A DNA stretch of 64,000 bases. Source: Mugil cephalus. Taxonomy: Eukaryota > Chordata > Actinopteri > Mugiliformes > Mugilidae. The stretch's first letter is position 1. The number at the start of each line of letters is the position of its first letter. This document shows positions 1 to 64,000 of this stretch, piece after piece. The notes below the pieces were generated by a model, which worked only from the letters and a program-made list of their open reading frames with translations, did not search any database and was not told the DNA's origin. The translations under genes were made by a program, and so were the position numbers. Location: contig NC_061781.1 in the NCBI RefSeq assembly GCF_022458985.1, forward strand, positions 17,453,001-17,517,000, read 5' to 3'.

Positions 1-138
1 TGGTCCATTAATAAGGCCCCAGTTTGAGACGGGATCATCTACCTGCTGGTGTATCAATAAGATAACCAGAAACACTTTTATTATCGTATGTTGTAAACTT
101 TCTTAAACCTTGAAACAATCCTGTTTTCATTTGCTCAG

Positions 139-3100
139 GGGACCGAGGTGAACCTGGACCCCCAGGATTCCGAGGCCTCGTAGGACCTGATGGAGTCCCA
201 GGAAGACCAGGAGCTCCGGGGGATCCTGGCCTCCCAGGACCTACAGGATACCAAGGTGAAAAGATTCAGTTTAGCTAAAAGTAACCATTGGCGTTGGAGG
301 CACTGATCTACATACTATCTACTTCATAGTCTTCATCCTCCTTCCCAACACTGATGTTTTGGGAGACATTCCTGTATTTGTCAAATGCATTTACTGACAC
401 TAAATTATTTGTTTCTCAGGTTCTCCTGGTGCCAGAGGATACCCTGGTGTGGATGCTCCCCCCGGGGAGAAGGGTATAGCAGGATTCAATGGCTTTCCTG
501 GATTACCTGGCAGGAAAGGATTCAAAGGAGATCAAGGTCAATTTGGATACAGGGGGCCTGATGGAGTTTCTGGGATAAAAGGTATGAACTGAATGTTTAT
601 ATCATTCAAGGCCACACATTAAACACTAAATGTCTGTGTTCAAATTACTACTGTAGCATGGATGGAATGTTTGCAACTGCAATTTAAGCGTCCTGTGTTA
701 AATTAAATTATGTTTATCTACATGGTAATTTAAACAAAGGTGTAATTTATAGTTAGTAAGTATAGTAGAGAAAGAACACATACAAGACTGTATGCTGCTG
801 TCAATAGGCTATTGAAATATATTGTAATGGCGTTATATTATGTCATAGTTCTGAATTTAGCTTTTCAAATTTAATTTCTGCCATTTGGCAACTATGTCAT
901 TTATAGTAATTCTGACACAGAAATCTTGATATTTGTGATATGCTTTTTTTTTTTTTTTACACAGGAGTGAAAGGAGACCAAGGCGATATGGGATTTGTTG
1001 GCTCGACTGGTATAAAAGGAGAAAGAGGACCAGTGGGTCCTAAAGGAAACACTGGACTCCCAGGTTAACGATACGCTCATATTTAACTCATCACTTGTTG
1101 TCACATATTGGACGGGCTTTTGTGTTTTTTCTTTTTTCCTTCAGTCTCAAATGATACATCTATTCTGCAGGTGTTGTTGGGATCCCTGGCAGCCAGGGTC
1201 CTCCTGCAATTCCTGTCAAACTTCCAGGAGAGAGGGGTCCTCCTGGGCCTCGGGGTATACAAGGACCAAAGGGTGTTAAAGGGACACCGGGGCCACATGG
1301 CCCCACTGGGGACGCAGGTTAGTAATTCTTATCAAATATTTGCTGATGGCTGTAGCTCAGGTGGTAGAGTTGGGTTGGTGTCTTGGTTAAGACACTGAAC
1401 GCTTGACTTCTCTTGATGGCGGCAGAAGTACTTGCATGACGCTGTTGGTGTTTGAGTAAATAAGAGTCAAAAATGATAAGGTGCTCTATAAAACACATAT
1501 GATAAGTGCATTTAACTTCATTTTTAACATATCTGCACACATTATACAGCTCACCCACACATGTGTCTTGTTACTCTACAGGGTTCTTGGGACCCTTTGG
1601 GGAAAAAGGCATGCCGGGGATTAGTGGCACCCCAGGAACGCCTGGATTCCATGGAGATGTTGGACAAATCGGCCACCGTGGTCTACAAGGCATGGAAGGT
1701 GCGTCTGACACTGTGGAGAAGTTAAAGGATTAGGTCCATAAACCCAGATTAAAAGATTAACAGTAGGCGGAGATTTAAAGAGAGTCCCAGTTACAAAGAA
1801 GTTTTTGATTGTTGTTTTTGTGAATGTCGAATAAAACCACTATGTACTTAACTGTTAGCAGACTATAAAGGGCCATTTGTATTATGCTAAATAAATTCTC
1901 CGCTCTGCTTTAGGTGACCGTGGCCGCCCTGGTATCACTGGGTTACCCGGTATGCCTGGCCGCAGTGTCAGCGTGGGCTACTTGCTGGTGAAACACAGTC
2001 AGTCAACTGAGACACCCATGTGTCCAGTGGGTATGTCTAAACTGTGGGACGGTTACAGCTTGCTGTACCTGGAGGGCCAGGAAAAGGCCCATAACCAGGA
2101 TCTTGGTAAGTCAGAGTAATCAGTAACATTGCTCATACAGGTTATTGCATTCGGTAACTATTCTTTCATAGTGAACTGCAAGGTAAGGTGCTTAAATCCA
2201 TGCAGTGTGTGGAACTGCTGTACTGTGTGAAAGGTTTAGGCACTAAAAGCAAAGGAGGCTTTCAAAAATAATGCAAAGAGTTTGCTCAGTTCTGTCTCAG
2301 TCAAAGGTCTCTTTCTTATTGTGTTTCCAATAGGAGTTAGATTTGCTGTAACAGCAAGTGTACTTACTGAAAAAAGATGCATTTTTTCTATTGAAAACTA
2401 TAGAAGAGATGATTTATTTCATCATCTAATCTAATTGTGCAAGCCAGTTGAGCTTTCATAAAGTAATCAGGCTCTATCCCTGAAGGAATCAACTATGTGT
2501 AAGGGGCAGAGCGATTCATTCCCTTTGAAGATTTGATATAAATCTGGGCGAAATCTCACTAAATGTGAGAAAATCTAAAACCAACGTTGGATCCGATCTG
2601 GCGCTTAGAGTTTAAACGGTAAAACTTCAGAGATCAGAGAAGCTCGATGTTCCCGAAATCCCCTCAAAAAACAGCCAAACAGCTGGAACAAATGACTGGG
2701 GAATGACTACATTTGTAGTGTGGCTATGCAACATTTGGAAGAGGAAATAAGACATTGTTGTTAATGCAATTTTTTGCATTTTATTGCACTGATGTGTTGA
2801 GTTTTTTATTTTTTATTTTGTAGCTGCAATATGTCTCTGGACCTGTTAACATGACCAGTAACTAACTAGTGTTAGATACTTAGACATCAATAAGCAGAAC
2901 TTTGTTTGTATAGAACAGCAGTGTAGTTATCAGAACATCTCCATCTATAAGATCACAGTACAAATGTTACATACATCATACATACAGTAAATGAAAGGAA
3001 ACAGAATATTAGTCTACGAACCACCAGTCTTTAATTTTTAAACAAAACACCTTCTATTCAGGATATGATATGTTGATTTATTCTCCCCAGGTTTGGCTGG

Positions 3101-4776
3101 CTCCTGCCTCCCCAAGTTCAACACCATGCCCTTCCTGTACTGCAACCCCGGAGACATATGTTACTACGCCAGCAGAAACGATAAGTCCTACTGGTTGTCC
3201 ACGACCGCCCCTCTCCCGATGATGCCTGTAGAAGAGGGAGAGATCAAACCCTACATCAGCCGCTGCTCAGTGTGTGAGGCTCCGTCGGTCGCCATAGCGG
3301 TTCACAGTCAGGACATCACCATCCCGATGTGTCCCCAGGGCTGGCGCAGCCTGTGGATCGGCTACTCCTTCCTCATGGTGAGCGAGACTTTAAACATCAG
3401 TGGTGGAATTTCACACATGTCGCTCCCATGTTGACTTTCTTTTACATTTTACTTTTTCAATATAAACGCTAAAAAACCAGAGAAGGCTATTTTTGTGTGA
3501 AGGAAAGACTTAGAAGTTACTTCATTAATAGACAAACATGAAATGATTGTTAGAACAGGAAAATCAGGTGTAGCTTTTAATAAGCATTGCTCAAACAGGA
3601 GAAATCCATTGACTGCATTATTTTCTGCTGAGGAGTACATAGTCTCCCTGATCATGAGAAAGAAGGTGGTTTTACTGACCCCTGCAAATTCTCCATATGT
3701 GGGAATGTCAGCTGCATACTTTCTGATAGCGGGGAACTGCATTTGCACTCTCATCTTATTTTATTTTTTTATTTGTTGGGGGGACAAGTTATGGAGCACT
3801 GTTTTAGAGTAGCAGCGTTGGACTAAAGGGTTACAGGCTACATTTATTCACATGTTCGATACCGAACTGAGCGAAATTTAGGCTGGTATCGGCGATACCA
3901 GTCTGATACCGATATTTCCAATACCGATATATTTCTGTAAATACACCCTAACGTGCCTGGTAAACCTAAAAATAGTAGTGTATTTCAAATCATATCTTCA
4001 TAAAGAATACAAGACATCAGACTAATTTAGCTAATACAACGAAAGAAAAACAGTGGACACAATCATACAAAATATGTGAAAATGCTCAGTAAGCAAAATA
4101 ATAAGACAATTAAAAAAAATAAGAACCACTATAATGAAAACTTCTGCATCTCAATTCTCCTTTTGTGTCCTCTTCTGTCCACCACATCATAAACACCTCA
4201 TATTCTGTGTTGTGGATTAACCTGAGGTGTGTCACAAGGTTTGTTGCGCTGCCAAAACTGAATAGTTTAGTTACTTTCCACTTTGTTCCCACATTACCTC
4301 GTATCGAAGGTATCGGTACATCGATTTGAGTATCAATTTTAGAGCTTAAAGAACTGGTATCGGAAGTATCGATATTTCAGTGTCGATCAGCACATCACAA
4401 ATCTTGAGCAGGCACCCAATGTGCTCCCCTGCAGTATAAATTGGCACGCAATGTTACATCCATGGTGACGAGACAGTGTCGTTTGGTAAATTAACTCTGC
4501 CATAAACGTTTGTGCCTGCAGCACACAGCGGCGGGAAGCGAGGGCGGAGGTCAGTCCCTGTCATCACCCGGCTCCTGCCTGGAGGACTTCCGCACGACAC
4601 CGTTCATCGAGTGCAACGGGGCCAAAGGCACCTGTCACTACTTCGCCAACAAGAACAGCTTCTGGCTAACCTCCATAGACAAGTCGTTCCACGCCGAGCC
4701 AGCATCAGAGACGCTCAAAGCGGGCCAGCTGCTGTCGCGCATCAGCCGCTGCCAGGTCTGCATGAAGAACTTGTGA
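139..4776 (+). CDS. col4a2: Type IV collagen alpha-2 chain, 3' part (8 exons)
   Basis: Network-forming collagen of basement membranes; alpha-2 pairs with alpha-1 and its NC1 domain drives trimer and network assembly outside the cell. Exons read as 139-255, 420-581, 965-1063, 1171-1317, 1582-1698, 1914-2105, 3091-3377 and 4522-4776, all GT-AG, collagen exons in phase 1. The first five and the start of the sixth encode Gly-X-Y repeats with short interruptions (for example [10 protein letters not shown] in exon 2 and an AIPVKLP break in exon 4). From about 1957 the tandem C4/NC1 domain follows, opening GYLLVKHSQ and carrying [33 protein letters not shown] and the end [11 protein letters not shown]. 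These fit alpha-2 better than alpha-4 or alpha-6, and rab20/naxd/ing1/ankrd10 next door match the human COL4A2 neighbourhood. Partial: the 5' part lies left of the window. Family certain; alpha-2 very likely. Confidence 0.93.
1346..1516 (+). mobile_element. tRNA-derived SINE fragment in a col4a2 intron
   Basis: It starts with a tRNA-like head containing a Pol III A-box (TGTAGCTCAGGTGGTAGAG), then a stretch like TTAAGACACTGAACG, and ends with GTGCTCTATAAAACACA and a CATTTAAC tail. This order (tRNA head, GACACTTAAC-like body, GCTATATAAATACA-like tail) is typical of widespread fish tRNA-derived SINEs. The B-box region is missing, so it is internally deleted. It lies between coding exons 4 and 5. 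Confidence 0.6.
3855..4395. mobile_element. Non-autonomous DNA transposon-like element rich in GATACCGATA motifs
   Basis: Both ends hold clustered copies of a GATACCGATA-type motif in opposite orientation (about 3858-3935 and 4300-4385), around an AT-rich core with no long coding frame. The arrangement resembles MITEs common in fish. Exact ends and target-site duplication could not be fixed. It lies in the last col4a2 intron, between 3378 and 4521. Confidence 0.45.
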
Positions 4777-5350
4777 GGGACTCGCAGCAGGTGGACGCTG
4801 GCAGAAAGAAGTCGCTCCGTTAGCGGCGGTGTAGTGTCATCTCTCCATCCGTGCACTAAACCCATGAAACAGCGTTGGATCTGAAACACTCGCTTAGATC
4901 AGTGTCAGTGGAAAACTTTCAAAACTTGATCCACAGAGCTCAGATATACAGTGACTGTGTGATGCCTGGAGATCCACTGTAGATAAAACAGGAGAAGCCC
5001 CACAACGAAAAAAAAAAAATCTGCACTGTGGCAAATATGTTTGTGTTAAATATGGTTTGGTGCTTACTTTTTTTTTTTTTTTTAACTTATTACCTCATCT
5101 ACTATGTCACATTGTTAACTACCAGAGACCTACACTACAGCTCAACCAAAGATGCACATTTATATATATATATATGCACCGCTTCTGATTTACTACATGT
5201 TTCTTTATCGTTTTAGGTTTAGGGTTAAAGCCACTAACACTGCTTCTCTGAATAATTTAAAGGTAAACGGTTGATACTATTGACAGTATTATCCTGCTTT
5301 GACTTCATTGCTCTGAAAAACTATTTTTTAATAAAGTTACAGTAAGCTGT
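4777..5350 (+). other. col4a2: col4a2 3' UTR with poly(A) signal
   Basis: Non-coding sequence after the col4a2 stop. The first good AATAAA is at 5330-5335, about 555 nt after the stop, so the transcript probably ends near 5350. A short (TA)n run lies at about 5161-5174. No other gene is visible before the rab20 3' UTR. Confidence 0.6.
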
Positions 5351-5799
5351 TAACTTGTTACGCATATTCAACTACTGCAAATGTCATCTATATATATATT
5401 TTTTCCATTTACCATATGATCACAGCAATGCACTGATTCTTCTTCTTTCTTGTAGTTTTTTTTTGGTCTGAATAGACTTGACCCCCCGTGAATGTGTCTT
5501 AAATGTTTGTCTTATCTAATACTCGCCACACCCCAGGACAACAGGACATGTTTTCAACAACTATAAACACTTTGGATCAGAGGTCTGACCTTGCCCCGGT
5601 CTGATCCCGAGTTAATGTTTAACAGTTTAGAAAGTAGGTCACCAACTCTGCTCCGTATCTCTGAAAGTAAACAGATCGATAAGACCAGGAAAATTAGACA
5701 ACATAATTTTTAATTGTAATATAATTATGGTTATTTTCATTACATGATCGATTCATTGGATTGTAAAGATTAAATGTTGTTTGTTATACTTCTGTTTGG

Positions 5800-6355
5800 T
5801 TTATTTCCTGTTTGATTGGACAGAGCAGGGATACTGCAAAATAAAAAATCTTTATTATAACAAGAAGCTTAAAATTCGACAAATGGTACATGGAAAAGTA
5901 CCGGTAAAACACAGACATGGGTGTCAGAGTTAGTAACAGAGCATTAAAGTGAAACGTGATTAACAAAGTAAGTACAATAAACAACTGTGCAATGTGCCTC
6001 GAAGCTGAAAATTAGTGCTGTTGAATTCTTGGGACTCTCGTAGCGGAACGCTTACAAATAGCAGTGATTGGTTTCTTTGGGACACAAGTGCAGTTTCAGT
6101 CATTAGAGGTTTGAAAACATAGTTAGTTATGTCCCTTCCTTACAAAGAAATACTTAAAACACTACGAGCTCTATTCTGAGGACCATCATCTCCACAGCAT
6201 CAAGAACACATGTACTATGTGCTGCCAGGAGGTTTTTGATGCTTTTGGCTGCAGTCAAGGCAAAAAAAAAAAAAAAAGGTAGTACCATTATACAGATCTG
6301 GTGTTCAGGCCTGATAGTCCTGTATCTGTGAGCCTCTTTGCGTCTCTTTAGCGTG
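5800..6355 (-). other. rab20: rab20 3' UTR
   Basis: Non-coding sequence downstream of the rab20 stop on the minus strand. Reverse-strand AATAAA signals occur at 5851-5856 and 5800-5805. The rab20 and col4a2 transcripts are therefore tail to tail, their likely ends about 450 nt apart. An A-run at about 6261-6277 (T-run in the transcript) is the only low-complexity feature. Confidence 0.5.
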
Positions 6356-9300
6356 CTAGCAGCAGGAGGACCTGCCCCGCTTGCTGCTGACCCTGCACTC
6401 CTCCAGATCCACTGTAGGAGACTCCTGGTTCTGATGTCTCTTCCTCAGGATGGAAGGCAGCACCAGGTCGAACAGCGTCTCGAACAGAGCGTCCACGTTA
6501 TAGCCCGTCTTGGCGCTCGTCTCGAAGCACATCTTCTCGGCGGGCAGGCTGCTGTTTTCATCCAGGCCCTTATAGCGCAGTATTCTCCCGTAGAGACCCG
6601 CCGCATCCTCGTACGTCACCTGCTTGCGAAGCATCCCGACGGAGAGGGACGTAGGGGAGGCTGGGGGCGTGGGGCAAGCGGAAAGCACCTCTGGTTCTGT
6701 CCTCTCCTCCTCGCACTCAGTTCTGTTCTCAGACTGTGCGTCTGAGTCCTGGGAGAGGTGGGCTTTAGGGTCCGTGAGGTCCGCCTTGTTGCCCACGATG
6801 GCGTAGATGCAGTCATGGTTGGCTGTATCGGTCAGGGACAGGAAGCGCTCCTCCAGCTCAGCTAGGCTCTGCCAGTTGGTGACGTCGTACGTGAGGACGA
6901 CAGCGGCTGCACCTCGACAGTACATGGAGCCCAACCCGTGGAACTGTTCCCGGCCTGAGAAGACAAGGGAGGGAGGTCAGCAGCTCAACGCAAACTTCGA
7001 AATCAGTCATTCTGTATGAGCAGCGCTGCAGAACGATAAGACAGTCAGCAGTTTGGAAACAGGAACGAGCTTTGTTGTTGGAATATGCAGGATTATTGAA
7101 AGGGCACATTGTGTGAGAGCACATTCCCGCTGTGGGGCATGTCCTGGTACCAGTGGGCAGTTAATTAAATACACAAAGCTAAAACTAATGCAGTGTAATA
7201 CAACAGTCTAAACAATAAATCCAGAGAGATGTGTACCGCATGAAGTTGAGTAAATCAGCAGTTCCCCGTTATTTTCCCTCATCTAAGAAAAACTTTCAAA
7301 AAATCGGAACCAAATTGCTGTGATCTAAAACTGTCATAACAAAAAACAAATAACCAAACTTAAAATGACTCTGCAGACAGGAGGAGAGGCCCTTTGCGTA
7401 GGCCTGGTGACTTCTTGACCTCTCTTTGTCACGTCTGTTTTTTCCATTACTATCCGGATTGTAAGCACGTAGCTTTCTGTGTGTGCCAACACATATAGCC
7501 TAACTTTCTTTGTTGATACTGATGAGTCACACATTTCTCACAAATGTTGTTTCATTCTTAACATAGTGAAGTTGTGACAAATAGAGGGAACCTAGATGAA
7601 CTAGTCAGCAAGTTGACCAAACTCTCTGTGACCTTTAGCTTACTAGCTTCATGTGAACCAAAACAAATATGCAGTTTATCTTTTCAAATATGTGTAAATA
7701 TATATTTTTGGACTATCACTTTGATAATATTTAACATGTGCATATTTTCTTCTGACAGCCTCCTGATCTTTGGCGACCCCTAAAGGGGGGGATAGGAAAC
7801 TACAATTAATTTATCCATGGCAGGGTTGTTGCACCAGAACACTTAATTTAGATACACAACAAACTGGCAGCTGTGTGCAGCTCTTATTTTCAGCTGCTGC
7901 GTGTTCTCCAACATAAAACAATCCCAAAGATGCTGCGTTAAGCATCACATAAAGCAGAGGAAAGAACGAACGTGAAGTGTCATTTAACTCTATGGTTATC
8001 AATCCTTTACACACTGACAGCTGACGTGACAGCTAAGCCCTCCTTGTGCAAGTCTTTTGAAAACACTGGTTAACGCAAGTTTGGAAAAGTTGGGTTGACA
8101 CATGGACAGTCAAGTCTTCCTGTCATGACCCATCATGTGACTAGTAAGAGGAACAGGCTAGGCCGCTGGAAAGACGGCGCCAGACTTTGAAACCGAACTG
8201 TAGCTTAAGATTAACATTATCAGAGGGAAAAATAAGCAGCAGGCAAATGTACAGACAGCCCTCCTAAGTGCCACTCGTCCACTGGTCCGTGTTGAAATGA
8301 CTCAGCACCGATCGGCCATTTCTCTGCCTCAGTGACTAAACTAAACCCAACAGGGAGCTGTCACAGAGGTCGAGGAGTTCTGGAACAGAGACAGGAAATG
8401 GCTCACTGGTGACAGGGCCAGCATTTCCTTATCTGTGGGGCTCAAAGTTTTTTTTTTTTTTGGAGGGTGTACTTCTTGAGCAAGAAGGCTTACTGTGATA
8501 CATGTTTACACAGTACTGGAATGTAGCACAGTTCTGAGCTTGTTCATTCACAGGCTAACGACAGGCAGGCTAAATTAGCTTGTTTAAGAGAAAATTAATT
8601 ATAGGTCGCCAAGGCCAGCGTTTTCAGTATTTGTTTAGTAAGTCTTTGTATAGTTAGCTGCACTGTAACAGGCCAGAGCAACATGCTGGTTGAATCTGGG
8701 ACAAGTAACAGAACTAACTAAAGCTTCAACTGACCACATTCACCACTGTCAGTTTCATATGAGAGTCTTTAAAGAAAAAAAACTCTGCTACAGTTTGCTT
8801 TCCGTAATAGCCTAGAGAATAATGACTGATCTGCATCCATGTCTAACAATAACAGAATAATAATTTTCTATAGTCAGCAGAAAACAATCGATTCTAGTTA
8901 CATTAGCTATGGTTTAATTTTTAAGTTTCAGTTTCGCAGAAAGATTATTTCAGCGGACGTTTACACGTGAACACAGAAGAAGACTTTAAGGTTTAACAAC
9001 TAACAAAGTAATCGTACTTTCTGACGATAACATAAAGTTCAAACTGACCTTTCATGTGAGGCACGATTCAACTTTTTTTGAACAAAAACCGCAAAAGATT
9101 TTAGGAACTGTTGTTATTACTAAAGGCTTTTTCTCATGCAGATATAAACAGTCTTATTGTTTTTGTTTATTAGCCTTTATTTAACCAGGTCGATCCCGTT
9201 GAGATACAATGACCTCTTTCCCAAGGGAAGCCTGGCCAAGATAGCGGCCTAGCAAAGCTGTGAAACAATTACTTTCACAACAACACAGATAAAATACATG

Positions 9301-10255
9301 GGAGATAAAAAAAACAAAAACAAAACAACAGGACTAAGACTCTGGATTTGCATTAAAACAAGAACAAGTGTGATTTTATGTTGTTTTTAAAAAAAAAAAC
9401 AAGCAACGGGAGTATCTGCAGACTGACATCATCTTGGATTAGGACACAGCAGTCCAACATTGAGCAATAAAGCACAAGACGAGTGACACAACAATTCTAG
9501 GACTTGTTCAGAAAGTTGGAAACGCACAAGAATTGCTTCGAAATTTAACGTAAATATTTAGAAATGTTTTTATTCGCATGTTGGATGATTTTTCTGGTGG
9601 ATTCTGATTTTAATAGTTAATGAGTGTAAAGTTGGCAGACTTACAAAGCCTCAAACGCATAACGCATATATGCCAATGTGAGGAACTGTTTATGACAGGT
9701 TTATTTACCACGGTGATTGATAAATTGATGGTTATTTACAACAATCTCTTCTTGAAACCCTCATCTTACTGTTACACTTACAGAAATTGACATGGTGGAC
9801 AATGTTTAATGATATTGTGCAATTGTATCCTTACCATTACTAACTCCCTTAAACAATTCGCTTAGGTTCAAGATACAAATCCATTTGTCCTCAAGTAGAC
9901 CACCAGCCGATATATAAACTTTATACAAACCATCATCTACAGAGATATGTTTTTAAAAGGTGACTTTTTAAAGACAGATTGCCAGTTTGTTTTGACCCAG
10001 TTTGAGTTTAAGCTCTAGATGGCATGCTATTGAACAACATATAGGATTAATTTTAAACTTTAATATATATATTAAAGTTTAAAATTAATCAGCATAGTAT
10101 TAGAGGTAACTTTCCATCCCACGGTTCTCATGAGGCACCAGGACTAGTCACATGCCGGTGATTGCCTCAGGTGGTGGGATCACGCGTTATCAGGTAAACA
10201 AGGTTAATGAACCAGGGGAAGGAGGCAAGACAGGAGCCTAAAAATAAACACTGTT

Positions 10256-10292
<37 letters not shown>

Positions 10293-10502
10293 TAACGTGA
10301 AGGGGGTATTACCAGCTGTGTCCCATATTGAGATATTGTAAGGTCCCCACTGTTTGAGGAAAAACGCCCCTCCGACGGTGCTGATGGTGTCTTTGAACTT
10401 CCTCTCCATGTACCTGTGGAGCAGCGACGTCTTCCCCACGTTCATGTCCCCCAGGAGAACAACCTTGACGTCGGGCTTCTTCATCTTCGACACGTCGTGC
10501 AT
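6356..10502 (-). CDS. rab20: Rab20 small GTPase (2 exons)
   Basis: Rab-family GTPase linked in vertebrates to phagosome/endosome maturation. Exon 1 is 10502-10313 and exon 2 is 6954-6356, phase 1, together 262 aa. Visible motifs: P-loop GDMNVGKTS at residues 18-26, switch II WDTAGREQFHG at 60-70, NKAD at 119-122, SAK at about 210-212, and a C-terminal Cys-Cys (261-262) for double geranylgeranylation. The usual switch II catalytic Gln (WDTAGQE) is Arg here, which is also the state in human RAB20, so it is a family trait. The loop between NKAD and SAK is about 20 residues longer than in human and rich in Glu, Ser and Pro. Met7 aligns with the human start, so translation may begin at 10484. A roughly 30-base A-run lies just inside the intron, 23 bp from the exon 1 donor. 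Confidence 0.95.
9165..9260. mobile_element. Interspersed repeat with TTTATTTAACCAGG motif
   Basis: The segment has the order CCTTTATTTAACCAGGTCG, GTTGAGATACAATGACCTC, then AAGCCTGGCCAAGA. This series recurs in many fish genomes as an interspersed repeat; I recognise the pattern but cannot name the family. It lies in the rab20 intron. The rest of that 3.4-kb intron (6955-10312) is AT-rich with no coding signal. Confidence 0.45.
10045..10090. repeat. Perfect 46-nt palindrome
   Basis: Bases 10045-10067 are the exact reverse complement of 10068-10090, with no spacer and an ATATAT centre. It could form a 23-bp hairpin. It lies in the rab20 intron, and no protein is encoded. Confidence 0.9.
10261..10290. 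repeat. Homopolymer A run of about 30 bases
   Basis: An uninterrupted A tract on the plus strand, a T tract in the rab20 pre-mRNA, starting 23 bp beyond the exon 1 splice donor. It may be the tail of an insertion or a slippage-expanded run; its length is prone to sequencing error. Confidence 0.8.
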
Positions 10503-12507
10503 GATGCTGACGCTGGAGTCTTAATTCTCGTTAACGCGTAGAAGAGACGCAAATGTGTAACTGGTAAAAAAACATTCCTCGAAAAGAAAAGTTCATTTGT
10601 GACAACGTGACTATCCGGCGCTGGCTCATTGTCAAATCCGCCGAGCGTCGGAACTTCAAAAAGTAACGGAGGTAAAACAGGAAGTAGGTGAGGAGCTAAA
10701 GACCAGAGCAGCTTTTCGCCCGGAGTTCCGCCTGTCAGGCTTTTCTGTTAACTAGTTATGTACCGGAGTGTTGGAAGATCCAGCTCTTTTCAAAGATTCG
10801 TCTCTTTTGACTCTTAGATGTGCCAATACGGCTTCCAAATGGCTTCTCATTCAGTGTTACTGTCTTCTATTTTCAACTAATATATCTATTATGACACAGT
10901 TGCTATGTGTTTACCTTTTAAATAAATCTTTAAATGAACAACTGAACACTAGTATTAGGACCGCACATGAGAAAAAAGAACGAGAGCAGGTAGTTGTTGT
11001 TTTTTTCATCATGCACTTTGAGAAAAAAAAGTTGAAATATAATGTCGAGAAGACCTTTTGAAATTAAAACCACCATGTGACTGCTTCTCGAAAATGACGT
11101 GCAGGCAGTTAGATGAAGTGGTGAAACTATACTTCGGACAAGTAACAAATAAATACTTTCTCTTTTAGCTCATAAGCAGAGTGTAGTTATCAGTATCAGC
11201 TCGTTCACTGACGACACATCACTAATGCACCGCCTCCATCTGTCTCCATTTTAATCAGCTACATATGAATTCACTCACCAGTTCATGGGAAAACGAATGA
11301 AAACAAACACATTCTAACATAACAGCCCTGCACTAAATCCTAGCTGCATGCACATTGTGTCACATCAGAGAGATGGTTTCATTTCTGTTTCTAACACAAT
11401 TGAATTGTGTGGTGTGCTGACACACATCCCTAATATTTTTACTTTACACCCCCCAAAATGATTATACAGTTGAATTGCTAAACAATAATGTACAACAGTC
11501 CTGCAATATCTTCTTCATTCTCAGAGTCCTCAGGATGTTGTTTGTGTCCCATCAACATGGCTCATGGAGTTCAACGTGGCTCCATGTAACTGTGAGAAAC
11601 AAGAACATGAGTAAGAACAAAAATTAATAAAATTCTTATCAGTGGTATGCTATTTTTTTAAAAAAATATACAAATTAAATGGATTGCTACTGTAGTAGTG
11701 TCTAGCATACATTTAAAGGCTACTTAAAGTACAAAAAAGCCAGGTATGTACTTAATAATATGTATTCATAATGTGGAAAAATATGAATACAGTATCATTC
11801 CTAAACATGTCATTTAGCACATTTAAATCAAATAGGTCATAGTTTCTACTGTAGAACAGAAAATAAATCAATATCAGATTTTCTTATAGATATATATATA
11901 TGGGGTTTTTTTGTTTGTTTGTTTTTTTTTTGTTGTTTTTTTTTATGCTACGCTGTGCCTGCAAGACAAAACTCAGGGCAAAAAATAGACAATTTCTAGC
12001 GTTAAATTCTTCCGCTAGGCGGGTGTTAGTTTTCAAACCAGAGCTTGACTACTATATACAGTCAATGTCTATGACACACAAATATTACTCTACAGTGGCC
12101 TTGTAGTTATAGACTGTACAAGCATAAATAATCATGACGTCTCGTGATAGACCAACAACGATCAGCACCTGTATCTGGTCTACAGGTCTTTAGACACCTG
12201 ACAAAGGATTAGATATGTTGGGAAAGTGGAAGAGTATTTGCATCAGGATCATTTCACCTCAGTGCTCTCTAATTCTTCCTTTGTTTCTTATAAAGAAAAC
12301 CTACAAGATTTAAGGACCAAATATGACTTCTGTGCATATCTATTGTAAGTAAAAGATAACTATGTTTTTATGTTAATTTTAATCCCATAAAAGGGAATTA
12401 AAGGTGTTCATGCTCAACATCAATCCAGAAGAATTGAACATTAAAAAAAAAACACACACAAAAAAAAACATTAATAAATAAATAAATAATAATAATAATG
12501 TTTCTTT
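10503..12507. other. Intergenic, rab20 to naxd (head to head)
   Basis: Starts with the probable rab20 promoter (10503-10750, with CpGs). The rest is AT-rich with short A/T runs and a simple-repeat patch at about 12440-12500 (CA, AAAT and AAT units). I see no gene, RNA or convincing regulatory site. Confidence 0.5.
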
Positions 12508-13728
12508 TTGTGGTAACCTAAGGGAGTGCAGCTTTAAGGTACTTCCGGGTTGCGGTCGCAGTAGTGATGGGCTGTTCGGCTCTTTTCTGAGAGTCGGCTC
12601 TGTTGACACGGCTCCCAAAGAAGAATCAACTCTTTATTTTTGCATCGTTTATAGCCTAATATTTTAGACCAATACAGCAAATACATATGATTTGCATGTG
12701 GATAAGCGCTTATGCATTGAATGTTTTTATGAGGAGCCTAATTTTGTTTAGTATTTACTATTTCAATAAAACTTTAACTGCACAAACCAATGAACAAAAC
12801 ACTGCAATCAAATCTACAAAAGCAAAAACAGAACCAAAATCATCACTTCCACCATCAATCAGTGGTGGAACTTGCTCTTAATATTATTTTCAACTTGCAG
12901 CGAAGACACTGCTCTGCTATACCTTTAAATGTCTTTAGATTTCAGCATTCATAACTTCCCACGCCTATACTCTCCTCCTCATGTCTGCTGCCGATGTCTG
13001 CTGTCTTACTCAACCACAGCGTCTGTCTGCCTCTCTGCTTTCACATAATGGTGTGATTATAAGTCCTCACATGTGACTGGCCACATGGTTTGCCCATAGA
13101 AACAAAGTTTCGCCCCCATCCTCATGCAACTCGGTGAGCAAAAATGGAGAAAACAATAGTGGAAAGCCGCCTCTCACTCTATGGGAATCGACTCTTCTGG
13201 TTCACTACCAAGCATCGGTTCTTAGAGCCGGCTCTTTCGCTTATGACACATCACTTCTGCTCAGGTGTAGGTGGTTGCTCACTGGTAGTTGACAGCCCGA
13301 CCGAGTACAACTGGGTGTCGGCGTGTCCGAGGATCCCATGAAGGCAACATAAACCGTTTTCTTCCTGTCCTACGGCGCTGGGTTACAGCCTCATGATCAG
13401 GACCACTTGTGTACACTTGTCAGCGCTGAAGCGCGGCTACAGTTTAGGTAAGAGGGACTTCTTATGTGTCGTTGGCTGCAGTTAGACAATGGCAACATGT
13501 CTCAACACATGCAGATGCTCGCCTGTAGCGTGATCACAGCTGCACTGTCGATTGTCGCCACGTTGGTGTGTTTTAACGAGGAAGGTAAAGTGGAGGAAGT
13601 GTTCTGACATGTTTTGTTTGTCCTCGCGATGTTGTAGCTGCAGTGTTAGCCTAAGCCTTGTTTTGGTGGGGCAGTGGACACAGTGGGATGTGTGAACGGA
13701 GGCTTTAGGACCCCGAGGACACCTAGCA
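12508..13728 (+). repeat. Tandem duplication, copy 1 (naxd promoter and first exon)
   Basis: Copy 1 and copy 2 (13982-15018) share a colinear series of matching blocks: GTGCAGCTTTAA, GTAGTTGACAGCCC, GTGTCCGAGGA followed by TGAAGGCAAC, GGTAAGAGGGACTTCT, GGCTGCAGTTAGACAATG, CTGCACTGTCGATTGTCGCC, GCAGTGGACACA and TAGGACCCC. Each copy carries one first-exon candidate of naxd and its flanks. Copy 1 is interrupted by a hAT-like element (about 12565-13256) that copy 2 lacks. Confidence 0.9.
12565..13256. mobile_element. hAT-like non-autonomous element in duplication copy 1
   Basis: The left end reads AGTGATGGGCTGTTCGGCTC and the right end GCCGGCTCTTTCGC then ACACATCACT, giving inverted AGTGATG/CATCACT tips and inverted GGCTCTTT-type motifs. 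It holds no transposase-sized frame. The matching place in copy 2 (about 14020-14040) is contiguous, so this is an insertion relative to that copy. I could not identify a clear 8-bp target duplication, so the exact ends are uncertain. Confidence 0.6.
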
Positions 13729-16700
13729 TACGGGCACTGAGCTAGTTAAAGCAAAACTATGAAAAAAGAAAACAGATGCGCAATATAAAAGTTCCAAAAT
13801 GCAACACTAATCCACAAGAGTTGAGCATAAACACAACAATGAAGTAAATTTACAGCTGTTTCTGTGTCTTGTGTATTGATAGAAAATACACGAGGGCCAG
13901 AAAGATCACTTATGAACTTTCTTAGAAACTGGGTTGTTGGGTAAGAACCAGGTCAAAGTTTTGCCCCAATTGTTGTTCTACCTTGTGGTTCTTAAAAGCA
14001 GTGCAGCTTTAAAAGGTACTACCTTGGGTGTTGCTGCTCATTAGTAGTTGACAGCCCTAAGAGCGTAGGTTGCAGGTGTCAAACATATGGCCCGCGGACC
14101 AAAAGCGGCCTGCCAGAGGGTCTAATCTGGTCAGAGGGATAAATTTGCAACGTGCAAAAATTACATTGAAGAATCAAGCATCAAGAGTATTTATTGTCAC
14201 TATGAGAACATAACGAAAAAATTTGCAGAGACCCCCGGCTTAAAGGCACTCATAAATAACCCTAAAGATTTATTTATTTATTTATTTAACGTTAAATGCA
14301 GTTTTCCCAATAAAAGTAACTGCTGTTGTGTTGTTTAACGCAGTTTTAGCAAGAGTTTAAGAGTGTGGACGCAACACAACACTGAGACATAGAACTATAC
14401 AGAAATTGCACTTTTTTTTCTTAAGAAATGTCCAGTTGTTCATTACATGCTTACATACAAGGGAAGTATTTAGAGTTGTCATTATTTATAGGTTTAATAC
14501 GCGATTGTGTCACTGGTCTGGCCCCCTTGAGATCAAACTGGCGTAGGTGAATTTGGGCATGTCCGAGGAGCCCGTGAAGGCAACACTCGCCCTGCCCTGC
14601 ACTGTTTTCCTTCCTGTCACGCAGAGATGGGTTAGCGAGCTTCACGATCAGGATCATTTGTGTGCACTTGGCAACGGTGATGAGAGAGGCTTGGATTACG
14701 GTAAGAGGGACTTCTGCTGTGTCGGTGGCTGCAGTTAGACAATGACAACATGCCTCAACACATTCAGACCCTCGCCTGTAGCAGCTTGATCGCGGCTGCA
14801 CTGTCGATTGTCGCCGCGTCGGTGCGTTTTGACGAGGGAGGTAAAGTGGTGGAAGTGTTCTGATATTTTTTTTTATTATTATTATTTTGTCCCAACGCGG
14901 TTGTAGCTGCAGTCTTAGCTTAAGCCCTGTGGTGCCTCTCTCCTCCATGTTGGCGGAGCAGTGGACACAGGCGCCTGTGTGGCCGGGGGCTCTAGGACCC
15001 CGCGGACACCTATCATAGGAGGGGGGCCACGGGGCCGGGGGGGGGCCGGGTTAACCTGAGAGGACTGATCAGAGGTCAGTTTGAATCTCCACCAATGAAG
15101 CCAAAGGTTGAGGAGTCGGCATGGGGAAGCTGATCCTCGGTCAGTTTGTTGGAAAGTACCAAACTACGCATTTTGTTATCGACGTGAAAGGATAAACACA
15201 GACGGCTAGGCTGTAGCTGACATTCAAAGAGTTGACCAGAGTCCGTTATTGCGATGATCCTCAAGTTTGGGACCGCAATTGTTCCCTCCTCAAGTCCCCC
15301 TGAGCTGCATAAATGGACGCTTGACGTGGTTTGAGACAGCGGAGCTTTGATACGCGTTAAGAGCAAAAAGATCCAGAGCAGACGTCCACCACAGTCCGCG
15401 GAGTCAACACCTCCATTCAACTCCTCGGGGTGGAGGTGAGCCTGTTTTTTTTTTTTTTTTTTTATGATTTTATTTTTTCTGGACCAGCCATGCAAGCGAA
15501 CACGACGAGGGGCTTCTTGTGGTCGGACGTGGAGACGAGGACCCTGTTGAACATCTGGGGGGAGCAGGACATCCAGACTGCGCTGGATGGGAGCTTCCGA
15601 AACAGCTTTGTGTACCGCGACGTCTCCCGCAGGCTGGGGGCCATGGGCTTTGAGAGGACGCCGGAACAATGCAGGGTGCGCATCAAGAGCCTCAAGAGAC
15701 AGTACCTGTTAGCCAAAGAGGGCAACCTGCGGAACAACGGGCAGTACCACAAGATCTGCAAGTTTTACGACATCATGGAGGGGATTCTGAGCAACCGGCC
15801 GGCTCTTGACCCTCGGGAGTTCATGGACGGCGGGGTGGGAGGAGAGGAGGCCGTGGACGGCCTGGAGGAAGATGGAGAAGACATTCAGGATGCGTTCTCG
15901 GAGAGCACGGGAGAGTGTCCTTACCCGGCTGAGACTGAAGTGAAGTTGGAATACCCGACCGTCCCCATCCCTATTCCAGTGAAAGTGACCGTGGGCAATA
16001 ACAGTAAGTCCTTCTATGCCAATGGATGCTTTTTTTTTTTTTTCTATTAGTAGCATCCCATGATGTTTCACTCTCGTCCTCCCCTTCCTCACAGGCACCT
16101 CAGCAAGGGCAAACAACAGCACCCAGTCCACGAGCAACTCCTCAGCCCGGACGCCCAAACGCCCCAGGAAGCGGCGCGCCAACTTCCCCATGGAGAAGCT
16201 AATGGAGCAGTTCCTGGAGCAGAGCGCCCAGGCCGAGGACAGCTTCTACCGCATGGAGGAGCAGCGGCTGCAGGCGGAAGACCGCCGGCGGGAGGCGGAA
16301 CACGACAGGGAGCTGCGCATGCTGCAGATGCTCGGTCAGATGTTCTCCAGCATCTCCTCCGCGGCCGCTCCCTCCGGCAGGACGGCCGCCGCCGCCCCCG
16401 CCCGCGCCCCCGTCATCTCTAGCGCCTCCCCGTTGCACACGCGCGGCCAGTCCAGCCATCACAGACGCCCTTCGCCCCAGACAGACAGTTTCGTTCAGCA
16501 GAGCCAGCTGTCCGACACAGATCCCCAGACTTTAGGTATTAGTTCCGGTGTCGTGTGTTAAGCCTCGGGGAGGAATGTGTGAAGGCGGAGCAGCTGTTTT
16601 TGTGAAGGCTCAGTCACTCTTGTTATTGTCCTTATATTACACCGTCATAGTGAGCTGCTTGTGTTGATCAACTTTTGTCCCTTTTGAAACTGGATAAACT

Positions 16701-19700
16701 TCTTTATTTCCTCAGTGATAGAACGCTACATGAGGGCCAACTTTGCATCACACAGAGGCATGGATGATGAGATCCTCTCTCTAGTTAAGACCATAGTCCC
16801 TCCGCTGACATCCAAAAAGCACAAGGGACAAGATGGGCGTATTGGGATCATTGGAGGATGCCAAGAGTATGTAAAAAAAAAAAAAAAAAAAGAGTTCACT
16901 GAGAATTTGTAAATGTGTAGAACATTGCCCCTAATTTCTTTTCACCTTCACCTCCCTAAAGCTACACAGGAGCTCCGTATTTCGCGGCCATCTCTGCACT
17001 GAAAGTGGTAAGCGGCCGTTTTGGTCATTAATAATTCACAGAGCTCGTCTTTTTGAGTCCGATTGTGTGACGAAGACTTCTGTTTTGTTTCCAGGGGGCG
17101 GACTTGTCTCACGTGTTCTGCACCAAAGACGCTGCGACTGTGATCAAATCATACAGCCCTGAACTCATAGTTCACCCAGTTTTGTAAGTACAAATACACA
17201 CAGATCAACAAGGGACAGTCTTTAGTACGACCGCTGTGATGCTCAATAAGTGGTATAATCTGTATTAACACTGTTATGATGCTATAGGTAAAATTATAAT
17301 AATGTGTCGGGTCAAAATTTGCAACTGCCTTCAATTACTCTGCTCATTCGGTAAGCTGTTCCTGGAGAGCTTCTGCTTTAAATGTCTCTCGATGTTTTGA
17401 ACGTGTGCTCCCGTGTCGGATTTCAGAGTCTCCGATGAAAATTGATACGACCACAGAGCCTCATGATGAAATTCCGGCTAGAAGTTGACGGTTGTGAAGT
17501 TTGATACACATTTTTGTGTGTGGACTTTACCGACGCCTTCAGACAACGTTTCCAATACGCCACCAGACACCGCAACGTGACAGAATTTGTATTTTTTTTT
17601 TGTTGTCGCAGGTGTAGGAACCCGGTTACCTTAATGAAAACTTGCATTCCATGCAGGTGACCTAATTCCAGGATCCTGCTAGTGAGCCATTATTGACGTG
17701 TCATAGCAAGAAGAGAAATATTTCATCAAATTTCATCGGTTCAGCTCTATTAGGTGTGTCAGTAAATTATTACCAGCGAGCTGACATTCGCTAAAACCCG
17801 AACCCTGAACGCAGCGCAACCTAACTGAACGCAGATGTTATTAAATTTATCAAGTGCATCTGTGCAGTCGCTGCTCTGGCGTGCCAAAATGTCTGCTAAC
17901 TACATGCACCATTGAGTAATACTTCTGAACTGGACAACAACTTCAACACAGCATCATAATCTGCACCCTCTAAAATGACCATAGAGTTGAACAACACCAT
18001 CAATAAATAATAAAAAAAAAATGAAGTCAGATGTTTTATCTACATATGCTTCCAAGAAACAGATTTTCAAAACCAGCGTACATAGGACATGCAAGTAATT
18101 AGATCCACAGAGGCTTGTGCAGATCTCCACTCGTTTCTGTGGGTGCAGTTGACCTGCAAATTTGATCTATAACCAAGTTCCTGTTCGTTATCTTTGCCAA
18201 AGGCTTGAAATAAAAAAAAAACAAGCATTCATCCCTGACTGTTGGGCCTGTTCAGACATTACAGTAAGATCCGGTCTGGGCTATCAGATCGCAAGAGGCC
18301 AGCTTCAGGTACAAACCTGGAATTAATATGCGTCTCCAGATCCCATCTTAGTTTCACGCTCTGTATGCAAATAAACCCCGACATCATCTGGGACGCAGTA
18401 GAATATTTTAACAGCTGCCGTCTCTAATGGATCCGTACCGCCGCTCCAGACCCGAGAACGGCGCTGTTTTATGTGAGTGCGTCACGACTTTGGCAAACGC
18501 GTCGAGTTCTTATTTATTGATCTCCGCCCTGACGTTAGTTAGACCTGCACAGAACTCGGATTTAATTCCAACTCTGGAAGTTTCCATACACACAGTGATC
18601 TCCCGTAATAAAGATAAATAAAGAAATCTGTATCGCGTAACATGCCGCTCCTCATACATCAACGTGACCGACATAGCTAATAAACACAGAATCGCGCTCG
18701 TGTGCTCGTATTAAATGCTTTCGTTTGTAAATTCTTACTTGGATTTCCCTTTTTGTTTTAGTTTGTGAACACCTACTAGGACAGAACATTTTTAAAAGGC
18801 TCTCGTTACCAATGAACAGACGTCACTCAATTCTTTTTCCTTTTCAGGCGATTATTTATAAAAGCTGTGTTTTTTTTTTCCCCCTGAATAAATGAGTTAA
18901 AATCTTTGTTGAGTACAGTCTTTGTTTGTCTATCAAGGGACAGCCCCAACGCGGTGGAAGAAATTGAAAAATGGCTCCCAAGACTGCACGGCCTCGTGGT
19001 GGGACCAGGTCTAGGAAGAGAAGACTCGTTACTGAAAACGGCCAAGGCACGTGGAGTACAATCACTCTCCCTCCCACTCAAGACAGCCCTTTAGGCCGGC
19101 TGCTTGTGCGTTAACGCAAAACCACTTCTTGGACAGACTACAGTGATAAACCTAAGCTTTGAATGCTTGCGGCTCCCCGCAACTGCTGCCTGAAAAATTA
19201 GATATTATTCCCTGAAAATATGGCCGGGAAGTGTAAATTCTTTTTTTTTTTTTTTGTTGTGACATTTTGAGCTTTTTGTTAGTAATGTATACACGTGACA
19301 ATCGAATGTATTGTGATGCAATATGTCTGTGAAGGTTCTCAGTCAGTCAATTTATCCAACGCCTTTTGGATATTTTGACGCAGCTCTGCTACAGAGGTAA
19401 AACTGTATTCCGACTTTAATCCAAGTAATTTAACAAGAATATATATAGATTTTCTGTCAGTGGTGGCATAAAGACAGTGTCACTGTGTGCTTGTGAGGCT
19501 GGCCTCACTTTATTATTATTACTAATAATGTGTTCTGCTCTTTCTTCTAGGAGGTTATTGAGAAGTCCAAATCAAGAGACATCCCTATAGTCATCGATGC
19601 GGTAAGTCTTGATAACATTGAGTGTCAGCTGCTGAGCAGATGGGCTTTTGTTTGCAACAACATCCCGACAAACCTGTGTACGTGTCGTCTGGTTCTTTCC

Positions 19701-21670
19701 AACAGGACGGACTATGGCTAGTCACGCAGCAGCCGTCTGTTATTCAAGGCTACCAGAAGGGTATCCTCACACCTAACTTCATGGAATTCACCCGATTATA
19801 CGAGGCACTGGTGGGTCTCTGTTAATGACGTGTAACGTACAGCGTGGGCCTGTGTGTTCATGCGTGTCCGTCTCGGTTCGTGTGTTTCAGCACCACGAGC
19901 CCCTGAACACCAGTGACCATCAACGCAGCGTCGTGCAGCTCAGCGTAGCTTTGGGAAACCTCACTCTGGTGCTAAAAGGAGAACAGGATCTCATCACGGA
20001 CGGCAGCAAGGGTCGGTATCGAAACACAACGTAATTGTGAGGCCTGCTCAGACGTTGCATTTCAGACATGCATCTGTAAATCGGCTTTGCGCTCTGTTTG
20101 CAAATAAACCCTGACGTCATCTGGGGTTCGGTAGAATATTTTAACAGTTTGTCTCAGATTATAACCAAAACATTCACACACGTGTTAAATACTTTGATTT
20201 GTTAATTCTTACTCGAATTTATTTATGTTTTAGTTAACAGCTACAAGGACAGAATATTAAAAAAGGCTCTCATTATGAACAATCATCACTTACGGAGATT
20301 ATTCTAATCATTTTGCAATCAGCTGTCGTAGGTTTCTTTTCTGAATCTTTCTGAGTTCACACTATCAAACAACAAATGCAGGAACATGTGACCACCTTCA
20401 AATGTGGTCAGAGATCAGAGCTCTCAAATCTAATCTCGGCGCGTCCTGGAGGTTGTTGTTTCACATTCATCACCATGTAAAATCACCCAGATCTGATCTT
20501 GATGCGAGGTCTGAACAGGTCCGTGCACTCTTTAAAGGCTTCCAGCTGAACATTCACTGCATTGTTTTATTTAAATCACTGCTATATATTCTTCTGAGGC
20601 GGTGCTTATCATTATTATTACTATTATTTTTTTTTTCCTTTTGATAACATGTAATTGCATGTTGTTTTCAGTTTACTCATGCAGTTTAGAAGGCAGCGGG
20701 AGACGATGTGGCGGACAGGGTGATCTCCTGTCTGGGTCTATGGGAGTGCTCGCACACTGGGCCCATGCTGCCTCCACGGCCGGAATGATCAGAAGGTGAG
20801 GACATGATGGCATGTTGGAGGGGGGGTGGTACTCTGTCCTAAGCTTGTGTGCGGAATTAGTTTCAAAAATAAAGAGATGTTTCCACAGTCCCAACACAAT
20901 AATCCATCATATTCCTTGAGTAAATGTTACTGGTTATGTGGTCTGACCAAGAGCAGTAAAGACACATTTGTTTCTGTCCTCAGTCCCTTCTCTTCCCTCA
21001 GTGCTCTTCACCACAATGAAACTTCACCAAAACTACTGCCTTAGTTTAATTTTATTCCTATCGGCCCATCATCCTGACAACCTCCAGTCACAGATGTTGG
21101 ACTTTTTTAATATACTTAATACTGTTTTCTAACTTTTTTCTAAGACCTCCAGATACACATTTGTGTTATTATTTCATAGACATGTAGCTAAAATGTGGAA
21201 ACATTACATAGTGTGTGTTATTTTCCCTAAAGCCGTCTGTGTTTTTATACCTTCACCATCTGTCTTGACTTAGGTGACTAGCTGAATATTTAGTTACATT
21301 TTTAATATAAATATTTTGTCAATTATTTGATTAAATCTTCAAAATTAAAATAATTAAATATTTTGATGATCATTTCTGTAAGTCGTTCGTCTAGCGTAAA
21401 TGCTAAGCATTACTCCTTTTCATGTTTGCAAGTAAAACACTGCATAAAGTTGTATAGGCCATGTAATTAGTGTTATATTGCCCCTTTGTTTCCTCATTAT
21501 CTATTTTTTCCTCCTTCAGTGTGAATCCATCAGTAGTTGCCGCGTACGGCGCTTGTTCCCTCACCAGAAAGTGCAACAGTCAAGCCTTCCAGCAGCACGG
21601 CAGGTCCACCACCACCTCAGACATGATCCAGGAGATCGGCTCAGCCTTCAAACAGCTATTTGAAAACTGA
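13497..21670 (+). CDS. naxd: ATP-dependent (S)-NAD(P)H-hydrate dehydratase (10 coding exons, copy 1 start)
   Basis: Repairs damaged NADHX/NADPHX by ATP-dependent dehydration, with the epimerase NAXE. Exons: 13497-13584, 16716-16866, 16962-17007, 17095-17183, 18938-19046, 19551-19601, 19706-19810, 19891-20011, 20672-20795, 21520-21670. Lengths sum to 1035 nt (344 aa) with phase kept throughout. Exon 1 gives a hydrophobic N-terminus ([19 protein letters not shown]), as expected for a signal or targeting peptide. Motifs: [40 protein letters not shown] (147-152) and the family's catalytic GGQGD with Asp271. Exon 5 appears to use a GC donor (CCAAG|GCACGT), which keeps the human spacing; a GT donor 9 nt further on (GGA|GTACAA) would add three residues. 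A second first exon lies at 14750-14840. Candidate AATAAA signals are at 22020 and 22196. Confidence 0.9.
14071..14540. mobile_element. hAT-like element with 8-bp target-site duplication
   Basis: The left end reads CAGGTGTCAAACATATGGCC and the right end GGCCCCCTTGAGATCAAACTG; tips and the GGCCC-type motif are inverted, as in fish Charlie-like hAT elements. It is flanked by exact GCGTAGGT repeats at 14063-14070 and 14541-14548, the 8-bp duplication expected of hAT transposition. It is 470 bp with no transposase frame, so non-autonomous or a deletion derivative. Confidence 0.8.
14750..14840 (+). CDS. naxd: Alternative first coding exon of naxd (duplicate copy)
   Basis: Starts [10 protein letters not shown], continues with the hydrophobic stretch [14 protein letters not shown], and ends RFDEG before the donor GAG|GTAAAG. 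It matches the copy 1 exon ([10 protein letters not shown]...) with about ten substitutions and one 3-nt insertion, so the frame is kept. It ends in phase 1, which fits the naxd exon at 16716 exactly and would give a 345-aa protein. Many differences change amino acids, so each copy may have its own targeting peptide, or one may be decaying while still open. Confidence 0.65.
15019..15050 (+). other. G-rich tract between naxd first exon and nested gene
   Basis: Contains runs of at least three or four G (GGGGGG, GGGG, GGGGGGGGG, GGG) in about 30 bases, a pattern able to form a G-quadruplex. It lies at the right edge of duplication copy 2 and has no counterpart in copy 1. Confidence 0.55.
15490..16561 (+). 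CDS. Myb/SANT-like (trihelix-type) DNA-binding protein nested in naxd intron 1
   Basis: Two exons: 15490-16003 and 16095-16561 (326 aa), joined by a 91-bp GT-AG intron in phase 1. Residues about 8-95 form a Myb/SANT-like domain ([15 protein letters not shown], then [19 protein letters not shown] and [12 protein letters not shown]), the type also seen in Harbinger-derived Myb-like proteins. An acidic linker follows, then a basic NLS-like PKRPRKRR (192-199), a charged helical or coiled-coil segment (about 204-256) and a Pro/Ala/Ser-rich tail. The ATG follows a good acceptor (TTTTTTCTGGACCAG|CC). A donor (TTTAG|GTATT) at 16535 lies just before the stop and is in phase with naxd exon 2. No AATAAA or ATTAAA occurs for about 1.2 kb after the stop. 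It could be an independent gene or an alternative N-terminus of naxd. Function unknown; nuclear DNA binding inferred. Confidence 0.75.
18245..18850. mobile_element. MITE-like element, copy A, in naxd intron 4
   Basis: Starts GGGCCTGTTCAGACATTACA. It shares blocks with copy B: GCAAATAAACCC, CATCTGGG, GTAGAATATTTTAACAG, AATTCTTACT, AGGACAGAA and AAAGGCTCTC. Relative to copy B it has about 265 extra bases in the middle and lacks a recognisable right end. It contains no meaningful coding frame. Confidence 0.6.
20041..20525. mobile_element. MITE-like element, copy B, in naxd intron 8
   Basis: Begins GGCCTGCTCAGAC and ends GGTCTGAACAGGTCC, near-perfect inverted repeats of about 14 bp. It shares the internal blocks listed for copy A, in the same orientation, with an internal deletion. 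No transposase is encoded, so it is non-autonomous; superfamily not determined. Confidence 0.65.
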
Positions 21671-22311
21671 AAACAGACTAAGTTGTTGTATAGTTATGTA
21701 TGCTTGAAAGTGTGTTCTTAACACACTTGTTTTGTTGGGCTAGCAGAATATGTTCTCAGAAAAAAAAACTGCATCGAAATGAAGGTTTGACTGTGGACAA
21801 TCCCTTTGAAGAAAGTGTTAGAAACCTGGTGCAGAAAATACACTGACATGTTGTTCGAAGTGTATTCGATGAAAAACCAACAAACGCAGCGTCTTTTCCC
21901 CCTAGTAGTGTAATGAATGTATTCACCAAACGTGTTGAGGTAGCTAAATTCTTCACAGCCCACCAAAGAGACTGTAAGCTAACATAAGTTGGGTCACGGT
22001 AAACCTGTGTGAGTTTTCAAATAAACCATAAATTTGATTTTGTGTGACAGTTTGTGACCGAGTTCTTGAGAGCAGTCTGCATCGTGTCATGGCAGCGCAC
22101 CGCCAGAGGGTGGCAGTACGGACCTCAATGTGGAAAGGTCACCACGGTCACTTTGTTGTTGTGCAGACAAAACAGACTTGTGTTAATAGAAGTACAATAA
22201 AGAATTATTATAAATGGAGCATAACAAGACTTATGGGAGAAAAAGTGCAACTGCTGTGTGACTTGATTATTAAAAACCTGTAAAATCCTCCTCGCATACA
22301 TCTCCATCATA

Positions 22312-22705
22312 TCTGAAAGACCTCATTGAAAGAAAGAAGAATAGGAGTTAGAGCCTTCAGCTATCAAGCTCCTCTCTTGTGGAACCAGCATCCAGATTGA
22401 GAGTTTTACTTTTAAGGTCAGGCTTATACGCTCATTTTAACTTTTTGACAAAGCTTATAAAGGACTGGACTCAACCACCCCTAGTTATGCTGCTATAGGC
22501 CTAGGTTGCTGGGGGACGATGCTCTGAGCACCAGCCTTGTACTTTCTTTTCTCTGGCACCGAGCTCCTGTCTTTTAATTTATTATTTAATTTCTTTTTTT
22601 TTATCACTAGTCATGTAATTCTGTATAGCATATTAACTGCTTGCTCTGGAAGGGTTTTGAAAAGCGTCTTGAGACCATTTATTTGTTTTGTTTTTGACTA
22701 TGAAT
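22312..22705 (+). mobile_element. L2-like LINE 3' fragment
   Basis: Bases about 22353-22400 translate as AFSYQAPLLWNQHPD then stop, the decayed end of an L2-type reverse-transcriptase ORF. After it come GACAAAGCTTATAAAGGACTGG, TAGTTATGCTGCTATAGGCC and AAGCGTCTTGAGAC, the usual 3' series of these fish LINEs. It is a dead 5'-truncated copy lying directly left of the ing1 promoter. Between the naxd stop and this element there is only naxd 3' UTR-like sequence. Confidence 0.75.
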
Positions 22706-22709
22706 TGAA

Positions 22710-22925
22710 AACATCCGCGGATACGATGCCCGCTGTCGACTACAGCGCAGGCGCGTAGCTGGAAGTATTTACTCAGGCACTTTAGCCGACAGCTAACATT
22801 AGCCGCTTGTAGATTGCTTGGCTACTAGGACCCAACTACTACAATATTAGTGCAGCATAGTAACACATACAACCTAGCGTTAGCAACAGCGGCATCACGT
22901 TGTACTAAAAGCTCGTTATCCACAG
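22710..22925 (+). promoter_or_regulatory. ing1: ing1 promoter and probable 5' untranslated exon
   Basis: CpG-containing segment (CGCGGATACGATGCCCGC, GCGCAGGCGCG) ending in a strong donor, CCACAG|GTAAGT, at 22925/22926. The next acceptor on this strand is at 24273, just before the ing1 start codon, so this is the likely first non-coding exon. The 1.35-kb intron holds only simple repeats and a short LINE tail. Exact transcription start unknown. Confidence 0.55.
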
Positions 22926-24043
22926 GTAAGTTACGATATGAGTTTCTTACTTCCTACATAAGTGCAGTTTGTTCCGCGGTGTTTGTTTATTTGTAGGGTT
23001 TAGTACCACGGTTATTAGTAACGTTTTAAGCTAACAAGCTAATTTAGCTATCAACGTTGGAGCAACCGTGTCAAAAAACAAGACCTCTGGAAGTGTCAGA
23101 CTGACTCGTATCTATGCGTCTGTGTGTCTATATTGCAATGTTAAATTGATTGTGTAATTTAGAGTTGTTAAATCGAATGTTTAATTAAGTATGTGTAGCG
23201 TGTAATACGTCGTGGGTGCATCGAAGTGGCTGTAAACTGTTGTCGGAGTACGTTGATTTATCGTTTTTGTTTATCACATAAGGGCATCGTTTTCTTAAAC
23301 AATTAAGGTTGTCAGATATAACATGTACTATTGAATGTGATCCTGCGTGGGGTAACGTCTGAGTTTCAAAAAAAAAAAAAAAAAAAAAGTTGGTTAACGC
23401 TACTTGACGTAAACGTACCAGCAGGGTCCGTTAGCTGTAGTTAGCATGGTTAGCATTGACTTGCGTTTCCTCAGCAACTAAAAGTACTCTGTTGTCCACA
23501 AAATGTCTTTCGACTGCTGTATTCTTATTCGGCTATTATTAGGCTATTTTTTTATAGTCTGGTCTCTGTTTGTTGGCCAGATACGTGGTACACGTAGCAA
23601 TTTCAGCATGGCTGACAACAGATCGCCCTCTCCCCCTTTTACATTTGTCCATTATTGTCTACAGTTCGTTTAAACAAATGCATCGTAATACACCCGTCAC
23701 GTACTAAAACCCCAGCTCCATAAAAGTTATGTTAGTCAGCATTTGTTTACAGTAACTGCGAGAGCTGTTGATTCAACTGTGTTTGTGGAGCTATTGAATC
23801 GTATCGTGTTGACAAGTAGGTTCTAGTCATTGGGTTAGCCGAAATAGCAGAAACACTTTTTTTGTTTTATTCGGTTACAGTTTTAACAGCGCCACAAACT
23901 ACATCCTCTGAGATAATCATACAGGTGAATTATCAGCATTTCAAGTTTTACATTTATAACAGCTGGGAAGAGGGATTTAGTGCAGCTGTTATATCAAAAA
24001 TTGAGTTCTTACGTTAAATATGTATACATATACTTATTATTGT

Positions 24044-24110
24044 TATTATTATAGATAAATACTTTATTTATCCAGATGGCAATTCAGTGTACAGTAGCTT
24101 CAGCACATAG
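24044..24110 (-). mobile_element. LINE 3' tail fragment (Rex1/L2-like)
   Basis: The motif ATAGATAAATACTTTATTTATCC followed by GGCAATTCAGTGTACAGTAG is the reverse complement of the tail common to Rex1-like and related fish LINEs. Only the tail is present. Next to it at 24122-24170 is a compound microsatellite of AAT, AAG and TA units. Confidence 0.5.
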
Positions 24111-24308
24111 AATAGAATGTTATAATAATAATAAGAAGAAGAAGAAGAAGAAAACTATATATATATATGGATAATCATAGTCCAGATGGTTCATCACAGG
24201 CCTATTTCCACAATGAAATGCCACGGGATCACAGCATTAAGTGAAAGCGTTAATAATGATTTGTCGTTAACAGGCGTCCGAGTGTCCTGGGGGAGAATCG
24301 GATCCACG

Positions 24309-26123
24309 ATGTTGAACCCGACCAATGGTGACCCGGGCCACGTCGTTGTTAATTATGTTGAGGAGTACCTGGATCTGGTGGAGTCTCTCCCCTTTGACTT
24401 GCAGAGAAGTGTATCCCTGATGAAGGAAATCGATGCCAAGTACCAAGGTGAAGGAGATGGACAGTGCTGATCACTGACACTAATGCTGACGTGCATCTGT
24501 AAATCTTTCTACTTCAGTCAGAACTATATACTAGAAAGGTTTCAAAAAGAAACCAAATCACATACACTAATTCTTTAAACTCAGACTAAAATTCTGTTGT
24601 TTTGGTTTTAGCTGAATGTCCATAATACACCGTGAACTGATAACAGCTTTATAGCAAGATTACATGGTACCACAGTCACTTCTAATCTGTACTCCGGCAG
24701 ACGTGCTGTACTGTGTATTCACTCATAGTTGAGGGTTTCTACCCAACCTCCTTGTACTGTTGGTTCACTTATCTTTTACCAAAGCCATGCCTGTAATGTG
24801 CAGTCAAGAAAAGGATTTATAACAAATAATAATATGGTTAAAGTTGCCATTTCTTAGTCATTCTGAGCATATGTTGAGCTCCCATTTTCTCCTCAATTTG
24901 CCAGATGTTCTGAAGGAGCTTGATGAGGCCTATGAAAGGTATCGCCGTGAATCTGACGCGTTTCAGAGGCGCAAGCTTCAACTATCCATTCAGAGGGCGC
25001 TGATCCGCAGCCAGGAGCTGGGAGACGAAAAGATCCAGATTGCAGGTCAAATGGTACGTAACCTTCTCCTGCTGCTCCAGGAACTAACGAGGAGAAAACA
25101 GATGTTTTAAGGGACTCTTTTTTTATTATTATTGTTTAGGTGGTTTTTGGTTTCACGCTTAATTTAACTGTAATCAGTTGAGAGAAAAAACTTTTTTGAA
25201 CATTTATAGAATGACCCGTCATAGGACAAAGTGCTACACAGTTACCAGAAATATAGTGCCATATTTAACCTTCCTGTCAGACACATGGTCAGATCAGTAT
25301 TTCTACGATGAGACAGCATTCATCTTAGATACGCCATTTTTGCTTGATGGTCAGTTGTCTTTACTCCTTGTGGTACGCACATCAACCACTTCTCCATTTC
25401 TGTTGTTTGGATCATATCTCAGTGTTTCATTTTCTACATGTATGTAAAAATAAGTAGTAAAGTAAAATCTTTTTTTTTTTCTTTTTTCAGGTGGAGTTGG
25501 TTGAGAACCGGACGCGACAAATAGACTGGCATTCTGAATTTCTCCTCTCCTCTCAAGAAGTCCCAGAGAGTCACGTTCCCGCTGCAGCATCTGTGACAAC
25601 CGCCGCGGCGTCCTTGATGTCCTCGTCTTCGGCTACGGTCACGCCGGGCAAACCTGGCCACCATGAAAAGAAACGCGACGAGGTCACTCCCAGCTCCGGT
25701 GGTGGAGACAAATCTGGGGGGAAACGCTCCAGGCGTCAGAAAAATGGCGAAAATCGAGAGAGTTACGGGGGTATGGATCACCCCGAGGAGGTGGGAGTGG
25801 GGGTGTCTCGGGAAAAGAGGGCCAAGACGTCTTCTAAGAAGAAGAAAAGGTCAAAAGGAAAGTCTGAGAGAGAAGTGTCGCCTCCGGACCTGCCCATCGA
25901 TCCAGACGAGCCGACGTACTGCCTGTGTGAGCAGGTGTCTTACGGCGAGATGATTGGCTGCGATAATGATGAATGTCCCATTGAGTGGTTTCATTTCTCC
26001 TGTGTCGGCCTCCATCATAAGCCCAAAGGAAAGTGGTACTGCCCCAAGTGTAGAGGTGAGAATGAGAAGACCATGGACAAGGCGTTAGAGAGGGCCAAGA
26101 AGGAGAGGGCCTACAACAGGTAG
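24309..26123 (+). CDS. ing1: Inhibitor of growth protein 1 (3 coding exons)
   Basis: Chromatin reader: the PHD finger binds trimethylated H3K4 and, in known family members, targets Sin3/HDAC complexes. Exons 24309-24447, 24905-25053 and 25491-26123 give 306 aa. The N-terminal ING domain includes [34 protein letters not shown] and [13 protein letters not shown] variable Ser/Ala-rich linker and basic region (KKKKRSKGK) lead to the C-terminal PHD finger (about 239-285: [36 protein letters not shown]) and a polybasic tail ending KKERAYNR, which marks ING1 rather than ING2. The linker is longer than in human p33ING1 (279 aa), and there is an intron between QM and VEL. The start is the only ATG in the exon that fits the family N-terminus. 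AATAAA lies at 26451. Confidence 0.95.
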
Positions 26124-27761
26124 CTCGCTCTGCCTGCTCAATGAACTCTGTTGTGTATATAAAAGTATTTTATCTGTTTTTGTTTCCATTTACAGTTACA
26201 ATAGTTTTAAAAAAAAATGTTACTTGATGAGGAGGATCTTGAAAATAGTTATTTTTGTAACTGCTGCATAAACAACTGAGAAACAACATCGCCTCCTTCA
26301 AGTTGGAAGAATTTGTGAAGAATGCACATGGTACAGAACAGGACTGAGTTTAATGTTTTTATGTTTGTAACTAGCTGTTCTGCACTTACATCCCTCTTTA
26401 GTTTTCATCATGCATGCAACATTTTTGTCTTTGTATAAGCTCCGTTAACAAATAAAACATTTCTAAACGAAAGAAGAGTTTTTGATGTGTGTAAACACAA
26501 CTCCGTCAAAACCATTTAATTAATTTGACACCGTTTTGTTTTTTTGGTCCTTTGTGGATTTCTTTCAAGGTAGGATTGAGTTACGTTCTCCCCAGGTACA
26601 TCTTACTGTAACACTAAACTATTCAGTTTTCACATGGAAGTTGAAAAGCTATTGAACTTTTAGCCCTGGTCAATTCTGCTACTAGAGTGAAACTTTCCTA
26701 GAGTGATTTCAGCATTTGGGGCGTGGGACACAAAATCCAAAGTCCTGATTTGGATAAACTTTAGAAGTCTGAATTCTGTATTTGAGTGTTAATTCACAAA
26801 CATGGAAGAACATTTCTCTGAAGTTCAGACGACTGAGGACTTAATGTTTTATCTTTTTATAGGACTATAGACTGTAAATATACCTCTTTAAGCCTTCACA
26901 CTGATGCAAATTATTAAATGAGAAAAACTTGAACGATAATATGGATGATTGGCTTTAAAAAAAGGTCCCCTGTGCTATATAATTGTATGTGGGTGTAATT
27001 TAACATTTGAAACCCTGAATATAACCATGGTTTACCTCCTATTAGCCAATCTCAAACCCCCAGAAGAGTATTAACTTTGCAAGTACAGTAAAAGAAAAAA
27101 AAAAGTCTCCATATAAGGATGAATTTGCCTTTTTTATTTACAAGTACTGGAAAAGTGACACGGGGAACAACCAGTGCAAAATCTGTACATAATTTCAGTT
27201 GCAGGATTCTTTATATACATGAGAACTGAACAGGATCGTGAATACACTCCGTCATGCATGTAACAATTCACAACACAGCAAAAGACATGATGTGAGGATG
27301 TCTGATTTAGTCGTAGTCCTCGGGCTGCTCATTCTCCCACCGACCTCGCGAATATAAAACCGACAAAAACAGATCAGGTGCACAACAAAAAAACGGACCT
27401 GTGACGTAACTGAGAGTCATTTAACATAATTACTCGAGGAGTTTTTTTTTACAGCAAGTCAGAACACACCAGATATATTTTCTTTTTTTTGGTTAATGGC
27501 CCTCAAGTCTATCCTGACAAAACATCCAAGGCAAGATTCAGCACATTTCCCCTGATAAACTGGAAAAGTGGGATAGAATAGAAAAAAAAAACAAACCCTT
27601 CTCAGTGGGCAAGGAAAACATTCTATGAAGGGAAGTGGAAGGTAAAGTGCATAAAAGCTTGAAATTAAAAAGGTGGGGAGGCCAAAAAAAAGAGGTACTC
27701 CACTAAAACTTGCAGCACACACAGCTTCACAATGGAGAGAGCAGCTTTCAGGTTTGTCAGG
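26124..27761. other. Convergent 3' UTRs of ing1 and ube2a
   Basis: Left part is the ing1 3' UTR with AATAAA at 26451-26456. Right part is the ube2a 3' UTR with a minus-strand AATAAA at 27133-27138. The roughly 680 bp between the two signals is AT-rich with no gene signal. A minus-strand stretch at 27308-27349 reads as a short acidic peptide with stop but is not supported as an exon. Confidence 0.55.
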
Positions 27762-30700
27762 TCAACTGTCCCTCCAGCTTTGTTCTACGATGGCAGACAC
27801 ACGCTTCTCGTACTCCCGCTTGTTCTCCTGGTACAGCTGAGCTGCCTGGCTGTTGGCTGGACTGTTGGGGTTTGGTTCGTCAAGCAGGGACTGATGGGAA
27901 AAAAAAAAAAAAAAAAGAGATTACAAGTGGCACACAAGAAACCCACACTGACATTTTAAATGTCACAAAAGTGTGCAGCAGATACATTTTACTTTATCAC
28001 CTTGACTCTTATTACCATCATTACAATACGAATTATAAATCGGATATACTGAAATAAGTTAAAGAGTCTATTTTTATTTAACCCGGTCCACGTATAGATC
28101 AAGCTGTTTGTCGCCGACACCTGTAGATGTTCAAGGGTCTGGTTGCCTGGTTACATCCCACACAAAATGTTTCAGAGAAAACAGCTGACAAACACTTCAT
28201 TCACACTTCTTCGACGTATGTGCATCAACCTCAATGTGGTTACTTAAATTTAGGTCAACACTTCGCCTCAGCAAGATTGCTGCTCGCTCCTGTGTTTAAT
28301 GGAGCTGCAGTGAAGGAATATAACATATATATCAACTAATTTTACGTTTTAATTTCCAACATCTCCAACGAGGTTAATATCTAACCTAGCTCATACTTTC
28401 TAATTAACTTCTTATATTTAAGTTTTGAACTGCTGGTTTAATTAAGTTACACATTTGACTGTTTTACAGACCAAATATTTAACAGACTGATGAATGAAAT
28501 TATCAATGGATCCTAAAATGATCAAAATAACCTCTCTAAGGTTTAAAAGGTTGTGGTATTTACATTTTAGATTTAAATTAGATAAAAGGTTCACAGATAA
28601 AGCATTTACCTTTGAAGTGTATGTTAAAATTAGTCAACTGAAAATTAGTGATATACTTTCTGTTGCACACACACATTTCTCAACCACCTTTGTAGTAAAA
28701 AAAAAAAAAATACCTAAACTATGTGTTGTCTTATCGGGTGCTGAATAAGGTGAAATAATAATTCATAAAATAGTCTCCTATCGTGTATTGTGACACTTCT
28801 TACCTGAATAGATGTAAGAATAGAGGACACATCATAAGTGGGACTCCAGCGGTTCTGTAGGATGTCTAGACATATACTTCCATCTGCATAGACTGTAGAC
28901 AAAAACAAATATTATAATTATGAGCACCACCCACAGGCATCATCCAAGAGTTTAATGTGGCTGCAGAGGACATTATTCCTACCGTTTGGATGAAACATCT
29001 TCGACACAAATCGTACTGTGGGGGGTTTGTTGGGATATTCTTCTGTGAATTCTACAATGAGTTTAAATGTACCTGTGACAAATAAATAAATAAATATAAA
29101 AACAAAGGAAATGAGACGTCCAACAGAAGGCAGAACCACAGTAAAGATAATGAAGAACATTTTCCTAAGCTAAAAGTTGATTATATATATATACATATAT
29201 ATACAGGCAGGTAGCTATTGGTAACATTTATATTTACAAATATTTACAAATGGTATGCAATGATAGAAGACTTGCACATATTTCAAAAAGTTATCATTAT
29301 TTAACAGCAATTATTTAGCAAACTAAATCTGATTCTTACCATCCTCAAAGGGAGTTCCTTCAGGGCTGTGAGGTTTAAGGGGAGGGAAAGGGTAATTTTG
29401 TCATTAATTTCACTAATGAAATATGTATCATAAAAACTTTGGAGATGTGTTTCAATTTCTTACCCAAATATGACTGCGTTCCACACCATGATGTTGTTTT
29501 CAGATGGGGCTCCACTGACACCGGCTGGAGGATCCTCTTGTAGCCTTTAAAACCAAAAGTAACACAAACACAGGTGTGAAGACGGCTCCTCAAACATTCA
29601 CTCCACAGATTAGAAGGAGAAGCCGGACGTCTTGAATCAGTGCAGAGATGAGCGTCCCACACAGTCAAATGGCCCTTTTGGTCATTTGACCATAGCCAAA
29701 TTTAACTGTGTCAAATAAACCATGTGGCAACATGGTTTATGGTGCACAGCAACCGACTACACTTACACAACTTAACTATACACAATTACAATGGCAGCTA
29801 TCTGCGTAAATCAAACAAAACACCAGTCAGTGATACGGAGACACACACAATGTGATCATTTACACTCCTGAATGACACCTTTTTTTTTTTTTGGGGTACA
29901 CAAATTAACTCATTCTCTATAGAACAATCCAGATCTCTATGAGCTTGTGGAAAATTTCAGAACATTTTTAAACGAGGGGTTATGTCACCAGCAAACAACA
30001 CCACTCCCAATACCTGGAAAGACTTGTTCAAATTCCAGAGGCTCCATAACTGATAACAGCAAATAAATTACCCTGTGCCACAGAAAAACCTGGAAGCTGG
30101 TGAAATGTACAGTGAGATGAATAAGACTTGTGAGGACCGTGGAGTGAGCAGGATCTCTGGAGGGAAGCATTAGGGCGCAGTGAAGCTTAAAGTACACACA
30201 CAAACTAATTTTTCTGTGGACGAAGTGTTCGTTGCTGAGGACGGGGATTGTCTACTTCACAAAAAAAAGAAAGAAGCTAAATTAACCGAGTACGCAGCGT
30301 AGCTTCCGCTGTTTGGTCTCCTCACAGTTTTTTTAGTTCCTATTCTAGAGATATTTCTGGGTTTAATAATCCGCGATGTTAAATCCCGTTTCAAAACGAA
30401 TCTCGGAATAATAATAATCCACTTGACGTCTTGCAAACTTAGATTAGTTTACGACTCTAAAACAACGCTACGTTAACGTTACGTCGCTAACTAACATTAA
30501 AAGAAAAGGGCAGGGTGAATTTATCGGGGCATTAAAGGAGGATATGTCGCATTAAATGTGATCTGAAGATGAATAAAACTGACTTATACGGGACGTTTAT
30601 ACGCTAGTTGTGTTGAAGAGTAAACAGTAATCCTAGCCGACTAACCAGCTAGCAGCGTTAGCATTTCCTTAAAGGCTAAGCGCCTGAAAAAAACACTGTC

Positions 30701-30911
30701 ACGCTTAACTATATCCCACAGAAAACAATGTTAACTACATTAGTTTGGTTGTATTTTACCGTGACATATAAAGCAATGGGTTTAATAATATGAAATACTG
30801 CTTAGCTACCCCAAGCTAACGCAAACTAGGCTAACGTTATCGGCATAATTTCTGACCACCCACTTACCGTTTAAAATCTCTCATAAGTCTTCTTCTAGCC
30901 GGGGTTGACAT
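27762..30911 (-). CDS. ube2a: Ubiquitin-conjugating enzyme E2 A (RAD6 homologue, 6 exons)
   Basis: E2 enzyme that works with RAD18 on PCNA and with RNF20/40 on histone H2B. Exons (minus): 30911-30868, 29544-29464, 29365-29340, 29072-28983, 28892-28804, 27890-27762; total 459 nt, 152 aa, exactly the family length. It begins [35 protein letters not shown] and [11 protein letters not shown] carry the UBE2A-type residues (Ala, Val, Val) where UBE2B has Val, Gln, Leu. The active-site Cys88 is in [15 protein letters not shown]. Small differences from human: KLIVEF for KLTIEF and a C-terminal SWRDS for SWRDC. The 26-nt third exon is unusually small. Human UBE2A is on Xq24, so its place between ing1 and ankrd10 is a lineage rearrangement; the introns exclude a retrocopy. 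Confidence 0.96.
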
Positions 30912-31400
30912 GGCTTAACTTGTGATATAAGTGTACTGGCGTCACCAGTGCGTTGACAGGAGCTTATTTGACCGAAATGTTATACTGTATTTTACAGTTA
31001 TTTGACAACTTCACAGTTCCCCAGTTCAGTGGAGCCCGTCTCTCAATAACCCCCCAGGTCTTGGTTTAGCCCGGATAGTTTTACAGGAACATACCACCTC
31101 GCATGAGGGAGGGGACAAGTGCTGACACCAAATTAATTTAAAATGTCCCGGCAGTGTGATATTTATAGACGTACGTTTTCTGTAGCAAAATGTAAGTATT
31201 AAAATTAATTACGTTGTAGTACGGCAAGATAGACGTGTCGAATATGATTTTTTATTCAACGGGAGTCATTTCCTCCCCTATTCTGGTTGAATACGTCAAC
31301 TGGGGGCGGGGCCTGGCCTAGTGACGTGGTGTTTGTGCATATAGTGAAGGTCGGCCCTGGTGGTGACAGGTGTGCCTCCTCTACACGTGACGGTATGGAC
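30912..31400. promoter_or_regulatory. ube2a upstream region with GC box and CRE-like site
   Basis: About 400 bp upstream of the ube2a start codon are a GC box GGGGGCGGGG (31302-31311) and a CRE-like TGACGTGG (31322-31329). They suit a housekeeping promoter. They are rather far from the ube2a ATG and could also serve an unseen rightward transcript. The following 31400-31660 is AT-rich with nothing recognisable. Confidence 0.35.
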
Positions 31401-31662
31401 CTGTTTCCCGACACATTTTCAGTACAATAATTGATATAATTATCGATATTGATGCCAGATATACATTTTTTTGGTTTCTTTAAGATTAAAAAGAAAATTA
31501 ATACAGTAACGTTTTGAAATAAAAGCTTTTGGAGGGTTAGTTAGTATACTGTAGATCCTAATCAAAACGTATTTATATAAACGTGAATAAATCTAAAGTA
31601 AATAACTTCAAGTCCAACTTTAAATTTTGCAAAACTTTTTTTTTTAATGTCTTTATATTTGT

Positions 31663-31668
31663 TTTATT
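31663..31668 (-). terminator. ankrd10: Poly(A) signal candidate for ankrd10
   Basis: Minus-strand AATAAA about 330 nt after the distal ankrd10 stop codon at 32000. It fits the end of the isoform that uses the last exon. Confidence 0.45.
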
Positions 31669-31999
31669 AACATCAAGTTGTGGCAGAAACAGAATGTAAG
31701 TACTGGCAGTGGTTCAACACAAATGCTTACTTTAGTGTACTGGCAGCATATTAAAACTTTAATGAGGAGCTAAACAAAGACTTTCTCTATAAGGACACAC
31801 ACAAAAATCCACTTCTTCAGCTTTTTCAGTTGCTAACTTCAGCTCCATCCACAACAATGGGTCTGCTGTGTAGAACGACAAATAATTTCAATGAACAGCT
31901 TGGCCACCGAGTGGCTTTAAGGCGAATGAATGCTTATTTAGGCTTGCATGAGAGTCGGGCAAAAAAAAAAAAGGACGGTCTGTCAGCCATATCTGTAGT

Positions 32000-46300
<14,301 letters not shown>

Positions 46301-47832
46301 TGCAAAATGTTATGCACTTTTCATCCTTTCTGATAAGCTAAAAAAAAAATGTTTACAGTTTTAAAAACTTTTGAATGTTGCTGTGTTCAGTCTATAAAAA
46401 TGCACATCCCGGTGTTTTTAGCATCACACAGACTGAGCAGTCTTGTTGAAAGTTGTGAACTGAATCAATAAACTGAGCTAGGAAATTGGTTTAAGCTGTT
46501 GCAGATGTTAATCGGGTCATTGTTTGCAGAAGGCCAGCGCTAGCAGCTCATACAGCGGTTTGCACAGATAAATAAATAAATAAATATTATCAGGCTGTCA
46601 ATTATATTTCAATTCATGGGGCACGAACAAAGGTTATGTCCCTTATTGGGCCATGAAAGAAAATAATTGAGCACCATTTCCTACTTTTCTAACCTCTTTA
46701 ACAATATTGCATACATTTAAATCATACATTAAAAGTTCAGAAGCATTCTCAACTTGAAGTTATACTAACAGCAAGATAACAGATAATTTTAACTAACTTA
46801 TGGCAAAAATGAAGGGAATGTGAGAAATATCATTTAAAAGACCAAATTGAGTAAAAAAAAAAAAGTAAAAATGCCTTCCTCCGATGTGTAATAGTAGGTT
46901 AGATAGAAACACTGTTTAAAAGAAAAGTCATTCTCGGCTGCTATTTTAATTTGAGTTAGTTTTGTTTAGAGTTTGAAAAAAAAAGATATTTTAGCTGTTA
47001 GTCAGAACAAAAGACAAAAGGCTAACACGCATTTTAGATTAAGTCGTGGGAAAGATGTTCTAAAACTGATACATTACAAGAGCTAATTGCATGAGGGGAA
47101 AAGTGCTATTTAAAAAATATCTAACTGAGCCTTTGTTTTAAGTGAAAACACTTTCTTTCCATGTGTAGTCACTAATAGTAGGCTAGTAAAAAAATAAAAA
47201 CCAACACAAACTTTTTGCTAATTTGTGGCTCTAAAACAAATGATAAATTGCAAGTTGTGCTAATAAGATACATTAAATATCAATAAAAACTTGCATAAAT
47301 AGCCATGAACTTTAGCTCTAACCCTAAAACCCTGAGAAAATCGTCACATACATTTTGACAAATTTGACAAAGGCAGTGTCTCCCTGAAAAAGGCACAACT
47401 TGGCAACATTAGGCGGAAAATCGTCCAATCTCGCATCGTTGATATTTTTAGAGCTTTTACCTCCACCTTGTGGATTCAAGCGAGGATCGCAATTGCCTCC
47501 ATTTCCAAAGAAACATCTAGAATTTATGCAGGGCTACAAACACACCGTGTTTATAGTTTTATTTTTCTTCAGTTTTCTGTATCAGTAGGCTATATGTTGT
47601 GTTGTAATTGCTTTTCTGTGTATCCTTTTCTCAAAGTATAAAGTATAAAGCAGCTTAGAGGTCCTCATCCTGACTGGTGGGTGTTTAATGGTGGAAAAGC
47701 AATGATAATTTATTCTGATTAGAACATGTCTCCTCTTTTCAGCCCTGTGACTATAACCGGAGACGTTTAGAGTTCAATGGCGTTATCTCCAATTTTTCTG
47801 ATAATTAGGATTCGTTATGGATAAAACATGTC

Positions 47833-47923
47833 TCCTTCGAGCCGGATTTGAACCAGCGACCTAAGGATTACAGCATTACTCTCTCTCTACAGTCCTCCGC
47901 TCTACCAACTGAGCTATCGAAGG
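47833..47923 (-). tRNA. tRNA-Tyr (GTA) with intron
   Basis: The minus strand begins CCTTCGATAGCTCAGTTGG and ends TCCGGCTCGAAGGA. Removing an 18-nt intron just after the anticodon leaves 73 nt with a 7-bp acceptor stem (CCTTCGA/TCGAAGG), discriminator A, and G34-T35-A36 at plus-strand 47888-47890. A-box (TAGCTCAGTTGG) and B-box (GGTTCAAATCC) are intact, and a TTTT Pol III terminator follows at 47823-47826. The intron after position 37 is universal for eukaryotic tRNA-Tyr. It looks functional. Confidence 0.95.
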
Positions 47924-48251
47924 GACGGCCAAGTACATATTTTTATTACATTATCTATCATTGGCTCATACAAATATGATTACATGTAATGGTTTAGAGG
48001 GGAAAACAGATTTTCATGTTCAACACAAATTCTAAGCTGGGGAACGATAGGCGGGGGAAGAAGAAGGAAGAGGGGAAAGAAGGAAAAAGAAGGAAGAGAG
48101 AGGAAATTTTGAAAAATTGAGGAAAAAATGGAAGGAGCCTGTAGTTATTAGTGTCTCTGCTGTCCATCACAAGTAAGGGCACACATATTCTGGTCTATTA
48201 ATTTGAGAAATCTAACCAAACATGACACTTAACTGCAGAATAGCATAGGAG

Positions 48252-48291
48252 GCTCTGGATCCAAAGGTCGCCGGTTCAATTCCGCCATTGG
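48252..48291 (+). pseudogene. tRNA- or SINE-derived fragment
   Basis: The stretch GGCTCTGGATCCAAAGGTCG followed by CCGGTTCAATTCCGCC looks like the anticodon arm and T arm (B-box GGTTCAATTCC) of a tRNA. No 5' half or acceptor stem is present. It is either a decayed tRNA or a SINE head. Confidence 0.4.
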
Positions 48292-49439
48292 GACATGAGG
48301 CCTTTAACACAGACTACTATCAAGTGTTATCACATGTACCTAAATGTACTTTTATAGTCATTTTTATATTTCTGAATGAAGTACTGCAACAATGTTATCG
48401 TTTTCTATGAGTGAGTTTGCATTTCTGCAGGAAAAATGAAGACAGTCACCAATCAGCCAATCAGCCTAACGAGTGTCTAATGTCTTTGAAGGTGGGAGGA
48501 AGCCGGAGTTATATTAATAATAATTCTAATAATAATAATGTAAATATCAGCACAAGTAAATCCTCATTACTTACTGACGCCAAGGTTCACCACTAGCTAA
48601 GGAGACATCCTTTGGTGGTGGTGGTGAACCTGCAGGTAGAGTCCTGGCTGTAGCGTCTCACCAGGTGAAGGTCCTGGCTGCTGTTCCTGGATGCACTGAG
48701 ACAGGGAGCGAACTGGAAGGCTACGGGTTCACAGACAAGATAAAAAAAAAAAAATGTAATACAACAGAATTGAACACCAGCACGTCATAAGACACTTCAG
48801 ATAGCTTTTTTTGCATGAAAACCACATTTACAGCTCTGTGCACCTCCAAACAGTAACATCTGTCCCCTAATCTGCATTGGGCATTTCTCAATTTCTGTGT
48901 TTGACAGCGAATAAGAAGGTGTTCCCTTTAAATATGTCATAGCTTTACATTTAATATGATACACATATCACTCTGTCCAGGTTTACCTTCAGATATAGAT
49001 CATGCCACTTCTTCTGCCAAGGTGCTGGTCTGTTTCCTCCCTCAGAGGCCAAACGCCTGATCCCCACTCCTCCTCTCCCATGGCCCCATGTTTTTTTTTT
49101 TTTTTTTGTTTAGAAGCCATCTGCTATGAACAGGAAAATTATATTTATACCAATACAGCTAATATTTGCTCATAACACAAATATGAACAATGTGCACACT
49201 TTTGTAACTTACTAATACACAGATATTTGTGCACACCGTAGGTTCTTACTTGCATACAGTCACACAAACAAACAGCTAATTATAAACTAACAGCAGTAGC
49301 CTACATATTATATATTTATGACAACAGAAGTGAATACTATACAGATTTCATTCATACCGTAGCTTATTATCAACTAGTAGCCTACTAGTAGCAGCGGTGC
49401 ATATTGAAGACTTTGGTTACAACAGAAGTGAATGCGCCA

Positions 49440-49570
49440 TCGGAAAGATGGAAATGTCGGGCCGCGATTGGTCCGCCTCACAATTTTGGACAATGGCTAC
49501 AGTGATTGGCCGAAGCAAAGATGGCGAAAGATGGAGACGGAGCGACGTGATTGGAGGGTGGACGCGTGTA
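49440..49570 (+). promoter_or_regulatory. CCAAT/YY1-rich promoter-like segment with splice donor
   Basis: Three ATTGG (inverted CCAAT) boxes at about 49467-49471, 49505-49509 and 49550-49554, two AAGATGG (YY1-like) motifs at 49519-49532, CpGs, and a donor ACGCGT|GTAAGT at 49567/49568 occur within 130 bp of otherwise AT-rich DNA. This is the look of a TATA-less promoter with a first exon. It could begin an unseen gene to the right; ARHGEF7 follows ANKRD10 in human, but no arhgef7 coding sequence is visible here. Confidence 0.4.
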
Positions 49571-50043
49571 AGTCTCTGACCTGGGTGTTTTGACAGATCA
49601 CAGATGTATTGTGGCATATTCTCGTGTTATTATCATCTTACAGGTTGCATATACTCTCCCTGGCCAAAAAAAAAATAAAAAAAATGTCAACACCTGAATT
49701 AACTAAGCAAATACGTTTGGGCCTCCTCCTACTGGATCTCATACCTAGATAATGCTTTTGTGCCGCTGTATTAAATACTTTGATTTAAATGAGCACAACA
49801 ACTCTGCATTATACTGATTACCACCAAGGAAATATAAAATACATGACTTGGTGTGTATAGTTTTCATAATTATGGGATGGTGTGAGAAAGTTTCTATTTA
49901 ACAAAAAAAAAAAAAAAAAAAGTGAGATTTAGATCAAGGTCAGCTTCAAGTGTCACCCTGACACAGAAAACTACTTTTAGGAGCTGGAGTCCGCTACGGA
50001 GGAAGAGAGAAGCTACTGAAATGTTAACAGACACACTTCTTTA

Positions 50044-50057
50044 CCACTAGGTGGCAG
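50044..50057 (+). promoter_or_regulatory. CTCF-like motif
   Basis: CCACTAGGTGGCAG matches the core CTCF consensus closely. A single motif in intergenic DNA is only suggestive. Confidence 0.35.
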
Positions 50058-51689
50058 TATACAATAAGACAAACACAAGCACAGTCCTGGTCCAGCATTA
50101 ACATGGAAGGACATTGCAGTGACACCAGCGATACCTGCTTTAAAATAGGGAAATAAAAATCCCATTACTGGTTTGATTATCATCTTTTCGAAGACACTGC
50201 CTGTCGCAGACAAATGTGATGCATATGAACTTCCCCCTGCACGTTGCAGACCACTCAGTCAGTGTTCATGGTGAAGTTTTTTTTCTGCACACTGGAGGGA
50301 GATATACATCCCCTTTACCGGATGACGTAGTGTCCCTCTTCACTAAGCCAATTTGTGGTTCATTATCCATATCACCTTATTTCAGATATCCTCACGTCAG
50401 TCCTCAGAGGACGCTGGAGCACGGTGTCCTCTTTGACAGGTCAAATTCTTAAGATACACAGACAAAGAAGACACACCCCGTAAATCCAGCAGTGGCATCC
50501 AGCAAGAGATGAATGTTAAGGCTGAGTTTATCTGATTTGTCTCTTAAAGAAAGCAGTAATAAAAGTGAGTAGATACATTCAGTTACAAATAAACATTAAG
50601 TGAAGCTAAAGGTTCGTAGCAAATGTATTAAGAATGTATTGTTGTTTTGCAAGAATTGCTCCTGATGCAGTTTGCAAATCTGCAAGAATTTGTGCATTGG
50701 GTTCATATTTTATTTTTAATATAAAGCATCCAGAGACTCTAAAATAAGTATAGTCCGAGTGTCTTGGTTACATTTGAACCACTAAGACACAAAACGACAG
50801 AGCTTTCCATTTTAATTCTTTGTGTTTCTTTTTCTGGCTTGTAAAAACCTGATGTCTACATTACCCATAATGCAACTCCATGATAGCAGCAGTAAATATA
50901 GCCTCGAGCTGCAGGCCTCAAGCAAAGCCTCTGCACACCACAGAGGTGCCCACTTCTTTCTGACTTTTAAAGATATGTTTCGTGTTTTTGAACTTGTAGA
51001 CTTTATCTAACACAGTCTTGAGTTAATCTTCCAAGCTTCCAGTAACTTGCAAAGCATTTCATGTAAAACACATGTGAGGTAAAAGCAGAAATACTCAAAG
51101 GGGGGCTGTGTTCCTCATTTCGCAAGTAACTGAGTAACCGTTCTTGGTACTTTCTCTTTCCATTCTTGGTACTATGAGAAGTATTCCATACATGCTGAGA
51201 CAGTTAAAAATCTTTCTCTTTCTCTTGCTACGTGAGCTCCAGCACTGTGTTTTTTTTTTGTTTTTTTCTACGAGAGAAGCTTTGGAATGAGTCTACGTCA
51301 TCCTGATATCGCCGTGATGGTGTCTTGCTCCACTTCAACCAGCTAGCCTGGGAGTCTCATCCATTACCCAGTTTCCCCAAGTCGCCTCCCGCAAGCTCTC
51401 TCTCCCCCAAGTGACATCTAGGTCAGTATTTATGGATGTGGACACTAATTAGTACGACGCAAAAGCAACAGACAAGCAGAGACGTTCTCCGCACATGCAG
51501 TGCTTCCCTCCCCTTTGAGTTCCCTGTTGCTTTTCACATGAGATAATGTGCTTTGATAAACAAAACTGAATGAATATGGACAAAATATTAGAATATAGAA
51601 TAGCAGATGCCCCTTATTAACATAGAGAAGTGTCAACTGCTATCTTTATTTACACTTTTAACAAAAAAAATATTGAGGGATTACATCCA

Positions 51690-51815
51690 TCCGTTCCATT
51701 TTATCTTTTACTGCGTATTCTTAGTGAGTCACGAGGGGCTGGAGTCTAACCCAGCCAATGAGGAACAGGTGGCCGGGGTAAAGCCTGGACAGGTCCCCAG
51801 TCTGTTACATGGTGT
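51690..51815 (+). mobile_element. Teleost interspersed repeat fragment (GGGCTGGAGTCTAACCCAGC type)
   Basis: Contains GAGTCACGAGGGGCTGGAG, TCTAACCCAGCC, AGCCTGGACAGGTCCCCAGTC. This ordered set recurs throughout fish genomes; class not certain. A longer relative lies at 57600-57870. The flanking stretch 50100-51690 shows no gene or feature. Confidence 0.5.
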
Positions 51816-52377
51816 TTAGCATTTCCTATGATCTTTGTGTATGCAAAACAAGAACAAAACACACAATTAATTTTTAATAGAAACAGGCCTTCGTGTGACC
51901 AAAATGACCTAACAGAGTGTTATAGTGTTTCTAAGAGGTTGCTCCAGTGCTCCTCTGTAACGTAAACTACTCACCTCGTTTTATCTTCAAAGCCCCAGAT
52001 TTTTCATTTTCAAAGTTGGAGCCCTTAACAGGTTCAAGAGCGCAGATTTTCCACATCAAGTTTCCACATCAGTGTTTGCGTTAGCAACTGGTGGCGGGTA
52101 GGAGCAAGATCGTTTTCTTGTTTGGATCTTGAATTTGCTCAGCTTGTACTGCAGCTCCAGTAGTAGGGATCACTGTTAACAGCTGACTTTCCTTTGGAGG
52201 AAAAGCGCAACCACACATTATGTATTCTGTCATGAAACAGTCGTGTTTTTTCATGAAAGTATACAAATTCATGTCCAGTTTGATGCACATGTTTATATAT
52301 GTCTATATACACCAGTATGTATGCCATAACATTAAATCCACTGTCAAGTGAATAACAATGAACCTCTTGTGACAGTT

Positions 52378-52668
52378 CCATGTTCTGTTGGGAAACGTTT
52401 GGACCTGGTATTGATGTGGATGTTACTTAGACATGTACCACCCACCTAGACCAGATCAGACCAGACCAGACACCCCCACCCCACCGCTGATGATCCGCAG
52501 AGACGCCTCCCCTCAACCCATAGGACGGAAAGACGCCCACTAACAACATAATGTTGCCAGACTCCACAGGACGCCCTCAGAAGACCCATGTCCATCCTCT
52601 GATGAGTCACAACTTACCTACGCAATATTAGGAAGGTGGTCATAATGTTATGCCTGATTGGTGTATTT
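52378..52668 (+). mobile_element. Tc1-like transposon relic
   Basis: The left part matches a fragment of a fish Tc1-like transposase gene (GTTCTGTTGGGAAACG, GATGTGGATGTTACTTAGAC). The right part matches the gene's end and terminal repeat (CAACCCATAGGACGG, CATAATGTTATGCCTGATTGG). The segment coding for the catalytic core is missing and stops interrupt the frame, so it is dead and internally deleted. A second copy lies in the opposite orientation at 62585-62995. Confidence 0.7.
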
Positions 52669-53182
52669 CCACTTTGATTGACTCAAAACCTCTGACTGTT
52701 AGAGGGGATAAGTGTATTAAATATTTAAATTAACTGTAAAATTACTGTATATAACAGAGTATAATTAAGCCTAATCCATGTCGTGTGATGATTCAACCAG
52801 TGATTCAGTTCAGTGTGTTGGCTGCTGTGGCACAACCAGCCCTCAGTTTATGTCGGCTCACTCGTCTGGATCGGCTCATTGTGCAACGTCAAGTATGAAG
52901 CCTCATTTATAAAGGCAAACACAACATGACCCCTGACAGTGAGGCCTAGCAAATACCTTTAAATGTGCACGTCAGGATCACAGCACTTAGTTGGTGTAAT
53001 CCATTTACTCCTAGGTAATCACAGCAAAGTGATGTCACTGCTGTACATAAATAAGTAAACTGTAAACACAGCAAAGACTTAATGCATAGCTGTATTTGCA
53101 TCTTAAATTTTTCATCCTTCAAATGTCCTTCAGGTTTGTGTTTTTCATTTATTATATGCACACTTATTGAATTGAATGAGAA

Positions 53183-53312
53183 AGTGTGTCCAAACCTTTG
53201 ACTGGTAGTGTATATACATATTCCAATTGGTTTATTCTAGTCTTATGTCGTTGTTGTCTGTTCTTAATTGCCCCCAGAGGACAAATACAATTTTTCTGAA
53301 TCTGAATTCATG
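53183..53312 (+). mobile_element. Mariner-type end followed by LINE 3' tail
   Basis: GTGTCCAAACCTTTGACTGGTAGTGTA is the usual terminal motif of short Tc1/mariner-like elements in fish; a degenerate relative is at 56315-56343. About 60 bp on, AATTGCCCCCAGAGGACAAATACAATTTTTCTG resembles the 3' tail of Rex1-like LINEs. Both are fragments. The stretch 53320-55270 shows no gene. Confidence 0.45.
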
Positions 53313-55279
53313 TGGGAACTAGTATTACTACAGCTGACACAAAATTCTTCTAAATAATTTTATTTTCTTCAGCAATTTTATGTCCCTCGTAAAATAAGAG
53401 CGTGCAAGACATAATTTGAATCCTGTGATGTTTTCAAGGCAGTCGGTAGGTAAATAAGAATCGCCTGTCGTACAACTTAATTACTAGGAGATAATGGTTT
53501 TGAAGCTCAGTGAGGACGCTGGTTCAGCATAATCCAAATACTCTGTAGTCCCAGTGATTTCGTAGAATGTCACAACATTACAGCTCAGCAGAGCACAGAA
53601 AGAACAAGGACACATTCACGGGAAACTTTCCTGAGCTTTTTCACAGTTACTGGACCGTGCACTGACTCCTATTATTTATCCAGTGTGACACCAATAATGT
53701 CACACACCCAATATTATCAGCTGGCTGTGATTCTTGAGTTCATTACCACAGTCTGCAAAAGATTAGATCAAATTCAGACAGTGTATTTTTACTTTCAAAT
53801 CCCGTCCCTGTCTGCTTGAGGGTGACGCAAAACAATGTAGTTATACTAAGGTAGCGTGTTATGCCAACGTGGTAAAATGAAACGTGTTGTTTATAGATTA
53901 AACTTAGAGCTGAATCACTGAGTGCTTCTCTTTTCCGCGGGTGAATCACATCCAGTCCTGTTGAATGTCAAGCCACTCTAATGAGTTATCTCTCTGTCTC
54001 TTCATGCGTCACTCCAATGTGAATATATGGACCCGCTGCCAGTTCCTGTGTCTTGATCTCTGTCACTGACCTTGACTGCACATCTAAACAGGAATGTCTG
54101 CTGATAACGTATCAGCGTGGGCCAATATCCCACCTGACTACTGTCTGTTTGCTCAGATCAGACAGGCTGACCCGAAACTCAATCTTCAGCCCACTTAGTG
54201 CGGCCTCTCCATCGATACTGATCAGTCTGCTGGCCTCAGCTCAGTGTTTAATGAGTGTCTTTTGCAAATCATAATGCACCGTAAACCCAATTTGACACGC
54301 ATGCTGACATCCACAGTCTGCCTTTTACATGTTTCTTCCCCAGTGTCACAGGAGTACAAAGGATTGTTTGCTGACGCCTGATAATACACCTCTGAGTCAA
54401 CTCCAAACGCATGAAAGAGGAATGACGCAAAGGTGCTGGGTATTACTTAAACAAACTGGAGGGGGATTGGTGGGTTACAGATGTCTCTTTTGAAATGGGG
54501 CTCTTTCAGCTGAGTCGTTTCTCACACACACACACATAGCTCCACATATTTCACGATCTCTTATTGATGTGCTGTACCAGTCTCGAAGCTTCGTGTCTGA
54601 CGTTTGTTTAGACATTTGTCATCATGCCGTCACTGTAGCACGAGTCTATACTCGGATTGAGACACAAACTGATAAAGGACTGTAGCTCCCTGATGCTCTG
54701 CGGAGGAGAAAGTTATAGGCAGAGATGTGGAGATTAGAAAGAAAAACCTTTTGCATATGCAATTCAAGTCGATTTCACTAGTAATCTGCATAATTCATTC
54801 CTTATCTACAGCGGAACGCTCCAGATTTTTGTCTTTCACCATAATCTGATGTTGAAATATCAAAAGCATTAAAAAAAGCAGTGGTAATTTTTAATGTTTT
54901 TATCTCTAAATATTGTCCAGTTTGATCTCATAATGTCCCAGTTGCCTGTTGCTGTTCTAATTCCTGAATCCATTAACAGTTTATCTGTAGATGAAACTGA
55001 GGCTGCAGATGCTTGAATGTGATAATTGTTTGGCCCAGTCGTCAATAAGCTAAAACCAGAACAGAGGGCATTTCAATAAGGAACAATATGCACTCACACA
55101 AAGGTCAAAATAAGTCCAATTCAGTCGGTGTGAAGGCAATAAAGAAATATCATATGTCCACCTGCTTCACAAGTTTTACAACTTGTTGAGCCATAAGATG
55201 TCACACACTCTCACACTACTGGAAAATTTCACCATTTAGCAGCTAGGGCCACAAAGTTCAGCAGATGGATGATCTAAAG

Positions 55280-55651
55280 CATAGGTAATCAACAGGGGGT
55301 CCATGACCCCTAGGGGGTCTGCAGAGGTACTGCAGGGGGGGTCGCATAATCTTTGATTGATTATACATTTTTTATATATATTTACATAAGTTTCGCCCAC
55401 AAATTTAAAGAGACTCTATTCAGTCCCCAGGTGAAATCTCATGTATGTATGTTTATGTCAGGTATGTTTACAGTAGTTGCACAGCCACCCTACTGCACAT
55501 GTTTGAAATAAAAACAACAAAAAAAAAAAAAAAAATGAATATTTACACCTGTGCATTATTTGAATAGAACATATATAGTAGGTAGCGGGTCCCTACTTAA
55601 TCTCTCCATCAGTTTGGGGGTCCGTGGCCTGAAAAATGTTGAAGACCCCTG
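55280..55651. mobile_element. hAT-like non-autonomous element
   Basis: The left end CATAGGTAATCAACAGGGGG and the reverse complement of the right end (CAGGGGTCTTCAACA) form imperfect terminal inverted repeats (about 11 of 15). It is flanked by 8-bp repeats ATCTAAAG (55272-55279) and CTCTAAAG (55652-55659) matching at 7 of 8, as expected of hAT insertion. It holds no coding frame; an A-run lies at about 55518-55535. Confidence 0.65.
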
Positions 55652-57599
55652 CTCTAAAGTCTTTAATTAATTCATAATGCTACATAATTGTATCAACAAG
55701 GCCAGCTTTGAGGAATATCTTCGTAACAGACACTCAACCATAACTGGTGACTAATTTGGGTTTGGTAGGTGTAACCCTATGAGAAGTCATGGAAGGGTGT
55801 ATGCAAGACAGAGAGAAAAACTCATATATCTTTAAGAGATCAGTAATCAATACAAACTACAGAAATATCATAAATAACAAAACGACATATGCCTGTGTTT
55901 GTGTCTACCACCAATATACTTTTATTTAATCCACCTTATAAAGTACCACTTGCTACCAGAAGTATGTTATGGTTTCAGAGAAGTTGTGGTTATACATGTG
56001 CTGGATACTGTAATTGTTTCTGCGTCTATTTCTTGTTTCTGCGTCAACATGTATAATTAAAAACATGCGGCTTTCTGCCTTCAGCATTCACTCATATTTG
56101 TCAAGTAGTGTAGTGTAGTAGACTTGTTGCACAAATAATAACGTTGGGTCCAAACTGTAAAAGCAATAGCAATTAGAAATGGAAACACACAAAGCAACTC
56201 TGTACGCAGATGATGTTCTATTGTATATCTAAGATGTATTTGATCCTATTTAAATGTACTTTCTTGCTGAATAGTCAAATCAATATTTTGTTTTTTTGTT
56301 TTGTTTTGTTATTTTTGTCCAAACGTTTGACTGTAATTGTACGTCTTTACATCCAATAGCAACCATGACAAAGTTAAAGCTTTCCTCTTGACAGCGCATT
56401 TATAATTCATAGATTGTAGATGCTGTAGTACTAAAGAAGCATGTGTGTTGGTGGGTGTTTGTATTTCATGGTTTTTAAATACTTTCTTTCAACACATGTC
56501 AGCATTTGTAAGGCCTTAAGTATGACAGGATAGTGTGGAGAACATGTGCTGCAACATGTTCATGCATTTCCCCTGTGTTCGCCTCTTTCTCCCTTTCCTT
56601 ATCTAGGTCAAAGGTAAAAATAATTCCCCAAAGACTACAGCTTCGTCCTGCTGTAAATCTTTCCCCTGCCTCAGACAGGACGGTGTCGTATGTGTCACAC
56701 ACACACACAGCCACACTCCCAGCTCACAGATAACACTGTCAGGTCACGGCTGAGATAGACGATTGAGTTGAAACTATTTTTACTGAAAACAGCATCTTAT
56801 CCGCACGCTAAACACTCAGATTGAAACACGTCAAGAGACACCGATTTGGGCAGGTTTGGTGGGTTGCTTCCTCTTGAGGTGAGTGTGGATTCGGACCAAG
56901 TGACTAAATCAGAGAGCAAAGTCCAGCATGAGAACAAAATGTACTATGTTAAGCAAGCCTATTGAATATTTATTAAGGTGAGTTCTTGTGATGGAACAAC
57001 AGAGAGGATCTTCGCTGCTCACTGGAAGGAGTGATCATCCAAACAACACTAGAAAAGGAGAGGTGTGAGGCCAGCAGTAATGTAATGCGGATGATTTCAG
57101 TGCTCTGTGTGTAGAGACAAACATAACTGTGTGACACATTTATAGAATGAGGACTTTGCTGCTTGTGTGAGCAAATAAACACTATTAGAAAATGTTCTGT
57201 TCATTTGTACCTCATTGGCTGTATGTACCTGATTACAGACCGTGTGGTTTTCATCATGTAGGTTAAAATGCTGAGAATTTTAAACAGCATCTATGTTTAA
57301 CCACTAAACTACGAGTATCTGATGTAGACAAAGGTTACCTCCTGTTTTATGTTATAGAATTAAAGTTTTGTTTTCCTCAGTTTTGGATTAAAATTAGTTT
57401 TTAGGTGTCTGGTACGTATGCTATTATCAGCTGGAGCTGTTGTAGTGGCTCCAAACACATGCAGGATATTCATCTGGAAGATTGGTGAGTCTTGGGTGAG
57501 GCTTCTTTCTTCTTCTTTTTGACTTGCTCTTCTTCCTCACATCAGAAAAGCTTGGTTAGGTAGTGAAAAATATTCTGGTTTGGGTTAAAATCCATCGGT

Positions 57600-57870
57600 T
57601 AACTAGGTTATAACCACTTATCCTGGGGAAGGTCAAGGGGGAACCGGAGACTGTCTCATCCATCATCAGGTGAGGGGCAAGGTGCACCCTGGACAGGTTG
57701 CAAGGCCGTAACATGACGAACACCAGGAGAAAAACAACAATTTACACCTATGGCCAATTCTCAATGTGCCAATTCTTAATCAGCAATTTATCTAACATGA
57801 ATGCCTTTGGAGAAAATCCTTCTCCATGCACATGAAGAACATGCAAAATCCACAGAAAGGCCCATCACAA
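57600..57870 (+). mobile_element. Teleost interspersed repeat, longer copy
   Basis: Contains ACCACTTATCCTGGGGAAGG, GCAAGGTGCACCCTGGACAGG, CAATTTACACCTATGGCCAAT, GAATGCCTTTGG and CACATGAAGAACATGCAAA, the same family and orientation as 51690-51815 but extending further right. Non-coding. The neighbouring 55660-57600 and 57880-61100 show no gene; a G-rich run (GGGTGGGGGGTGGGGGGGGG) lies at about 58776-58795. Confidence 0.5.
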
Positions 57871-60800
57871 ATGATGGGATTTACACTTTGTGACTATCTC
57901 ACAAACCCTCTGTGAGACTAGACTGCTCATTAAGCGTAACAGCCTGATTTTTGAGATTGGTGAAGTGTTTGTAATTGTCCTTAATTATCAGATTTTACTA
58001 ATTAACATTGCCCTGTGGTTTTTGATCATTAATTGAATGAACCTTTTCTGTGCAGCCTTTGATTACAGATGTAGACCTCGTCTGCAGTTAAAAATAATCA
58101 ACACTGACGGAAATTACAAGATATGACTTTCGGCGACTTCAGGAGGAGAGTACACCCTCAGGGGGGCAGAAGAGGTGTCCTAAATATAATTACTGCATCT
58201 TGCAGATTCCCAGGAGCATTAAAATCTTGTAAAGTTCAGCACATACGGTAGATCTATATCTCAGTGCCATAATGGTAAAGTGAGGTTGTGAAGCATCACT
58301 CTGGTATAGTAAGATGTTCCCTTTCTCTTTAGTTTAGTTCTGCATATGCAAAAACCAAATCAAGCCATTCCCAGAGGAGGAGAACGCTTTTTCTTCCCTC
58401 TGGTGGTTTTTACCTCCACCCACATTAGTTCCTTACGCATAGATGTACTGAATAGCATCAAATTGAGGTATACGTAGAAAGCCATATGTGGTTTAACATG
58501 ATTCATAGTGTCACTGCAGAGAGGAAGTATGCTACACACACTGTTAAACCATCTGTTCAGAGTTGTCATCATGTGTCGCTTCCTATGTTTGGCTGTGAAT
58601 TGTTTGCTCTTTTGCCACATTGTTAATTTGTCCGCATGACACAATTGCGTGTGTCTACAAAAGAGTGTAGAGCACAAGGGACTGCAGCATATGCTCAGTG
58701 GACTGCAACAGATCAGGCACATCCATCACATAAAGATATACCTGTAGGAGGACGTCATCAGTCAATTATGTACCCGGGTGGGGGGTGGGGGGGGGCCTCC
58801 GGGGAGAAGGAAGGCGATCATCAGGCCCAGCAGTGATGCAGTGTTTCTGGACACATAGGAGAAGGGAGGTGTGGGGTGGGCACAGCTTTAGAGATGACAT
58901 CAGTGGCTTCTGACGGCAGCACAGCACCAGCTCCAATGATCGATTGCTATTTTTTTCTTTCTCTGTTGCTCTGAAGTCTAGCAGTTTCATCTTTCATTTT
59001 TAATTATGAAGCTTTATACTCTCAGACAGTTGCTGCTGTAGGCTCTCATTAATATCCTTGTTTCAGTTGTAAGATTATGTGTTTCTCTAATTTAAGCCTT
59101 ACATTTTATTTAAGAACATTATCATTTCATCTCTCGGCACGAGTGCACATTTGCAGGCACGATTGTGCACGTCACATTTGCAGAAATAAACCACATTAAT
59201 GTCTATGCCCACACAGGAACATACAGTATGTGTTTAGGCTGTGCCAGCAGCTACAGCATTTCATCCATCCTTGCAGTGGTTCAAAACAGATTTAACTGGT
59301 TTGAGTTCAGATACCCAAATTTATGCAAGGAGGGGATAATTTGAATATGAACTTGTGCATAATTTGTTCTGTAAGAAATTTCATTTGAAACTGATATATA
59401 TCTAATAAAAACAGTTTGCAATTAGATTTAAAAAAATGTTTTATTCGTGTTAGCATGGTAGCTGATATTTGTCTTTTTGAGTGACATGTCTGATGAACTG
59501 CTAGGGTATGCACGATCCTTTTGGATTGTTTTTACTCTTCACGTGCAACTACAAGTCAGCTGCAGAATTAAACCAGAGCTGTACTGGATGATTGGTGTTC
59601 AGTGAATGTTAGCCATGTTAGTTCATGCGACATTTAGCCAGTTTGTCTGCCTAAAGTCAGCAGGGCGTTCAGTTGTTGCATGCACGCTAATCTGGCATGC
59701 ATGCAACAACATTAACAGCCTACATCTGAACAAGAGTTGCATCAGATAGTACTTGTTATCAAAGTAGATAACACATTTTACAGAGTTAGAAATCACATTT
59801 CTTTTGAACACGAGACCTTACACAATGCTCTAACACTGAAATGAAATGGTGAATAAAATTATACAAAATGGTCATGAAAAGAAAACGCTTTCACCAGCAT
59901 TCCTAAGTGATTGATCAGGCTCCACTTGAGCATAAATTCTGTTTTAATCTATAGCTGAGAGGCATTTTCATTAATCGGATCTCACAACTATTTGTTTGTG
60001 ACCTGATGTTTTGCATGACACGCCCGAAATGACGCATGTGTCTGAACTCAAGTGACAGCGAGGGATGAGCGGTCGTGAATATGATTCAACAAACAGAAAG
60101 GACAACGTGCATTAGCGCTAACTAAACATAGAATATATGAGACAGGTGCAGAGAATGCAAACGCAGCCACAACTATGTGGCAGACGTCAGGATCAGTACA
60201 GCAAGAAACGCAACGCAACTCTCCTCGCATGGCCCTCGTCCCAAATGTCTCCAGCGAGACTGATCCGTGGCCATGACAAGTGTTGACCTCAGAGACCGTC
60301 CTCAAAAAAAAAAAAACCCTTACATCATATAGTTTATTTACGACACAAAAAGTTACTCAGGAACAATGGAGACATTTTGGGAATGATGGAGATGTCAGAC
60401 GTTGTTTATTGCAACATTTTGCATCAGTTCAAGTTTAATGCTGCTTGTAAAACTCGTAGAACTCGTATGTGTAAGCGCAGTTCTCAAAGCTTCAGTGATC
60501 ACATGAAATGTCCTTATTATGTTATGCTACACTGATGTAGCATAACAGTTTTGACATTTTAATCTTAGTTTTGATGTGATTGACCTATATACTAACAGGC
60601 GCTGCGCATTGTCTGATAAGCTGCATTGTAAATAAACAAACTCCTGGCCTCATAACTATGTGTATATTGTCTAACTTTAATGTGAAACAGTATAATAGTA
60701 ATATTCTGTAAGTTCTTCATTGAGAAATAAAATACAGCTCTCTGTTCATGGCAGTTTATTGACTCCTGCTGTCCAAAATCAATAAAAAAATTACCATGAA

Positions 60801-61123
60801 TCCTTCTGTTGTTCCTATCCTGCAATGGCAGTACTCTGTACCGCTGCGACAAACACTCACCCATGCAAGAAATATATACTTTAAAAAAAAAAAAGCTCCA
60901 GTCGGAAAGAATGGGAGTGAGGTTTTGAGTGAAAGTTAAATGTATTGTTGGTTTTGGCCTTTTCGTGACTGTGTAATATTTGAGCTCATTTTCTGTTGTG
61001 TGACTACAATTGTGTCCTACAAAGTTACAGCTGTGCATACGTGGTTTTGCTGTACACACTGCATCTGATAGAGCCTGGCCTATTTAGTAAACAGCTTTTG
61101 TTTCGCCTGTCCTAACCACACAG

Positions 61124-61146
61124 ACACACACACACACACACACACA
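61124..61146. repeat. (CA)n microsatellite
   Basis: A short uninterrupted CA tract of about 11 units in intergenic DNA. From here to 62580 I see no gene or recognisable repeat. Confidence 0.85.
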
Positions 61147-62584
61147 TGCCTGGGAGCATCTTCGACTCTGACAACAAACACAATGTACTGTATATCCTCT
61201 AGGTTTCCATGGTGCTGGTTTGGAAAGGAAAGGGGGCAACGGAAAGAAGGAAAATCTTAAAGTCAAATACAGATGAGCTTCTCTATCATGGAAATTTTCC
61301 CCAGAGATGAAACCGTCTCCTTGTGTTTCGTTTTATGCACTTTCCCCTCCAGTCCCTGCAGAATAAAAGGGTGGCAAGTTAAAATCCCGACCAGCAGACG
61401 TGACTCTATACACTCCCCAATTAAAACAATAAACGGCATTTATGAGTCTGCAGCCGAGTGATTTCACACCCTCTTGCACACATGCTGTTAGACACATGCG
61501 GGCTTAAGCCAACATAATCCTGTTTTAAACATGGCATGACACCTGTTATAATCGCTCAGCCGTGTGCACTAAATGCCAAGGAGGATTATAGCAGATGTCA
61601 TGTTGGTGGATTATGGAAGCTTTATCCGTGCATGTGTATGAATCTTTCCCTGTCACCTCAGAAGAAATGCCACGGGCAACCACCTTAATCTCATTTGTGT
61701 CTCCGTGCGTCGTGCGCGCGCATTGTGCGGCGTATCACTGTGTCAGTTGTAACGCAAACACGCGGCTCCTTGCAGTGTTTTTCTTTCCCAGTCTTAAAGC
61801 CCGTCGGGCTGAGTCTCACAGTATTGCAGGGGGTTGGGGGGAGGAGGGATGAACCACAGCTGCTGTCTGACGTAAATGCAGCACAAACGCTCTGTTTGTG
61901 CGGTCACAGACCCTCTGACAGCTCTAACCAGTTAATGGGTTACCTCACACTCCCTTCCTCTCCCCTCTGGCTCACGGCTGCAGGGCTGCATCAGCAGGCT
62001 CACAGTCGAGCCCGAGCAGATGCTCAGAGCCCGTTGACGATCACAGTGACATAGTGTCATCTGTCTGTAAAGACGCCGGTTAAGTCTACTAAGTGCCTAT
62101 AATCTTGAGATGTATGAGCAAAATCAGTGCGAATCATCCTACAGTAGCTAAGATGCAACAGGAGCTCAATTAAGGTCGAATTTAGTAAATTCAATAGAGT
62201 TTATTGCCTCAGAGAAGCACTATTCATCTTGTGAAAGCAGTTGCATGGCCTCCTTGACCACTAATGGGTGCATAAAAACTGCTGGAGAGTTTTTTTTCTT
62301 ATCCAGCTATGCATGTCGGTATGTATTGAAGTAGCTCAGAAATTGAGTACATGCAAGAACAATCTTTAGACAATCTCACCACTGGGTTTGAATTTCTGGA
62401 CCTACTGACCATGCATCTAAGCTCCCTTCTCCTGCTCCACCCCACACTCCTTGGGCCGGGCATGCAGCTTCACTTTCCAGTGGTTGCAACAATGGAAATA
62501 TCAGATCAGTTGCAGTTAGGGTTTGGTGCTAACTGTGCTAATTACAATGAATGTGAAAAACATAAACTGCCCAGCAGCTGTGGG

Positions 62585-62995
62585 TGCTCATGCGAGTGCT
62601 GACTGTAACGAGGGCGTGTGGTGATGTGGTGATGCTGTTAGTGGGGTCCTATGGGTTGAGGGGAGGGGCCTCAGGTTTGGATCAGGCTTGTTCCAGTGCA
62701 TCCCACAGATACTTGATCAGTTTGGGGTCTTATGAATTTGGAGGCCAGGTCAACACCTCGTGCTGTTTTTCATGTTTTTTTTTTTTTTTAGTTCTTCCAG
62801 GCTGGATCCTTGTTGGGATAATTGCTGCCATCAAGAAGTGTCATTGCTGCAGGGTGGGGTTGCGTGGTCTGGGATACGTCAATGGTACATGTCTGAGTAA
62901 CATCCACACCAAAGTTTCCCGGCAGAACATTGAATCGTCACAAGATGTTCAATGATATCCACTTCTCTTGGGAGTGGTCATAACGTTGTGGCTAT
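62585..62995 (-). mobile_element. Tc1-like transposon relic, opposite orientation
   Basis: The minus strand reads TTCTGCCGGGAAACTTTGG, GTGGATGTTACTCAGACATG, a 16-base A-run, TTGACCTGGCCTCCAAATTC (LTWPPNS), then YLWDALEQA and CCCTCAACCCATAGGACCCC. LTWPPNS...LWD is the C-terminal part of a Tc1-like transposase, here broken by stops and deletions. The right edge shows the terminal-repeat motif as GTGGTCATAACGTTGTGGCT. Confidence 0.7.
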
Positions 62996-63734
62996 CTCTG
63001 AGAGAATCGTGAGTGTCCGTTTAAGTCAGTGAGTAGGTGTAGGTGTTTATTTCTTAAGGTTTATAAAAACAAACGGAGCTGTGCACACTCTAGCAGAGTC
63101 CAGCGTAGTGATGCATTTATCATCCCGTCTCTGGTAACTTTGAAACCAAACCTGTTCCACTGTGCCGAGGCCAGTTTTTACGGCGCTGTGTGATTCAGTC
63201 AAATCTGAATGCAAAGCATTACACAACTGACTCATTTCGCTGGAAGCCTGGTTCTCACACACTCGCTTGTCTGTGTCTACTAAATAGGAAAGTGAAAGAA
63301 CTGTTGTGAGAACTGCTATGCAGAAACTTGCAATGAGGAACTTTTTTTCATGAACCCTGGGGGCGAATATGATGAACTGATGCATGCCAGAAAGGTTTCG
63401 GTCACGTCCATTGATCACACAGGAAGAAATATCTAATGATTAAGTTCAAGGTCACATATTATTACTGGTTTGTGAGTGTGTCCATTGTTCACACATGCGC
63501 GCCGTGTGCTGCTTGGCTCAAGGTGGTGCCCATTGGCGGAGCAGCCACACACTTCTTTATGGACGGGAGGAGGAAATTGACGTGCACAGACAAAGACGCG
63601 TCGCTAGCGGTGCGGATTTGATTACAGCGCGGTGATCTCGATGCAAAGCTCAGTTCGGTTAAGGGGATTGTAAACGTGCCCCTGACGCAGGCTGCTGACA
63701 TCATTGCCAATACCTCCATTTACCCAAGCAGTCT

Positions 63735-63792
63735 GCTCCCTCCCAAGGAGGAGGGTGGAGAGAGAGAGAGGAGGGGGAGGGGGAGGGGGAGG
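63735..63792 (+). repeat. Purine-rich GA/GGGGGA repeat
   Basis: A GAGAGAGAGAG run passes into repeated GGGGGA units (about 63770-63792), four G-runs that could fold as a G-quadruplex. It lies in a somewhat CpG-richer end of the window (63490-63830) that might belong to a promoter beyond the edge. No coding exon is seen. Confidence 0.6.
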
Positions 63793-64000
63793 AAAGCAGT
63801 GGCCGAGTGCGTAATGCCAGTGAAAGATGGGGCTCGGTTTGAAGGAAATTAAATGCAGACGAGTATTAAGAGGCAGTTGTGGCCTGTCAAAGAAAGTTAT
63901 AATGTGGAGGGAAAATGTGCACTAATTTAGAGAAAATAATAACTGGCAGTATGCAGCGCTCAGTCGCCCACTGGACCCCTGCGACCAGGATATTTATTCT

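Follow-up and report, generated by a model that had tools for sequence, protein, structure and literature searches.

Introduction

Human NAXD is produced in cytosolic, mitochondrial and ER forms through alternative starts and splicing on a common core (PMC11715087; PMC12861718), and its mutation leads to early-onset encephalopathy and premature death (PMC12861718). In the zebrafish model, which carries a CRISPR deletion within exon 5, animals without naxd move less and die young (PMC12861718). The accessible part of the same 2026 report describes the RefSeq proteins for Naxd isoforms 1 and 2 of zebrafish as carrying longer N-terminal extensions unlike human NAXD, with no predicted targeting peptides, and as being retained as RefSeq proteins independent of annotated genomes. 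In that part of the text, the extensions are not further described, and none of the terms SANT, Myb and DNA-binding appears. Literature searches that paired SANT with NAXD or with ACC synthase gave listings with no relevant paper among them, although such work may still be published.

Here we examine a naxd locus from Mugil cephalus, contained in a window of 64,000 nt. The original prediction proposed that a Myb/SANT gene nested in naxd intron 1 could be spliced in frame onto the enzyme.

Results

The naxd locus

Once spliced, the naxd core encodes 315 aa with a complete PF01256 domain (positions 2-240 of the 242 in the profile; 183.3 bits), and it matches 6efw, an (S)-NAD(P)H-hydrate dehydratase, at E 1.5e-70. 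Two alternative leaders precede the core, with donors TAG/GTAAGA (mitochondrial-type; score 5.7) and AAG/GTAAAG (ER-type; score 3.9). This is the sole naxd copy in the genome, as all seven matches at E 0.01 or better (nine candidates scored) fall within the locus. A genome-wide search for a processed copy among these candidates found none; the retrocopy test, in which a copied fused mRNA would reveal the junction, therefore gives no information.

The segment comprising the naxd promoter and leaders is present twice in tandem, with five blocks at 82-90% identity, one at 76% and a T-rich one at 62%. In the second copy, the ATG of the mitochondrial-type leader has become ACG, while the ER-type leader frame is open (14750-14840); all ten ER-leader codons with substitutions encode a different amino acid, and one codon has been inserted.

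Table 1 Features of the naxd locus in window coordinates.
Feature	Position	Strand	Remarks
naxd first exon, mitochondrial-type leader	13393..13447	+	open leader MIRTTCVHLSALKRGYSL; ends in phase 1; type assigned by eye
naxd alternative leader, ER-type hydrophobic N terminus	13497..13584	+	ends in phase 1; type assigned by eye
Tandem second copy of naxd promoter and leader segment	14556..15017	+	first copy at 13320-13730
Putative 52-nt intron in SANT 5' UTR	15436..15487	+	would follow an own first exon ending at 15435
SANT coding exon 1	15488..16003	+	ATG at 15490; phase 1 at both ends; contains PF13837
SANT coding exon 2	16095..16561	+	encodes a basic patch (PKRPRKRR), a charged coil and a tail rich in Ser/Pro; stop codon 16559-16561
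Proposed phase-1 donor toward naxd	16535..16536	+	TTTAG/GTATTAG; score -0.91, weak
Variant poly(A) hexamer GATAAA	16693..16698	+	candidate
naxd exon 2, first of enzyme core	16716..16866	+	acceptor requires phase 1
naxd exons 3-10	16962..21670	+	exon edges fitted
naxd exons 3-5	16962-17007, 17095-17183, 18938-19046	+	GC donor after exon 5
naxd exons 6-8	19551-19601, 19706-19810, 19891-20011	+	
naxd exons 9-10	20672-20795, 21520-21670	+	exon 10 includes the stop

A complete SANT gene lies within naxd intron 1

The nested gene is real and, as predicted, lies within naxd intron 1 on the strand it shares with naxd. Its two coding exons encode a complete protein of 326 aa that scores 65.4 bits against PF13837 (gathering cut-off 27; aa 11-97; E 6e-18), well above chance; the sequence match of this domain to the GT-1 structures 2ebi and 2jmw is weak (E 0.0026 and 0.0068). 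Going only by the name of the family, the protein would be expected to bind DNA. The exon 1 donor (CA/GTAAGT, score 3.16), in phase 1, can join SANT exon 2 or, likewise in frame, naxd exon 2.

Upstream of the coding region, a GAG/GTGAGC donor at 15435 (score 5.75) would end a 5' exon belonging to the SANT gene itself. The acceptor at 15488 (CTGGACCAG/CC) carries pyrimidines at 13 of the 17 positions from -20 to -4, a content resembling that of the naxd acceptors at 16716, 17095 and 18938. It was correctly foreseen that this acceptor, which reads CC ATG, shares its frame with both naxd leaders; the SANT gene's own 5' exon would explain it equally well.

The gene is single copy: the next best of 59 genome matches reaches 40% identity over ~98 aa, and exon 2, encoding the C terminus, matches nothing else in the genome at an E of 0.1 or better. 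Between 12500 and 16900, we found 12 inverted-repeat pairs, ten involving T/A tracts and two being 74-76% complementary. A recent insertion of the gene by a transposon was rejected, there being neither close copies nor clear terminal repeats, a verdict that does not extend to an ancient origin. An IMG/VR scan of viral contigs for fish relatives returned none.

SANT-NAXD reading frames are open, and their proposed junction is not above chance

Both products of the original prediction are encodable: the frames of the 633-aa SANT-NAXD and the 663-aa ER leader-SANT-NAXD contain no internal stop, and all ten exon combinations tested are open as far as the NAXD stop. Less can be said for the junction invoked to make them. 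Its donor does lie in phase 1 between 16535 and 16536 and fits the acceptor at 16716, but on the scoring scheme used (a vertebrate donor matrix) it is weak, with 6% of donors simulated from the matrix scoring as low and 14% of all GTs in the whole window (7,855, counting both strands) equalling or bettering it. Among 50 ORFs of at least 100 aa on both strands, 29 contain within their last 450 nt a phase-1 GT that scores as high or higher, and six do so within their last 30 nt. The junction from 16535 to 16716 is not above chance. The predicted chimera thus retains its nested gene and open fused frames, whereas its junction is at chance level and the SANT gene has its own stop.

A direct splice from SANT exon 1 to naxd exon 2 is also in frame, giving a 486-aa product that skips SANT exon 2 and, with it, the basic patch located there by eye. 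The stronger donor of this route doubles as the SANT gene's normal donor to its own second exon. The original prediction had overlooked this route, along with the zebrafish Naxd extensions and a SANT-enzyme ORF elsewhere in the genome, described below.

The anticipated lack of a poly(A) signal for about 1.2 kb holds for the canonical hexamers, as neither AATAAA nor ATTAAA occurs from the SANT stop at 16561 to 17840 (1,279 nt). A gap at least as long follows 16% of positions on the plus strand and 9% on the minus strand. Of 15 hexamers sought, only the variant GATAAA lies after the SANT stop and before naxd exon 2.

SANT relatives elsewhere in the genome

Of the 58 SANT matches besides the window, 19 were taken up as loci, and 23 wider stretches were examined. 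Long ORFs around or downstream of the match were inspected in nine of these (L022, L023, L025, L026, L027, L028, L038, L040 and L041); the other 14 were compared with the SANT protein only, so that the count of enzyme neighbours may be incomplete.

On contig C10 (L022/L025), the last exon of a related SANT-coil gene continues open, with neither stop nor Met, into an ACC-synthase-like enzyme. Like the naxd locus, this ORF combines a SANT exon, a phase-1 intron, a basic patch and a coil, and its SANT part precedes a small-molecule enzyme with which it shares strand and frame. It differs in that SANT and enzyme share one exon without intron or stop, whereas the 633-aa SANT-NAXD would have to splice out the SANT stop, which ends 26 nt after the donor. 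Two of the three frames are open in the GC-rich tail of the C10 exon (in simulations, a given frame is open 33% of the time), and six AGs are preceded by at least 11 pyrimidines in 17 positions, four of them within the tail, which could serve an enzyme-only form. As a precedent for a SANT-enzyme fusion, C10 is therefore not a tight one.

A relative on contig C8 (L006/L023) ends in its own stop, according to a gene model inferred from ORFs. It resembles the naxd-nested gene in its SANT domain (PF13837), its acidic linker, the coil on its second exon and its own stop, and has a similar layout. Over the next 4 kb downstream, no enzyme core was recognised by eye among the plus-strand ORFs of 60 aa or more. 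On contig C6, a SANT gene is followed after ~2 kb by a gene for pyrroline-5-carboxylate reductase (PF14748); we claim no fusion there, as this enzyme's first exon supplies a Met of its own.

Discussion

The in-frame C10 ORF and the N-terminal extensions of zebrafish Naxd are what raise the idea of a fusion, and from the sequence we rate an in-frame SANT-NAXD isoform as about an even bet. The explanation that we favour, at slightly under an even chance, is that the single-copy SANT gene in this phase-1 intron would make a free 326-aa protein of nuclear type from its own promoter, while a portion of its transcripts may run on and be spliced in frame to naxd exon 2. Such splicing would be possible because each of the two SANT coding exons can be taken as a 1-1 exon, leaving two potential routes, from SANT exon 1 (486 aa) or from exon 2 through the weak donor (633 aa). 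The result would be a DNA-binding, untargeted form of NAD(P)H-hydrate dehydratase alongside the mitochondrial and ER forms. The ten open exon combinations, the C10 ORF, the zebrafish extensions, the hexamer-free interval and the known alternative starts of NAXD argue for this explanation; the weak donor at 16535, the stops of the SANT gene and its C8 relative, GATAAA, the looseness of the C10 precedent and the fact that the text on the zebrafish extensions makes no mention of SANT argue against it, as does the role of the stronger exon 1 donor in normal SANT splicing.

Several of the same observations sit well with an ordinary nested gene, independent of naxd, that ends in a stop and poly(A) site of its own and gives no meaningful coding input into NAXD, the phase match being coincidental. 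Its complete ORF with SANT domain, basic patch and coil, the similar layout and own stop of the C8 relative, the chance-level junction, the variant hexamer and a 5' donor at 15435 able to explain the acceptor at 15488 make this a serious contender, if somewhat below an even chance; the 1,279 nt devoid of canonical hexamers, the related C10 gene in frame with an enzyme and the zebrafish extensions, unexplained in the accessible text of their source, count against it. Between the two lies read-through noise, that is, rare SANT-NAXD RNAs from failed termination that are neither translated nor selected. Because it is a middle case overlapping the other readings, the likelihoods given here do not sum to one. 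The short gap (180 nt), the shared strand and the missing canonical signal speak for this case; the retention of extended zebrafish isoforms as RefSeq proteins, if they are the same thing (PMC12861718, accessible part), speaks against it, and we consider it unlikely. Far less probable still is that the SANT exons are cassette exons spliced from the naxd leaders, yielding leader-SANT-NAXD of 652 or 663 aa (505 or 516 aa when SANT exon 2 is omitted). Open frames and the naxd-like acceptor at 15488 would allow this, but a DNA-binding domain would sit behind an ER or mitochondrial leader, and 15435 offers a candidate 5' donor belonging to the SANT gene itself. The 663-aa form has the least in its favour of all, since its DNA-binding domain would be sent to the ER and its acceptor would be explained equally well by a 5' exon of the SANT gene.

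The isoform make-up of fish Naxd bears on the zebrafish disease model. If a SANT-NAXD exists there, the exon 5 deletion would remove it as well, and the phenotype might partly reflect something other than NADHX repair. A bolder, improbable extension of our favoured explanation is that teleosts repeatedly attach a SANT-coil module N-terminally to small-molecule enzymes (NAXD and the ACC-synthase-like enzyme of C10), creating chromatin-bound isoforms, with SANT-NAXD repairing NAD(P)H hydrates at chromatin or acting as a metabolite-sensing regulator and corresponding to the extensions of zebrafish isoforms 1 and 2. A chromatin-tethered NAD(P)H-repair enzyme, if true, would link cofactor quality to gene control, and with the second case on C10 the idea can be tested as a pattern instead of standing as a lone oddity.

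Among described systems, the long isoform of EEF1D, eEF1B-delta-L, differs in that its source names no SANT domain and the long form is limited to mammals and birds; its transcripts and function are experimentally shown. For an EEF1D-type switch to a transcription factor, the added N terminus would need a nuclear localisation signal, for which the basic patch PKRPRKRR of SANT exon 2 is a candidate that the 486-aa form lacks. In the known alternative-start isoforms of NAXD, the N termini are targeting peptides or absent, whereas at this locus a DNA-binding domain would take that place.

A nested SANT gene behind a duplicated naxd promoter

The two-exon Myb/SANT-like (PF13837) gene inside naxd intron 1 encodes a SANT domain (aa 11–97), an acidic linker, a basic patch, a charged coil and a Ser/Pro-rich tail ending in a stop codon. 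As far as a search of the genome (635 Mb in 24 contigs, with the window on C12) reaches, the gene appears to be single-copy; the next-best match to its protein, among at least 59 SANT matches listed (a lower bound), was 40% identical over ~98 aa, and its exon 2 had no further match in the genome at E 0.1 or better. A relative on contig C8 (L006/L023) is laid out similarly and has its own stop. A free-standing product of the nested gene is encodable and likely made.

A tandem duplication covers the naxd promoter together with the two leader exons, the copies aligning in five blocks of 82–90% identity, one of 76% and a T-rich one of 62%. We infer that the second copy, which lies immediately 5′ of the SANT gene, may serve as its promoter. 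In this copy, the mitochondrial-leader ATG reads ACG and the ER-type leader frame is still open. Because all ten substituted codons of the latter alter the amino acid and one further codon is inserted, this leader is apparently not conserved as protein. The observed/expected CpG ratio is 0.75–0.78 over 14500–15500, compared with 0.61 for the whole window, but reaches 0.93 at 17000–17750.

Features at the naxd locus and on contig C10; the last five rows follow the gene order read from translations of the window
Feature	Position	Strand	Remarks
SANT gene exons	15488–16003, 16095–16561		326 aa
naxd promoter and leader segment	13320–13730, 14556–15017		tandem repeat, including both leader exons
naxd mitochondrial-type leader	13393–13447		ends in phase 1; 333 aa with core
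naxd ER-type leader	13497–13584		ends in phase 1; 344 aa with core
Possible SANT-ACCS fusion gene	L022 (C10:10516500–10522400), reverse-complement 1365–3547, extending into L025	reverse	SANT-coil plus ACC-synthase-like enzyme, single open frame
Collagen IV C-terminal exon			named by eye
rab20		minus	named by eye
naxd		plus	
ing1		plus	PF12998 match; PHD-finger matches slightly below cut-offs
Ankyrin-repeat gene		minus	named by eye

A proposed junction of open frames and chance-level signals

The NAXD core (nine exons, 16716–21670, 315 aa) matches PF01256 with 183 bits and has 6efw as its closest solved structure; one intron (19047–19550) opens with a GC donor, AAG/GCACGT, after 19046. The original prediction spliced the SANT gene onto this core from 16535 to 16716, yielding a 633-aa SANT-NAXD or, with a leader, a 663-aa protein. 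Every reading frame and product length was correct on re-check, but the donor itself is weak. TAG/GTATTA has neither A at +4 nor G at +5 and scores −0.91 on a vertebrate donor matrix. By the same matrix the naxd core donors, eight in all, range from −0.34 to 6.78 (seven exceed 0), and those of the leaders reach 5.69 and 3.92. Two naxd donors, at −0.34 and 0.33, indicate that weak sites are in use at this locus, although both, unlike the claimed one, retain G at +5. A second phase-1 GT in SANT exon 2, at 16334, is marginally better (−0.79). Of the 50 ORFs in the window that are 100 aa or longer, six had a phase-1 GT equal to or better than the claimed donor within the last 30 nt, 11 within the last 60 nt and 29 within the last 450 nt; the junction by itself is therefore no evidence of a chimera. 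The reported absence of a poly(A) signal for ~1.2 kb beyond the SANT stop holds for canonical hexamers, the first lying at 17840, but a gap at least this long follows 16% of positions on the plus strand, and the GATAAA at 16693 is a possible signal.

Overlooked in the original prediction, SANT exon 1 also ends in phase 1 (donor CA/GTAAGT, 3.16 on the same matrix). Counted from the acceptor at 15488, it holds an integral number of codons, as does exon 2 up to 16535. All ten tested combinations of leader, SANT exons and core were open to the NAXD stop, including exon 1 joined straight to the core (486 aa). This 1-1 phase pattern may be partly inherited, since in the C10 relative (L022/L025) the SANT exon is likewise followed by a phase-1 intron.

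Possible SANT-enzyme joining elsewhere

The C10 relative (70 bits to PF13837) shares the SANT-gene layout but has no stop ahead of an enzyme: its exon 2 keeps one frame open across the basic patch, the coil and an 80-codon tail rich in Ser, Pro and Ala, and on into the beginning of the enzyme. Searched as a hand-joined, incomplete protein, the enzyme matched Aminotran_1_2 with 64 bits, and all six PDB matches at E 0.001 or better were named ACC synthase (best E 6e-24). No Met occurs from the coil to the conserved part of the enzyme. The tail is GC-rich with two of three frames open, and one given frame was open in 33% of simulated sequences. Six AGs follow fair pyrimidine tracts in this exon, four within the tail, so an enzyme-only form is possible. 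This ORF probably sets a precedent, within the Mugil cephalus genome, for the joining of SANT modules to enzymes.

Further SANT loci lie on C6 and C22. On C6 (L041, reverse strand; reverse-complement 1620–2162, 4096–8185), a SANT gene lies ~2 kb upstream of a pyrroline-5-carboxylate-reductase gene on the same strand. C22 (L024, L029, L030) carries two SANT-exon clusters, at ~9.515–9.522 Mb and ~9.742–9.747 Mb, all on the minus strand among the matches listed.

The local signals for the fusion are at chance level, while two outside facts, the C10 ORF and extensions of zebrafish Naxd, favour joining; we accordingly rate an in-frame SANT-NAXD isoform as about an even bet. Forms adding an ER or mitochondrial leader are unlikely. 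According to a 2026 zebrafish study, NCBI Gene carries nine naxd transcripts, and RefSeq isoforms 1 and 2, which are maintained separately from annotated genomes, carry longer N-terminal extensions that are not conserved with human NAXD and contain no predicted targeting peptide (PMC12861718). The words SANT, Myb and DNA-binding are absent from the text of that article. Were the extension a SANT module, the chimera would be real and already in databases; if it is not, the chimera would lose its principal outside support. The two alternative leaders of this naxd resemble the varied start sites described for human NAXD (PMC11715087, PMC12861718).
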